In this document: in pieces, positions 1-44,195 of the stretch
Numbering within the stretch: the first letter of the stretch is position 1
How the letters are laid out: every line of letters starts with the position of its first letter
Source: a virus
Strand: one strand, 5' to 3'
IMG/VR virus record: IMGVR_UViG_3300040810_001288
Coordinates: 1-44,195 of that record
DNA length: 44,195 nt
Made by a program: the position numbers and the translations under genes
Notes under the pieces: generated by a model
Told to the model about the DNA's origin: nothing
The model's database searches: none
The model's input: only the letters and a program-made list of their open reading frames with translations

Positions 1-127
1 TTCGATCCAGTTTCCGTCAAAGTATAAGACCCTGCAAATACATAAAAATTGTCTCCACTCTGCCCAATGACCCTCGCCCTCTCTGGAGTCACAGGCTTGA
101 ATATATTTCCAACAACATCAACACGAT
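1..127. repeat. Contig-end direct repeat, left copy (circular overlap)
   Basis: These 127 bases are identical to 44069-44195. The fibre reading frame passes through the repeat without interruption when the ends are merged, so the two copies represent one stretch of a circular map. The length 127 equals a common maximum assembler k-mer, which favours an assembly overlap over a packaged terminal repeat. Seen directly; the origin of the repeat is inferred. Confidence 0.95.
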
Positions 128-815
128 CATCCGAAGTGCTCCCATTCGCTGAAACAAAAATCCTGTTCTGAATATTTGTTACACCTCCACCACCTGTCAA
201 GTCAAGCCATACAGCTTCAGTTGCTTTCGCTGTCACACATTGATAGATTTTATCATTTGTCGTATCAATCCATATTGATCCGACTGAATAACCTGAACCA
301 CTGTCATCCGTAGCTGTTGGAGCTGAGGATGCATTCAGATTATTTTTCTTCGATGCAGTCGTGGATGGATCCACATCTGTCATATCTGTCACAGCAAGAG
401 AAACATTTCCCTCCTTTCCATTCACTGATCTCACTCGATCAATGTCATCATCCTTCTCCCAGTTTCCAGCAAATGTGGTGGTGGATGGATTATTGACAAT
501 CGCAACAATCGTATCACCTTCATCAAAATCAATACCATCCAAAGTCCCTGCAAGAGTCTTCCAATAGTATCCAGGCTTTGTTGTTGCTGTCCCTGGAAAA
601 AATCCAGAAGCGGGATCCCATGTTCCCTGTCTTACTTTCGAAGCCTGGTTCTCCAATGTGGTGATCCGAGCTTCATGAGCATCAGTCTCGTCTGCATTGT
701 TATTGATCGCATCCTTGATCTCATTCATGTCAGCTGCAACGACCTTTTTTGGTCCTGGCAGTGTTGAGGTCTTTGCATCAACCTTGTCCTGAAAATTTAC
801 TTTTGTTGTTGCCAT
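1..815 (-). CDS. Tail fibre, 5' part (gene continues across the contig join)
   Basis: This is the N-terminal 271 or so codons of a tail fibre that starts with ATG at 813-815 and has no stop before base 1. After merging the end repeat it continues in frame into 42574-44195, giving about 769 residues. The N-terminus (MATTKVNFQDKVDAKTSTLP) is followed by a segment with ADMNEIKDAINNN and a short helical stretch, as seen in virion-attachment regions of Bacteroidota phage fibres. Then come Gly/Ser/Thr-rich beta segments with an SIWIDTTNDKIYQ motif typical of fibre linkers. The gene lies right after the gp46-like baseplate gene with a 4-base gap. The N-terminal part probably docks on the baseplate. 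Function is inferred from position and composition. Confidence 0.75.
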   Translation of the reverse strand, partial: MATTKVNFQDKVDAKTSTLPGPKKVVAADMNEIKDAINNNADETDAHEARITTLENQASKVRQGTWDPASGFFPGTATTKPGYYWKTLAGTLDGIDFDEGDTIVAIVNNPSTTTFAGNWEKDDDIDRVRSVNGKEGNVSLAVTDMTDVDPSTTASKKNNLNASSAPTATDDSGSGYSVGSIWIDTTNDKIYQCVTAKATEAVWLDLTGGGGVTNIQNRIFVSANGSTSDDRVDVVGNIFKPVTPERARVIGQSGDNFYVFAGSYTLTETGS

Positions 816-819
816 TTCT

Positions 820-1353
820 TTATCCTAAATCAAATTGAAGTCCATATTGAAGCCCCTCAAGTGGTACAAAAGGAGTGAATACTGCTCCATCCTGGATCAA
901 ATTAAAACCATCCCAAATAAAACGAAAACTTTTGTCCACAGAATTTTCAACTTTTACCACATCAATGATGATCTCAGTGGTTCTCAAACCAACAAGATTC
1001 ACCTGGACATTGACCTCAGCAAACTCCTCCATGAACTTCAGATCCTTCTTCACAGCCTCCAATACACGGAGCCTCCCTTCACTTGTCATCACATTCCCCT
1101 GGAGAGCTTGTTCAGTGTATGAATTCCACTGCTCAGCTTCACTGTCCCTCCAAATCAAATCATTGCCCCAAAAATCAAAAGCCTGCTCCTCTGCATTTCT
1201 CTGCTTCGGAGTAATATGTCCAGGATTTCCTCCGAACATTCCGAAGTATGCAAAGGATTCAAAACTGAAAGAAGGAACAAAGTCATTGCCGTTCAGCAAC
1301 AGATCTCCACCGTTCCCACCTTCAAACATCCGTACATCAATAGCGCCTTCCAT
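820..1353 (-). CDS. Baseplate protein, Mu gp46-like
   Basis: A 177-residue protein between the tape measure and the fibre. It has a Gly-rich N-terminal beta region (DVRMFEGGNGGDLLLNGNDF) and a FDFWGNDLIWRDS segment that recalls the W-W-G-D/N motif of Mu gp46 (baseplate wedge, related to T4 gp25). A helical part (EGRLRVLEAVKKDLKFM) and a beta C-terminus follow. Gp46-type proteins sit in the wedge beside the J-like protein, but here the J gene is far downstream, after the fibre and membrane genes. The family call rests on length, motif and context and is moderate. A 3-base gap separates it from the tape measure stop. Confidence 0.5.
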   Translation of the reverse strand: MEGAIDVRMFEGGNGGDLLLNGNDFVPSFSFESFAYFGMFGGNPGHITPKQRNAEEQAFDFWGNDLIWRDSEAEQWNSYTEQALQGNVMTSEGRLRVLEAVKKDLKFMEEFAEVNVQVNLVGLRTTEIIIDVVKVENSVDKSFRFIWDGFNLIQDGAVFTPFVPLEGLQYGLQFDLG

Positions 1354-1356
1354 TTC

Positions 1357-3456
1357 TTAAAAACTTTTTTGAACGTTAATTCCTGGAGCATTGTCTCCAC
1401 CACTGGTGAAATCAAGTTGCTGCTTCGGATCGTTCACGTTTATGTCAAGAGTACTGTTCTGAGTATTTATCTTCTCAATCAAAGTCTCCTCTCTTGCTTC
1501 TGTAGTATTCAACACCGGAGCAACCTCCTCACCATCCACACCTGGAGCTGCTACACCATCAGCACCTGCTGCTCCATCAACCTCGACTCCCATTCCTGCT
1601 CTGAACTTCTCCAGGTCTTTCGCTAAACTGTCAGCGATTCCCAATCCTGGAATCAAAGCAATCAACTCCAGGATCTGTTGAAGTGGATACAATATCATGT
1701 CCAACAATGTAGCTCCAATCATTTTCAATCCAGCCAGAATCCCTCCCTTCTCGAATGATTCAGTGATTCGGTCCCAGTTTCTACGGAACAACATGATTGC
1801 ATTGATAATCATTCCAAGTGGTCCCAATACCAAAGTCAAAGCTGCTCCCCATTCATCATACTTCATGATCACAGCTGTGATGATTCCGATCAAGGCTGCA
1901 ATGGCCAGGATGATCAATCCAATTGGATTGGCATTCAATGCCACGTTCAACAACCACTGTGCTGCTGTCCAGGCTGCTGTGGCTATTTTCACAGCTCCCA
2001 TTGCAACAGCATTGGCCATCGTTGCCAGTCTCTGTCTCAGAGCTAACTTGTTGAAGAAAGCAACAGAAAGGTTCTGAGCCTTCTGTGCAATATTCGTCAA
2101 CCAAATTGTTGCTCTGAATGCTTTATATGCCAGATTGTTCCCCATAACCAAAAACGCTGACTTTCCTGTCAATGCGTTGCTGATTCCCATGGCTATATTG
2201 TAGATCACCATCGCTGCTCTAGCTCCAACAATGGCAGCCTTCCAAAGGACAAACAATCCAATCACCGAAGCTGTCACCTTAAATAAAAGTCCAAGATTGT
2301 CAGTCGCCCAAGTGATAGCAGCTGTCACTTTACCCATTGCAGAATCAACTGAGTTGCTGGAGGTGATCATGTTCACCCACTTATTTTGCAACTCATCCAG
2401 GCGGTTGCTCAATGTGTTCGACTTGATTGCGGCCTGATCATGCGCCACGTTGGTTCCATTCTTGACCGCTTTTGTATATTGGTCCAGGAGTGGAATGTTG
2501 TTCAATAGTATCTGGCCAGCCAGCTGGTTCTCAATTCCAAACACTTTGGCCAGTGCTGTGGAATCACCTGCAATCTTTCCAAATTCTTTCAATCGGTCTC
2601 TCAGTGGAATGGTATTGTCAGAAACAACATTCAGATCCACACCGAACTTCTTCAATTGTTTCAGAGCTTCCTTCGGGAGAGCTTTCGCAGTTGACATCTT
2701 TGTCAACACGTTTCTCAACTTGGTTCCTGACTCAGCTCCTTTGATATTAAATTTTCCAAGTGTCTCGATCAGTCCAATGGACTCCTCAACACTCACATTG
2801 CTTGCTGCTGCAACAGCACCAAACTTGTCCATTGATTCTGTGATCTGGCCAGTAGTGGCAGCACCAGCTTGCTCACCTGCAGCCAGGGCATTGATCACAC
2901 GATCAGCATGCTCAGCTCCAAGATTGAACTGGTTCAAAGTTCCAGTCAAGGCTTTGATTGCTGGCTCAATCTCAGAGCCTGATGCCTTAGCCAGGACAAT
3001 CCCAGCTTCAGATACTGCAGCCAGTCCTTCTGCATTCTGCAAAAGTTCAGATTTTGCGGACCCGGTTATCTCAAAAGCTTTGGCCACATCAATCGCACTC
3101 TTGTTGGTGGATCCTGCAACCCTTTGCACTTGTTTCTCAAATGTTGCCAGCTGATCTCCAGTGGCTCCTGTAATTGCAGACAATGAAGCCATTGCGGTCT
3201 CATAATCCTTCATAGATCTCACTGAAAAATTCAAGCCCTGGATTGCTCCTGCAACCACAGCTCCGGTTGTCGCAAATGAAAGCATCTGCTTTGTGGCTTC
3301 ACTCACACCTGGAGTGAATCTTCGAAAAGCTCGATCACTTCTGGAGATTGCGGATGACGCTGATGACGCAAACTTTGAAGTGGCAGCAGACATCCTGGTC
3401 ACTTTTGCGGTGTACTTATCGTTTGCCGTGAAAGTTGTTGGAATGACTATGCCCAT
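1357..3456 (-). CDS. Tail tape measure protein (TP901 type)
   Basis: At 699 residues this is the longest tail gene. An N-terminal helical region (about 1-110) leads into a TP901-like core with MASLSAITGATGDQLATFEK and DVAKAFEITGSAKSELLQN. The ALTGTLNQFNLGAEHADRVI and GKFNIKGAESGTKLRNVL segments are also typical of the family. Three hydrophobic stretches follow, near residues 390, 510 and 545 (for example PIGLIILAIAALIGIITAV), and then an acidic Ala/Gly/Val-rich C-terminus. Tape measures set tail length, and the hydrophobic parts are thought to act in membrane passage of DNA. Its place just after the frameshifted chaperone genes is the standard order. Start is the ATG at 3454-3456. Confidence 0.92.
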   Translation of the reverse strand: MGIVIPTTFTANDKYTAKVTRMSAATSKFASSASSAISRSDRAFRRFTPGVSEATKQMLSFATTGAVVAGAIQGLNFSVRSMKDYETAMASLSAITGATGDQLATFEKQVQRVAGSTNKSAIDVAKAFEITGSAKSELLQNAEGLAAVSEAGIVLAKASGSEIEPAIKALTGTLNQFNLGAEHADRVINALAAGEQAGAATTGQITESMDKFGAVAAASNVSVEESIGLIETLGKFNIKGAESGTKLRNVLTKMSTAKALPKEALKQLKKFGVDLNVVSDNTIPLRDRLKEFGKIAGDSTALAKVFGIENQLAGQILLNNIPLLDQYTKAVKNGTNVAHDQAAIKSNTLSNRLDELQNKWVNMITSSNSVDSAMGKVTAAITWATDNLGLLFKVTASVIGLFVLWKAAIVGARAAMVIYNIAMGISNALTGKSAFLVMGNNLAYKAFRATIWLTNIAQKAQNLSVAFFNKLALRQRLATMANAVAMGAVKIATAAWTAAQWLLNVALNANPIGLIILAIAALIGIITAVIMKYDEWGAALTLVLGPLGMIINAIMLFRRNWDRITESFEKGGILAGLKMIGATLLDMILYPLQQILELIALIPGLGIADSLAKDLEKFRAGMGVEVDGAAGADGVAAPGVDGEEVAPVLNTTEAREETLIEKINTQNSTLDINVNDPKQQLDFTSGGDNAPGINVQKSF

Positions 3457-3459
3457 TTT

Positions 3460-4055
3460 TTACTTCTTGTTTTTGTCTTTAAAATCTTTGATTTGTTTCT
3501 TGATACTATCATACCAGTACTTTAAACCAAAATGGTCCATATCATCAAGATATAGACCATCAATTGTGTTCGGTGTCCATTTATATTCCCCGGCCACTGA
3601 CCGGATCATATTATTGATGGACTCTTCAGTGCCACCCTCTAGGCGAAAAAAAGTGCAATCACTTTGCAAACCTCAAATTGATCGGAATACATCCGTCCAA
3701 GGAACCCCTCACTGACTCCAGTTGATGCTGATGCATATGCCAGCAATCTGTTGTCAACATCTTGAGGACCATACTTCTTCAACTTGATATTCAAATCTGC
3801 AACTCTCAGTCTTGGCTTGAATACTAGTTTTTCAATCTTTCCTCCGTCCTTCTTTTCAATCGGATCATCTCCCAGGTGCAATGTCAATTCATTTGTCTCT
3901 GCATTCCTGGTCAGCTCTCCTGCAGCTACTGCTGCAACAAGGATCTCAATATTTGCCTCAAGTTCCTCCTTTTTCGCTTCTTTTGTTTTTCGAGCTTCAA
4001 GCCAGGCCTGAACCTCTTCCCGAGCTACGTGCTCGGAAACGTTCCCGTTTTGCAT
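3460..4055 (-). CDS. Tail assembly chaperone, -1 frameshift fusion (GT-like)
   Basis: This is the predicted extended product of the chaperone gene, about 198 residues. The upstream frame ends with a T TTT TTC slippery heptamer (minus strand, 3645-3651) just before its TAG stop at 3639-3641. A -1 slip at that site continues as FFRLEGGTEESINNMIRSVA and runs to the stop at 3460. The extension contains a WYDSIKKQIKDF helix. The layout matches lambda G/GT and Mu gp41-type chaperones, where a small fraction of ribosomes makes the fusion that binds the tape measure. The tape measure gene follows 3 bases later. Slippery site and frames are seen directly; the event itself is inferred. Confidence 0.85.
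3639..4055 (-). CDS. Tail assembly chaperone, unshifted product (G-like)
   Basis: A 138-residue helical, Lys/Glu-rich protein starting at ATG 4053-4055 and ending in KVIALFFA. It is the majority product expected from the frameshift pair. It lies between the tube gene and the tape measure, exactly where lambda G or Mu gp41-like chaperones sit, and should help load tube subunits on the tape measure. Its start is preceded by the TAATCAACTAAA leader that recurs four times in this genome, immediately after the stop of the tube gene. No enzymatic motif is seen. Confidence 0.8.
   Translation of the reverse strand: MQNGNVSEHVAREEVQAWLEARKTKEAKKEELEANIEILVAAVAAGELTRNAETNELTLHLGDDPIEKKDGGKIEKLVFKPRLRVADLNIKLKKYGPQDVDNRLLAYASASTGVSEGFLGRMYSDQFEVCKVIALFFA
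3645..3651 (-). promoter_or_regulatory. -1 ribosomal frameshift slippery site T TTT TTC
   Basis: On the minus strand the codons read CTT TTT TTC GCC TAG. The heptamer T TTT TTC fits the X XXY YYZ rule in the zero frame, and the zero-frame stop lies one codon later. A -1 slip joins the overlapping downstream frame. This is the expected position for a tail chaperone frameshift. Confidence 0.85.
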
Positions 4056-4065
4056 GTTATATAGT

Positions 4066-4077
4066 TTTAGTTGATTA
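4066..4077 (-). promoter_or_regulatory. Recurrent leader TAATCAACTAAA (copy 1)
   Basis: Exact 12-mer on the minus strand. Its TAA is the stop of the tube gene, and the start codon of the tail chaperone follows 10 bases later. Identical copies precede three other genes. Confidence 0.7.
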
Positions 4078-4479
4078 CTGTGCTACGAACGGCCCACCAT
4101 TCACCTTCAATGTGAATGTTGCATCATTCATGTTTGCCTGGATGTCTCCAACTGGCTTCCCTGATCCACTGTAAATGGTTCCATTCACATGAGTGATGGT
4201 CCAAGTTGCTGGAACTGGATCTCCAGATAAAGCTGCAGCAAACTCAAGCTCCTTGTTGATGTTCATGTCATTTGCAACAACAACTTCAAACATTCCAAGC
4301 TTGCGATTGATTTTGAAAATTGGCTCACCATTTCCGGCAACACTATCAGCATCATCCTCAGTCCGAAGACCTCCGGTGTCCAATGTGTTTCCCTCGTTCG
4401 CTTTTGGTGAGAAAACTTTGTTTCCAAGTGTTGGGTGAGATGCAACGATCTCTAAAATATCACCTCCTACTGCTGGCAT
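4075..4479 (-). CDS. Tail tube protein
   Basis: A 134-residue beta-rich protein directly downstream of the sheath gene and upstream of the chaperones, which is the tube position in contractile-tail phages. It begins MPAVGGDILEIVASHPTLGN and has beta-hairpin-like segments such as KINRKLGMFEVVVANDM and ATWTITHVNGTIYSGSG. It ends with ATFTLKVNGGPF. Mu-type tube proteins are of similar size and polymerise into the inner tube that the sheath drives through the envelope. The tube call rests mainly on size and order, since no diagnostic motif is present. The leader before ATG 4477-4479 is A/T-rich with no Shine-Dalgarno. Confidence 0.75.
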   Translation of the reverse strand: MPAVGGDILEIVASHPTLGNKVFSPKANEGNTLDTGGLRTEDDADSVAGNGEPIFKINRKLGMFEVVVANDMNINKELEFAAALSGDPVPATWTITHVNGTIYSGSGKPVGDIQANMNDATFTLKVNGGPFVAQ

Positions 4480-4491
4480 AGTCTTTTAATT

Positions 4492-6024
4492 TTATGAGTT
4501 AGTACCGAAATTGAATCCAGCCACTGCAGTAGTCGCTGCGATTCTTGTGAATCCTGATCTTTTGTATTTGAACTCAGTTTCCAATCTGTTTGGATTGATT
4601 GTGCTGATTCCAACATTGATGTTGTCTTGCATGAAAGACTTCTCAGCAATCAAACCTCTAGCTCCTAAATCATCAGCATATGACTTCAAGATTTGGATCC
4701 AATCCTTTGGCTTGATCACATTGCTCACAGAAACTGTGTCCTCATTCTCAGCGATTGCTTTTCCAACAACATGAGTCTGCTCAAGCAAGTAGTATCCATA
4801 TCTCACATTCATGTCAATCATGAACGTTCTCACATATCTGTATGCTGGAGGAGTCTCACCATCTGGATGGTATGTTGTCACAAGATCCTTGATCTGGTAG
4901 AAACCAGAAACCAAGTCAACAGTTGAACAACCTTTTTTCACCAAGAAATCTCTTTGATTGTAGTCAGCCATGTCTCCAATTGAGTCAGGAGTTGGCATAT
5001 CTGGATACAACATGTTCAATGTATCCAGGTGAGGATTATTCTGCGCTTGTGGTGCTAACACTGCACAAGCATTCGCAGCTGCCTCGAAATGCATTCCTTT
5101 TGAATTTGGAGCTGGAGCCACAACAATAGTGTGGTTCAATTTTCTCGCATCGGTAACTGCTGCCAAAGTTGCTGCAGTCGCCTCGGTAGATCCAGACAAC
5201 ACAATTGTTGGCTTCATGATCTCTCCGTTGTATCTTCCTGTTGGTGTCACAGGGTTTGCAATTCCATTCCATGATTCGAACTCAGTCATCACTGCTGTGC
5301 TCAATCCGTATGAGTTAATTGCAATTGTATTCCACTTTGATTCTACTTTTGCCAATGATCCTGCAACCGTTGGCTCACCAGCTCCTGATTGTGCAGATGC
5401 TACAGCGTAGCTCAACCCAAGGTCATTCCCTTGTGTATCGATTTCCACAACAATAGAGTCAGCAGTCAATCCTTTCCACTTCGATGTCAACTCAGTGTTT
5501 GCACCAGCTCCTGTGTTCGCAACAGCTGTCATCGGTGCTCTCAACACATTGTTCACAACATCTGCAATCTTAGCAACAATTGCATCCTCATCATCACCTG
5601 AAGTGATTCCGATTGCATATGACTCACCGTCAATCGACCCCCTTCCAGAGATCTTGATGATATGTGTTCCATTCGCTGTCGCTGTTCCAGTCGGAGTCAC
5701 CTCGATGATCTTCGCAGCTGCACCTGCAGGCTCAGCTTGTGGATAGAACTCGATTGGAATTCCACCAAGTCCACCGCCTGAAATAGGCTGAAGGATTCTC
5801 ATGATTTGATATAAAGGTGAACCATACCCAAAGGCATCACCCACTTGACCAGCTGTTTGATACTCAACAGGATCTGTTGAAAGACCTGACTGATTTGCTG
5901 CGTTCGCTTCACCGAACACCATCACTCTCTGTGGTAAATTTGGAGAAGATTCTTGAAAACTTCCCTTCACAATTTTGTATCCTACAATTGCGCTGATTCT
6001 GTCTAAACCGACTGCATCTGACAT
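4492..6024 (-). CDS. Contractile tail sheath protein
   Basis: A 510-residue protein that starts MSDAVGLDRISAIVGYKIVK and includes NLPQRVMVFGEANAANQ, a typical N-terminal strand-turn of Mu gpL-like sheath proteins. The middle carries variable Gly/Ala-rich inserts. The C-terminal domain has DFLVKKGCSTVDL, YRYVRTFMIDMNVRYGYYLLE and KDWIQILKSYADDLGARGL, resembling the conserved sheath core that interlocks neighbouring subunits. The last strand (SGFTRIAATTAVAGFNFG) also fits. It follows the large terminase and precedes the tube gene by 12 bases. This identifies the phage as a myovirus. Confidence 0.93.
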   Translation of the reverse strand: MSDAVGLDRISAIVGYKIVKGSFQESSPNLPQRVMVFGEANAANQSGLSTDPVEYQTAGQVGDAFGYGSPLYQIMRILQPISGGGLGGIPIEFYPQAEPAGAAAKIIEVTPTGTATANGTHIIKISGRGSIDGESYAIGITSGDDEDAIVAKIADVVNNVLRAPMTAVANTGAGANTELTSKWKGLTADSIVVEIDTQGNDLGLSYAVASAQSGAGEPTVAGSLAKVESKWNTIAINSYGLSTAVMTEFESWNGIANPVTPTGRYNGEIMKPTIVLSGSTEATAATLAAVTDARKLNHTIVVAPAPNSKGMHFEAAANACAVLAPQAQNNPHLDTLNMLYPDMPTPDSIGDMADYNQRDFLVKKGCSTVDLVSGFYQIKDLVTTYHPDGETPPAYRYVRTFMIDMNVRYGYYLLEQTHVVGKAIAENEDTVSVSNVIKPKDWIQILKSYADDLGARGLIAEKSFMQDNINVGISTINPNRLETEFKYKRSGFTRIAATTAVAGFNFGTNS

Positions 6025-6060
6025 ATTCGAATTTTTTTAGAATTAAACTTCAAAGTGCTT

Positions 6061-6068
6061 CAAATGTA
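6061..6068 (-). promoter_or_regulatory. Possible -7 box upstream of the sheath gene
   Basis: The minus strand carries TACATTTG, an exact match to the Bacteroidota -7 consensus TAnnTTTG, in the 83-base gap before the sheath gene. No good TTTG is seen at the right distance upstream, so the call is weak. The same octamer lies before the small terminase gene. Confidence 0.3.
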
Positions 6069-6107
6069 ACTGGAATTCAAAGCCGTCTGAAAAATTTGTC
6101 CGCAAAA

Positions 6108-8096
6108 TTATGAGCGCTTTCTGAACATAGCAGCATACTTCTCCCAGGATGGATCCTTTGTCTTTCTCGCCTTCAAAAGTTTGTCCACAAAAATATCCTT
6201 CGCAACCATCGCATACAAGCGACAATCAAAAAGGTGGTTCTGATAGGCATCACCTCTCTTGATCCATCTGTATTTCCCTTTTGAATCCACCACCTTATGC
6301 TCAGCCTCGAAATGAGAAAAGAAGTTTTGTGGCAAATATTTCCCGTCAGCTGGGAGTGGAAAGTTGACAAAACAGTTCGGCTGCTTCTCATGGTATCGCT
6401 CATCATATTTCAATGCCAGGTATCGGGCCAGCTCGTCCTTCACAGTATTCGATTGCACCAGGTACAGATTCGGCTTTTCTTTCGCATGTCTGAAGGATCT
6501 CACATCCCGATCAAAGTCCACAAACTTCTCGTCATCATCTCCCTTGAGTCCAACAGTGATGGCCATGCTGTCACAAAATTGATACGCTGATTGAGTTTGA
6601 TACCCGGTATCAACACCAGCACAAGCAATCTTCATCTTCTTCCCTGTGTCAGTAGGAATGGACGTTTGCAGTATTTCCTGGAACACTGGCCATACACTAT
6701 TCTCAACACCGTGTTCATAACTCCATTTTTTTCGATCCTTCTTCTTTTTCAATTGACTCTCCCTGGGAATAAACGTTCCCACAGATCCATGGTCAATGGA
6801 ATAGCTGGTCATGTTCTCGGACCAGGCAACAATCTCATAGTCCAGTCTCGCATCATCTTCCTTCCCGTTCAAGTCAATCCCACATGTCACCAGGATGATC
6901 TTTCCATTCCCCTGGTCAATGGACAGCTGCTCCGGTATGGTTCCAAGTGGATACTTCTGGATGTTCTTCATGATGTCGCTGGCCTCGATGCTTTCTCCAT
7001 CCGGTTCATACGTTTCTCCCAGGACTACATTCACAAATGTTTGCTGCAAGCTCTCCACACGTTTCTTCTCTGGAGGATTCGCATTCAGATATTGCTTCAC
7101 ATATTCATCCCAGTCATCCATCCCTGGAGGTGCATACAATGAGCTGATCTGATATGATTGATGATGCATCTCCTTTGGATGAGGTTCGCTCGGAATCCAG
7201 ATTCCATTTTGATTCATGTCGTACTTGTGTCGAGATTCAAAAAACCCTCCACACTCCTGGCAAATATATCCCACGGATCCAGGAACAACATTTCCATAGT
7301 CATCCAACTTCCAGGTGATCCCTGCACTCTCAGTCGAGCCTTCAATGTCGATGTTCCACTCCAGTTTGATATGCTTGTGGCAGTGAGGACATGGCACATG
7401 CCAATACCTCTGATCACCCCGAAGGAAACAGTCTTCAATGTTGGAGAGTCCCTTCAGCTGAGGTGAACTCACATAGTATATCTTTTTCTTGTGTGCGTAT
7501 GCCTTTGTCCGACCCTGAACCAATGCCCTAGCAGATCCAGCATCTTTGGAGGACTTGCTTGCTGCATCGAAGTCATCCACGATCATCACCATGATGTCCT
7601 CCTGTCTCAGCATGTTGTGATTCGTTACAGATCCAGCAATCAGCTGGCCACCTGGAAACTGCTTCAGCTTGTTGGTGTCACCAGTCTTGTTGTTCTTTGC
7701 CTTGATCGTGTTCGGCCTGATGTATTTCCGAAGGCCAGAATTGGTGATCATCTTGTCCACTTTTTCCATGGCCGTCTTTGAAAGTTCAGAGTGGCCAGTG
7801 AGCAGCATGCTGTTTCCAGGATTCTGTCCGATGGTATATCCAATCAATGGAAGGATCACCGCCCAGGTTCCACCGAGCTGAGCTCCCTTCATGATTGTCA
7901 CCTCCCTCACTGAAGAGTTCTTGTGGCCACAATTCAAAGGTTCCTTCCAGTATGGTGTGAGGTCGAATTTGAATGGACCAGGGAAAGCCTCTCCTGGAGG
8001 CATCACCATATTATTTTCAAACCACTCGCTTGGGATCGTATCGGACATGAAGTTCAATGTCCTGCCCAGGAGATGGTCAACTGTTTTTTGATACAT
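6108..8096 (-). CDS. Terminase large subunit, lambda gpA family
   Basis: The packaging ATPase and nuclease. The N-terminal signature MPPGEAFPGPFKFDLTPYW and VTIMKGAQLGGTWAVILPLIGYTIG (Walker-A-like region) are typical of GpA proteins, as is IMVMIVDDFDAASKSSKDAG (Walker B). A zinc-knuckle segment follows (CPHCHK, then CQECGG). The C-terminal nuclease part includes VTCGIDLNGKEDDARLDYEIVAW, IACAGVDTGYQT and the late HLFDCRLYAMVAKDIF segment. I chose ATG 8094-8096 (MYQKTVDHLL, 662 residues) over the upstream ATG at 8141, because the longer form would overlap the small gene at 8110-8223 and adds 15 residues unlike the family. The gpA family usually works with cos sites. Confidence 0.95.
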   Translation of the reverse strand: MYQKTVDHLLGRTLNFMSDTIPSEWFENNMVMPPGEAFPGPFKFDLTPYWKEPLNCGHKNSSVREVTIMKGAQLGGTWAVILPLIGYTIGQNPGNSMLLTGHSELSKTAMEKVDKMITNSGLRKYIRPNTIKAKNNKTGDTNKLKQFPGGQLIAGSVTNHNMLRQEDIMVMIVDDFDAASKSSKDAGSARALVQGRTKAYAHKKKIYYVSSPQLKGLSNIEDCFLRGDQRYWHVPCPHCHKHIKLEWNIDIEGSTESAGITWKLDDYGNVVPGSVGYICQECGGFFESRHKYDMNQNGIWIPSEPHPKEMHHQSYQISSLYAPPGMDDWDEYVKQYLNANPPEKKRVESLQQTFVNVVLGETYEPDGESIEASDIMKNIQKYPLGTIPEQLSIDQGNGKIILVTCGIDLNGKEDDARLDYEIVAWSENMTSYSIDHGSVGTFIPRESQLKKKKDRKKWSYEHGVENSVWPVFQEILQTSIPTDTGKKMKIACAGVDTGYQTQSAYQFCDSMAITVGLKGDDDEKFVDFDRDVRSFRHAKEKPNLYLVQSNTVKDELARYLALKYDERYHEKQPNCFVNFPLPADGKYLPQNFFSHFEAEHKVVDSKGKYRWIKRGDAYQNHLFDCRLYAMVAKDIFVDKLLKARKTKDPSWEKYAAMFRKRS

Positions 8097-8109
8097 ATAT
8101 ATATATAGT

Positions 8110-8223
8110 TTATTCCAGGAACCAGGTTCCCTCATATTCATATTGAGTGATCAGGAACCAGTCAGTGATCTGCTCAAGTCTCGCCTGCTCCTCAAGGAAG
8201 AGCTCTTCAATTTCTGGGTCCAT
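8110..8223 (-). CDS. Small acidic protein, 37 residues, unknown
   Basis: A short ORF starting MDPEIEELFLEEQARLEQIT and ending in EYEGTWFLE before TAA at 8110-8112. It sits between another small ORF (3-base gap) and the large terminase (13-base gap to the preferred start). That tight packing supports translation. It is strongly acidic and helical at its N-terminus. No family is recognised. It could be a small packaging accessory or head-associated peptide, which is only a guess from position. Confidence 0.55.
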   Translation of the reverse strand: MDPEIEELFLEEQARLEQITDWFLITQYEYEGTWFLE

Positions 8224-8226
8224 CCT

Positions 8227-8316
8227 TCAATTGTATTTTGCTGACAACCAAATGATGGCCAGGACCACAGCGATCATGTAATAAATCAAAAGCTTTGGGA
8301 GATGGTCTTGTATCAT
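8227..8316 (-). CDS. Small single-span membrane peptide, 29 residues
   Basis: This ORF encodes MIQDHLPKLLIYYMIAVVLA and a further nine residues, with one hydrophobic segment (LLIYYMIAVVLAIIWL) and a short charged tail. It lies 25 bases after the small terminase stop and 3 bases before the next small ORF. The close spacing suggests a real gene, but at this length chance cannot be excluded. No family is recognised. Confidence 0.45.
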   Translation of the reverse strand: MIQDHLPKLLIYYMIAVVLAIIWLSAKYN

Positions 8317-8341
8317 TTTACATCAGTGTATTATTATTTGT

Positions 8342-9025
8342 TTAAATTTTCCCTTGCGATTTGGCTGCACTACTGCTGTAGTGCTCCACGATTTCTGACA
8401 GCCTCTTGTGTGCAATGTCATGCTGCTCCTGGAGAGCCGTGTTGATGATCGGTGTCATGTACTCCTTGATGAAGGATCTCTCCTCTCCAGTCAGTTCCTT
8501 CTTCGCTGCAATCCTCACAATCAAACTCTCAATCCCATTGGCAAAAGCCACCTTCCCTGCATCGCTCTGCTCGGTGATGATGTTCTCAACCAGCTCCACC
8601 GGGATCACCTTTCCCTCAGCTTTGTCCACGGCCAATCGTTTCAACCGGATCTCTGTCTCCAGCTTCTCATTCTGCAGCTCGATCTTCAGCCTGGCCTGCT
8701 TTGCTGCAAGCTTGCTCGCCTCATCGATCTCCCTCAACTCCTCCAGCCTGGCATTGGTCACCTTTGTATTGGTAGTTTGCTCAGCAGCTTCAGGGGCTGT
8801 CTCTGGTTTTTTGGACTTCGGTTTTTTTGCAACTGGTTTCTTCTTGTCCAGGAACTCAGCTCGCTTGTGTTGGCGCAAAGCCAGGAACTCAGCATTGACA
8901 AAATCATTGGAATCGATATGGCCATCCTCATTCGGGATCACCTTCCCTCGCTTGATATAGTTTGACAGGTTCCCTCCGGTCATTCCACACATCTCAGCGT
9001 ATTCTTTTCGGCTATAGATCGGCAT
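8342..9025 (-). CDS. Terminase small subunit / DNA-packaging Nu1-like protein
   Basis: A 227-residue protein with an N-terminal helix-turn-helix of the type that recognises packaging sites (YSRKEYAEMCGMTGGNLSNY, then a basic IKRGKVI wing). A Lys/Pro/Ala-rich linker follows, then a long helical region (ARLEELREIDEASKLAAKQA and RLKIELQNEKLETEIRLKRL) and a C-terminal helix set ending SSSAAKSQGKI. Start is ATG 9023-9025 (MPIYSRKEY); the in-frame extension upstream to 9121 encodes an implausible Cys-rich leader and runs through repeated TTGTAGT motifs. It is the first gene of the packaging and late block, directly before the large terminase, and lies just downstream of the candidate cos region. 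Confidence 0.82.
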   Translation of the reverse strand: MPIYSRKEYAEMCGMTGGNLSNYIKRGKVIPNEDGHIDSNDFVNAEFLALRQHKRAEFLDKKKPVAKKPKSKKPETAPEAAEQTTNTKVTNARLEELREIDEASKLAAKQARLKIELQNEKLETEIRLKRLAVDKAEGKVIPVELVENIITEQSDAGKVAFANGIESLIVRIAAKKELTGEERSFIKEYMTPIINTALQEQHDIAHKRLSEIVEHYSSSAAKSQGKI

Positions 9026-9030
9026 AGTAG

Positions 9031-9038
9031 CAAATGTA
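9031..9038 (-). promoter_or_regulatory. Possible -7 box of the late/packaging promoter
   Basis: The minus strand has TACATTTG, an exact TAnnTTTG, only 5 bases before the terminase small-subunit ATG. That would place transcription start at or beside the ATG. No well-spaced TTTG -33 element is seen: TTG occurrences lie 15 or 24 bases away. Repeated TTGTAGT motifs lie upstream (about 9039-9078) and may be regulator or terminase binding sites. Confidence 0.3.
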
Positions 9039-9291
9039 GTCAAAAAAATACTACAATGACTACAACAAGCAACTACAAAATTTCGAAAAGGTCCAACACA
9101 TAAAAAAATGCGGCTTAGCATCCATTGCGTGGGGGCAAAAAAAATCCCTACAGTACCTTTTTTGAAATCATATAAGAATATGCTTCACACATGCTCTCCT
9201 CTCTACCGCACACACGTACAATCAGAAGGCACCTCCCTCCTCCAATGTGTTTCTTCTCCTGGGGAAATAATATCTTGCAGCAGATGCCCCC

Positions 9292-9302
9292 GGGCGCGAC
9301 CT
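9292..9302 (+). other. Candidate cosN-like site
   Basis: GGGCGCGACCT matches the 12-base lambda cohesive end GGGCGGCGACCT with one base missing. It lies in the most GC-rich spot of an AT-rich intergenic region, roughly 270 bases upstream of the terminase small-subunit start, close to the distance between cos and nu1 in lambda. The orientation relative to the terminase genes is opposite to that in lambda, and no end data are available, so this is only a candidate. Confidence 0.35.
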
Positions 9303-9359
9303 ATGTGATCACCTCGAATCAGAAGATGATCCACAGCGTAGCTCATGACATATGGTATG

Positions 9360-9386
9360 GTTACCTGATCGCATCGATTAGGTGAC
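9360..9386. promoter_or_regulatory. Operator-like imperfect palindrome 1
   Basis: The left arm GTTACCTGATCG (9360-9371) and right arm CGATTAGGTGAC (9375-9386) pair at 10 of 12 positions around a 3-base centre. It is the outermost left member of the GGTTACC family in this region and probably binds a dimeric protein. Confidence 0.6.
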
Positions 9387-9462
9387 AAAACGTTTTTATT
9401 TGGTAACCGCTGCAGACTATGATATTACTAAGGGATATGGAAACAATCAAAGTGTCTATTGG

Positions 9463-9486
9463 GGTACGGTAACCGGTTTGGTAACC
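9463..9486 (+). repeat. 24-bp inverted repeat, left arm
   Basis: These 24 bases are the exact reverse complement of 9716-9739. The arm itself contains two GGTAACC half-sites (9468-9474 and 9480-9486), 12 bases apart. The arms enclose about 230 bases that are extremely AT-rich. Confidence 0.9.
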
Positions 9487-9715
9487 GTATTTTGTAGTAT
9501 TTTAAGGGCTTATATGGAAACGTTACCAAAAAAGGGGTGTTTTTATTATTAAGTGTATAATAAGTAGAATTTTATTTTTTCGTTTTTTTCTCTCTTCTCG
9601 GTTTTTTTAGTCATGTCTGATATTTTATGTTTTTACTTTCTAAAAGGTTTTAATATAAAAAAGTACCAAATATAATCAACGTTTCCTGTATATACCTATA
9701 ATTCAGACAGTTGCA
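9487..9715. other. AT-rich core between inverted repeats, candidate origin
   Basis: The stretch between the 24-bp arms is dominated by T and A tracts (for example around 9541-9560 and 9571-9610). It contains one further half-site (GTTACC, 9522-9527) and no credible ORF. Iteron-flanked AT-rich DNA beside a nuclease gene and the packaging genes is typical of an unwinding element. Origin function is inferred. Confidence 0.4.
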
Positions 9716-9739
9716 GGTTACCAAACCGGTTACCGTACC
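9716..9739 (-). repeat. 24-bp inverted repeat, right arm
   Basis: This is the perfect reverse complement of 9463-9486 and carries GGTTACC at 9716-9722 and 9728-9734. The second half-site also pairs with GGTAACC at 9750-9756 as another imperfect palindrome (9728-9756, 10 of 13 positions). Confidence 0.9.
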
Positions 9740-9823
9740 GGGGCGATTAGGTAACCGCTTGAGATAACTGTCTCAAAATGAAGGGTTTACAGGTTACCAA
9801 ATCGAGGCCATTTTGTCAAAAAA

Positions 9824-9850
9824 GTTACTCAATCGAGTCGATTAGGTAAC
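9824..9850. promoter_or_regulatory. Operator-like imperfect palindrome next to the VRR-NUC promoter
   Basis: The arms GTTACTCAATCGA (9824-9836) and TCGATTAGGTAAC (9838-9850) pair at 11 of 13 positions around one base. The element lies just upstream of the TAAATTTG box of the VRR-NUC gene and would overlap its -33 region, so a bound protein could control that promoter. Confidence 0.6.
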
Positions 9851-9858
9851 TTTTTCAG

Positions 9859-9866
9859 TAAATTTG
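9859..9866 (+). promoter_or_regulatory. Candidate -7 box of the VRR-NUC promoter
   Basis: TAAATTTG is an exact match to TAnnTTTG and ends 7 bases before the ATG at 9874, so the transcript may start at or next to the start codon. No clear TTTG is present 19-21 bases upstream; that space is taken by the palindrome at 9824-9850. Confidence 0.4.
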
Positions 9867-9873
9867 CCCAAAT

Positions 9874-10323
9874 ATGAGCCATCAATCACTCCAAAGCTTT
9901 GACCAGAGATTTGAATATCTTGAAAAAAGATATGTCCTGGTGAAGGATAAAATGATCAAAAAGGATTTCAAGCTGGAAGATGAATTCCAGTGCAAATTGT
10001 ACTACTTTCTCAGTGGCTTTGAATTGTGGTATCCAGATTTGTTCACTTTCAGTGTTCCAAATGAAGGAGTGAGGCATCCAGCTGTTGCTAAAAAGCTGAT
10101 TTCAATGGGATTGAGAAAAGGTGTGTCAGATATGATCATCATGGGGAATGGAAAGATTGCCTTTGTTGAGAACAAGGTGGCCGGAGGCTATCAGAGCCCG
10201 GCACAGAAGCGATTTCAGGCCATTGTGGAGCTGAATCGGTTCCCATATGCATTGCTCAAGAGCAACATTGATCTGAGAGACCTGGTGAAGCGTGTCCTGG
10301 CTTACCTGTATGAACTGAAATGA
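9874..10323 (+). CDS. VRR-NUC domain nuclease
   Basis: A 149-residue protein and one of only two plus-strand genes. Residues 60-115 carry the VRR-NUC pattern: FSVPNEGVRHPAVAKKL, then GVSDMIIM with Asp86, IAFVENK with Glu99 and Lys101, and SPAQKRFQ with Gln111. Together these form a PD-(D/E)XK-type site with Asp, Glu-x-Lys and Gln. Stand-alone VRR-NUC proteins of phages are thought to act as structure-specific nucleases, for example on Holliday junctions. It reads away from the palindrome array and is followed by a weak hairpin (stem AAGCAAC). A resolvase or packaging role is inferred from family and position. Confidence 0.88.
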   Translation: MSHQSLQSFDQRFEYLEKRYVLVKDKMIKKDFKLEDEFQCKLYYFLSGFELWYPDLFTFSVPNEGVRHPAVAKKLISMGLRKGVSDMIIMGNGKIAFVENKVAGGYQSPAQKRFQAIVELNRFPYALLKSNIDLRDLVKRVLAYLYELK

Positions 10324-10356
10324 AAAAGCAACCAGTTTTCACCAGTTGCTTCTTTT
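10324..10356 (+). terminator. Weak hairpin after the VRR-NUC gene
   Basis: AAGCAAC (about 10326-10332) can pair with GTTGCTT (about 10345-10351) across a 12-base loop. A T/C-rich run follows on the plus strand. The stem is short, so it is a modest terminator candidate. Confidence 0.35.
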
Positions 10357-10545
10357 CTCCTTCCTGTCCTTAGCTGTATGAATATCACTTCGGAGCAGCT
10401 TTGCCCACATCGCATCCAAGTATTTTAAAATCCTACAATACAGCTGAGAACTTGGTGCAGTTAGGGAGGACAGGCATCACTCACCAGGAGAAATATGGTC
10501 AGGCATAACTCCGAAAACTCGCTGTACTTTTAGAAGTTTGAAGAT
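10357..10545. other. Intergenic stretch without recognised features
   Basis: Together with its flanks, 10324-10665 separates the convergent VRR-NUC gene and the last early gene. Apart from the two hairpins I see no ORF of note, repeat or RNA gene here. Confidence 0.5.
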
Positions 10546-10575
10546 AAAAAAAAATCCCTGGATTTCTCCAGGGAT
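10546..10575 (-). terminator. Rho-independent terminator of the early operon
   Basis: A perfect 8-bp stem (ATCCCTGG at 10554-10561 with CCAGGGAT at 10568-10575) and a 6-base loop is followed on the minus strand by at least eight T residues. It lies about 90 bases past the stop of the last early gene (10666), which makes it the natural end of that transcription unit. Confidence 0.88.
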
Positions 10576-10665
10576 CTCTTCATGTCTGTTCTACAAAAAA
10601 CGTTCACTAATTTACACCGCTGTGAAGATAATGATAAATATCTATAAACAACAATAAATAAACAG

Positions 10666-11469
10666 CTACTTGTGTCGATCTGGAACCTCATCAACCATGA
10701 ACAGGCCACTATTGTTGTGATGGTCTTCTATACTGTTGAGAACATGTGCCAATGGATCTCGATCATTCTCTTTGAGGTACTTTGCAAACTCTGGATTTTC
10801 TTCCAGTCTTTTCTCAGCTCTCTCAAGCCTTTCATCCTCAGTCAGTCGGATCCAGTAGTACATTGGATCACTGTCCTGGGGAACTCTATACATGGATGAT
10901 GTTGCCATGCCATCGCAGCCATCAGCTCTACATCCGATCGTGAATGGAGTGGTCCCTTTGTCCAGGTCTTTTGTGATGTGTAGTTTTCTGCACTTATCAC
11001 AAACATAGTAATTGATTGCAGGACCAGCTGCATTCTCTTCAGTCATGGCCATGTTTCCACCGTCCACTTTTTCTGGTTGTGGCACCGGATCCTCCTGGCT
11101 ATCTTTTAGCATCTGCAGCTCGACATCCAGGCGCTCAATGGAATGGTGGCAAAGTGCAGCCAATTCCACCAATGATACTGATTGTGCCAGTGGGTTCTTT
11201 GTTCCAAGGATCTCGGCCATGATTTTGACCATCTGATGGAACATTGTTGGCCGTGCTGTTCTTTCAGCTTCCTCCAATAGGTATCTGGCTCTTTTGACGT
11301 TTGGGATCTCATAGAAGACAGCAATTGTCTTTTTGAAATCAATGCCCCTGGAGGCAAATGTTGGATTGACAAATGGTCTGTCAATTGGATACTTGTCTGG
11401 ATTTCTCTCCAGCTCGTCCTGGATCATCTTTGAGATGTCCTGGGCTCTAGGTTTGAACTCTTCGCTCAT
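10666..11469 (-). CDS. Unknown protein with zinc-ribbon-like segment
   Basis: A 267-residue protein, the last gene of the early operon. Start ATG 11467-11469 (MSEEFKPRAQDISKMIQDEL) is preferred to the upstream in-frame codon. An N-terminal helical region contains a conserved-looking TMFHQMVKIMAEILGTKNPL stretch and LVELAALCHHSIERLDVEL. The middle has Cys pairs (YYVCDKCRKL, then IGCRADGCDG) that look like a zinc ribbon. The C-terminus is charged (RLTEDERLERAEKRLEENPE). The ribbon suggests nucleic-acid or protein binding. I do not recognise the family. Confidence 0.65.
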   Translation of the reverse strand: MSEEFKPRAQDISKMIQDELERNPDKYPIDRPFVNPTFASRGIDFKKTIAVFYEIPNVKRARYLLEEAERTARPTMFHQMVKIMAEILGTKNPLAQSVSLVELAALCHHSIERLDVELQMLKDSQEDPVPQPEKVDGGNMAMTEENAAGPAINYYVCDKCRKLHITKDLDKGTTPFTIGCRADGCDGMATSSMYRVPQDSDPMYYWIRLTEDERLERAEKRLEENPEFAKYLKENDRDPLAHVLNSIEDHHNNSGLFMVDEVPDRHK

Positions 11470-11511
11470 TTTTATAAAATTTAGATTAATAAACAATTTT
11501 TATCGACAAAA

Positions 11512-11820
11512 CTAGTGTTTTGGTCGATCAACATCTTTAATGACATACTTTTTGAACGCTTTCCAATTGTCCTGGATGGTCATGGCCACATCAATCCATC
11601 TCTTCTCATATTCGATGTTCAGAGCCTCTAATACCTGGCATGCATAGTCATACTTTTTGGCATTTGGTACTCCGTTCATCTGAAGGAAGTTCTTCACTCC
11701 AAAAATCGGATTCTTTTGTCTTTGATGTCTTGTTCTTGGATACCCTCTTCCAGGTCCAAGGTATTCACCAGTGTACATGTCCATGTCACCGTTGATCATC
11801 ATTTCTGCAATTTCTCCCAT
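11512..11820 (-). CDS. Small unknown protein (GDMDMYTGEYLG motif)
   Basis: 102 residues. The N-terminus EMMINGDMDMYTGEYLGPGR reads like a short conserved motif that I associate with small phage proteins of unknown function. A helical C-terminal half follows (KKYDYACQVLEALNIEYEKR and DNWKAFKKYVIKDV). The ATG is preceded by the repeated TAATCAACTAAA leader (11832-11843), directly after the stop of the upstream gene. No function is assigned. Confidence 0.65.
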   Translation of the reverse strand: MGEIAEMMINGDMDMYTGEYLGPGRGYPRTRHQRQKNPIFGVKNFLQMNGVPNAKKYDYACQVLEALNIEYEKRWIDVAMTIQDNWKAFKKYVIKDVDRPKH

Positions 11821-11831
11821 AATAAAATATA

Positions 11832-11843
11832 TTTAGTTGATTA
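11832..11843 (-). promoter_or_regulatory. Recurrent leader TAATCAACTAAA (copy 2)
   Basis: Exact 12-mer whose TAA is the stop of the upstream gene; the 102-residue protein starts 11 bases later. Confidence 0.7.
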
Positions 11844-12305
11844 ATATACTTGAATAGTTGCCTCGTGTTCAAACATCCCTTTTTGCTTGTACTGTACTGG
11901 CTTAAATGATATGATTCTCTTTGTGGATCCATCATCACATCTCATCATGAAGTGCTTGTCTGGATCTCCTTCCACTGTAGCATGGAAAAAACGTTCTGGA
12001 TTGTCAATGGGATTGTATGGAAGGTCTTCACATACCTCCATGATCTTTTGATCAATGGATTCAGCGATTCTCTTTGACATGTTCTGGATCTCGTTTTGCA
12101 TGTAGTCATCATTGAATTGTTGGATCTTGTCAATGGTGTCTTTGCTGACCTTGAAATCCACCTCATATGTCTGGTGTGATCCAAGCCTCACCTCAACAGA
12201 TGGATCTTTGATTTCGAATTGTGGCAATGGCCAGGGATCTTTGTACACATCTCCCATCTTCACTCTATTAGCAAACCAGGATCCAATTGGGTTCTCTTTG
12301 TCCAT
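11841..12305 (-). CDS. Unknown soluble early protein
   Basis: A 154-residue protein starting at ATG 12303-12305 (MDKENPIGSWFANRVKMGD); the frame can be opened one codon pair earlier only with TTG. It has a basic/aromatic N-terminus, a beta segment (SHQTYEVDFKVSKDT), a helical middle (EIQNMSKRIAESIDQKIMEV) and a C-terminal beta part (MRCDDGSTKRIISFKPV). It lies 2 bases after the upstream stop. No family is recognised. Confidence 0.6.
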   Translation of the reverse strand: MDKENPIGSWFANRVKMGDVYKDPWPLPQFEIKDPSVEVRLGSHQTYEVDFKVSKDTIDKIQQFNDDYMQNEIQNMSKRIAESIDQKIMEVCEDLPYNPIDNPERFFHATVEGDPDKHFMMRCDDGSTKRIISFKPVQYKQKGMFEHEATIQVY

Positions 12306-12307
12306 GA

Positions 12308-12493
12308 TCAAAAGTGTTTTTCAATTATTCCAGGCTTTTCCTTTTTAGGTTTAGCCATCTTTTTTGCTTGTTCGACTGTCAGCTTTCTTCCCATGATCCG
12401 GTTGATTGGATTCTGGTTGTATGCATCAGTCAGGATCTCCAGGTATTCATCTGCAGACATTCCTGGGGCTTTCGGTGGTATTATAAATCCCAT
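12308..12493 (-). CDS. Small unknown protein, 61 residues
   Basis: Starts MGFIIPPKAPGMSADEYLEI and ends in a Lys-rich tail (KKMAKPKKEKPGIIEKHF). It lies between two early genes with gaps of a few bases, consistent with an operon member. It is basic and may bind nucleic acid, but no motif supports this. Confidence 0.55.
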   Translation of the reverse strand: MGFIIPPKAPGMSADEYLEILTDAYNQNPINRIMGRKLTVEQAKKMAKPKKEKPGIIEKHF

Positions 12494-12499
12494 GATATA

Positions 12500-12709
12500 C
12501 TATTTTTTGATTTGTTGTTCATACTCTTCTTGTGTTTTGAGTTCTCCTCTTGTTCTGAGAACTGTTCTGAATTGGATATTTTGGTCTCGGTGTCTGATCT
12601 TGTAGAACTGGCCAACAATTGGATCATGGTGGACCTCTTCGATCTCACCAGGCACAATTTTGTCATAGTCTCCATATGATTGGAAGAACACCTTTTCTCC
12701 TCGTTTCAC
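12500..12709 (-). CDS. Small unknown protein with GTG start
   Basis: 69 residues. The only in-frame start near the upstream stop is GTG at 12707-12709 (KRGEKVFFQSYGDYDKIVPG). The middle, YKIRHRDQNIQFRTVL, is a beta segment that suggests a small SH3-like fold, and the end is EEYEQQIKK. It sits 2 bases after the preceding stop. Function unknown. Confidence 0.55.
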   Translation of the reverse strand: MKRGEKVFFQSYGDYDKIVPGEIEEVHHDPIVGQFYKIRHRDQNIQFRTVLRTRGELKTQEEYEQQIKK

Positions 12710-12711
12710 GA

Positions 12712-12960
12712 TTAAAACTCTTTATAAACGTAGTGCACACCATTGCTCTTGAATGTACCTTTGTCCTGGACAAACCAAACCTCATCTTTGGTCAGGTATG
12801 CTGGAGGCAAATCCTGGAATGATTTGGCCGTTCTGTTCATGTTTTTGATTCTTTTGAGTTCAGTGCGATCAGATCTCCACTTTTTGAACTTCACTGAAGC
12901 GATGATCAAGCACAAAGCAATGATCAGCATCAGTCCTGTATAGTCACGAATTTCTTCCAT
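12712..12960 (-). CDS. Small membrane protein, 82 residues
   Basis: One N-terminal transmembrane segment (YTGLMLIIALCLIIASVKF, about 7-25) follows a short N-terminus. A basic stretch (KKWRSDRTELKRIKNMNR) and a cytoplasmic tail with DEVWFVQDKGTFKSNGVHY come next. The positive-inside rule puts the C-terminus in the cytoplasm. It overlaps the end of the upstream gene by 17 bases. One of several small membrane proteins in the early operon; role unknown. Confidence 0.6.
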   Translation of the reverse strand: MEEIRDYTGLMLIIALCLIIASVKFKKWRSDRTELKRIKNMNRTAKSFQDLPPAYLTKDEVWFVQDKGTFKSNGVHYVYKEF

Positions 12961-13147
12961 CGTTTTTTGATTTTATGGTTTGACAAAATGGTTCTTTTGG
13001 TTCCAGGTTTTTGAAGTCAGCGAACCAATTTCTGACTTCCTGGTTGACATTTGCTTTGCATTTGGTGCATATGTATTCACCTGGTGCCAATCTCACTGCA
13101 GGAACATCACAGCAGCTGCTTCTGAATTTGTCCAGGCTACTTTTCAT
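12944..13147 (-). CDS. Small Cys-rich (zinc-ribbon-like) protein
   Basis: A 67-residue protein from ATG 13145-13147 (MKSSLDKFRSSCCDVPAVRL). A CC pair at the start and CTKC in the middle (GEYICTKCKANV) plus a later Cys (EPFCQTI) suggest a small zinc ribbon. A longer in-frame form to 13204 would run further into the upstream gene and looks spurious. It overlaps that gene by 11 bases and the downstream membrane gene by 17. Confidence 0.55.
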   Translation of the reverse strand: MKSSLDKFRSSCCDVPAVRLAPGEYICTKCKANVNQEVRNWFADFKNLEPKEPFCQTIKSKNDGRNS

Positions 13148-14213
13148 CACTAAAGAATTGGATGATGTATGCAAACCAGAAGAAGTCAGCAGCTGTCCAT
13201 ACACAAACGATCAGCGCTCCAAGGATAGGAGATGTCTCCAGGACATATGGAACTAGAATTTTGTACAGCATTGCATTTGGAAGGATGAACCAGGTGAGAC
13301 CTGTTGTGAACTTCACCAGGAATCCAAGAGCTCCAAGTATGCCATCAGAGAATTCTCTGGCTTTTGATGGTACCACTTTTTTTCTTTCTGTACCTCCCAT
13401 TTGTTCGAGCATTCGAAGGCCATCTTTTCTCAGTGTAGGATTTTCCGAGTACAATCTTCTCATGATGTTTGCTGGTATCCATGCAGATGGTGGGACTTCA
13501 ATGTTTTTATTTGTTTGTTGAAGAGACTCTCCAAACTGTTTCATGGACTCAGCGACCTTCTTTGTTGCATCCAGGGCGCTGTTTGGTTCCACGTGGAACT
13601 GTTCTTTTGGCACCTCTGGTATAGATGGAGGAGTTGGAGCTGGTCCCTTTTCAAGTTTTGACTCAACACCTAAAGCTTTGAGCTTTTCTCTTCTTCTCTT
13701 CAAATATGCCTTTTGGTCCTTTTTGTTCTGGATCTTCCTGGACTCTTCATTCCAGTACTTGTCTCTCACACTGTCAGTGTAGAATGTGACATTGACATTC
13801 TCATCAACAACTTTGAATTTGTAGGCTGCTCTCTCCTCCATGGAAAGATCTTCCTCTCTCATTTTCGGCTTATTAGCTTTTTTGGTCATGGTATTTGGTT
13901 TTTGATTCATATTCTTTTTGCGATTAACAGTCTCCTGGTGTTTCTCTTCCCACTGGTGAACTCGATCCATCAGCTGCTCAAATGTTGCAGCTCTGAGGGT
14001 TATTTCTGAGACTCCTGGCAGCTTCACTCTCACTGAGTAGATATTGCCATCAGCTCTCATCTGGTTGACCTCATCAAATATGAGTTTTTTGTCCTCCAGC
14101 TCGACATGGAATGTCCTGGCTCCTCCTGGCTCAATGATGGCTGTCCATTTGCCAGGAAAGTTCTGTACTGTTTTGTCCAGCATTCTGCTGTATGCTTCTT
14201 GTATTGCTCCCAT
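13137..14213 (-). CDS. Large membrane-anchored protein with charged middle, unknown
   Basis: A 358-residue protein. The N-terminal 90 residues are a compact alpha/beta part (GKWTAIIEPGGARTFHVELE). A highly charged middle (about 95-200) follows, with KDQKAYLKRRREKLKAL. A Pro-rich linker (APTPPSIPEVPK) comes next. The C-terminal third carries two hydrophobic segments (FTTGLTWFILPNAMLYKILV and SPILGALIVCVWTAADFFWF). It may tether an early complex to the membrane. No family is recognised, and it stands out as the largest unknown in the early operon apart from the coiled-coil gene at 21.8 kb. Confidence 0.65.
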   Translation of the reverse strand: MGAIQEAYSRMLDKTVQNFPGKWTAIIEPGGARTFHVELEDKKLIFDEVNQMRADGNIYSVRVKLPGVSEITLRAATFEQLMDRVHQWEEKHQETVNRKKNMNQKPNTMTKKANKPKMREEDLSMEERAAYKFKVVDENVNVTFYTDSVRDKYWNEESRKIQNKKDQKAYLKRRREKLKALGVESKLEKGPAPTPPSIPEVPKEQFHVEPNSALDATKKVAESMKQFGESLQQTNKNIEVPPSAWIPANIMRRLYSENPTLRKDGLRMLEQMGGTERKKVVPSKAREFSDGILGALGFLVKFTTGLTWFILPNAMLYKILVPYVLETSPILGALIVCVWTAADFFWFAYIIQFFSDEK

Positions 14214-14713
14214 TAAAAAGGTAGGTTTTGATCATTATACTCTTCATGTCTCTTCTTGCAGTTTTCGCTGCAGGTGAGGATCTGCAAATTGCCAGGAACG
14301 TATCCAAGATGGACCTCTTTTCTGTCAATGTGCAGGCTTCTTTTTGTTCTTCCGGACTTGCTCATGTACTCCCAATTTTCTTCAATGAAGTTCTTGAAAT
14401 AGTCAAATGAGATGGTGAATTGTTTTCCTCTTCTCCTTGCATTATCTCTGAGCTTGTTGTACTTGTATCTCAAAGGATTGTTTTCTTTCCAGGTTCTCAT
14501 CTTGCACTTGTGACAGTAGTTTGATTTTTTTGCAGCTTCATTCCTGCAGAATTTAGTCAAACAGAGTCCTTGAGACTTTTTTCTTTTCTGGTGTTCGGTG
14601 TATTGCTTCACTTGGTTTTTGTTTTTCGAATAGACATATTGGTGGTGTGACAAAATCAACATAATCAGCCAGGAGATCATGCACAAGGGTACGCTTCTCA
14701 CCAGTCTCCACAT
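14213..14713 (-). CDS. HNH endonuclease (homing-type), start uncertain
   Basis: The conserved part runs from about residue 48 to the end. It has a Cys cluster (GLCLTKFCRNEAAKKSNYCH, then KC), a helical DNA-binding part (YKYNKLRDNARRRGKQFTIS) and an HNH-like core (SLHIDRKEVHLGYVPGNLQI, then LTCSEN). This pattern is common in free-standing HNH genes of phages. The first 50 or so codons of the open frame overlap the preceding gene (14553-14713) and encode a hydrophobic run unlike the family. True translation may therefore start inside the frame at a non-ATG codon, or by coupling with the upstream gene. It probably entered as a mobile gene. It abuts the next gene with a 1-base overlap. Confidence 0.75.
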   Translation of the reverse strand: MWRLVRSVPLCMISWLIMLILSHHQYVYSKNKNQVKQYTEHQKRKKSQGLCLTKFCRNEAAKKSNYCHKCKMRTWKENNPLRYKYNKLRDNARRRGKQFTISFDYFKNFIEENWEYMSKSGRTKRSLHIDRKEVHLGYVPGNLQILTCSENCKKRHEEYNDQNLPF

Positions 14714-14879
14714 TTTTGATTGTGTGATGGAAGATACCTTCTTTCATGTAGTCGCTTTCAACCTTTTCTGTTCCCACAAATAGGAACTTGACTGGCTTTG
14801 GAAAGTTCTTGGTTGACATCTCAAAAAATATCTCAACCTGGTCATTGGAATTGTACCCTTGATAGATCTGTGCTTTCAT
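14553..14879 (-). CDS. Small unknown early protein, 108 residues
   Basis: Starts MKAQIYQGYNSNDQVEIFFE and is beta-rich at first (PVKFLFVGTEKVESDYMKEG, then EGIFHHTIKNVETGEKRTLV). A short charged C-terminus follows. It is the first gene after early promoter A, and its ATG lies about 20 bases beyond the -7 box. Its last 161 bases overlap the open frame of the HNH gene. No family is recognised. Confidence 0.6.
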   Translation of the reverse strand: MKAQIYQGYNSNDQVEIFFEMSTKNFPKPVKFLFVGTEKVESDYMKEGIFHHTIKNVETGEKRTLVHDLLADYVDFVTPPICLFEKQKPSEAIHRTPEKKKVSRTLFD

Positions 14880-14897
14880 AAAGTGATTGATTTGCCT

Positions 14898-14940
14898 GCA
14901 ATTTAATTCAAAATAGTTTTATACACAAACTTTACACACT
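14898..14940 (-). promoter_or_regulatory. Early promoter A
   Basis: On the minus strand: TGTGTAAAG, then TTTG (14926-14929), a 20-base spacer and TAAATTGC (14898-14905). This follows the Bacteroidota pattern of TTTG at -33 and TAnnTTTG at -7 with one deviation. It begins immediately after the stop of the upstream gene, shares its upstream box and its AATCAATCACTT leader with promoters B and C, and drives the gene at 14879. Confidence 0.75.
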
Positions 14941-15148
14941 ATTTTTCATCATCAGGCTTTGATTTCGGTGGAATCTCTCCCTCAACAAGGCCAAACAACT
15001 CGATGAGGATAAGGAATGCAATGAATAGAGCTCCGAACTCATGGCCACGAATCCACAAATGATATGACCAGCGACCTCCTGCAGCAAACAATGCTCCATA
15101 GAAGAATCTCGATGACCATCTGAAGATCCACTTTTCCCACCACTTCAT
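14939..15148 (-). CDS. Small membrane protein, 69 residues
   Basis: Aromatic N-terminus (MKWWEKWIFRWSSRFFYGAL), then a clear transmembrane helix (FGALFIAFLILIELFGLV) and a charged tail (PPKSKPDDEK). The start ATG overlaps the stop of the upstream gene (ATGA, 15145-15148), so the two are translationally coupled. Role unknown. Confidence 0.6.
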   Translation of the reverse strand: MKWWEKWIFRWSSRFFYGALFAAGGRWSYHLWIRGHEFGALFIAFLILIELFGLVEGEIPPKSKPDDEK

Positions 15149-15441
15149 GATCTCTCTCCAGTTACATTGAAACGATCAATCATGTACTCAATGTCTGGCT
15201 TGTTGAGTTCATGGATCAGTCTCAAAGTGTTATTCTTTCCACTTTTGTCGATCAGCTGCAGGTGGTACAAAAGAGCTCCTTTGATGCCTTCTCTGGATCT
15301 TTGCTGGAACCAGGGAGGGAGCACTGATTTGGTGTCCATCACCACTGTTCCTGGCTTCACCTGGACAGTGAAGTGCAATGGGAACCGGATTTCATTTTCT
15401 TTCCTACTCATTGGCAGGACTGGATGAAAAGTCTGTTTCAT
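15145..15441 (-). CDS. Unknown protein, 98 residues
   Basis: A small soluble protein with N-terminal beta strands (EIRFPLHFTVQVKPGTVVMD), PWFQQRSREGIKGALLYHLQ and a helical C-terminal part (LIHELNKPDIEYMIDRFNV). It lies 11 bases after the primase-helicase stop and overlaps the next gene by ATGA. It could be a small replication accessory, inferred only from position. Confidence 0.55.
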   Translation of the reverse strand: MKQTFHPVLPMSRKENEIRFPLHFTVQVKPGTVVMDTKSVLPPWFQQRSREGIKGALLYHLQLIDKSGKNNTLRLIHELNKPDIEYMIDRFNVTGERS

Positions 15442-15452
15442 TTTATATGGTT

Positions 15453-17969
15453 TTATTGGTTACTATCTGAAGGGAATGGAAGATCAATCTCAGCCTGTAC
15501 CGGGATCTCCCTATCTCCGAAAATATATGCTTTGCATGGAGTGTATCCATCTTTTATGGTCACACCTTTCTGGAACTTGATGCCATGCTTTTCACACCAC
15601 TCAGCCAGAGCAGAATTGATCTTTTTGGTGGATGGTTGATACCTGTTTTGGATGTCATAGTCCTTGTAATACTTTCGCACATTGTCTGACATGGTGGTTG
15701 CTTTCACCTGGACTCTTTTTTGCCAGGACTCAATGTTTTCTTCAATGATGCCTCTGATCACAGTTCCATAGTTCATAGTGAACTGCTTGATCCATCCAGT
15801 GTCTGAAAGTGCTCGGTTCTGTAGTTTCTTTCCACACTTCATCCAGGCCTGGATTGATTCGGCCATGAAATGATAGTAGTCTGACCAGTCATCCTCATTC
15901 CATCCTTTTGGAAAGTGTTTGCCATATACCTGGTCCACTCCTCCCTTTTTGGTGAAGTAGTCCGAGAACTCCAGGGCAATCAATCTCCTTCTCACACCTC
16001 CATCTGTCACTTCATAACTGTAGTTCGTTAATACTACAATTTTGGGAGTCCTTTCCACTGGCACATCAACCGGGTTCTTGAATAGTCTTCTCCACTTTAT
16101 GGATCCAGAAGCTGCTTCTTTCAGGAATGTGAAGCTGAAGCTTTTTGGAACATCACTGAGGACCATCAGGCGCTCACCATTCCAGGATTGAAAGAATCGC
16201 TCATCATACTGCAGCTGAGATCCATTTGTTGAACATACTGTTGTGAATAAACTGAACAGGGACATGAAGACATTCTTTCCAGCTCCACCTCCTTGCTTTG
16301 GATCTGGAACCTTTTCGGTCAATGTCACTGTGTATGCTGTTGTCTCATCTTTCCATTCATGTGCTAGGAATCCAGAGATCTGTTTCACATAATCATCCAG
16401 GCCAACTGACTTCTTGATGAAATCTGTGAACACTCCTGGCTTCTTCTCCAGGGGAAAACTTCGATCAATGATGTCATTGGCCATGATCAGCTGATCAATT
16501 TCTTTGTAGTCAAGAAGTGTGTATCCTTTTTTTGTGATGTGCAGCACACCATTCTGAAAAAGTTTGTAGCAATTATCCTGGTCATCGCTGAGGATGGCTG
16601 AGGTATCCAGGACAGGCAATCTGCTGATTGTGTAGTTTGTTGATTTCTCCAGGTATTTCTCCAATGCATCACAGATGTCTTCATACAAGTCCACCTCATC
16701 AGCATATATGTAGTCAGAAAGTGCATCCTGGAAGTCTCGAATTGTTTGAGGCTCCACAAACTTCTCATTTTTGATCCTGTGCAGCTCATCATCAATGGTG
16801 GTGAATCCTAGTCCTTGAGCTACCTGGTAGAGTTTGACTCTGGAGATCTTCACCTCATCATTTTTCCCGAACTTCCAATACTCTCCAAGTGGGAGCTTTT
16901 GTTTTATAGCTTCAACAGCTTCATTGTAGACTGTGAGAGCTTCCTCAGAAAAGTTCTTCATTGGAGGCTGTTTTCTTTCAGCCAGGCGCTGAGCTTTTTC
17001 GGCTTCTTTTAGCTTGTTAGCTTTACCAAAGCCATTCTCTATCAGCCAATTGTACAATTGTGAACCATCGAATCCCTCGTATGTTTGGACCAGGAATGAT
17101 GGTGTGTAGTTGACACCTCCCTCCAGGACATCATCCGATGTGGTGAAGCAGTGATAGTATCTTTTTTCTTTATTGAATGAAGCTGATACTCCACCCTTTT
17201 TCCCTTTTCTTGTGTAGTGGATGAAGAGCTTTGACTCTCGATCAAATGTCCATCCATATTTCTGGATGATTTCAGCTCCTTGTTGAGAGTTGTTGAAGTG
17301 ATTGAAAGGATTCTCATTGTAGTAGTTCGACTCCTTGCTTTTTTTGGTCTCTCTCTCCCTTTTGACTCTTTTTCTCTCATTGAGATCTTCAATGATCAAG
17401 AAGATGACTGACATCTCCTCAGCTGTGATCTCCTGGACTTCTGTATCCTTGTGAACGGAATATCCAGCTGAAGGTGGGACCACAATATATGATCCCTCAC
17501 CTCTCATCTCAATTCCGGCTTCTTTCTCATCTTCTTTCCAGGCTAGTTTTTTGGATCTTGGAATGTCTGTCCCTTCAGGAACTCTGAAAAGAATGTGGTA
17601 CCCTCCAGATTGAGTCTTGTGGATCCTGAGTTTGTTCCAAAGATCTGGATATAGATCCTTGATGCTGGAGAAAAGTTTGTGCTCAACACCGCTCCAGTGT
17701 TTGTTGTCGATGTCGATGCAGATGATCCTCCTGGACACCTGCCCCATGATCATCGCAATCCAGTTGGATTTGTGAGCTTCCATTTGGTGGAACAGCTCAC
17801 TTGGTGTGATGATTTTCTCTTGGTATTTTTTCCAGCCTCTGAATGCTGATTTTGGTTCGTATCTTCTGAAATCTGTTTCCTCAGCTTTGTCTCTCACTGG
17901 GATGACACAGTATCCTTGTTCAATGAATTTGACTGCTTGTGTGTAGACTTGGTGAAATGTGGTGCTCAT
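15453..17969 (-). CDS. Primase-polymerase fused to SF3-like helicase
   Basis: An 838-residue replication enzyme. Residues 1-190 look like a bifunctional primase/polymerase domain: CIDID at 84-88 (metal-binding acids), SGGYHILFR at 121-129 and RGEGSYIVVPPS at 156-167. A linker region follows. Residues about 480-700 form a D5/SF3-type ATPase with Walker A QGGGAGKN (559-566), Walker B-like LMVLSD (601-606), sensor KIVVLTNY (643-650) and arginine-rich RRRLIALEF (670-678). The C-terminus looks like a winged-helix part. Such fusions prime and unwind phage DNA. It lies between a helicase gene and small genes, 45 bases after the preceding stop. Confidence 0.9.
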   Translation of the reverse strand: MSTTFHQVYTQAVKFIEQGYCVIPVRDKAEETDFRRYEPKSAFRGWKKYQEKIITPSELFHQMEAHKSNWIAMIMGQVSRRIICIDIDNKHWSGVEHKLFSSIKDLYPDLWNKLRIHKTQSGGYHILFRVPEGTDIPRSKKLAWKEDEKEAGIEMRGEGSYIVVPPSAGYSVHKDTEVQEITAEEMSVIFLIIEDLNERKRVKRERETKKSKESNYYNENPFNHFNNSQQGAEIIQKYGWTFDRESKLFIHYTRKGKKGGVSASFNKEKRYYHCFTTSDDVLEGGVNYTPSFLVQTYEGFDGSQLYNWLIENGFGKANKLKEAEKAQRLAERKQPPMKNFSEEALTVYNEAVEAIKQKLPLGEYWKFGKNDEVKISRVKLYQVAQGLGFTTIDDELHRIKNEKFVEPQTIRDFQDALSDYIYADEVDLYEDICDALEKYLEKSTNYTISRLPVLDTSAILSDDQDNCYKLFQNGVLHITKKGYTLLDYKEIDQLIMANDIIDRSFPLEKKPGVFTDFIKKSVGLDDYVKQISGFLAHEWKDETTAYTVTLTEKVPDPKQGGGAGKNVFMSLFSLFTTVCSTNGSQLQYDERFFQSWNGERLMVLSDVPKSFSFTFLKEAASGSIKWRRLFKNPVDVPVERTPKIVVLTNYSYEVTDGGVRRRLIALEFSDYFTKKGGVDQVYGKHFPKGWNEDDWSDYYHFMAESIQAWMKCGKKLQNRALSDTGWIKQFTMNYGTVIRGIIEENIESWQKRVQVKATTMSDNVRKYYKDYDIQNRYQPSTKKINSALAEWCEKHGIKFQKGVTIKDGYTPCKAYIFGDREIPVQAEIDLPFPSDSNQ

Positions 17970-18014
17970 ATATTTTGTAGAAAGTGGATGGTAAATGTAA
18001 AAAAAAAGAATGGA

Positions 18015-18350
18015 TCAGTCGAGTTTGATCTGCTGTGGGAGATGGCTTTCTGGATGATCAGACCAATCAAAATCTTCAGAAAGTTCATTGTAATAAACTG
18101 CCAGAGAGTTTCTTGCGGACTTGTAGCTCATTATTGATCTGTTCATAAGTTCATACAAATTTTCATCCTCAATCTTCTTGAGATTGATTCTGAGTTCTGC
18201 AATGTTTCGGTCCGCTTGCTCAATTCTCGAATAGGTGTCTTCGAAGTAAGAAAGTGGTGTCTCTGGAGTTCTTCTTGTTGCTGCATTATATATCAGCACA
18301 AGCATCAAGATCAGCGCTGTGATCGTTGGAAGTGAGGTTCTGTTGTTCAT
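18015..18350 (-). CDS. Membrane-anchored small protein, 111 residues
   Basis: Start ATG 18348-18350 is the first gene after early promoter B. An N-terminal membrane segment (SLPTITALILMLVLIYNAA) is followed by a helical, probably coiled region (YSRIEQADRNIAELRINLKK, then YELMNRSIMSYKSARNSLAV). A signal-anchor orientation fits, with the helical part outside the cytoplasm or facing it depending on topology. No family is recognised. Confidence 0.6.
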   Translation of the reverse strand: MNNRTSLPTITALILMLVLIYNAATRRTPETPLSYFEDTYSRIEQADRNIAELRINLKKIEDENLYELMNRSIMSYKSARNSLAVYYNELSEDFDWSDHPESHLPQQIKLD

Positions 18351-18376
18351 AATTTTGCTTTTTAGTGATTGATGCT

Positions 18377-18417
18377 GCAATATAGCTTTTATTTTTATTT
18401 ACACAAAGTTTACACAC
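18377..18417 (-). promoter_or_regulatory. Early promoter B
   Basis: On the minus strand: TGTGTAAAC, then TTTG (18404-18407), a 19-base spacer and TATATTGC (18377-18384). It lies directly after the helicase stop codon and before the gene starting at 18350. The leader ATCAATCACT is shared with promoters A and C. Confidence 0.75.
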
Positions 18418-18420
18418 TGT

Positions 18421-19881
18421 TTATGCAAGAATTGCATCCTCATACTCCAGGTGTGGATTCGGTGTGTTGTATTTCATGTATCCCTGTTTGTAACCTGCCA
18501 GGGCAGCAAACTCATTCAGGAAGGTCTGTCCTTTGGTCCTGGCCACGGTCATGGCTTTCTTTTTGTCTGCAGTGAAATCAGAATACAGGAGCAGCTCATA
18601 TGGTGTCAGCTGACTGATTCTTTTTCCTCTCAGCTGGTTGTACCTCAAAGTGAGCTCCAGCATGACTGTCTTCTCATTTTTCTCCTTGATCGGTTTTCCA
18701 CCATCATCGAATGTATGGCCACACCTGGAACAAGAAGCTTCATGTCTGAGGCAAATGAATCCACATGATGGACAGTCCTTCATGTCGTCAAGATCTCCCC
18801 ATGCTTTGTGATCAATTTTTTGCTTCCATAAGGTTTTCCAGTCTCGGTTGATATTCCACAATCCAAACCTTTTGGCATTCCCTCCATAGTCCAGGACAGT
18901 GAAGTGGTCTTTTCCTGGAGCAGTTCTGGATCCTCTTCCACACATTTGCAAGTATAAAGGAAGAGAAGTGGTGGCCCGAAGTAGGATGATCAGATCCGTT
19001 GGAGGATGATCGAACCCTTTTGTGAGCATTCCCACTGAAACACAAATGTTGGTTCCTGGATCATTTTTGAAGTTGTACAGCTCCATCTCTGATGACTTAT
19101 TTCCTGTATGCACAAGAGCGACATTTTTTCCCATCTCTCGAAAAACTGTGGCCACCCTGGTTGCATGATTCTGGTTTGCACAGAAGATCATTGCTTTGTG
19201 ATAGTTGAATGTGTCAATGTCTTCAAATAGTCCCTTGTAGACCTCATCCTTTTCAAAAACCTCCTTTTGAGATTCGCTGGAGTATTCACCATTTTTGATG
19301 ATCAGTCCTCCAAGTTTAGCAGACACCCTGGCAAAGTGTCGATATGGAGCCAGGTATCCTCTCTCAATGAGCCACTGAGGTTGTGGACCAACAACAATGT
19401 CATTGTATAGATCTGTGAGGTGTTTGGCATCGATCCAGGAAGGAGTTGCTGTGAATCCGATCATCAGAGCGTTCATCAGCTGCTTCAACAGTTTTGTTGG
19501 AGTTCCAATGTGTGCCTCATCAATGATCAGGACCAGATCTTCTCCCAATGCCTGGAGCTGCTCAATGATAGCCTGTCTTTTGGCCAGGGTTTGAGCCATT
19601 GCAATGTATATCGAGTTCCTATATATGGTGATCTCCTTGACTTTTGCATTGATTTCATATGCATTGTCAAATTCATCTGTGATCTGATCAAAGATCTTCC
19701 TGGCTTCTGTGATGATAACTGGAGTTTTCCCTGCAGAAATGATCCGGTGTGTCATGTACACAAATGTCTTGGTTTTTCCAGATCCGGTTGCTGCACATGC
19801 AATCACTCTTTTGTGATCTCGTAATTTGATGGACAAGTCTGTGGCCAGGTCCAGCTGGTATTGTCTAGGTGTGAAATTCAT
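18421..19881 (-). CDS. DEAH-box SF2 helicase with zinc ribbon
   Basis: A 486-residue helicase. Walker A is ATGSGKT at 31-37, the Walker B/DEAH box is IIDEAHIG with DEAH at 121-124, and motif III is TATPS at 144-148. The C-terminal RecA domain contains AMIFCANQNHATRVATVFRE, TNICVSVGMLTKGFDHP (motif V) and QMCGRGSRTAPGKDHF (motif VI). Near residue 370 a zinc ribbon follows (CPSCG and CSRCGH). The domain order resembles RAD25/UvsW-like phage helicases that remodel forks and recombination intermediates. ATGA overlap couples it to the 47-residue ORF upstream. It neighbours SSB and the RecT module. Confidence 0.92.
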   Translation of the reverse strand: MNFTPRQYQLDLATDLSIKLRDHKRVIACAATGSGKTKTFVYMTHRIISAGKTPVIITEARKIFDQITDEFDNAYEINAKVKEITIYRNSIYIAMAQTLAKRQAIIEQLQALGEDLVLIIDEAHIGTPTKLLKQLMNALMIGFTATPSWIDAKHLTDLYNDIVVGPQPQWLIERGYLAPYRHFARVSAKLGGLIIKNGEYSSESQKEVFEKDEVYKGLFEDIDTFNYHKAMIFCANQNHATRVATVFREMGKNVALVHTGNKSSEMELYNFKNDPGTNICVSVGMLTKGFDHPPTDLIILLRATTSLPLYLQMCGRGSRTAPGKDHFTVLDYGGNAKRFGLWNINRDWKTLWKQKIDHKAWGDLDDMKDCPSCGFICLRHEASCSRCGHTFDDGGKPIKEKNEKTVMLELTLRYNQLRGKRISQLTPYELLLYSDFTADKKKAMTVARTKGQTFLNEFAALAGYKQGYMKYNTPNPHLEYEDAILA

Positions 19882-20021
19882 TTCTCTCTTCTGCTTCTCA
19901 AAACTTTTATCAAATAGTCAGCAACCAGCCCTCCGATATGCCAGCAAAGCCTCAGCCATAAAACGAGTAAAAGAGTCCCAATTTTGACAGGTTCATCAAG
20001 TAGTTCGCTCCAGTTATCCAT
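19878..20021 (-). CDS. Small membrane protein, 47 residues
   Basis: A short ORF from ATG 20019-20021: MDNWSELLDEPVKIGTLLLV, then LWLRLCWHIGGLVADYLI and a basic end. It has one hydrophobic stretch (IGTLLLVLWLRLCWHIGGLV). The start overlaps the upstream stop by 8 bases, and the stop overlaps the helicase start as ATGA, which supports translation. Function unknown. Confidence 0.55.
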   Translation of the reverse strand: MDNWSELLDEPVKIGTLLLVLWLRLCWHIGGLVADYLIKVLRSRREK

Positions 20022-20331
20022 TTTTTTTCAATTTGTATCTGCTTGTGAATATTCCTGTGATTTGTCTGAATAACCATTCACCGAAGTTGTCCCTTCTTAC
20101 CAGGGAAAACTGACCAATTGGCCTGGTGACATGATCAAAGCCTCCATTTTTGTTCCTGGCATCATCAAAGACTGCTGTGACCATGATCTTTCTCCTGGAC
20201 TTCTTGACAATCTCCATCACCATTCCTGGCTTGTATTGATACCCTTTGTGCACCAGGACCACCATTGATCCCTTCTGAATTTTTTCTCCAGGCCTGTACA
20301 CAAATGGCCTGCTTTTATAACTTTTGAACAT
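20014..20331 (-). CDS. Unknown basic protein, 105 residues
   Basis: A Lys/Arg-rich, beta-predicted protein (GEKIQKGSMVVLVHKGYQYK, then MEIVKKSRRKIMVTAVFDDA) that suggests a small SH3/OB-like barrel. It lies between SSB (48-base gap) and the helicase. The basic character fits nucleic-acid binding, but this is inference. Confidence 0.55.
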   Translation of the reverse strand: MFKSYKSRPFVYRPGEKIQKGSMVVLVHKGYQYKPGMVMEIVKKSRRKIMVTAVFDDARNKNGGFDHVTRPIGQFSLVRRDNFGEWLFRQITGIFTSRYKLKKNG

Positions 20332-20379
20332 ATGGTTGTGAATTAAAAAAGGGAGGAACAGAAGCTCCTCCCCTGGTTG

Positions 20380-20973
20380 CTAGAACGGCAAATCACCTTC
20401 TGGATTTGCACCTGGTACCTGGCCAGCTGGTTGCTGAACAGGAACAGCTTGCTGAGGTGGAACCTGAGCAGCTGGTTGCTGATATGGATTTCCTGCAGGT
20501 GGATATGCTGGTGCTGCCTGTGGTGCCGGAGCTGGTGCTGCAGCTGGCTGAGCATATGGATTCCCAGCTGGCTGAGGTGCCGGAGCTGCCTGTGGAGCTG
20601 GTGCTGATTGAGGCGCTGGAGCTCCCTGCTGTTGGCCATTATCCTTGAAGTCAACAAGATTGATCTTGTCAGCGACAACCTTGGTGAAATACTTCACATT
20701 GCCCTGGCCATCATCCACCTGATCTGTTCGAAGTTCTCCCATGATCAACACTCTTCCACCTTTCTGCAGGTACTGCTCAGCAATTTCTGCTGTTTTCCCC
20801 CAGGCTGTAATGGTGTGCCACTGAGTGTCTTCTTTTGGGTTCCCTTGCTGATCTTTCCACTTCTTAGTTGTAGCCACTGGAAAGTTTGCGACTTTGTTCC
20901 CACTTTGTAGGACTTTAATTTCTGGATCTTTGCCCAGGCGACCAAAAATGGTCACAGAATTTACATCTGCCAT
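20380..20973 (-). CDS. ssb: Single-stranded DNA-binding protein
   Basis: 197 residues. The OB fold (1-112) has the bacterial SSB pattern: VNSVTIFGRLGKDPEIKV, FPVATTKKWKD, TQWHTITAWGKTAEIAEQYL, KGGRVLIMGELRTDQ and YFTKVVADKINLVD. A long Pro/Ala/Gln-rich linker follows, then the acidic tip DLPF that recruits partner proteins. Its ATG is preceded by the recurrent TAATCAACTAAA leader (20998-21009). It sits in the recombination/replication cluster between the exonuclease and helicase genes. Confidence 0.97.
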   Translation of the reverse strand: MADVNSVTIFGRLGKDPEIKVLQSGNKVANFPVATTKKWKDQQGNPKEDTQWHTITAWGKTAEIAEQYLQKGGRVLIMGELRTDQVDDGQGNVKYFTKVVADKINLVDFKDNGQQQGAPAPQSAPAPQAAPAPQPAGNPYAQPAAAPAPAPQAAPAYPPAGNPYQQPAAQVPPQQAVPVQQPAGQVPGANPEGDLPF

Positions 20974-20997
20974 CTTGATTTGATTTATTAATTAAAA

Positions 20998-21009
20998 TTT
21001 AGTTGATTA
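20998..21009 (-). promoter_or_regulatory. Recurrent leader TAATCAACTAAA (copy 3)
   Basis: Exact 12-mer whose TAA ends the small membrane gene at 21007; ssb starts 24 bases later. Confidence 0.7.
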
Positions 21010-21210
21010 CTTTGTTTTGACTTTCACTACAATATACCAGGCCAGGATGATCAGCACCCACACCATTGAAGGAGTGAACACCATCCACCAAGACAACCAT
21101 GACTCTGTGAATATCTTGATCAGGATCAGGATCTCTGTGAGTGTTCGTAAATGAGCGCTCACTGCATGGCTTTTGTATAGCCTGTAGATGATTAATGGTA
21201 GTTTTTTCAT
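21007..21210 (-). CDS. Small membrane protein, 67 residues
   Basis: Starts at ATG 21208-21210, overlapping the exonuclease stop as ATGA. The sequence has two hydrophobic stretches (LRTLTEILILIKIFTESW and PSMVWVLIILAWYIVVKV) with basic ends. The overlap with the gene upstream and the leader just past its stop fit an operon member. No function is recognised. Confidence 0.55.
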   Translation of the reverse strand: MKKLPLIIYRLYKSHAVSAHLRTLTEILILIKIFTESWLSWWMVFTPSMVWVLIILAWYIVVKVKTK

Positions 21211-21791
21211 ATTCCGAATTTGATGATTTTGTTTTCAAAAAATTTGTTTGAATCCAGGAGGTTGATCGGCTTGAGGACCACCTTCTTTTTTCTTCGAATG
21301 TAGAACACCAGGACAGCCTTGTTGAATCCCAATGCTTTGGCATACAGAAACATCTGATTTGGGTATCCCATGAAGTAGATGAGGTCATTCAGCTTCTCCT
21401 CTGGTTCGTTGGTCACCTTCACATCAAAGATGTATGTGGACATGAAATCAATTCTACCTTTGACAGGCATTGAAAACTGTCCCCAGTGCATAGTTGCTGT
21501 GAATGATATTTGCTTTTCTGCAGCATCAAAAAAGTGCTGGCCACAGAAGTTCCTGATGTTGTTTGCAGCCTCAAGAGCTTCATTGAAATCAGGATGTGAC
21601 ACATCAGCACTGGATGGATCTGTGAGAAGATCATCAACCAGGGATCCAAAGTACACTTTTGCTGATGGAGTGAATGGCATTGCATGTCCATTGCGTTCTG
21701 ACTTGAGCCAGCTGTGACTGTATCCCGGGAGTTGAAGATATTGATCAAATGGGAGATCCTTGTATGTCTGCACATTGCTGAATGTGATCAT
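21207..21791 (-). CDS. PD-(D/E)XK exonuclease, RecE/YqaJ-like
   Basis: 194 residues. The catalytic core has KGRIDF with Asp115, IFDVKVT with Asp123 and Lys125, and YPNQMFLY with Gln146 and Tyr150. This is the pattern of RecE C-terminal and lambda-exonuclease-like enzymes that resect 5' ends. It follows the RecT gene with only the coiled-coil gene between, so the two should act as an exonuclease-annealase pair. ATGA overlaps link it to genes on both sides. Confidence 0.85.
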   Translation of the reverse strand: MITFSNVQTYKDLPFDQYLQLPGYSHSWLKSERNGHAMPFTPSAKVYFGSLVDDLLTDPSSADVSHPDFNEALEAANNIRNFCGQHFFDAAEKQISFTATMHWGQFSMPVKGRIDFMSTYIFDVKVTNEPEEKLNDLIYFMGYPNQMFLYAKALGFNKAVLVFYIRRKKKVVLKPINLLDSNKFFENKIIKFGI

Positions 21792-22870
21792 AGTTTGCTT
21801 TTCTCTTTGAAGATGATTCCACTGAACTCAAAGCCTGGATCCTGAGTCTTTAATTTTGACAGGGCCGTTCCAATTTGTTTGGGTGTGCAAGATAGCCACT
21901 TTTTGACATTCAGCACCTCCATCACCTTCTCCTTGTTTCCGGCAAAGCATGCCCACAATTGAAGAGCTGTCTCAGCTGTTTCTGGCATATCGACAACATA
22001 TGTCACCTTCAACTTTTTTGTTGGAGGATCTGATGGAATTGCCTGCTGTACATCAGCAGATTCAATCTTCACTTCCATCTGCTTCGATTCTTTCTCAGCT
22101 TCAGCTTTTTTGGCAGCTTCAGCTGCTTGTCTGGCTAAAGCTTTGGCAGCTTCCTCCTTGTTGGCCAGGTGAGACTTGTATCCAATTTTTTTCTCCTGCA
22201 TGATCTGCACAAATGAGGATACAAAATCAATGGTTTGTTCCTGGTGCTGCTCAAATATTGCCTTGAGTTCATCCTGTGTATGACAGTGGATGGTGAAAAG
22301 CTCCTGGTTGTAGAATTGATTGAATCCTAAAACTGGAACCTGGACCTCAGCAAGCTTGTTGTCATATTCCTGGAATGGAACATCATTGTCCAGGAGATTT
22401 TTGTACGTGCTGTCAACTAGATCCTGGAGCATCTTTTTCCCTTCATGATTGTAGTTGATATATGCTCGCTTTATAGCCTGGACATATCTGTTGTGCTCGT
22501 CTTGTTTTGCAGCAACAGCATTCTGAGCTTCCTGGATCTGCTTTTTCACTCCAATGATCATCTGCTCATATTCCTTGATCTTCTCATCTGCTGTCTTTTC
22601 GAACATCATGAACTTGCTCTTGAGCTGATCAAGTTTGTCACTCTTTTCTTTCCTGAAAGAGATCAAAGCTGACTTCATCTTTTTTGCTTCAGCAAGATTG
22701 GCCTCACATTCTGCAATGCTTTCGGTTGATGGTACCACACTGATGGTGGCCAGGATCTGGTTTTCCTGTTGTGCCAGTCCGTTCTTGAAATCTGGCAATG
22801 ACATTCCAAATTGCATCCAGCTGAGTTTTGCTGCTTCAACAATTTCATTGTGTGCTAGTTCTGTACTCAT
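21788..22870 (-). CDS. Coiled-coil protein in the recombination module, unknown
   Basis: A 360-residue protein between RecT and the exonuclease. A short N-terminal domain (LSWMQFGMSLPDFKNGLAQQ) leads into a long coiled coil (about 50-140, KKMKSALISFRKEKSDKLDQ and KTADEKIKEYEQMIIGVKKQ). A middle domain follows (about 160-230), then an Ala/Glu/Lys helix near 240-270. The C-terminal domain ends DPGFEFSGIIFKEKSKL. Several Gram-positive and Bacteroidota phages have proteins of this shape (DUF1351-like) beside RecT. I cannot confirm the family. It starts 14 bases after the RecT stop and overlaps the exonuclease by ATGA. Confidence 0.65.
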   Translation of the reverse strand: MSTELAHNEIVEAAKLSWMQFGMSLPDFKNGLAQQENQILATISVVPSTESIAECEANLAEAKKMKSALISFRKEKSDKLDQLKSKFMMFEKTADEKIKEYEQMIIGVKKQIQEAQNAVAAKQDEHNRYVQAIKRAYINYNHEGKKMLQDLVDSTYKNLLDNDVPFQEYDNKLAEVQVPVLGFNQFYNQELFTIHCHTQDELKAIFEQHQEQTIDFVSSFVQIMQEKKIGYKSHLANKEEAAKALARQAAEAAKKAEAEKESKQMEVKIESADVQQAIPSDPPTKKLKVTYVVDMPETAETALQLWACFAGNKEKVMEVLNVKKWLSCTPKQIGTALSKLKTQDPGFEFSGIIFKEKSKL

Positions 22871-22884
22871 ATTGATTGATTGTT

Positions 22885-23664
22885 TTATTGCCCTTGGAAC
22901 GGATTATCTCCTTGAGCTGGTTCAACATTAACGACTTCATGTGGCATTTCTTCCACTGCAGCCTGATTCATTTCCGGTGTGAACATTGGAGTGACCTGGA
23001 CCTGGTTGATTGCATCCAGCTCATTCACATTGGTTCCCATTTTTTTGAGAGCATGTTTCACAATTTTCGCTCTCATGAATTCTGGATCAATTCCACCCTG
23101 GTGAGAAGAGTACAAATGGTTTGCTTTCCCTCTGTTCTTTTTAGCTGAGAATCCTTTCCATCTCAAGATGTCACTGGTGTCAAATTCGACGGTCTCCCAT
23201 CTCGGTGAAGGATATGATGGCTTGAGGATCTCAACATGTCCCCCCATCACAGCTCCATTCGGATTGAGGTCCAGCTTCGGTCTCTTGATGTCCAAGATCC
23301 TTCCAGTTTGTCTGCAGACAGAAATGATCCCGTCTGGAGTTCTCTGGTAGCTGGCCACCTTGATCCACTGTGGCTGTTTCTTGGTACCGATGTTCACACT
23401 CTGTGGATAAATGTACACCAGACCTGCAGTTCTCTCCAGGGAAAGGTTGTCTCTGATGGCTTGTCTTGCACAGTCCAGGAGACTCTCTGGAGAGCATTCC
23501 TGGAGAGCTGGTTCCAGATGGATCCTTTGTGCTAAAAAGTTGACCTCAGCAGCGACAACTGCTGCAGTCATTTCTTCTGGTTCCTTTCGGACCAAGGCTG
23601 CAATTTTGACCAGGGTATTTTTCTGATCTTCTAGCCTTTGAATTGCTGGCAAATTACTGTTCAT
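22885..23664 (-). CDS. recT: RecT-family single-strand annealing protein
   Basis: 259 residues from ATG 23662-23664 (MNSNLPAIQRLEDQKNTLVK). Family features are the helical N-terminus, then VNFLAQRIHLEPALQECSPE, LLDCARQAIRDNLSLERTAG, LVYIYPQSVN, VASYQRTPDGIISVCRQTGR and MRAKIVKHALKKMGTNVNEL. The C-terminal tail is Pro/Glu-rich. RecT proteins bind and anneal single strands after exonuclease resection. The exonuclease and SSB genes lie downstream in the same operon. The start overlaps the small ribbon-helix-helix gene by 11 bases. Confidence 0.88.
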   Translation of the reverse strand: MNSNLPAIQRLEDQKNTLVKIAALVRKEPEEMTAAVVAAEVNFLAQRIHLEPALQECSPESLLDCARQAIRDNLSLERTAGLVYIYPQSVNIGTKKQPQWIKVASYQRTPDGIISVCRQTGRILDIKRPKLDLNPNGAVMGGHVEILKPSYPSPRWETVEFDTSDILRWKGFSAKKNRGKANHLYSSHQGGIDPEFMRAKIVKHALKKMGTNVNELDAINQVQVTPMFTPEMNQAAVEEMPHEVVNVEPAQGDNPFQGQ

Positions 23665-23821
23665 GATTAAAAAGTTTGATTTTTCCTTCTGCATACTGGT
23701 CCATCAATTTGGTGAGAACAAAGCTCAAAGGGAATCCCTCTTTTTCTGCTTTGGCCTGGGCCATCTTGTGGATCGATTCATCAACATAGATGTTGACTCT
23801 CTTTTTGGATGATTTTGGCAT
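23654..23821 (-). CDS. Ribbon-helix-helix protein, 55 residues
   Basis: A short ORF from ATG 23819-23821: MPKSSKKRVNIYVDESIHKM, then AQAKAEKEGFPLSFVLTKLM and DQYAEGKIK. The pattern RVNIYVDE followed by two helices is the CopG/Arc/ParD ribbon-helix-helix fold, and the strand would insert in the DNA major groove. It lies directly upstream of RecT with an 11-base overlap. It may regulate the early operon. Family call by pattern; target unknown. Confidence 0.7.
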   Translation of the reverse strand: MPKSSKKRVNIYVDESIHKMAQAKAEKEGFPLSFVLTKLMDQYAEGKIKLFNHEQ

Positions 23822-23822
23822 T

Positions 23823-24026
23823 CTATTGTGATTTATTGGTTTCTTTTCCTAGCAGAAATGACAGTACTTTGATACAGTACTCACATTTCATGATCTCGTC
23901 CTGGATCTCCTCTTTTTTTTCCGGTGGACAGTTGTGGTCATCTCTTTCTTTTTCCCATTGCTTGAGATCCATCTCATGCTCAATGAGTGACAATTCCATT
24001 TTCTCCTTGAGTTCTAGTTCTCCCAT
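23823..24026 (-). CDS. Small charged helical protein, 67 residues
   Basis: Sequence MGELELKEKMELSLIEHEMD and EMDLKQWEKERDDHNCPPEK predicts two helices with a CPPE turn and a final EIMKCEYCIKVLSFLLG helix. Overlaps the preceding gene by 13 bases and precedes the RHH gene by 1 base. Could be a coiled-coil dimer; function unknown. Confidence 0.55.
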   Translation of the reverse strand: MGELELKEKMELSLIEHEMDLKQWEKERDDHNCPPEKKEEIQDEIMKCEYCIKVLSFLLGKETNKSQ

Positions 24027-24184
24027 TGCTGTCTCCTTTCTTGAATTTTTTCATAGTAGTTGAAACAGTACTCAATGTCCCTCTCAAATCTTCCAGATTC
24101 GATGTGTAGGATTGTCAATTTCAGGATCATTGATGACAAATGAACCTGCTTTTGTTGCATGATTTTTTTCTGATAATTGCTCAT
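24014..24184 (-). CDS. First gene of the early operon, 56 residues, unknown
   Basis: ATG 24182-24184 (MSNYQKKIMQQKQVHLSSMI) is the first start after early promoter C and its ATCAATCACTT leader. An in-frame upstream ATG at 24217 would lie between the -33 and -7 elements and is rejected. The protein is mostly helical (LKLTILHIESGRFERDIEYC, then FNYYEKIQERRQQW). No family is recognised. Confidence 0.55.
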   Translation of the reverse strand: MSNYQKKIMQQKQVHLSSMILKLTILHIESGRFERDIEYCFNYYEKIQERRQQWEN

Positions 24185-24202
24185 AAATAAGTGATTGATA
24201 TT

Positions 24203-24243
24203 GCAATAATAAGCCATTCATTTTTTATACACAAGCTTTACAC
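24203..24243 (-). promoter_or_regulatory. Early promoter C (start of replication operon)
   Basis: On the minus strand: TGTGTAAAG, then CTTG (24232-24235) and a TATTATTGC box (24203-24211) after a 20-base spacer. A nearly identical upstream box, spacing and ATCAATCACTT leader occur at promoters A and B. It lies between the late terminator and the first early gene. Confidence 0.75.
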
Positions 24244-24257
24244 AATAAAAATCAAAA

Positions 24258-24278
24258 AGCCCCGGTCAAACCAGGGCT
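24258..24278. terminator. Hairpin terminator at the late/early boundary
   Basis: AGCCCCGG (24258-24265) pairs with CCAGGGCT (24271-24278) around a 5-base loop, with one A-C mismatch on the plus strand and a G-T pair on the minus strand. T runs lie on both sides, so it can work in either direction. On the minus strand it follows the spanin gene by about 30 bases and closes the late operon before promoter C. Confidence 0.82.
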
Positions 24279-24309
24279 CTTTTTATCAATCACTTATTCC
24301 CAGGACGGG

Positions 24310-24843
24310 TCAAAGCTGGTCCGAAGATACGGCTTTCTTTCTTTTGGTCCTATTTATCCAGACATAAAAAACACCAATTCCAGTGATTGCAAGAATCAAC
24401 ATCCACCAGGGGAATGGATTTTCCTTTTTGATGTTGTCCTGGAGATCAGGACAGTCAGGACATTTGACTTCAGGACATTCTGTTTTTGTGTACAGCGTGT
24501 CATGAATGTACACAGGTTTTCTGATGTACTTGATTTTGAGTTCACCAGTGGCTTTGTTCAGCTCAGCTGTGAGACTGTCTGATTTGTAGATCATATAGTC
24601 CAAGGCACTCCCCAGGATGATGGCTGTGTCCAAATCAGGAACAGGAACAGTGTCATGTTCCACAATAGTGTCATGGATGATCGATGCAGTGTCTCTGAAG
24701 TATTCTGGATATTTGAGGACCACAAAGGAAATGGATTCCTTGATTCCGTGTTTCTCAATTCTGCGCTGCAGTTTTTTCTGGCTGCTCACACATGAACTGA
24801 GAGCAACAGCCAGGACTGTCATGATGATCAATAGTTTTTTCAT
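24310..24843 (-). CDS. Unimolecular spanin (lipoprotein with C-terminal TM)
   Basis: 177 residues from ATG 24841-24843. The N-terminus MKKLLIIMTVLAVALSSC is a lipoprotein signal with lipobox LSSC (Cys18). A periplasmic part follows, with beta-type stretches such as ELKIKYIRKPVYIHDTLYTK and a CPEVKCPDCP cluster. A C-terminal transmembrane helix (WWMLILAITGIGVFYVWI) ends in basic residues inside. A lipid-anchored N-terminus plus C-terminal inner-membrane anchor is the topology of u-spanins such as T1 gp11, which join inner and outer membranes at lysis. It overlaps the endolysin by ATGA. Confidence 0.8.
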   Translation of the reverse strand: MKKLLIIMTVLAVALSSCVSSQKKLQRRIEKHGIKESISFVVLKYPEYFRDTASIIHDTIVEHDTVPVPDLDTAIILGSALDYMIYKSDSLTAELNKATGELKIKYIRKPVYIHDTLYTKTECPEVKCPDCPDLQDNIKKENPFPWWMLILAITGIGVFYVWINRTKRKKAVSSDQL

Positions 24844-25316
24844 GCTTGTTCTTCTTTTTTGTCCCACTCTGGAGTATGAAGGACATGGTTGTTTTCAATA
24901 GTGATCCAGATCTCTCCAGTTGGATTCTCTTTTTCCCAGGCTATCAAGTACGCTGTGAGCTTCTTTTCAGCTGTGCTCCAGATCTTCACCTTGTCAGTCT
25001 TGAATGCTATCAGTGGACATCCATGTGAGTCCTCAGCAGTGTTCCCTCCGTGGATTCGGATGCCTCTGAAGTTTTCCACATCCAGGAGCAAAGGCATCAA
25101 CCTCTTGAACCTGTTGGATCTGTTCACAATTACTCGATACTTTCCAGCTGGAATCGCTGTTTTTCCATAGACCTTTTCAAATCTGATCCGGTCCTCCAGG
25201 GAATAGCAAAAGAACTCACCATCAATGTAAAAATCACCAATAGTGTTCTCCTGGCCTCCGGTTGCCTCAGAGTTGTTGTAGGTGTGCCGGACGATCTTTA
25301 AATTCAACTTTTTCAT
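24840..25316 (-). CDS. Endolysin-like protein (DUF5675 family)
   Basis: 158 residues from ATG 25314-25316; one codon further up only a TTG is available. A beta-rich fold with NTIGDFYIDGEFFCYSLED, AIPAGKYRVIVNRSN and a conserved core GIRIHGGNTAEDSHGCPLI (His89, His98, Cys100). The H-x-HGC-type arrangement is that of DUF5675, a family found among phage lysis genes and likened to peptidoglycan-cleaving or L,D-transpeptidase folds. It lies directly before the spanin with ATGA overlap, which supports a lysis role. It overlaps the upstream gene by 50 bases. Enzymatic specificity is not known. Confidence 0.72.
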   Translation of the reverse strand: MKKLNLKIVRHTYNNSEATGGQENTIGDFYIDGEFFCYSLEDRIRFEKVYGKTAIPAGKYRVIVNRSNRFKRLMPLLLDVENFRGIRIHGGNTAEDSHGCPLIAFKTDKVKIWSTAEKKLTAYLIAWEKENPTGEIWITIENNHVLHTPEWDKKEEQA

Positions 25317-25776
25317 CAAGAGCTAATTTAATCTTTTCAGCTGGAATCTGAAAACCTTCATTCATCTCGATTGAAATCAAGCTGTGATTTTTCTCCAATA
25401 GGTGGAGACCTCTGTTCACACCATACCATCCGAACCAGGAGCTGGTCTCCAGGACTTCAGCCTTCCCATTTGCAGAACTGATGGTCTCATCATTGTATCC
25501 GTACAACCTGGGAGTCCCTTTCTTGAGCAAAGTGTGATTCAAGGCATCTCTTCCATATACATTGGCCAGCTGGTCCTCTGAGATACTGCAGCGCTTGAAA
25601 TACAATGTCAGTTCTCCCCTCTCCAATGTTTTGGTGATATACATTCGGATCCACATTGTGATCACATTGTACAGGATGAAAAAAGGTTTGAACATTGGAA
25701 CAAAGATGACTCCTGAGATAACCCAAAGAAACACCCACAGTCCAGTTTTCTTGTGAGATGGTTTGCTTGTGTCCAT
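25267..25776 (-). CDS. Membrane protein upstream of lysis genes
   Basis: 169 residues from ATG 25774-25776 (MDTSKPSHKKTGLWVFLWVI). Two adjacent hydrophobic segments follow (GLWVFLWVISGVIFVPMF and KPFFILYNVITMWIRMYI). The soluble C-terminal part contains LYFKRCSISEDQLANVYGRD and WFGWYGVNRGLHLLEKN. It lies next to the endolysin and spanin and could be a holin or lysis helper, though the large soluble domain is unusual for a holin. A second possibility is a virion or superinfection-exclusion membrane protein. Confidence 0.6.
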   Translation of the reverse strand: MDTSKPSHKKTGLWVFLWVISGVIFVPMFKPFFILYNVITMWIRMYITKTLERGELTLYFKRCSISEDQLANVYGRDALNHTLLKKGTPRLYGYNDETISSANGKAEVLETSSWFGWYGVNRGLHLLEKNHSLISIEMNEGFQIPAEKIKLALDEKVEFKDRPAHLQQL

Positions 25777-25854
25777 TTTGTATGATTTAACGTTTCCAGA
25801 AAGATAGCTCCAGAAACGAAAAAAGAGAACAGCAATGTCCTCAATTTCAGTCAA

Positions 25855-25872
25855 TTAGGTAGATATACCTAA
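25855..25872. promoter_or_regulatory. Perfect palindrome TTAGGT-N6-ACCTAA
   Basis: TTAGGT (25855-25860) and ACCTAA (25867-25872) form a perfect 6-bp inverted repeat with a 6-base centre between two late genes. The half-site resembles the TTAGGT end of the palindromes at 9.36-9.85 kb, but in the opposite arrangement. It could be an operator or a weak hairpin. Confidence 0.4.
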
Positions 25873-25893
25873 ACATTTTCTAGTACTTTTTTG

Positions 25894-26547
25894 CTAGTGG
25901 TAATCGTAATAAATAGCAACAAGATCATCCTTCACAGCCTGGTCAAAAAGTGACTTGGTTTGACCATCGGATGAATCAACATATGTGGCTTCAGCAAAGC
26001 CATCATTTTCGAACGGTGTTCCAGGTTCGTTGCAGATCCAGTGGATCAACTTCCTTTTATTTGCGAACTCATATCCTGTGATGTAGTCATTTGTGTGATC
26101 AAAGAATGCATCCAGCTGATCATCTCCCCACTGTTCAACTCTCTTCTTGTCTGCCACTCGCTCTCTCATTGTTTCAACAATGTAAGATCTACCCTCCAGG
26201 GATTGCTTTGGAACACCTCTCAGCTTCTGGATCAGATATTGGTAGTTTTCCCGGTCCTCGTCATCAGAATACACAGTTTTCCTCAAAGCATATGGAGCCA
26301 CAACATACCTGGCAGCAATTTCCTGCTCTTCTGGAGTTAGATCTCCCCAAAGGCTAAACATTGCGGACTTTGTTGCAACCAGGACAGAGATGTGCCTCCT
26401 CACATGCATGTACTGCAGCACTTTTAGTCCATGATTGTCCCAGGCTTCAATTGAGGAGCTTTCATCTGTGTGAGTCGAGCTCAAATCAGCTGAAGTATAT
26501 TGGACGTTTTTTTGTCCTGGTATGTTTTCAATCCAGAGCTTGCTCAT
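25894..26547 (-). CDS. Unknown late protein, 217 residues
   Basis: Starts MSKLWIENIPGQKNVQYTSA. The middle has aromatic and helical parts (VLQYMHVRRHISVLVATKSA and LTPEEQEIAARYVVAPYAL), and the end is SLFDQAVKDDLVAIYYDYH. It lies 4 bases from the preceding gene and is the last of four late genes after the tail-completion gene. Position next to receptor-type genes suggests a virion or fibre-accessory role, but no family is recognised. Confidence 0.55.
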   Translation of the reverse strand: MSKLWIENIPGQKNVQYTSADLSSTHTDESSSIEAWDNHGLKVLQYMHVRRHISVLVATKSAMFSLWGDLTPEEQEIAARYVVAPYALRKTVYSDDEDRENYQYLIQKLRGVPKQSLEGRSYIVETMRERVADKKRVEQWGDDQLDAFFDHTNDYITGYEFANKRKLIHWICNEPGTPFENDGFAEATYVDSSDGQTKSLFDQAVKDDLVAIYYDYH

Positions 26548-26551
26548 CTTC

Positions 26552-27319
26552 TTAAATTTTTGCTTGTGCTATCCATCTGCTGAGGCTGACATTTCTCAAA
26601 AACCACCAGAAATCTCCAGATCTCAACCTGATGTTTGCATCTCCAGTGTATCTGTTTACTAAAGCACTTCCTGGATCATCCATCACAAACTGGATCCACT
26701 TGTTGCTGGTATTACCATTCACATAAATAGTGGCCAGCCAGTCAGAGATCCCTGTTGCATTTAATCCAGAAACAGTGATATTGACACTGCTTCTCCAGAT
26801 GATGGTTGTGTACGTTCCTATGTTGGGAATATTGTAGTCATCTTGATTGCTTGTCAAAACTGGAGTCACAAAAACAGAGTTGAATGCAACTCCACTCTCA
26901 AAGATCACAGGAGCCTCAAATATGATCTCACCTCCTGGACCAACTACGATCCCTGCGCTTGCAATCGGATACCAAAAAGCCTCACCATCAGCATCATCCA
27001 GACAAATGTACGCTATGTTTTTGCTCTTGTCAGCATTGTCTACTTCATGGATCCATCTTTGTCCAATGAAGTTGCCTTCTGTTTGATCATCATCGACTGT
27101 GGGAGCTGAGCTTCTGTATATGATATTCTCAGCGATTGATTTGGTCACATCAATCCACACAGCTGCACCAATGGATCCATCAGTGCATCTCCATAGTCGA
27201 ACAGGGTTCGCTGATGTGTTTTCGATGTAGTCTCCTTCAACATAGTTGCTGGAGTAGTCATCTGTCACAAGCGGATCCCGATTTAGCTTGTAAGTATTTC
27301 CACTATCGTCAAAAGACAT
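26552..27319 (-). CDS. Receptor-binding or fibre-associated structural protein
   Basis: 255 residues, mostly beta. Early segments include RLWRCTDGSIGAAVWIDVTK and FIGQRWIHEVDNADKSKNIA, followed by GPGGEIIFEAPVIFES and a C-terminal jelly-roll-like region (TYTTIIWRSSVNITVSGLNA, then WLATIYVNGNTSNKWIQFVM). Trp-rich beta sandwiches of this type occur in phage fibres and carbohydrate-binding modules. It lies among three consecutive fibre-like genes, 1 base after the 123-residue protein. Function inferred. Confidence 0.55.
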   Translation of the reverse strand: MSFDDSGNTYKLNRDPLVTDDYSSNYVEGDYIENTSANPVRLWRCTDGSIGAAVWIDVTKSIAENIIYRSSAPTVDDDQTEGNFIGQRWIHEVDNADKSKNIAYICLDDADGEAFWYPIASAGIVVGPGGEIIFEAPVIFESGVAFNSVFVTPVLTSNQDDYNIPNIGTYTTIIWRSSVNITVSGLNATGISDWLATIYVNGNTSNKWIQFVMDDPGSALVNRYTGDANIRLRSGDFWWFLRNVSLSRWIAQAKI

Positions 27320-27320
27320 C

Positions 27321-27692
27321 TTACTTGATCAACCAGCGATCAGCCGCATCATCAGCAACCAATGTGATAAATTCACCGTTTTTGTTCACAAACGTATATC
27401 CAACAGACAACTTTGCATCTGTGAAGTTCACTCTTTTTCCTGTTGTGTCATTGTACACATTCAGCTCAGTTCCAGAAACAACACCCAAAGCTGATGGAGC
27501 TGGAAGATCTGCTCCGATGTTTGCGGATGGAGTTGCACCACTGTTGTCCAGGTATAGATTCAAGATGGATGCAGATCCACCATCAACACCTTCATCAAAT
27601 GTCGCTAATGTTATGGCGCCCAATGCTGCTGTTGTGTTTGCTACTTTTGTGGCATTGTATGCCAGTCCTTCATTTGCTATAGATAGGCTCAT
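27321..27692 (-). CDS. Small fibre-tip-like protein
   Basis: 123 residues. The C-terminal 30 residues (SVGYTFVNKNGEFITLVADD) match the end of the protein encoded upstream at 27707 (ISYNFINKKGEYLTLFWNG), so the two share a domain. The rest is a Gly/Ala/Ser-rich beta region (GVDGGSASILNLYLDNSGAT). It is probably a trimeric tip or capsid/fibre-associated protein. The domain similarity is seen directly; its role is inferred. Confidence 0.6.
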   Translation of the reverse strand: MSLSIANEGLAYNATKVANTTAALGAITLATFDEGVDGGSASILNLYLDNSGATPSANIGADLPAPSALGVVSGTELNVYNDTTGKRVNFTDAKLSVGYTFVNKNGEFITLVADDAADRWLIK

Positions 27693-27706
27693 GATATTTG
27701 GTTTTT

Positions 27707-28687
27707 TTAGATTATGTATTTTGTACCGTTCCAGAAAAGTGTCAAATATTCACCTTTCTTGTTGATAAAGTTATAAGAGATCACACCATCATCAAACAGA
27801 ATGCGGCCACCTTTTGTGTCAATTTTCCTTAAAACAACCCGAGCTCCAACTTTCAGGTTTGTTGGCAACTGCCCAGTCAGATCAATGTTTCCATTGAAGT
27901 TGTCAAAATCTATGTTCAAAACATCAACAGATGTGCTGGTGATTGGAAGTGTGTCAGCTGTCACATCCCAGGTGATCTCATTGAACGTGGGGACACCAAC
28001 AGCTGGAGGCAACATTTCAAAAGAATCTCCTCCAACGTGAGTCAAAATGGATCCCACTGCAGATCCATTGATGTTCACTGTGTCAATCAAGTTGGCCAGG
28101 GATGTGTCATGTGGATTGTTGAGATCATTGACATGGTTTGTCAATGCTGTCTGCAGGCTGAGGATTGCATTGGTATTGTCCTCCAATTGTTTTGCAATCT
28201 CATCCACAGCTGAATCCCATTCAAGGCCATTCCAGTAGTAGTGGCCTTTGCTGTAAAAGTTCCCACCGTATGAACCAGGGAGCCACCAGGTACCCTGTGA
28301 ATTGATCACATAGGCCAGGTCTCCAACTGTTGCAGTGGGAAATTGGGTGGTCAGATCATCGTAGTCATCAAATGATCCCAGGAACTGGGAGGAACCACCC
28401 GATCCTCCTAGTTTAAAAAAAAAAAAGTTTGAGAGCTCCGAGTATAGGAGATCCAGGTCTCCTCCAATGTTTACAACAGTGCCATCTTTCCTGGTCACTG
28501 ACACAACATCTGCAGCCTTGTACACTGCAACTGCAGCACCATGCTTGTCTTTGATTTCACAAGCTGGCTGGCCACATGTACTCTTTGGCTCTTTGTAGAC
28601 CCTGCAATCTGGATTCAATGAGTAGGTCCGATCAAAATTCTGGACCTCAACATTGCCATTCTGAAGTTTGAATATGTTTATGCTCAT
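27707..28687 (-). CDS. Tail-fibre-like protein with homopolymer tract
   Basis: 326 residues. The N-terminal 85 residues (FKLQNGNVEVQNFDRTYSLN) form a compact domain with four Cys. Next is a Phe-rich run encoded by 12 consecutive T residues, then a Gly/Ser linker (GGSGGSSQFLGSFDDYDDLT), a fibre-linker segment (AYVINSQGTWWLPGSYGG), a coiled-coil stretch (ILSLQTALTNHVNDLNNPHD) and the C-terminal domain shared with 27321. It overlaps the tail-completion gene by ATGA. A fibre or receptor-binding role fits, and phase variation by slippage at the T tract is possible. Confidence 0.65.
   Translation of the reverse strand: MSINIFKLQNGNVEVQNFDRTYSLNPDCRVYKEPKSTCGQPACEIKDKHGAAVAVYKAADVVSVTRKDGTVVNIGGDLDLLYSELSNFFFFKLGGSGGSSQFLGSFDDYDDLTTQFPTATVGDLAYVINSQGTWWLPGSYGGNFYSKGHYYWNGLEWDSAVDEIAKQLEDNTNAILSLQTALTNHVNDLNNPHDTSLANLIDTVNINGSAVGSILTHVGGDSFEMLPPAVGVPTFNEITWDVTADTLPITSTSVDVLNIDFDNFNGNIDLTGQLPTNLKVGARVVLRKIDTKGGRILFDDGVISYNFINKKGEYLTLFWNGTKYII
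28415..28426. repeat. 12-base A/T homopolymer inside a fibre-like gene
   Basis: Twelve A on the plus strand (T on the coding strand) encode the FFFF run of the fibre-like protein. Such tracts slip during replication or transcription and can switch the frame near codon 90. Confidence 0.8.
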
Positions 28688-29286
28688 ACCTCTGGATATG
28701 TGTATTGGTACCCGTTTCCTGTATCATCAATGATCACTGTTGTATGTGACTCCTGGACATTCACTGCAGTCAACAATTCCACATCCTCAATGGTCTTCAC
28801 GGTGACAATGATCCTCAAGATCTTCATGTTGTTGATCTCCTTTTCTCTGTATTGAGGAGTCATGATCCGGCTCACCTCTCTGTGCATTATTGATGGAGGA
28901 GCAAACCCGAGTCTGACATATCCAGGATTCATCAGAATGGCTCTCACCATGCCTGCAATCCTGGCACATTTGTCATTGCTCTGTTCATCACCTCTCTTGG
29001 ATGCTGTTGTTGGTGCCTTGGTATAAATGTCAATATAAAACTGAACATCTGTGTCCTGCTTGTCGATGTATGTGGAGGGATACAAAGCCTCCCCCATTTG
29101 CACATTGACAGCTGGGAAATTTGTATGGTCCAGGGCAACAGATCTCTCTGTGTAGATCGTTGGATTCAATTCAGGATCTCCAATCAATGCCAGCTGATTT
29201 GCAAATTCATCAGCCAAGATCAAAGCAATCTGATCTCGAATCTTTTCAAAGTTCTGTTCTGGAATTGGAAAGTTCAAAAGTGCCAT
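28684..29286 (-). CDS. Tail completion/terminator-like protein
   Basis: 200 residues. N-terminal helix (EQNFEKIRDQIALILADEFA), then a beta sheet with PAVNVQMGEALYPSTYIDK, DTDVQFYIDIYTKAP and a helical segment (CARIAGMVRAILMNPGYVRL). The C-terminal strand MKILRIIVTVKTIEDVEL follows. This alpha/beta arrangement and the position right after FII-like head-tail genes match tail-terminator (lambda U-like) proteins. No unique motif, so moderate confidence. Confidence 0.55.
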   Translation of the reverse strand: MALLNFPIPEQNFEKIRDQIALILADEFANQLALIGDPELNPTIYTERSVALDHTNFPAVNVQMGEALYPSTYIDKQDTDVQFYIDIYTKAPTTASKRGDEQSNDKCARIAGMVRAILMNPGYVRLGFAPPSIMHREVSRIMTPQYREKEINNMKILRIIVTVKTIEDVELLTAVNVQESHTTVIIDDTGNGYQYTYPEV

Positions 29287-29295
29287 GTCGTAAAT

Positions 29296-29676
29296 TTAAG
29301 AATAAGACCCGAGCATGAAAACAATATGTCCAAGCATTTCATCAGGGAAAAACTGCTCGATGAAATAAGTCACCACCGTTCCTGTACTGTCAGCGATTGC
29401 CACTGTATGGCCATCCAGGTTGACATTGCCATCAGCATCCCTCAAAGGATATGATGCTGGGAAACAATCTTCTGAAACATGGCAGCTGGCCACCTTATCA
29501 TTGACGGCCACTCCGGTCTCTGGATCCACACTCAGATGGTGCTTTGTATGGACCAGCTCCACTGTTGCTGGAGTCCCTCCTCCAGGAGGTGTGAAGGTCG
29601 CTGATTCATTCCAGTCTCCTGATGTGCTTGTATGTCTTTTCAGATCTCTCCTTGCTAGGTTCAAAACTTTGCTCAT
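29296..29676 (-). CDS. Head-tail joining protein, FII-like
   Basis: 126 residues from ATG 29674-29676 (MSKVLNLARRDLKRHTSTSG); the longer frame to 29727 runs through the hairpin and is rejected. Beta-rich: SATFTPPGGGTPATVELVHT, DKVASCHVSEDCFPASYPLR and TVVTYFIEQFFPDEMLGHIV. Size and position after the capsid and FI-like genes fit lambda gpFII, which joins head and tail. Family call by order and size. Confidence 0.55.
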   Translation of the reverse strand: MSKVLNLARRDLKRHTSTSGDWNESATFTPPGGGTPATVELVHTKHHLSVDPETGVAVNDKVASCHVSEDCFPASYPLRDADGNVNLDGHTVAIADSTGTVVTYFIEQFFPDEMLGHIVFMLGSYS

Positions 29677-29698
29677 GATATAACTCTTTATAAGAAAG

Positions 29699-29720
29699 AA
29701 GGCCACCCAAGGGCAGCCTT
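29699..29720 (-). terminator. Hairpin between FI-like and FII-like genes
   Basis: AAGGC-CCC pairs with GGG-GCCTT (29699-29708 with 29711-29720) with two-base internal mismatches, and a T/C-rich run follows on the minus strand. It lies in the gap between two structural genes and may attenuate transcription past the head genes. Confidence 0.5.
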
Positions 29721-29755
29721 CCATCAACTAAATAACAAGTAAATATTTACGGGAA

Positions 29756-30154
29756 TTACTTGCCGTTCTCAGCCTCTTTGACCATGTTGAAAAGCATTCC
29801 CTTTGGTGCTTCCTCTGGAATCTCAACCTCAGCATCTTCAAGAGTTTTTTTCATTTCCTCCTCATCAGCTGCCTCGAATTCATCCAGTAGGGTTTTCAAT
29901 TCGGCTTTTTTTGCACTTTTGTTGTACTCAACACCAGCCTCTGTCAAAGCTTCCTTTAGCTCGTTTGAAGTCTTTTCCTTTGGAGCGTCTTCACTCACTA
30001 GCTTCAGTTGTCCACCTCGAACATACTTGTCAGCAACTCCCTCTGGAAATTGATTCTCTGACACGATCTGTCCACATCTGAACACTTTGACATTCTTTCC
30101 CGTAATGCTGTAGCATGTAACTTTGTACTGCTTGTTTTTTTTAGCTTCTGCCAT
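29756..30154 (-). CDS. FI-like head protein with HeH/SAP-type motif
   Basis: 132 residues. The N-terminal part is a small beta domain (KQYKVTCYSITGKNVKVFRC). The middle has TSNELKEALTEAGVEYNKSA and KKAELKTLLDEFEAAD, a helix-extended loop-helix (HeH/SAP-like) arrangement that often binds DNA. The C-terminus is acidic. It sits between the major capsid and FII-like genes, the position of lambda FI. The leader TAATCAACTAAA precedes its ATG. Confidence 0.55.
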   Translation of the reverse strand: MAEAKKNKQYKVTCYSITGKNVKVFRCGQIVSENQFPEGVADKYVRGGQLKLVSEDAPKEKTSNELKEALTEAGVEYNKSAKKAELKTLLDEFEAADEEEMKKTLEDAEVEIPEEAPKGMLFNMVKEAENGK

Positions 30155-30164
30155 GATTTTAAAT

Positions 30165-30176
30165 TTTAGTTGATTA
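30165..30176 (-). promoter_or_regulatory. Recurrent leader TAATCAACTAAA (copy 4)
   Basis: Exact 12-mer in the gap after the capsid gene; the FI-like gene starts 10 bases later. Here it does not coincide with the stop codon, so the sequence is conserved for its own sake. Confidence 0.7.
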
Positions 30177-30190
30177 TTTGCTTTGAACTA

Positions 30191-31225
30191 TTACGCCAAC
30201 ACCTGAGCTGTGTACATTGTATCAATTGCAACTGGCATCGCAATTGGTGCAGTCTTCAGATAAATCTTGTGAGACACTTTCTCACTATCGAAGAACTCTT
30301 GTGTCAAGTACTTGTCAGTCTGAGGCATCATTCCATTCTCTGGCAATTGTGGCACTGCAGCAAACTCCAGGTTGTAGTTTGTGTTTAATGGCAACAACAA
30401 CATTGCTTTTGGATCCATGTAGTACTTAGTTGCTCCAGCTTCATCAGTGTACACTTCTGGATATGTCCAGATGTTCACTTTGTATGGACCAGCTGAAATC
30501 GTACCATGGAACACACCGCCTGCAGCATTTCTCTGAGGCTCTTGAATCATTGTGATGTCATAGTCTTTCAAGTCAGCTTTGTTGATGATGTTCGCATTGC
30601 TTTCGAATGCAGAGTATGCATCTCCACCAAGGATCATGTTTGCCTGTCCAACTGGAACCTTTCCATTGGCTCTCATCCAGTCAAGACCGTTCTTGATGTC
30701 CACTCTTGGATCATTTGCGTTGTCACTCCAAGGGGTACCTGAAAGATCCACTTTTGATGCTGGATTTCTCTTGTAGTCGATTGACTCAGAAGAACTCAAC
30801 TGAACAACACCATCCATCAAAGCCTGAACACATTGGATCTCAATTGCTCTGTCAATCTTTTGACGGATACCATCCAACTCATTTGCCAAACCTCTTGCAA
30901 CCATAGCCATCACAGATGGATCTTGCGAACCAATTGCAACGTCATATAAGTCATGATCATTGGCTCTGATCCACTCAGAATACAATGGTGGTTCAATAGT
31001 CTTCAACGTAGATCGAGTCATTTTGTTGAAGTTTCCTCTCTCACCTCTGACAATATCAACAGCAACCTTTTCTGTTGCTCTTCTCACTTCAAAGTTCACC
31101 AACTTAGTAAAGTTGAAGTTTTCTTTGAAGAAAGATCTGAAGAAACTCGGAACTTGAGTCTTTTCATCATAAACGGCAACAGTAGCATTTGTCACCACAT
31201 TTCGTAAATCTGCTCTAGTAATCAT
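30191..31225 (-). CDS. Major capsid protein, lambda gpE family
   Basis: 344 residues. The pattern matches the phage E-type capsid family: SFFRSFFKENFNFTKLVNFE near the N-terminus, EVRRATEKVAVDIVRGERG, EPPLYSEWIRANDHDLYDVA and a helical stretch (RQKIDRAIEIQCVQALMDGV). Later segments include ILGGDAYSAFESNANIINK, GVFHGTISAGPYKVNIWTYP and the late KYYMDPKAMLLLPLN. It follows the decoration protein gene, as in lambda (D then E). The fold is HK97-type. Confidence 0.93.
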   Translation of the reverse strand: MITRADLRNVVTNATVAVYDEKTQVPSFFRSFFKENFNFTKLVNFEVRRATEKVAVDIVRGERGNFNKMTRSTLKTIEPPLYSEWIRANDHDLYDVAIGSQDPSVMAMVARGLANELDGIRQKIDRAIEIQCVQALMDGVVQLSSSESIDYKRNPASKVDLSGTPWSDNANDPRVDIKNGLDWMRANGKVPVGQANMILGGDAYSAFESNANIINKADLKDYDITMIQEPQRNAAGGVFHGTISAGPYKVNIWTYPEVYTDEAGATKYYMDPKAMLLLPLNTNYNLEFAAVPQLPENGMMPQTDKYLTQEFFDSEKVSHKIYLKTAPIAMPVAIDTMYTAQVLA

Positions 31226-31239
31226 TGTTCAAAAGGTGT

Positions 31240-31689
31240 TTATTGGTTATCGTATTCACTTAATTCTGTAGCATCTACCAACAAGATTCCAACGGTATCC
31301 GCTGCAATTCTGTCTTCAATACTTCTACCACTCACAACCGTTGCAAGTGTATCCGTTCCATCCAAGATCACCAAATCTCTTTGGAAAGATCCTGAAACAT
31401 AGAAAGGAATCTCAACACTGTCTCCATCTGGAATCGTTCTGTCTGCAACGACAAAACCAACTGGGAACTGACTTCCATCAGTTGCACCTGATTTCAAAAC
31501 AGCCAACTCTTGAGTTGCTGAGATTTTTCCAAGTAACATCCCACACTTCAACTCAAGATCAGATCCTGATGAATTAGAGATTGTTGCTCTTTGTGTTTTT
31601 GGATCCTCAATGACAAACTTGTCAGTTGAGTAATTTGCAATGTTGAAGTTTGATTTTTCTTCAACAACTTCGTATCCTGATTGTCCCAT
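31240..31689 (-). CDS. Head decoration protein, lambda D-like
   Basis: 149 residues with a beta tulip-like pattern: IEDPKTQRATISNSSGSDLE, MLLGKISATQELAVLKSGAT, QFPVGFVVADRTIPDGDSV and FQRDLVILDGTDTLAT. Its position between the protease/scaffold gene and the major capsid gene is that of lambda D. Decoration trimers stabilise the shell. ATG 31687-31689 with an A-rich leader. Confidence 0.8.
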   Translation of the reverse strand: MGQSGYEVVEEKSNFNIANYSTDKFVIEDPKTQRATISNSSGSDLELKCGMLLGKISATQELAVLKSGATDGSQFPVGFVVADRTIPDGDSVEIPFYVSGSFQRDLVILDGTDTLATVVSGRSIEDRIAADTVGILLVDATELSEYDNQ

Positions 31690-31703
31690 GACTTAAATTG
31701 TTT

Positions 31704-32711
31704 TTATTTGTTAAGACCTAATTTTTCCATTGTTTCAGCTTGCAACTTTTCAGCTTCAGATGCTTCTGGTGCTGCTCCAGCTCCAGCTTCAGCACCTGCC
31801 TCAGCTCCAACAGTTTCAGCTGTTTCAGTCTCACCTGGAGTCTGAGTTCCTGCTGCACTTCCTGCTTGCAAAGATGCCAATGCATTTGACTTGGTAGCTT
31901 CTAAAGTTAAGATTGACAACTGAGCAGCAGTCGGAGCCACACCTGACTGAATTCCTTCAGCAACCATTGCCTGTGCTTTTTCAGTTTTAATCTCTCCCCA
32001 AGCAGCCCATGCTTCAGCGACTTCTTTTGCTTCTTTTTTTCCAGCTGTAACACCTTCACCATGGATGGCTGCATAAACCGCTGGATGATCTTTTTTCAAT
32101 TGCTCTTTTGTCATTGTATTAGAATTTGAAATTGTTTTCTTTTTTGGTTCTTGGACTGGTAGCGCTTGAGCTGCAAGTGAGTGATGCTTTGATTGAAAAG
32201 CTTTCATCTCCTCTGGATCCAACTTCACAACCTTATCAACTAATCCGATTTTTTTGGCATCAGCTGCAGACAAGTGAACGTCTATTCTCTTAGAGGGATC
32301 GAAGATGTCATCAAGTGTGTATCCTGATACTTTTTTCAATTGCTCCTCATCGATCCTGCGTGTCATCTTAGCTCTCAACTGCTTGTTCACATTGTCAAGG
32401 AATTTTTGATCCTCATCATTGTCAACATACATGTCAGCTCTGTGAATCATGATTTGAGAAACATCAAGAGCTTCAACACTTTTCGCAAACGGTAAAGCAA
32501 AAGCTCCCATCGACATTGCAGATCCATCCACTTTGATGTGAACATCACCATGCTCTCTCATTTTTGCAAGCAAACCATATCCTGAAAGAACGCCTCCACC
32601 TGGAGTGTTGACCCTCAAAACTATCTCTTTGTCCATGTTTTCCTCGATTTGCTGAATCAGCAGCTCTGCAGAAAAGTTGAAAATACTCCCGTATAAATAT
32701 AGTTCCTTCAT
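31704..32711 (-). CDS. Head maturation protease (ClpP/S49-like) with scaffold region
   Basis: 335 residues from ATG 32709-32711 (MKELYLYGSIFNFSAELLIQ). A longer form from a GTG at 32750 is possible but less likely. The protease domain has RVNTPGGGV at 33-41, GSAMSMGAF with nucleophile Ser67, and MIHRADMY with His90, the ClpP-type Ser/His pair. A helical middle follows, then an Ala/Glu-rich C-terminal scaffold-like part (AGAEAGAGAAPEASEAEKL). This matches lambda C with Nu3-like tail. It is divergently placed to the small RHH gene. Confidence 0.9.
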   Translation of the reverse strand: MKELYLYGSIFNFSAELLIQQIEENMDKEIVLRVNTPGGGVLSGYGLLAKMREHGDVHIKVDGSAMSMGAFALPFAKSVEALDVSQIMIHRADMYVDNDEDQKFLDNVNKQLRAKMTRRIDEEQLKKVSGYTLDDIFDPSKRIDVHLSAADAKKIGLVDKVVKLDPEEMKAFQSKHHSLAAQALPVQEPKKKTISNSNTMTKEQLKKDHPAVYAAIHGEGVTAGKKEAKEVAEAWAAWGEIKTEKAQAMVAEGIQSGVAPTAAQLSILTLEATKSNALASLQAGSAAGTQTPGETETAETVGAEAGAEAGAGAAPEASEAEKLQAETMEKLGLNK

Positions 32712-32786
32712 AGGTCTGAAAACAAAAATGAAATATTTTGCATCTGGCACATAAAAAATGTCCGCAATTTTTTAATTTCGTAACCG

Positions 32787-32981
32787 ATGAGCAGTCAATA
32801 CAGTGATTTCAGAATCAGATCAATGGATCCAAAACTGAAGAGTGACCTGGAAAAAATTGCAAAGTCAAGAGGGCAAACCTTGAGCGCTTTCCTACGTCCA
32901 AGGCTGCGAGAAATCCGAGAAAACTGGAAACACTTGATCCAGGAAGATCCTACTCTTGAGGAGGATCAGTCTCAGGACTAG
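32787..32981 (+). CDS. Ribbon-helix-helix regulator on the opposite strand
   Basis: 64 residues. DFRIRSMDPKLKSDLEKIAK then SRGQTLSAFLRPRLREIREN is a strand followed by two helices, typical of Arc/MetJ/CopG-type DNA-binding dimers. The gene lies in the only head-gene gap, opposite to all neighbours, and its last 32 bases overlap the portal 3' end. The heptamer GTAACCG (32780-32786) abuts its ATG and matches the half-site of the 9.4-9.8 kb palindromes, so the protein might bind those sites. That link is an inference from one short match. Confidence 0.72.
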   Translation: MSSQYSDFRIRSMDPKLKSDLEKIAKSRGQTLSAFLRPRLREIRENWKHLIQEDPTLEEDQSQD

Positions 32982-34563
32982 ACTCTTCGACTTCTGGAAT
33001 GATTCCCAATTCTTCAGCTTGAGCCATCTCCTCCGCAAATATTTTCATGTTTGCAGCGGAATCCCCTCCCTCCAATTGGTGAGTTGCTTTTCGTACCGTT
33101 GTCAGATTCACATGTGCTGCATTCGGTCCTAACATTTCCCGAACCGCTTTCACTTCTTTCAAAGGATCCACGTGTGGAACTAGAACTCCAGTGAATGAGC
33201 AATATCTGTATGCATCCATTGCCAGAGTGTTGTTGTTCTGAATCATCTTCAAATATCCCTCAACATCGATGAGGTCTGAAAGTACAGCAACATCAAACCA
33301 AAAATCAAATACTCTCTTGTAGAAATCTTCAATAAAATAGTCACGATCAAGAAGGATCTTGTTCTCCCAGTCTTTCATGGCTCCCCTTGATGCTGAATAG
33401 TTTGAATCATATTTTGATCTTGCAACTTCAGGCGGTACTTGTAAACATGCATAAACAACATCAGCATTGTTGTTGAAGAAGTCAGAGAAGTACAGATCTT
33501 TTGTGCCTGTCTGCATAGGCTTCAACTCAGCTCCAACTGGATTGTTGAAAGTCATTTTGTCCATAGTGGCCACAACCTCATTCGCTAATTGTTGACCGAG
33601 CTGATCAACTGGAGTGTTGTCACCTTCTCTCTCAGAATCATACATTGCAGCAATCATGTCTGCAGCTGGATCCTCTCCAGATGAATATGATTGATGCACA
33701 ACCTGCCAGGCAATTTTTGCAACCTCTTCAGCACTGGCCACAGTTGCCTCCTTGTATCGGTCCAGCTTTGCGATTGTTTCCATCACAGCTGTGATCAAAG
33801 GGATCCCTCTGTTGTAGTCATTTTTGTATCTCAATCCATAAACCATGAAGGCAACTCTTCGGCCACTATTGTATGCAGCAATCCGGTCATTCCCAATGGT
33901 CCCATTTTCCAACTGCTTTCTGACATGGTATGCAACCACCTGTCCCTCAGAATCATATTCAATCCCATTGATGATCCTTCTCCCTTGATACTTCTGATCA
34001 ATAGGACTGGCAATATGCATCCCATCAATGTATTCAACTGTGATCCGGTTGTCCTTCACTCTCAAAATAGTCAAGGCATCTCCACTCACTCTGGTTGTGT
34101 TGTACAATCCAAGTGCAATCTGAGACAAAGACTCCTCACCATGATAGTGGATTGACTTGGATTCCGTTGTCAATTTCCACATTGGCTCGATCTCTTTTCT
34201 CATTTCCTCCTGGTCAACCTGGATCTTGAACTTTCTGGAAAGGAAGTCAGTCATTGGTTCAATCTGCAACTTCAATCCACGACCGATCACCCACCTTGAC
34301 AAAGTGTTCAAAGCGGTTTGTGCAATGTCACTGTCAACATATGCCTTCCAGGATCTCAGCCTCAAAGCTTTGTCCTGGAGGATATAATTCACAACAGGAC
34401 CAATTGAAGCGAATGATTTCTCACCATCAAAAACTTTGTTCTTGACAACACTTCTCCAGGCTGTTGGATTCGTTGGCAATCCAGATGGATGCACATCTTT
34501 GTATGTCAATTTTGGCTCTCTTCTTGCTTTGAAAAAGCCTGCGATTCTTTCTGCTAGTCCCAT
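32950..34563 (-). CDS. Portal protein, lambda gpB family
   Basis: 537 residues. N-terminal clip/stem portion after a short basic start (ERIAGFFKARREPKLTYKDV), then SWKAYVDSDIAQTALNTLSR, EYIDGMHIASPIDQKYQGRR and GRRVAFMVYGLRYKNDYNRG. The late helical part (YDSNYSASRGAMKDWENKIL) and DYFIEDFYKRVFDFWFDVAV are typical of lambda-type portals. An acidic tail ends the protein. Portals form the dodecamer at the DNA entry vertex where terminase docks. The gene is upstream of the protease, as in lambda (B then C). Confidence 0.93.
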   Translation of the reverse strand: MGLAERIAGFFKARREPKLTYKDVHPSGLPTNPTAWRSVVKNKVFDGEKSFASIGPVVNYILQDKALRLRSWKAYVDSDIAQTALNTLSRWVIGRGLKLQIEPMTDFLSRKFKIQVDQEEMRKEIEPMWKLTTESKSIHYHGEESLSQIALGLYNTTRVSGDALTILRVKDNRITVEYIDGMHIASPIDQKYQGRRIINGIEYDSEGQVVAYHVRKQLENGTIGNDRIAAYNSGRRVAFMVYGLRYKNDYNRGIPLITAVMETIAKLDRYKEATVASAEEVAKIAWQVVHQSYSSGEDPAADMIAAMYDSEREGDNTPVDQLGQQLANEVVATMDKMTFNNPVGAELKPMQTGTKDLYFSDFFNNNADVVYACLQVPPEVARSKYDSNYSASRGAMKDWENKILLDRDYFIEDFYKRVFDFWFDVAVLSDLIDVEGYLKMIQNNNTLAMDAYRYCSFTGVLVPHVDPLKEVKAVREMLGPNAAHVNLTTVRKATHQLEGGDSAANMKIFAEEMAQAEELGIIPEVEESSPETDPPQE

Positions 34564-34566
34564 ATT

Positions 34567-34872
34567 TTATCGGATAAAATTGTTTTGATCTCTTGCTTGT
34601 TTTTTTCTTCTTCCTTTGTTCACGACTCTGTTTCTTTGTCGCTCCAATGCATCAAGTGCATCAGTGATGGCCTTCGGGCTTCTGTAGATTGTTTTGATCT
34701 TAGTCTGGCCAGAGTCAACCATATACTCCTCAATGTCTGCAGCCTCAGCTCCAAGAAGCAACTGATCCTCCAACGCATCAATGATCTGGTCAATCTTTGC
34801 AACCCTGTCCTTTTTTGATGTCGAGCTTTTCAAGTAATCTCTGACACTATAATATTCCACTGTATCACTCAT
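34567..34872 (-). CDS. Head-tail connector W-like protein
   Basis: 101 residues from ATG 34870-34872 (MSDTVEYYSVRDYLKSSTSK); the ORF can be extended to 34911 but would overlap the spike gene. Mostly helical, with RVAKIDQIIDALEDQLLLGA and ITDALDALERQRNRVVNKG, then a Lys/Arg tail. This fits lambda gpW, which binds the portal before tail joining, and W directly precedes the portal gene in lambda. Family call by size, helices and order. Confidence 0.65.
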   Translation of the reverse strand: MSDTVEYYSVRDYLKSSTSKKDRVAKIDQIIDALEDQLLLGAEAADIEEYMVDSGQTKIKTIYRSPKAITDALDALERQRNRVVNKGRRKKQARDQNNFIR

Positions 34873-34876
34873 GTTC

Positions 34877-35413
34877 TTAATTTGTTTTAACGTTGTCAAC
34901 TTTCGCTCCACTCACATCTGCATTCGATGGTGTTCCTGTTGATGTTGTCGGAGCTGTTGGAGCAGCTGGACTCGGACCAGGACTGTACACATGTGTGTGT
35001 GCATTGTATGTGGAGATCAATGTATTCAAATCAGCCTTCAATGTATTGAATGCAGATTCCAGCTGGCTGAATCTCACAATGAAGTCCTGATCACCATTCA
35101 GCTCCAGGTTCCCATCATTTCTCAGCCATGCATATGCTTGTTCAACACCTTGATCATCAGTACTGTACAACCTCAACTCCCCTGGATCTGAGATCTGGTT
35201 TGTGTTCAAATATCCAATCAGCACCTTCTTGGAATAGTTCGAAGTCCTGGCATACACTGCCATCTTCCCCTTCACTGGAGCTCCATCAATCCCATGAGGA
35301 CTGGCTTCAATTGCTGTCTGAGAATCTGCATTCCCAAAACGCAAAAATTTTCCGATCCTGCGTGATGCCTTATCGAAACTGAAGCTCTCTATTTTTACCA
35401 AGTTTATTGCCAA
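34877..35413 (-). CDS. Baseplate spike protein with HxH tip motif
   Basis: 178 residues. N-terminal beta domain (RIGKFLRFGNADSQTAIEAS), VKGKMAVYARTSNYSKKVLI and ELRLYSTDDQGVEQAYAWLR. A coiled region follows, then YNAHTHVYSPGP (His139 and His141), the His-x-His motif that binds iron at the tip of phage spikes (Mu gp45, P2 V). The C-terminus is Pro/Ala/Thr-rich. No ATG is available near the start. The frame opens at TTG 35411-35413, overlapping the hub gene by 10 bases. Confidence 0.82.
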   Translation of the reverse strand: MAINLVKIESFSFDKASRRIGKFLRFGNADSQTAIEASPHGIDGAPVKGKMAVYARTSNYSKKVLIGYLNTNQISDPGELRLYSTDDQGVEQAYAWLRNDGNLELNGDQDFIVRFSQLESAFNTLKADLNTLISTYNAHTHVYSPGPSPAAPTAPTTSTGTPSNADVSGAKVDNVKTN

Positions 35414-36444
35414 TTCTCAAATATGTTGACCGGATTGCTTCCATCGTAAACACTAGGAAGAACACACTCCAGTACAGAAGTTTTTTGCTTGCTATCTCCA
35501 GAGAACTCAACACTCTCCACAAACAGGTTCGTGCGTTCAAATATAAATAAATCCTTGTTTAAAATTGACACGATCTTTCCAGGAAGAAGAAGATCTCCAT
35601 TTGAATCCTCCCACCCCTCCATTGAAATCTGGATCTTGATGTTCTTCAATTCAGAAGCCAGAGCTGTCTTTGCAGCTGTCTCTGTGTCAATGTCAGATCC
35701 ACTGTCTTGAGTGATCACCTTCGGTCTGAATGTGAATGGGACAAATGGATTTCTGATTGTTGTCTGACCTGCATTCCCACCTTCATCATCAGCTTCTTTC
35801 ATCACTGTGATATGACTGTGCAGCTGCTGGCCATTAAACTTGAGAGAGTATTCTAAACCAGGCAAACCTTCTCCAAAGTCCATCACTGGAGTCTTTTGAG
35901 GAGTTGCCCTGGTGAATAAAAGTTTGCCATCCAAAGTGTGTGACATGATCACATTTCTGGAGTTGCAAAGATCTCTCAAATATGCGTATACAGTTTGACC
36001 TTCCTTTGCAGTTGTCTCTTCAATTGGAGCGTTCATCACCGAGCTCACAATGTTGTCAACCTGGATCGAAATTCCAAATCTGCTGGTGAACTTCCTGGCA
36101 ATTTCCAGAAGGCTCAATCCGTTTGTCTGCAGAGGGTAATCTTCAGGAGCAATGGAGCAATCATTCAATACTCCTGGAAGAGAGTATCCTGATAATCCAG
36201 TGAACTCTTTTCTTGGACCAGTCTTGAATCCAAGGCTGATCAACCTACCTGAAAGCAGAGTCTGGTTCTCATATTCAACCGAACATTTGTGATAGTGGCC
36301 AACATGAGAAAGATCCACATGAAGTGGATTCTCTGGATCTAGGTAGTAGTTGAAATTGAATGAGGATGCAATTGAATCATATGAAAGCTTCAACTTGAAA
36401 TCATTGTAAAACTCAACTTTTTTATTTTTGATTCTCAGTATCAT
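35404..36444 (-). CDS. Baseplate hub protein, Mu P / gpD-like
   Basis: 346 residues. N-terminal beta barrel (MILRIKNKKVEFYNDFKLKL, then GHYHKCSVEYENQTLLSGRL), a middle domain (LLEIARKFTSRFGISIQVDN and GQTVYAYLRDLCNSRNVIMS) and a C-terminal beta part (LLPGKIVSILNKDLFIFERT). The arrangement matches Mu gp44 (P) and T4 gp27-like hubs that hold the spike. It overlaps the N-like gene upstream by ATGA and the spike downstream by 10 bases. Confidence 0.8.
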   Translation of the reverse strand: MILRIKNKKVEFYNDFKLKLSYDSIASSFNFNYYLDPENPLHVDLSHVGHYHKCSVEYENQTLLSGRLISLGFKTGPRKEFTGLSGYSLPGVLNDCSIAPEDYPLQTNGLSLLEIARKFTSRFGISIQVDNIVSSVMNAPIEETTAKEGQTVYAYLRDLCNSRNVIMSHTLDGKLLFTRATPQKTPVMDFGEGLPGLEYSLKFNGQQLHSHITVMKEADDEGGNAGQTTIRNPFVPFTFRPKVITQDSGSDIDTETAAKTALASELKNIKIQISMEGWEDSNGDLLLPGKIVSILNKDLFIFERTNLFVESVEFSGDSKQKTSVLECVLPSVYDGSNPVNIFENWQ

Positions 36445-37667
36445 ACGTAGTACACAATCCTCCTCCCTTTCTTGATTCTTAAATATTCATTGATCCCAAT
36501 GTTGTTCTCCTTGATCATCTGAGTGATCGTGGAATCATCTGCCTGCAGACCATAAAATCTGTGAGCCAGGATGATCACATTGCTGTCACTTTCCAAATAT
36601 ATGAAACGTTCTTGTTTTGCATCCAGGGCAATTGTGAACAATCCAGATGTTGTCAAATTCACCAATGTTGAAAGTGCTTCCAGAGCTGCAGCATTCGGAA
36701 TGTAGCTGTCAGGCTGACCACCGTTGTCTGATTGCATCAGATCCAGATCCTGGATGTATTGATCATAGACTGCAAGAAGTATGGCAATCAGCTCCAGGAC
36801 TTCATTGATATTGGCATAGTCATCATCCTGTGGATTAGCAGCTGCCAGGCACATTGAAGTCAACACGGTCCCTCCATTGTTTTCATATATCACTTTCTCT
36901 GACTTCTTGGTTGTCGTGGGAACATTGATTCTCAACTTGTTGAGGTTCTCTCTGAATAAGTTGAAGCGAGCTCGAACACTCTGAGCAAACAAGGCTGGAG
37001 TGTTGATCACAGCTTGCATCTGCACAATGGCAGTCAATGGCTCAGCTGTAGCATTCAGGATCGATGAGTTTGCGGAATTAAATGCATTGAAATAGTCAGC
37101 TGACTCCTCATCCGTACTCACCAATGTGGTTCCATCGTTGTACACTTTTGCATTGTTCTCAGTCATCACATTGATGTCAGAGCTGTCAGGTGTCACATCG
37201 TTTGCAAATGATGCAGCAAGTGCAGCATTGGTGGTGTTCACCTCATCCTCAATCTGATCTTCAACAGCTTGAGTTGCTCTCGGATTCTCTTCCAGGATTG
37301 TCTCAATCACAGGCATGATCACCTTTGTGACATTGTGCACACGATCATCAAATTCAACCGAAGTCGGCTGCACAATAATATCTCCATATTTTGGATGAGC
37401 AATCTGAAGAGCTCTCTCATCATCAAGAGATCTCTCAAAAGCAGCAGCTGTGTCCAGGTGATCATCTCCCTGGAAGTAGATCTCAATGTCAAATCTCCTG
37501 GCTTTCGGCTTCTTTCTTTTCACCAATGCACCTGCAACCTCATCAAACTCAAATTCAGTGATATTGAATCCCTTGCTTTTGTTTGAATCGATCCACAAAG
37601 CTGGCCAGGTTCTACCGTCACCAGTTGTGATGATCATGTTTGTCTCAATTCTTTCCTGCCAACTCAT
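36441..37667 (-). CDS. Tail/baseplate protein, Mu N-like (DNA circularisation family)
   Basis: 408 residues. The N-terminal domain fits the DNA circulation N-terminal family: ERIETNMIITTGDGRTWPAL, GFNITEFEFDEVAGALVKRK and ARRFDIEIYFQGDDHLDTAA, then HPKYGDIIVQPTSVEFDDRV. A long helical middle and a C-terminal beta part (KKGRRIVYYV) follow. In Mu the gpN product is a tail component beside the hub. Order N, P, spike is kept here. ATGA overlaps at both ends. Confidence 0.8.
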   Translation of the reverse strand: MSWQERIETNMIITTGDGRTWPALWIDSNKSKGFNITEFEFDEVAGALVKRKKPKARRFDIEIYFQGDDHLDTAAAFERSLDDERALQIAHPKYGDIIVQPTSVEFDDRVHNVTKVIMPVIETILEENPRATQAVEDQIEDEVNTTNAALAASFANDVTPDSSDINVMTENNAKVYNDGTTLVSTDEESADYFNAFNSANSSILNATAEPLTAIVQMQAVINTPALFAQSVRARFNLFRENLNKLRINVPTTTKKSEKVIYENNGGTVLTSMCLAAANPQDDDYANINEVLELIAILLAVYDQYIQDLDLMQSDNGGQPDSYIPNAAALEALSTLVNLTTSGLFTIALDAKQERFIYLESDSNVIILAHRFYGLQADDSTITQMIKENNIGINEYLRIKKGRRIVYYV

Positions 37668-38425
37668 CTGTTTCTTAGTCTTTTAATTGCTTTTTTTGCT
37701 TCCTGTTCAAATATCCAGTCCATTCTTGTGGCTGTTTTCTTCGATGCTTTTTCCATGAACCTGGTGGCTCCCACCGCAACTCTTCTCTGACCTTTCACTG
37801 CATAGATTGGAGTCGCTGCTGCAAAAGTATCTCCATCCCTTCTCCCAATTTTTCTGATATGCCAGAGGATTCTGTTTCCTCCTCCAGTCTTGTCCAGGCC
37901 AATCACAAAACCACCTTCACCAGCAAAGATCACCGACTGGATCCACTTCTCCTGGTTCGTGCTTCCTGGTGCATTTTTAGAATCCACAACTTTCTTCTTG
38001 ATGTCAGCAATCCTGAACTTCTTCCTGGTCACTCTCATGTAGTTGTTGGAGACTCTGGCTCTCTTGAGTGGGATGTACGCTCTTCCCAGGATGATTCCAC
38101 CTTTCTCTTGCTTCTCAAGATCCTGGACAGAATAGTTGTTCCCTCCTTTCAATTTAGTATCCAGGAAACCAACTTGTGACTCCATGCGATCAACATCCCA
38201 TCCTTTCGCAAATGAGACACTGCTGTTCGCTCTGAAAAAACGTTTGTTTGTACGATCATCGAAGGCTGCATCCACAGCATTTGGCATGTCAACCTGCTTC
38301 AGCTTGAGCGCAAGCTGACTGAGGGATTCCCGAATTGCTCTAGGGTATCCCGAACGGTGCATTTTTTCCAGCTTATTTGCAAATACAACCGAGGCATCAG
38401 TATTGACATCTAAAAATTTTATCAT
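37664..38425 (-). CDS. Unknown tail/baseplate protein (possible lambda Z-like)
   Basis: 253 residues. Helical N-terminus (KLEKMHRSGYPRAIRESLSQ), then FFRANSSVSFAKGWDVDRME, a beta middle (GGIILGRAYIPLKRARVSN) and a basic helical C-terminus (ATRMDWIFEQEAKKAIKRLR). The shape resembles minor tail proteins of the GPZ kind that help tail completion, but I am not certain. It lies between the repeat-rich fibre-like gene and the N-like gene, with ATGA overlaps on both sides. Confidence 0.5.
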   Translation of the reverse strand: MIKFLDVNTDASVVFANKLEKMHRSGYPRAIRESLSQLALKLKQVDMPNAVDAAFDDRTNKRFFRANSSVSFAKGWDVDRMESQVGFLDTKLKGGNNYSVQDLEKQEKGGIILGRAYIPLKRARVSNNYMRVTRKKFRIADIKKKVVDSKNAPGSTNQEKWIQSVIFAGEGGFVIGLDKTGGGNRILWHIRKIGRRDGDTFAAATPIYAVKGQRRVAVGATRFMEKASKKTATRMDWIFEQEAKKAIKRLRNR

Positions 38426-39567
38426 AGTGCTATCATCACAGCATCTGCTGGACTTGTTCCATATCTAACAGCAAGCAGTTTGTTTCCTCCGCTTGTCAAG
38501 TCATTCCAATTCAATGCATCTGGAGTGTCAACTTCTGTCCAGTTCATTCCTGTTGGAGAGCTCATCACTGGAGGAGTGGATCCTGCTCCAACTCTCAAAG
38601 CGTAAAACAATCCAGCTGAATACAAAACAACTCCCATCGCATCTGTCAAATTCGAATCTCTCAAAGTCCAGGTCACCCCATCAGGTGAAGTCATCACATT
38701 GTTTGTGGTTCCCGATCCAAAAGAAACGGCCACAAAAGTATCATTCCCAAAAGAAACATCTCCCCAGGCTTGAGATCCTGGAGTTGTCTGCAGTGTCCAG
38801 TTTTCTCCATCTGGAGAAGTGATGGCTTGCTGAGATATTCCTGTTCCAGTCACACCCACATATACTCCATTCCCGTATGTCAAGCTGTATCCTCTTGAGT
38901 CTGGAAGAGCGAACTCACTCCAGGTGATTCCATCTGCAGACTTCACAGAGAATCCTGCTGCCAGATTTGATGTTGCTATAAAACCACCATTCAAAAATTT
39001 CAAATTGTTAGGTGATCCAGACAACCCTGTGCTGGCAATGGTCCAGGTCACACCATCTGGAGAAGTGATGAGGTCATCAGTTCCTGGTGTGATCGTAGGA
39101 ATCGAAGCAACAAAAAGTCCAGCTCCAAAAGCAAAGCCGATGGTGATCCCTACCGAACCAGCTGCAGGTGTGATGGAAACCTCAGTCCAGGTCTTTCCGT
39201 CAATGGATCTCATCGCTTTTGTTCCACCGTTATTCACAGCCACAAAATATCCATTCCCCCAAACAACATCGGTCCATATCTCATATGATGATCCAGTCTG
39301 CAAAGTGAATGCAGTGTTGATCCTCTTTGTGATCAAAGTCAACAAGGCATCAAGCAGCTGGTATCCGTTCGTTGTATTCTCTGGCAAATCGTTTGGAATC
39401 TGCTCACCAAGATCCATCAATCTGTCAAGCAGCTGATGGACATCTCCATATGACTCTGTGTTCACAGGTGTTCCTGGAGTCACTCCAGAAACTTCATCAC
39501 GGATCTTCCCATATTCGTGGTCTGCATCAGGTGCATCTGTATTGGTCTTTTGCTGTATGCTTTTCAT
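38422..39567 (-). CDS. Beta-propeller-like fibre or baseplate protein
   Basis: 381 residues. The N-terminal 85 or so residues are helical (YGDVHQLLDRLMDLGEQIPN). The rest has at least six repeats of a short unit with D-G-x-x-W-T: SIDGKTWTEV, SPDGVTWTIA, SADGITWSEF, SPDGENWTLQ, SPDGVTWTLR and SPTGMNWTEV. Each unit is separated by strands such as YGNGVYVGVTG, and the pattern is that of BNR/Kelch-like propellers. It may bind a host polymer or shape a fibre. It overlaps the downstream gene by ATGA. Confidence 0.7.
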   Translation of the reverse strand: MKSIQQKTNTDAPDADHEYGKIRDEVSGVTPGTPVNTESYGDVHQLLDRLMDLGEQIPNDLPENTTNGYQLLDALLTLITKRINTAFTLQTGSSYEIWTDVVWGNGYFVAVNNGGTKAMRSIDGKTWTEVSITPAAGSVGITIGFAFGAGLFVASIPTITPGTDDLITSPDGVTWTIASTGLSGSPNNLKFLNGGFIATSNLAAGFSVKSADGITWSEFALPDSRGYSLTYGNGVYVGVTGTGISQQAITSPDGENWTLQTTPGSQAWGDVSFGNDTFVAVSFGSGTTNNVMTSPDGVTWTLRDSNLTDAMGVVLYSAGLFYALRVGAGSTPPVMSSPTGMNWTEVDTPDALNWNDLTSGGNKLLAVRYGTSPADAVMIAL

Positions 39568-39579
39568 CTCTGTATATTT

Positions 39580-40329
39580 TTACACGTAATTTACAAATAA
39601 AAGTCCAGAAGCCTCTGCTGGCTTCAAGGTCAAAATCAATCTTCTGAATTCGTCTTTTCTGTTTGCATCAATATCAACAAACAAATCATTTGGATCTGCT
39701 AATGGAAGAGAGTGAGACACAATCCCTCCAGGATAGTTCACTGTCCCAATGTTTGCGGACCCGATATAAAAAGTCCCAATCAAGTTCGAAGGGATCACAT
39801 GCTGCTGGTCCAGCTGCTCATCAATATGGTTCACACACTTGGTGATTCCAAAAGCTCCATGGTTGTACTGGCCATGATTGAAAGGACCATGTGGAAAGGA
39901 TCCCATCTGTGATGGTGAGTACTTGTCAAAGCCTCCAGCTCCATCATCAAATTTGTTCTCATATACATAAACATCAAAGCCAGCTTTTTGAAGTTGGCCC
40001 TGGATGTACAGCTGATGTTGTCTTGCTTTTATGTTGCCAGGAAAAGCCATCTTTCTCAGAATAGCAAGCTTCCTGTCATCAAGAGAAACATTCTCATTGG
40101 TGATCAATCCAAGTCTTCTCTCCCAGTCTGCAGCATCCTCAACAGTGAAGTTGTCATTGTCAGGAATTATGGAGTCCAGGATGGAATTCGTGTCCAGGTA
40201 TGCCTGCATGTAAGACTCAGACAAACCTTTCATCAGTGCCTCAAAATAGGAATTTGCAGGCATCTTGAAAGCCCTTCCTTTTGGGAAGAGCGATTTGAAC
40301 AACAACATCACATCATCCTTCAATGCCAT
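39580..40329 (-). CDS. Tail protein, Mu gp48-like (baseplate I position)
   Basis: 249 residues. N-terminal segments MLLFKSLFPKGRAFKMPANS, YFEALMKGLSESYMQAYLDT and DAADWERRLGLITNENVSLD match the DUF2313 family (Mu gp48, tail protein I-like). The C-terminal part is Gly/His-rich (GSFPHGPFNHGQYNHGAFG) and ends in LILTLKPAEASGLLF. It follows the J-like gene directly (stop and start 1 base apart), which is the standard J then I order. Confidence 0.8.
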   Translation of the reverse strand: MALKDDVMLLFKSLFPKGRAFKMPANSYFEALMKGLSESYMQAYLDTNSILDSIIPDNDNFTVEDAADWERRLGLITNENVSLDDRKLAILRKMAFPGNIKARQHQLYIQGQLQKAGFDVYVYENKFDDGAGGFDKYSPSQMGSFPHGPFNHGQYNHGAFGITKCVNHIDEQLDQQHVIPSNLIGTFYIGSANIGTVNYPGGIVSHSLPLADPNDLFVDIDANRKDEFRRLILTLKPAEASGLLFVNYV

Positions 40330-41508
40330 TTAAACAAAGTTTACAGAGTTACTGAATGGGATCTCATCTTCAATAAATGTGTAGCTGCTGACTGCAGATC
40401 CTCCAACAGTCATGGTCACAGTTGTGAACTGAGCTCCAGGCACTGCTTCAAAAATTGCAGCAATGATGGAGTTCACATCAAGTCGATCATTCTGATCTGC
40501 AGGTATGTCTGCAGTCGAAACAAATGGCCGTACACTATCAATCAACAATCCAATGGAATTGGTGATTGCCGTATCTTTTTCCGGTGTCAAGTCTACAAAT
40601 CCAGCAATATCAATATCAACATCCTGGACATCCACTGGAAGAACATTCACAGTCTCAGCTGTCAATGGTCTCCTGGCTCTCTCTTCAGGTGGTTGTGTTG
40701 GATCTGGATCGAACTCAATCACATCTTCCACCTCAGCCAATATGCTGGGAGTCGGTGTTCCTTTTGAGTCAGCACTGTCTGCAATAGTCGCCTCAACAAA
40801 TACATTCACCTCAGCTGTCCCTCCAGAATTCCGGAATGGATATGATGTCTTCACACCAGCAGCATCAAGGCTCCAAAGGCGGTAATCAGTCCCAGCTCCA
40901 CCTTGTGGCTCAAGCCTCACCTGGAGGATTGCTTTTTGTCGATAATCCTCCAATGTTTCAGCTGCAATCGGCTCAACTGTTTCAGCTGTAACCACTGCAG
41001 ACTGATCCACATTTGTGATCGGCTGAGTCGCTGTCAATGTATCTGCAACCAGGAGCTTTGCTTCCAGTCCTGGAGTCAAGGCTCTGACATTGATTGTGTC
41101 AGTAGCTGCTGTCAAAGTGTATGCTGTATCCAGGATGAACAAATATCCTGGAGATGTGCTGCTGTCATCAGACTTAAATGTTGTTGATTGTGGAATCACA
41201 GCTCCGATCTGACCAGTCACCTGGAGATCATATTCACCAGCTCTGGCTGGATCTGGATTCCTTCCTAGGTAAACACGACCGAACCTCTCCAATGTTCCTC
41301 CCAGGCTTTCTGAATCTGCAGTATCAACAAAGACATTTCTCTGCACAAAACCAATGGAAAGATATATCAACTTCAAAGCTCCAGCCATAACCAAAGCAAA
41401 GATCCTCACAAAGAACTTCCCAATTGGAGGGACAGATATGTTCAATTCAGCCTCAATGTTCGTCTTGATTCGCTGATATAGTTCTGGCGTAGTTGGTATT
41501 GTTACCAT
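40330..41508 (-). CDS. Baseplate J-like protein (Mu gp47)
   Basis: 392 residues. Contains the conserved J features: FFVRIFALVMAGALKLIYLS, FVDTADSESLGGTLERFGRV, GEYDLQVTGQIGAVIPQSTT and ETLEDYRQKAILQVRLEPQG. The central GTDYRLWSLDAAGVKTSYPF segment and a C-terminal beta domain (VDIDIAGFVDLTPEKDTAIT) also fit. It is the wedge protein around the hub. The I-like gene follows directly. Confidence 0.9.
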   Translation of the reverse strand: MVTIPTTPELYQRIKTNIEAELNISVPPIGKFFVRIFALVMAGALKLIYLSIGFVQRNVFVDTADSESLGGTLERFGRVYLGRNPDPARAGEYDLQVTGQIGAVIPQSTTFKSDDSSTSPGYLFILDTAYTLTAATDTINVRALTPGLEAKLLVADTLTATQPITNVDQSAVVTAETVEPIAAETLEDYRQKAILQVRLEPQGGAGTDYRLWSLDAAGVKTSYPFRNSGGTAEVNVFVEATIADSADSKGTPTPSILAEVEDVIEFDPDPTQPPEERARRPLTAETVNVLPVDVQDVDIDIAGFVDLTPEKDTAITNSIGLLIDSVRPFVSTADIPADQNDRLDVNSIIAAIFEAVPGAQFTTVTMTVGGSAVSSYTFIEDEIPFSNSVNFV

Positions 41509-41509
41509 A

Positions 41510-41893
41510 TTAATTCTTTTTATTAAATCCGAAATACTTCTCCACCAGGAAGAAACTTTTGTCCTCCAAGTACTTGATCATCTCATATCCAAAAAACCCA
41601 ATCAAAAAGTCACCAGCGTAGGACCATTCCTTGAAGTCAGGAATGTACTTCGGTCCAAGATACTTGATGAACAATTCTGGAACAAACAAAGCCAAAACCA
41701 AAGCGGTCAAGAAATGTGCTGACCATCGGATGATATGCTTGACATCAAAATATTTCTTGATGTCAAAAACGATCTGTCTCCTCTTGAGATCCCTGGCTTT
41801 GTATTTCATGCTGAACATCAGCCTCAAAATAACAGCCAAAAACACAACAAGCAAGTCCCATCGGTCAATCAGAAAAGGGTGATCACTGAACAT
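41510..41893 (-). CDS. Membrane protein with three segments, possible holin
   Basis: 127 residues. Hydrophobic segments are WDLLVVFLAVILRLMFSM, FLTALVLALFVPELF and AGDFLIGFFGYEMIKYL, separated by basic loops (KYKARDLKRRQ). It overlaps the previous gene by 11 bases and ends 1 base before the J-like gene. Size and topology are compatible with a holin or a phage holin-family protein, although the lysis genes lie 16 kb away. Not proven. Confidence 0.5.
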   Translation of the reverse strand: MFSDHPFLIDRWDLLVVFLAVILRLMFSMKYKARDLKRRQIVFDIKKYFDVKHIIRWSAHFLTALVLALFVPELFIKYLGPKYIPDFKEWSYAGDFLIGFFGYEMIKYLEDKSFFLVEKYFGFNKKN

Positions 41894-42161
41894 CTTTCTT
41901 CTTCTTTTTTTTCTTTTTTCTAAAAGTAAACAATCTCTTGAAATTGATCAGTATCCTTCTATAGTTTAGCAACAAATACACACAGATGTTGACAATCGTG
42001 AAAGCCTGGACACAGATGGCCAGAATCAAGTACACATCATTCAAGTCCAGGTCATACATCTGTCTTGCAATAAATCCACCAAGTGAGGTGGTGGCCAGTG
42101 TGATCTTGTCCCACACAGGTCTGAATTTTGTCATTGTTAGCTGATCAAGATCAAAGTTCAT
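41883..42161 (-). CDS. Small membrane protein, possible holin or antiholin
   Basis: 92 residues. A weakly hydrophobic segment (ITLATTSLGGFIA) and a clear membrane helix (VYLILAICVQAFTIVNICVY) precede a basic tail ending in eight Lys. The pair with the next membrane gene is suggestive of a holin/antiholin set. An 87-base gap separates it from the gene upstream. Confidence 0.5.
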   Translation of the reverse strand: MNFDLDQLTMTKFRPVWDKITLATTSLGGFIARQMYDLDLNDVYLILAICVQAFTIVNICVYLLLNYRRILINFKRLFTFRKKKKKKKKDVQ

Positions 42162-42248
42162 AAGAATATTTTTTTTTAATATCTAAAATTTAAAGAGTAC
42201 AAAAGAAATCCCTTTCATTATCAACCACTGTTGAAATTGCTATAAATT

Positions 42249-42569
42249 TTAGGCACTTATATCCTCTTCAACTTTTGCTTTTGCTGCTGTCAATTCAGTG
42301 TTCAATGATGAGCTGATCTCACTCAACAACAGTTTTCCGTTCTGAGCGCCATCTGTATCATGACAAACAATCCTCTGATCTGCTCCTGCTCCATACTGAT
42401 CTGCTGTGTACTGCACAACAGCAGTTGCAACATCAAATCCCACACTGAGATCCAATTCAGTTTTCAACTCCGTTAAATTTTCAACCATTGTGATTTTGTA
42501 ATTTTTTTTCTCAAACAAACTCCAAACCTCAGAGCCTACAAAATCAAACATTATATTTTCTAAATTCAT
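42249..42569 (-). CDS. Small protein after the fibre gene, unknown
   Basis: 106 residues from ATG 42567-42569, or 79 from ATG 42486-42488 (MVENLTELKTELDLSVGFDV), which has the A-rich leader. The shorter form resembles a small protein with a helical C-terminus (LLLSEISSSLNTELTAAKAK). It lies 4 bases after the fibre stop and might be a fibre chaperone or trimerisation partner, inferred only from position. Confidence 0.5.
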   Translation of the reverse strand: MNLENIMFDFVGSEVWSLFEKKNYKITMVENLTELKTELDLSVGFDVATAVVQYTADQYGAGADQRIVCHDTDGAQNGKLLLSEISSSLNTELTAAKAKVEEDISA

Positions 42570-42573
42570 AATT

Positions 42574-44195
42574 TTATTCAGTTACGTTTGCACTCTCTGT
42601 CACTGCTCCCAAAAGCAAGTTAAATCCTTTTGTGTTTTCCCTTAAAATGTCAAACTGAGTGACATTTGTCAATGTTCCGACAACTATCTCAGTACCTGCA
42701 ACATCATTCTCAACAGCAAATGTGTCTGCCTGAGATCCATTCGACGCTGTCACAGTTGCTGTTCCGCTTGCATTGATCAATGAAATGATTTCATCTCTCA
42801 TGTTTGCAGCAGTATCAACTGATGGAATGAAAGTCTCTCCATTGAATTGGCAAGATGTTGCAATACTATCAGTCACAACTCTGTACTCTGTTTTCTGTTT
42901 TTTAGCAGCATTAAACCCTGTTAAATTCGTGAAAGCTTCTCCATAAACTTTTACATTTCCAATCGCTGAATTGAATCTGATCAAGTTTTGCTCCTGATTG
43001 TTAGCTATCATTCGTGATCCACTCATCAAAATAATCCCATCAGAAACTGAGTTTATGAAAGCACAATTTGGACTGTCCTCTTTTTGAACAATCGCTCCGT
43101 GTACAAAGAATTTTCCACCTAAATGTGTAATCATATCAGCACTCCCATTGATATCACTATTCTCAAAATGATCCATGATGTGAATCTCTCCATCAGATTG
43201 AGCCATTGTGAGCCTGTTCCAAACAAACGATCCGTGTAAATAAAGTTTTGAACCTGATCCTGTCACTGATATTGCTTTTGGTACACTGTTATAAACCAAC
43301 CCCTCTTTTTCAGGATAAACATGATACTCACAATTATTAACACTCCCCAATGAAATATCTCCTGCTCTATTCAGCCAAACCCCTTCGAAATTTCCTGTTC
43401 CTGATGTGTTTGTGATTGATTCAAAAGCTCCTACCTCTAAAGTTCCCCCGTTGTGTGTAATTGCTCCAGCCTCTCCGGTAACTTTACATAAATTGTCGCT
43501 AGTTGTTAACACATCAACACGTGCAACATTTAAAATACAATTTCCACCGCTTGATAAATTCACTCTGCTAACATATGCAGCGTTGATCTCATCTTTTGAT
43601 GCTCCACTAGTTCTTTGATAAGCGTTGAAGCTTCCAGTTGATGTTAGTCTTTGAGTATTTATTTGAGTGTAAACACCTGCTGCACGTAATATCGTGGTGT
43701 TAGCAGTTGAGTCAATCCATGGGCAATTTACCGTTAAATAGTCGCCTTGATACCAAATAGCGATAGAGCCTGTGCTTCTAATTCTATCGGTAACATTAAT
43801 AGTGGCTCTTTGGAATGTTGCTAATTGATCTCTAAAACAACTTGCTGGACTTGTCACTTCGATTGATTTACCTTCAAATATCCAGTTTAAACTAGAAACT
43901 TGATTATAATACATATCACCACAAGCCCCGGACCCGTTAAATTCACCATGCCCGTAAACGTTGCAACCTAAAGAAAAACCTCCATTTGCAAACATTGGTC
44001 CGGAAGTTGCTTTATTCCAAATTGCACCGGCTTCAAAATACCAATAAGTCCCGTCTACAGAGTAACCGTTCGATCCAGTTTCCGTCAAAGTATAAGACCC
44101 TGCAAATACATAAAAATTGTCTCCACTCTGCCCAATGACCCTCGCCCTCTCTGGAGTCACAGGCTTGAATATATTTCCAACAACATCAACACGAT
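42574..44195 (-). CDS. Tail fibre, 3' part (receptor-binding C-terminal region)
   Basis: This is the C-terminal two thirds of the fibre that begins at 815; bases 44069-44195 duplicate 1-127. The protein here is a long run of short beta segments with repeated small and Asn residues (for example SGSKLYLHGSFVW and SDGIILMSGSRMI). That pattern suggests a right-handed beta-helix like those of receptor-binding or depolymerase fibres. No catalytic residues can be assigned. The stretch below about 44 kb looks more AT-rich and uses more TTA/AAA codons than the neighbouring genes, which would fit exchange of a receptor-binding domain. The gene ends 4 bases before the next start. Depolymerase activity is possible but not shown. 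Confidence 0.75.
   Translation of the reverse strand, partial: RVDVVGNIFKPVTPERARVIGQSGDNFYVFAGSYTLTETGSNGYSVDGTYWYFEAGAIWNKATSGPMFANGGFSLGCNVYGHGEFNGSGACGDMYYNQVSSLNWIFEGKSIEVTSPASCFRDQLATFQRATINVTDRIRSTGSIAIWYQGDYLTVNCPWIDSTANTTILRAAGVYTQINTQRLTSTGSFNAYQRTSGASKDEINAAYVSRVNLSSGGNCILNVARVDVLTTSDNLCKVTGEAGAITHNGGTLEVGAFESITNTSGTGNFEGVWLNRAGDISLGSVNNCEYHVYPEKEGLVYNSVPKAISVTGSGSKLYLHGSFVWNRLTMAQSDGEIHIMDHFENSDINGSADMITHLGGKFFVHGAIVQKEDSPNCAFINSVSDGIILMSGSRMIANNQEQNLIRFNSAIGNVKVYGEAFTNLTGFNAAKKQKTEYRVVTDSIATSCQFNGETFIPSVDTAANMRDEIISLINASGTATVTASNGSQADTFAVENDVAGTEIVVGTLTNVTQFDILRENTKGFNLLLGAVTESANVTE
44069..44195. repeat. Contig-end direct repeat, right copy (circular overlap)
   Basis: Second copy of the 127-base end repeat, identical to 1-127. 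Merging the copies gives a circle of about 44,068 bp and restores one fibre gene. Confidence 0.95.

Follow-up and report, generated by a model that had tools for sequence, protein, structure and literature searches.

What is the function of the long intergenic region that lies between the small terminase gene and a VRR-NUC-like nuclease gene in this phage? The window, by which we mean the whole 44,195-base stretch of DNA analysed, is a complete circular phage record whose ends overlap by 127 bp. It encodes a contractile-tailed phage, with matches to sheath, tape measure and hub proteins and with a large terminase of the gpA type. The nearest named phages, ranked by terminase, infect Flavobacterium and Cellulophaga, so the host presumably belongs to the Bacteroidota. 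Nearly all large genes of the window are on the minus strand. About 850 bp without a convincing gene separate terS (8342–9025, minus strand) from the VRR-NUC-like gene (9874–10323, plus strand). The latter gives a sub-threshold match to Pfam VRR_NUC and has a strong homologue in genome G052. Between the two genes lies an array of short repeats at 9359–9851, with terS as a neighbour and the transcription of VRR-NUC pointing away from it. We consider it probable that this array is a bidirectional replication origin, likely bound by the phage's own Prim-Pol/SF3 primase-helicase. From sequence we infer the start of replication at the array, the identity of its binder and an autoregulatory role. 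Searched as single sequences, terL, VRR-NUC and primase gave no matches, no close DNA relatives of the phage were found, and the comparisons below are with distant relatives. An Rfam match to a human lncRNA at 9147–9324 is below the gathering score and is taken as chance.

The array contains 12 half-sites of the asymmetric word CGATTwGGTAACCG. The earlier note had listed about a dozen GGTTACC/GGTAACC half-sites in this region; the array is real, and a half-site or near copy is present at every position listed. Some copies deviate from the word as given: the site at 9381 is the degenerate GGTGAC, that at 9522 reads CGTTACC, and those at 9824 and 9845 read GTTACT and GGTAACT. The GTAAC core is on the plus strand at 9403, 9469, 9481, 9751 and 9846, with a degenerate copy at 9382, and on the minus strand at 9360, 9522, 9717, 9729, 9793 and 9824. 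GGTWACC has eight exact copies in the whole window, all within 9359–9798, compared with a whole-window mean of 1.08 and a maximum of 4 in dinucleotide shuffles. For the segment 9346–9860 the expectation for these eight copies is a mean of 0.12 and a maximum of 3 (5000 shuffles), and relaxed half-sites raise the count of the array to 12. The density check suggested earlier used a position matrix derived from the 12 array half-sites, which was scanned over the whole genome. The 12 top scores of the genome are exactly the 12 array sites, and in a leave-one-out matrix nine of them outscore every place outside the array. The GTAACCG at 32780–32786, which had been put forward as the same half-site beside an RHH start codon, is present, but its rank in the matrix scan is 29th, at background level; outside the array there are 18 GTWAC in all, of which this is one, and it shows no functional sign.

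The most regular feature of the array is a perfect 24-bp inverted repeat that is absent from the earlier note. Its left arm (9463–9486, plus strand) and right arm (9716–9739, minus strand) each consist of two direct half-sites 12 bp apart; they match each other on opposite strands at 100% and are separated by 229 bp. The 150 bp with the highest AT content in the genome (9541–9690, 78.7% AT) lie between the arms and are a proposed unwinding element. Palindromic sites with a 12+3+12 arrangement are at 9360–9386 and at 9824–9850, the second just upstream of the VRR-NUC promoter box. Both had been noted and are real, whereas a third proposed palindrome, 9728–9756, pairs mainly in its outer bases. 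The confinement of every genomic GGTWACC to an array that encloses the AT-richest 150 bp between perfect arms argues for an origin.

The strand composition points to the same place. With almost the entire gene set on one strand, the third-position GC skew of the window is free of the gene-strand confound. Two change points fitted without constraint on the circle fall at 9.0–10.5 kb and 29.5–30 kb, and the skew at fourfold sites is −0.07 between the two changes vs +0.30 outside. With an antipodal terminus, the best origin is at 9500 for all third positions and at 7500–10000 for fourfold sites alone. None of 2000 gene shuffles reaches the observed third-position skew fit, and a gene-strand-aware skew model again gives 9500. 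The leading strand is expected to be G-rich, and on this rule the sign of the skew is that of an origin, not of a terminus. Gene class is not the cause, since structural genes (24–30 kb) and replication genes agree in their skew. A switch of strand composition with a G-rich leading strand, the general mark of an origin, is thus found at the array with the sign required, at a resolution of about 1 kb that is too coarse to tell the array from cos, 240 bp away. The second change, at 29.5–30 kb, lies some 20 kb from the array within the block of structural genes, where a replication terminus would be expected.

Terminase relatives were scanned for repeat clusters without assuming a word. Several of them have one dominant cluster of the non-coding type, either upstream of cos or close to the right end; the array of the window is about 240–740 bp from cos and occupies the right end of the chromosome as packaged. 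In G004, 11 copies of AGGTTCC surround a 93% AT core and the cluster abuts the primase gene; copies on the left are in one orientation and those on the right mostly in the other, with almost pure AT between them. G008/L070 has nine copies of AAGCAGG with an 87% AT core, L075 six copies of GGCAACC with an 85% AT core and G006 six copies of TGCAACA with an 87% AT core. Cores of 85–93% AT are therefore within the arrays of these four genomes, while clusters in G005 (ATGCACA, eight copies) and G002 (GACACAC, six copies) have weaker cores outside this range. In these distant relatives the position and layout of the array recur and the word differs. No array of comparable strength is found near cos in six other complete relatives. 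The gene-strand-aware model places the G008 origin at 35000 and the G008 array is at 35114–35416, so skew and array agree in the window and in G008; the two differ by 1–4 kb in G002 and G005, and in G004 and G006 they conflict, lying 12–14 kb from each other. In L070, the segment 8250–8552 combines the AAGCAGG array with 54-nt inverted arms and an AT-rich core, and the skew-predicted origin falls there. The recurrence of clusters with different words near cos, mostly with an AT-rich core, is the third line of evidence for the origin reading.

Some other clusters were treated separately. Five copies of AGCCCCT in G010 (9591–9794), three and two copies 11 bp apart, are far from cos and possibly mark an origin elsewhere in that phage. 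CTATTGC repeats of L139 (2641–2829) form two groups by the integrase gene and look like attachment-site arm repeats; they were left out as an origin because they adjoin this gene (the L139 primase is 24% identical). VRR-NUC as a necessary partner of the array was also dropped, as the G004 array adjoins the primase gene and the VRR-NUC gene of G004 is 16 kb away.

Which protein recognizes the half-sites is best addressed with G052/L134, found by a search with the helicase part of the window primase-helicase. There is no match to the window large terminase in G052/L134. Over all frames of 21.7 kb of G052, the detectably shared proteins are only VRR-NUC (2e-23), the primase-helicase (2e-294, 51% identical) and the SF2 helicase (1e-178). 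GTAAC, chosen for this genome in advance from the window, occurs seven times in the AT-rich late/early intergenic region of G052, top of 237 five-mer classes (shuffle p 0.0002), and the copies lie around a 92% AT core. The full half-site matrix fails to transfer to G052; the flanks differ and only the GTAAC core carries over. As G052 has the core in common with the window together with the replication proteins only, the core goes with these proteins and not with terminase or RHH proteins, which again favours an origin. The RHH proteins, once suggested as binders, are not supported: the word beside the RHH gene scores no higher than background, and G052 keeps the core with no RHH homologue detectable in 21.7 kb. 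The suggestion of one phage regulator or replication initiator thus survives in its second half, supported by the skew, the AT-rich core, the recurrence near cos and the core in G052; among the binders proposed with it the primase is favoured, and the small terminase and the RHH proteins are not.

The most likely initiator is the Prim-Pol/SF3 (D5-type) primase-helicase (15453–17969, minus strand), whose gene is separated from the array by 5.6 kb and about ten ORFs. It is the likeliest of the three shared proteins by analogy with P4 alpha, SaPI Rep and Cch2. P4 alpha binds its origin repeats through a winged helix (PMC4234260), and SaPI Rep and Cch2 bind origins by their C-terminal domain (PMC7581432). 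The C-terminal ~110 residues of the primase-helicase, about 726–838, are proposed to bind the half-sites. The protein has a Prim-Pol domain and a helicase region homologous to a G004 protein, which itself gives weak matches to P4-family primase_Cterm and DUF5906. AlphaFold models of the helicase region and the C-terminal domain have pLDDT of 35 and 45, too low to judge whether a DNA-binding fold such as a C-terminal winged helix is present, and sequence searches of the PDB gave no meaningful match. The SF2 (ResIII/DEAD) helicase (18421–19881, minus strand), also common to G052, is an alternative binder or accessory factor, and a host factor could conceivably be the binder.

An unlikely alternative is that the array is an operator field, where an RHH protein or another regulator on the sites controls divergent terS and VRR-NUC promoters. 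Promoters of Bacteroidota have a −7 box, TAnnTTTG, and in nearly leaderless ones this box is only a few bases before the gene. The word TANNTTTGC occurs only eight times in the window, and two of these, at 9030–9038 (minus strand) and 9859–9867 (plus strand), are 5–7 bases before terS and VRR-NUC, respectively, so that both flanking genes carry such a box on the array side. The VRR-NUC box, TAAATTTGC, matches TAnnTTTG, and the box on the terS side overlaps one TGTAGT repeat. End sites of the array are just upstream of −7 boxes in the window, L075 and L070, and a small divergent gene adjoins the L075 array, all in keeping with an operator. However, an operator of 12 sites spanning 490 bp, with the AT-richest DNA in their midst, would be unusual, and the nearest site is 334 bp from terS. 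The neighbouring gene varies (VRR-NUC, primase, others) while layout and near-cos position persist, the skew switch is left unexplained, and G052 shares the core without a detectable regulator homologue. The end sites next to promoter boxes keep regulation alive as a second function, and their adjacency to the TAnnTTTG box suggests that the same array-binding protein also controls the VRR-NUC promoter.

It is quite improbable that the arms act as an origin of the pRN1 type, with the Prim-Pol/SF3 protein recognizing an extruded stem-loop rather than double-stranded iterons. In its favour are the perfect match of the 24-bp arms, the 54-nt arms (80%) of L070, and the proposal that proteins combining an archaeo-eukaryotic primase, an SF3 helicase and a winged helix, phage ones included, assemble on such structures (PMC4234260). 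Against it, the stem would close a loop of 229 nt, the majority of half-sites are outside the arms, and in G052 the half-site core is present although no strong long inverted repeat accompanies it.

We give very little credence to a binding field of the small terminase (cosB), which was our first idea. In its favour, the array adjoins terS and arrays of phage-specific words by terS do occur in this group. This idea was dropped when a separate cos element was found at 9030–9123 (minus strand), with the cosN-like ATGCTAAGCCGC followed by TGTAGT repeats, and terS next to it. The TGTAGT repeats are at 9035, 9050, 9059 and 9072, about 50 bp from the cosN-like ATGCTAAGC, which matches contig starts in terminase relatives. 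In many of these relatives the contig begins some 50 bp ahead of a pair of direct repeats that immediately precedes terS; the repeats are 11–13 bp apart, each contig has its own word, and the starts often read like ATGCGAAGC. The same cos layout (ATGCRAAGC/ATGCTAAGC, about 50 bp, direct repeats 11–13 bp apart, terS) recurs at the starts of L004, L022, L023, L028, L033, L072, L078, L084 and others, and its repeat word is phage-specific and might be set against the N-terminal helix-turn-helix of TerS. The arrays on the terS side are thus a different element from the array at 9359–9851, that of the window being the TGTAGT cluster at 9030–9085. The array and terS are on opposite sides of the cosN-like motif (9123), so the array is not between the cos cut site and terS as cosB would be, and in G052 the GTAAC core occurs alongside a terminase that is unrelated. 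The small terminase, also named earlier as a candidate binder, therefore has its own element with other repeats. That the array serves as a partition centromere, or as attP with arm sites for an integrase, is scarcely credible: repeated half-sites and an AT-rich core are also seen at attP and one RHH protein weakly matches ParG, but the window proteins scanned include no match to an integrase or to ParA.

For the array as an origin, the following mechanism may be proposed. The half-sites would be iterons, in two inverted sets flanking the AT-rich core, where melting would begin. The primase-helicase would bind the iterons through its C-terminal domain and assemble on both sides of the core, then open the core and prime synthesis, like PICI/SaPI Rep and P4 alpha. 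The same binding probably also regulates the VRR-NUC gene, as the end sites abut its promoter. Origins of uncultured phages are rarely mapped; this putative one is located from sequence by three independent signals, and it offers a specific candidate initiator and a short repeat word for tests.

The array shares features with several known systems and is identical to none. Lambda cosB with Nu1 also has repeated protein sites near terS and a gpA-type large terminase, but here the cosB-like element is the separate TGTAGT cluster. P4 has primase and helicase fused in one protein and origin repeats bound by the winged helix of the initiator (PMC4234260); the primase of alpha, however, is of the Toprim type and P4 depends on a second cis region, while the window protein is of the Prim-Pol type. 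ORF904 of pRN1 (PMC4234260) likewise joins a Prim-Pol type primase and an SF3-type helicase, yet its origin is a 100-nt stem-loop without iterons. An origin of that type would be a large iteron-free stem-loop 3' of the replication gene; the site in the window has iterons and an AT-rich core and is not 3'-adjacent to that gene, a counter-example to the stem-loop origins proposed for Prim-Pol/SF3 phage proteins (PMC4234260). The closest layout is that of PICI origins, with two iteron sets around an AT-rich region (PMC6092414), an arrangement that the window also has. As in PICI/SaPI (PMC6092414, PMC7581432), the words are element-specific, the presumed initiator is an SF3/AAA+ helicase with the primase sometimes fused, and packaging genes are nearby. 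The differences are that the window is a self-sufficient tailed phage, with the array next to cos and its inverted sites in mixed orientation, that the primase is of the Prim-Pol type, and that the array is 5.6 kb from the helicase gene, not directly 3' of a rep/primase gene. Since it does not directly follow the 3' end of the initiator gene, we do not class it as a PICI origin, and its origin function is a prediction. A tentative extension is a modular class of origins in cos-type phages of presumed Bacteroidota hosts, with a right-end origin, a word matched to each phage's own initiator, Prim-Pol/SF3 proteins on PICI-like iterons and an exchangeable cassette of origin and cos. A PICI-like layout in a self-sufficient tailed phage and its relatives would widen the class of such origins and bears on the ancestry of the PICI replicon.

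Follow-up and report, generated by a model that had tools for sequence, protein, structure and literature searches.

Opposed iteron sets around an AT-rich core as a candidate replication origin in a tailed-phage genome, and similar clusters behind primase-helicase genes of its relatives

The repeat element and its genomic setting

The analysed window is a DNA stretch of 44,195 nt from an IMG/VR virus record. An identical stretch of 127 bases at its two ends makes the contig a closed circle of 44,068 bp. We found genes for a gpA-type large terminase subunit (TerL), portal, capsid and a contractile tail (sheath, tube), and further for an SSB, a helicase, a RecT-like protein and a Prim-Pol. Among named phages the TerL was nearest to those of Flavobacterium and Cellulophaga phages (35-37% identity), and a Bacteroidota host is therefore likely. 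Neither a nucleotide search of phage records with the window nor a PDB sequence search returned a match. The head gene block contains an Arc-like repressor gene (29756-30154). A GTGTAAAGTTTGTGTATA-like sequence occurs four times on the minus strand (14920-14937, 18398-18415, 24226-24243 and 40329-40346; chance expectation 0.01), each time just upstream of minus-strand genes, and is promoter-like.

The repeat cluster described here sits between two divergent genes. On one side lies the gene for the terminase small subunit (terS, 8342-9025, minus strand), for whose product an N-terminal HTH was read from the sequence, and on the other a gene for a VRR-NUC-like nuclease (9874-10323, plus strand), a relative of which in locus L091 has a VRR_NUC Pfam match. 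The gene for the Prim-Pol, a putative helicase and our proposed initiator, is located about 5 kb from the cluster (15453-17969, minus strand) with other genes between.

A probable cos cohesive-end sequence of 13 nt (ATGGATGCTAAGC) was found outside the element at 9113-9125 (minus strand), preceded by a AAGGTACT element at 9152-9159 (minus strand) that is present at similar distance in relatives. Contigs of TerL relatives start at a ATnnATGCGAAGC-like sequence, a motif found in 17 of 60 loci, and in records G017 and G018 the first 13 nt are repeated at the other end. The window has both the ATnnATGCGAAGC-like sequence and the AAGGTACT element, so that the cut made in packaging would most likely fall some 230 bp away from the cluster. 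A lambda-type cos site has fixed cohesive ends close to terS; the motif at 9113-9125 matches contig ends of relatives, and the virion ends of the window itself may be of this type. Between the probable cos and terS there are three to four ACTACAA repeats (about 9035-9080), and relatives carry GTTGCAACAAA, CAACAA or GTTACA repeats at the equivalent place; repeats of this type are possibly TerS-binding sites.

The first-pass annotation had drawn attention to a perfect 24-bp inverted repeat around an AT-rich core. The arms at 9463-9486 (GGTACGGTAACCGGTTTGGTAACC, plus strand) and 9716-9739 (minus strand) are indeed exact reverse complements, 100% complementary over 24 nt, with two half-sites each (GGTAACC/GGTTACC), and the spacer, previously put at about 230 bases, measures 229 nt. 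Chance is an unlikely source of this repeat, as had been supposed: when the whole genome was shuffled 100 times with dinucleotides preserved, the longest one was 18 nt (mean 12.6, loop ≤500), and the runner-up among perfect inverted repeats in the genome itself was 15 nt (loop ≤600). The extent had to be revised, since only the inner part had been caught of a larger element spanning about 9359-9850. All eight exact GGTWACC sites of the genome fall within 9359-9798, and 12 related GGTAAC-type half-sites are distributed over 9360-9850 in two sets that face each other across the core. The inner copies, oriented toward each other, form the arms: the left arm consists of the innermost pair of left iterons, spaced 12 bp apart, and the right arm of the innermost pair of right iterons. 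The arm repeat is also present outside the arms in other orientations. The left set further includes an exact iteron TTGGTAACC (9400-9408, plus strand) and an outer dyad (9359-9386) whose half-sites, GGTTACC...AGGTGAC, lie 21 bp apart. The right set includes a dyad that overlaps with the right arm (9728-9755, GGTTACC...GATTAGGTAAC), an exact iteron GGTTACCAA (9792-9800, minus strand) and an outer dyad AGTTACTCAATCGAGTCGATTAGGTAAC (9823-9850). These 27-28-bp dyads, in which the outer half-sites are arranged, belong to one direct-repeat family (D1). The core (9487-9715), correctly called AT-rich before, has 25% GC, contains the lowest-GC 100 bp (20%) and 200 bp (24%) of the genome and is a probable melting element; a further half-site is located inside it at 9521-9529 (minus strand).

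Repeat clusters and primase-helicase genes in relatives

No relatives came up when viral_contigs was searched with single window proteins (nuclease, TerS, TerL), and the 24-mer arm sequence was absent from all viral contigs searched. Because these searches were empty, close relatives able to show an inversion of the segment between the arms were not found. Among TerL relatives (best 80 of 343 taken), two loci, L077 and L072, contained relatives of the window VRR-NUC-like gene (E ≤0.01), and in both a strong repeat cluster was found directly upstream of it, with differing motifs (AGGTTGCCACAT; AAAGCAGGGTAAA). Amid its iterons L077 also carries a perfect 18-bp inverted repeat with a loop of 18 (982-1035), unrelated to them in sequence. 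Two clusters upstream of terL were rejected as false positives of the repeat score, one in L028 being a coding repeat and one in G017 a coding CATCAT stretch.

A search with the nuclease alignment (80 of 140 loci taken) led to a comparison of 82 VRR-NUC loci, 80 of them testable (two had too little upstream DNA) and many near-duplicates. The cluster was present in 28 of 29 loci with an upstream primase-helicase gene versus 4 of 51 without one. The predictor of a cluster is thus the upstream primase-helicase gene and not the nuclease alone; in relatives where a VapE-type gene precedes the VRR-NUC gene, the cluster again lies directly upstream of the latter. Six full-length members of this primase-helicase family were scanned and showed the domains BT4734_N (AEP), PriCT-2 and VapE/DUF5906.

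Loci were then picked by the primase-helicase protein only, regardless of repeats, from viral_contigs (best 80 of 519, 79 new loci taken in) and genome_contigs (29 loci). In 75 of the 78 testable viral loci the cluster within 500 bp past the primase-helicase stop codon exceeded all 60 shuffles. The genome_contigs loci, all testable, were mixed, with 17 of 29 exceeding their own shuffles. Pooled, this amounts to 92 of 107 testable loci, and for 82 of those 92 the post-stop stretch also topped every other window of its locus. After dereplication 86 loci remained, in which the inner spacing had a median of 104.5 bp (95-112 bp in 44), the inner copies were opposed in 59 and the core was lower in GC than the sets in 73, all counts retaining about 18 rows in which (CA)n runs misled the motif finder. 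The repeat motifs varied widely (GTTGCCAC, GGACAGGC, GTAAAGGA, GTGGTCAG, AGGTAATA and others). The arm sequence itself, whose conservation the first-pass annotation had proposed as a check, is not conserved; the trait that relatives share is the architecture of the cluster and not the letters of its repeats. In relatives the cluster lies between co-directional genes, after the primase-helicase gene.

In near-identical contigs the repeat sets and the predicted C-terminal winged helix of the primase-helicase change jointly, and core and flanks stay alike. Compared in steps of 100 bp, the genes of loci L200 and L210 agree at 84-98% between -2100 and -200 bp relative to the stop codon, and the two loci agree at 92-99% from +300 to +1100. 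The final 200 bp of the gene drop to 75 and 61% and the two repeat sets to 47 and 13%, with the intervening core at 84%. These two loci share no motif (repeats GTTGCCAC and GACAACTT), and L200 and L209, with C-termini 99% identical, have their motif in common. We compared motif sharing in eight pairs whose proteins are 93% or more identical outside the C-terminus. Motif share was at most 0.14 in the five pairs with a C-terminal identity of 74% or less, and 1.00, 0.95 and 0.21 in the three pairs with 91% or more. The last value belongs to L212/L215, a counterexample in which the C-terminus is kept (94% identity). A comparison of all pairs drew on 50 of the 86 loci, those up to L277 that had opposed inner copies, 5 or more sites and a protein >500 aa (L194 removed by hand). 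The partial correlation between motif and protein was weak (0.159; 0 of 500 permutations), and the maximum of the scan fell on columns 400-440 (0.166), slightly above the C-terminal windows (0.13-0.14). Since the overall correlation is small and these columns score slightly higher, the argument for joint change is carried by the near-identical pairs.

A model of the VapE-type C-terminus predicted a winged helix, with helices and strands at residues 145-217 (block pLDDT 74-91) and block values of 81-91 over residues 151-220. Its structural matches included RFX, the AsfvPrimPol C-terminus and the origin-binding domain of phage P4, at Z 5.9-8.2, values that are common for winged helices; the P4 match (1ka8) had Z 5.9 with 71 aligned residues and an rmsd of 2.6. 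Variable positions concentrate at the wing and its end (residues 199-220). Wing residues also seemed to go with the repeat's first half in L200-L260 (SIV with GTTGC, SKV with GGAC), which might possibly represent a recognition code.

The window is a divergent version of this arrangement, with a Prim-Pol of another family encoded 5 kb away. The protein of 838 aa matches PF09250 at residues 12-174 (49.4 bits, cut-off 22.8) and phrog_28855 (function unknown) at residues 403-714. A Pfam scan gave no helicase match for it, hhalign detected no homology to the VapE-type alignment (probability 2.1), and the AF2 model of its C-terminus had a pLDDT of 32. Among 33 TerL-relative records G019 was the sole carrier of a relative of this Prim-Pol (23% over 340-800), and there the gene adjoins a cluster of its own: 13 sites of AGGTTCCA (≤1 mismatch), opposed around a TATATA core, have the cos end on one side and the Prim-Pol gene on the other. 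This position corresponds to that of the window cluster beside cos and terS, and the motif is one base off the AGGTTACCA of the window. The VRR-NUC gene of G019 had no strong cluster. Given the place of this cluster and its near-identical motif, we infer that the window Prim-Pol may be the reader of the window repeats.

Origin reading and alternative explanations

The first-pass annotation had proposed a replication origin here and had named cumulative GC skew around the circle as a check. Around the circle, the detrended skew is lowest at 9259, by the cluster, and highest at 29702, with a range that was reached by none of 2000 block shuffles. Third-position skew differs on either side, where the tabulated genes are all on the minus strand but one, and the skew break lies close to the early/late gene boundary, which is a confounder. 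In relatives skew rises across the cluster in 12 of 21 loci (p 0.11; the set includes L112, which is without a VapE-type match), and the contig skew minimum met the cluster in 1 of 5, which was not significant. GC skew was therefore rejected as a general origin test, as relatives do not generally show the pattern. In view of the gene-boundary confounder and the relatives, the skew minimum of the window counts as minor evidence for an origin.

The proposal of an origin is supported by the opposed repeat sets around the GC minimum of the genome and by the layout in 75 of 78 testable viral loci, and is further backed by the joint change of repeats and winged helix and by the skew minimum at 9259. 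We regard the element at 9359-9850 as a candidate phage replication origin, supported but not proven. The initiator would be a primase-helicase of AEP type, and the Prim-Pol (15453-17969) is the likeliest candidate for it. Such a protein would bind the iterons by a C-terminal DNA-binding domain and assemble to either side of the core, probably in the form of two opposed hexamers, which have been reported for SaPI Rep. It would then melt the AT-rich core, load itself as helicase and prime synthesis in both directions. We consider this model as a whole very probable. The anatomy of the repeats, their layout after the primase-helicase gene in relatives and the joint change of winged helix and repeats are its observed parts, and from them we infer that the element could fire replication, presumably with the window Prim-Pol as reader and by way of the suggested hexamers. 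The window core of 229 bp speaks against the model, being twice the usual spacing and having a half-site inside, and so do the 5 kb between Prim-Pol gene and cluster, the lack of detected homology of this Prim-Pol to the VapE-type proteins, and the GC skew of relatives.

As an alternative, the cluster might be an array of operators, in which a phage regulator on the GGTAACC dyads controls the divergent promoters of terS and nuclease without any role in replication. The position between divergent genes and the operator-like 27-28-bp dyads would suit such a regulator, as would the Arc-like repressor encoded at 29756-30154 and a small gene beside the cluster in L077 that was read as HTH-like (no Pfam match). 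We nevertheless judge it unlikely, as in relatives the cluster lies between co-directional genes after the primase-helicase gene, the repeats change together with the helicase C-terminus, and an AT-rich core at near-constant spacing would not be expected of operators. A regulatory role in addition to that of an origin is possible.

Considerably less probable is a packaging function, with the repeats as TerS-binding sites of a cos or pac region. The cluster does adjoin terS, whose product was read as having an N-terminal HTH, but there is a separate cos-like sequence (9113-9125) that matches the contig starts of relatives and, in G017 and G018, both ends; distinct ACTACAA-type repeats lie between this sequence and terS; and in relatives of VapE type it is the helicase gene, not terS, that precedes the cluster. 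Just as improbable is a partition or incompatibility site with centromere-like iterons of a plasmid-like phage: iteron arrays are generally known to serve partition in some plasmids, but no partition protein was recognised in the subset of window ORFs scanned, and the cluster of relatives is coupled to a replicative helicase. Least plausible of all is an invertible switch in which a recombinase flips the 229-bp segment. Such switches typically have perfect inverted repeats on either side of non-coding DNA, but no tyrosine or serine recombinase was found in the record (PF00589, PF00239; controls positive in 14 and 10 of 14) and the arm repeat recurs outside the arms in other orientations; action of a host-encoded recombinase on the segment is possible.

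Returning to the origin reading, we tentatively suggest, as an idea that may well be wrong, that tailed phages of Bacteroidota type have a rigid origin layout, a melting core flanked by two iteron sets that face each other at a distance of about 105 bp, in which iterons and the matching winged helix change fast together as an exchangeable recognition cassette. Such change could reflect escape from origin-stealing satellites, from co-infecting relatives or from origin-directed host defence, and the window would represent a separate solution with an origin beside cos that is uncoupled from the initiator gene. The primase-helicase/repeat organisation is present in many tailed-phage contigs, and near-identical contigs that differ mainly in reader domain and repeats amount to a natural swap experiment, by which the DNA-recognition code of primase-helicases and the causes of its fast change become directly testable. 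In searches of the open-access literature we recognised no report that describes, for phages of Bacteroidota, hypervariable iterons whose initiators vary along with them.

Comparison with known replication systems

The alpha protein of phage P4 resembles the proposed initiators in that a single protein combines primase, helicase and a C-terminal winged-helix origin-binding domain (1ka8). The P4 origin reportedly lies apart from the alpha gene and has GGTGAACA-type iterons. The structural match to P4 belongs to the domain of the VapE-type relatives and not to the window protein.

A comparable protein is ORF904 of pRN1, with an AEP primase, an SF3 helicase and a winged helix, together with an inverted-repeat structure of about 100 bp 3' of the gene whose sequence is the least conserved part; the authors of that study mention similar structures in some phages (PMC4234260). 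pRN1 differs in being an archaeal plasmid and in being described there as a stem-loop rather than as iteron sets. The Cch2 helicase of SCCmec loads itself and has a C-terminal domain that binds repeats lying downstream of the Cch2 gene (PMC7581432); the repeats there are only three short direct ones and the primase is a separate protein. VapE ATPases have been described as predicted helicases of mobile elements (PMC5862659), and the adjacency of VapE and VRR-NUC is in print for a Faecalibacterium phage (PMC13432834).

The closest likeness in layout and presumed working is to the pri-rep-ori of SaPI/PICI elements, in which a primase-helicase-type initiator reads iterons by its C-terminal domain (PMC6092414; PMC7581432). 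VapE-type relatives have the candidate ori directly 3' of the initiator gene, and in the window the 25% GC core, which includes the genome minimum, is flanked by a set on its left and another on its right. Binding of iterons by the C-terminal domain of the initiator may also be SaPI/PICI-like, a reading for which the joint change was seen in the relatives only. The differences are that the window initiator gene lies about 5 kb off and encodes a PF09250 Prim-Pol, that the core is about twice as long, and that these are genomes of tailed phages, the window having its own terminase, portal, capsid, sheath and tube genes. Because its initiator gene is not adjacent and it is not a satellite, the candidate window origin is classed as a variant that would work like PICI origins, and not as a member of that group.
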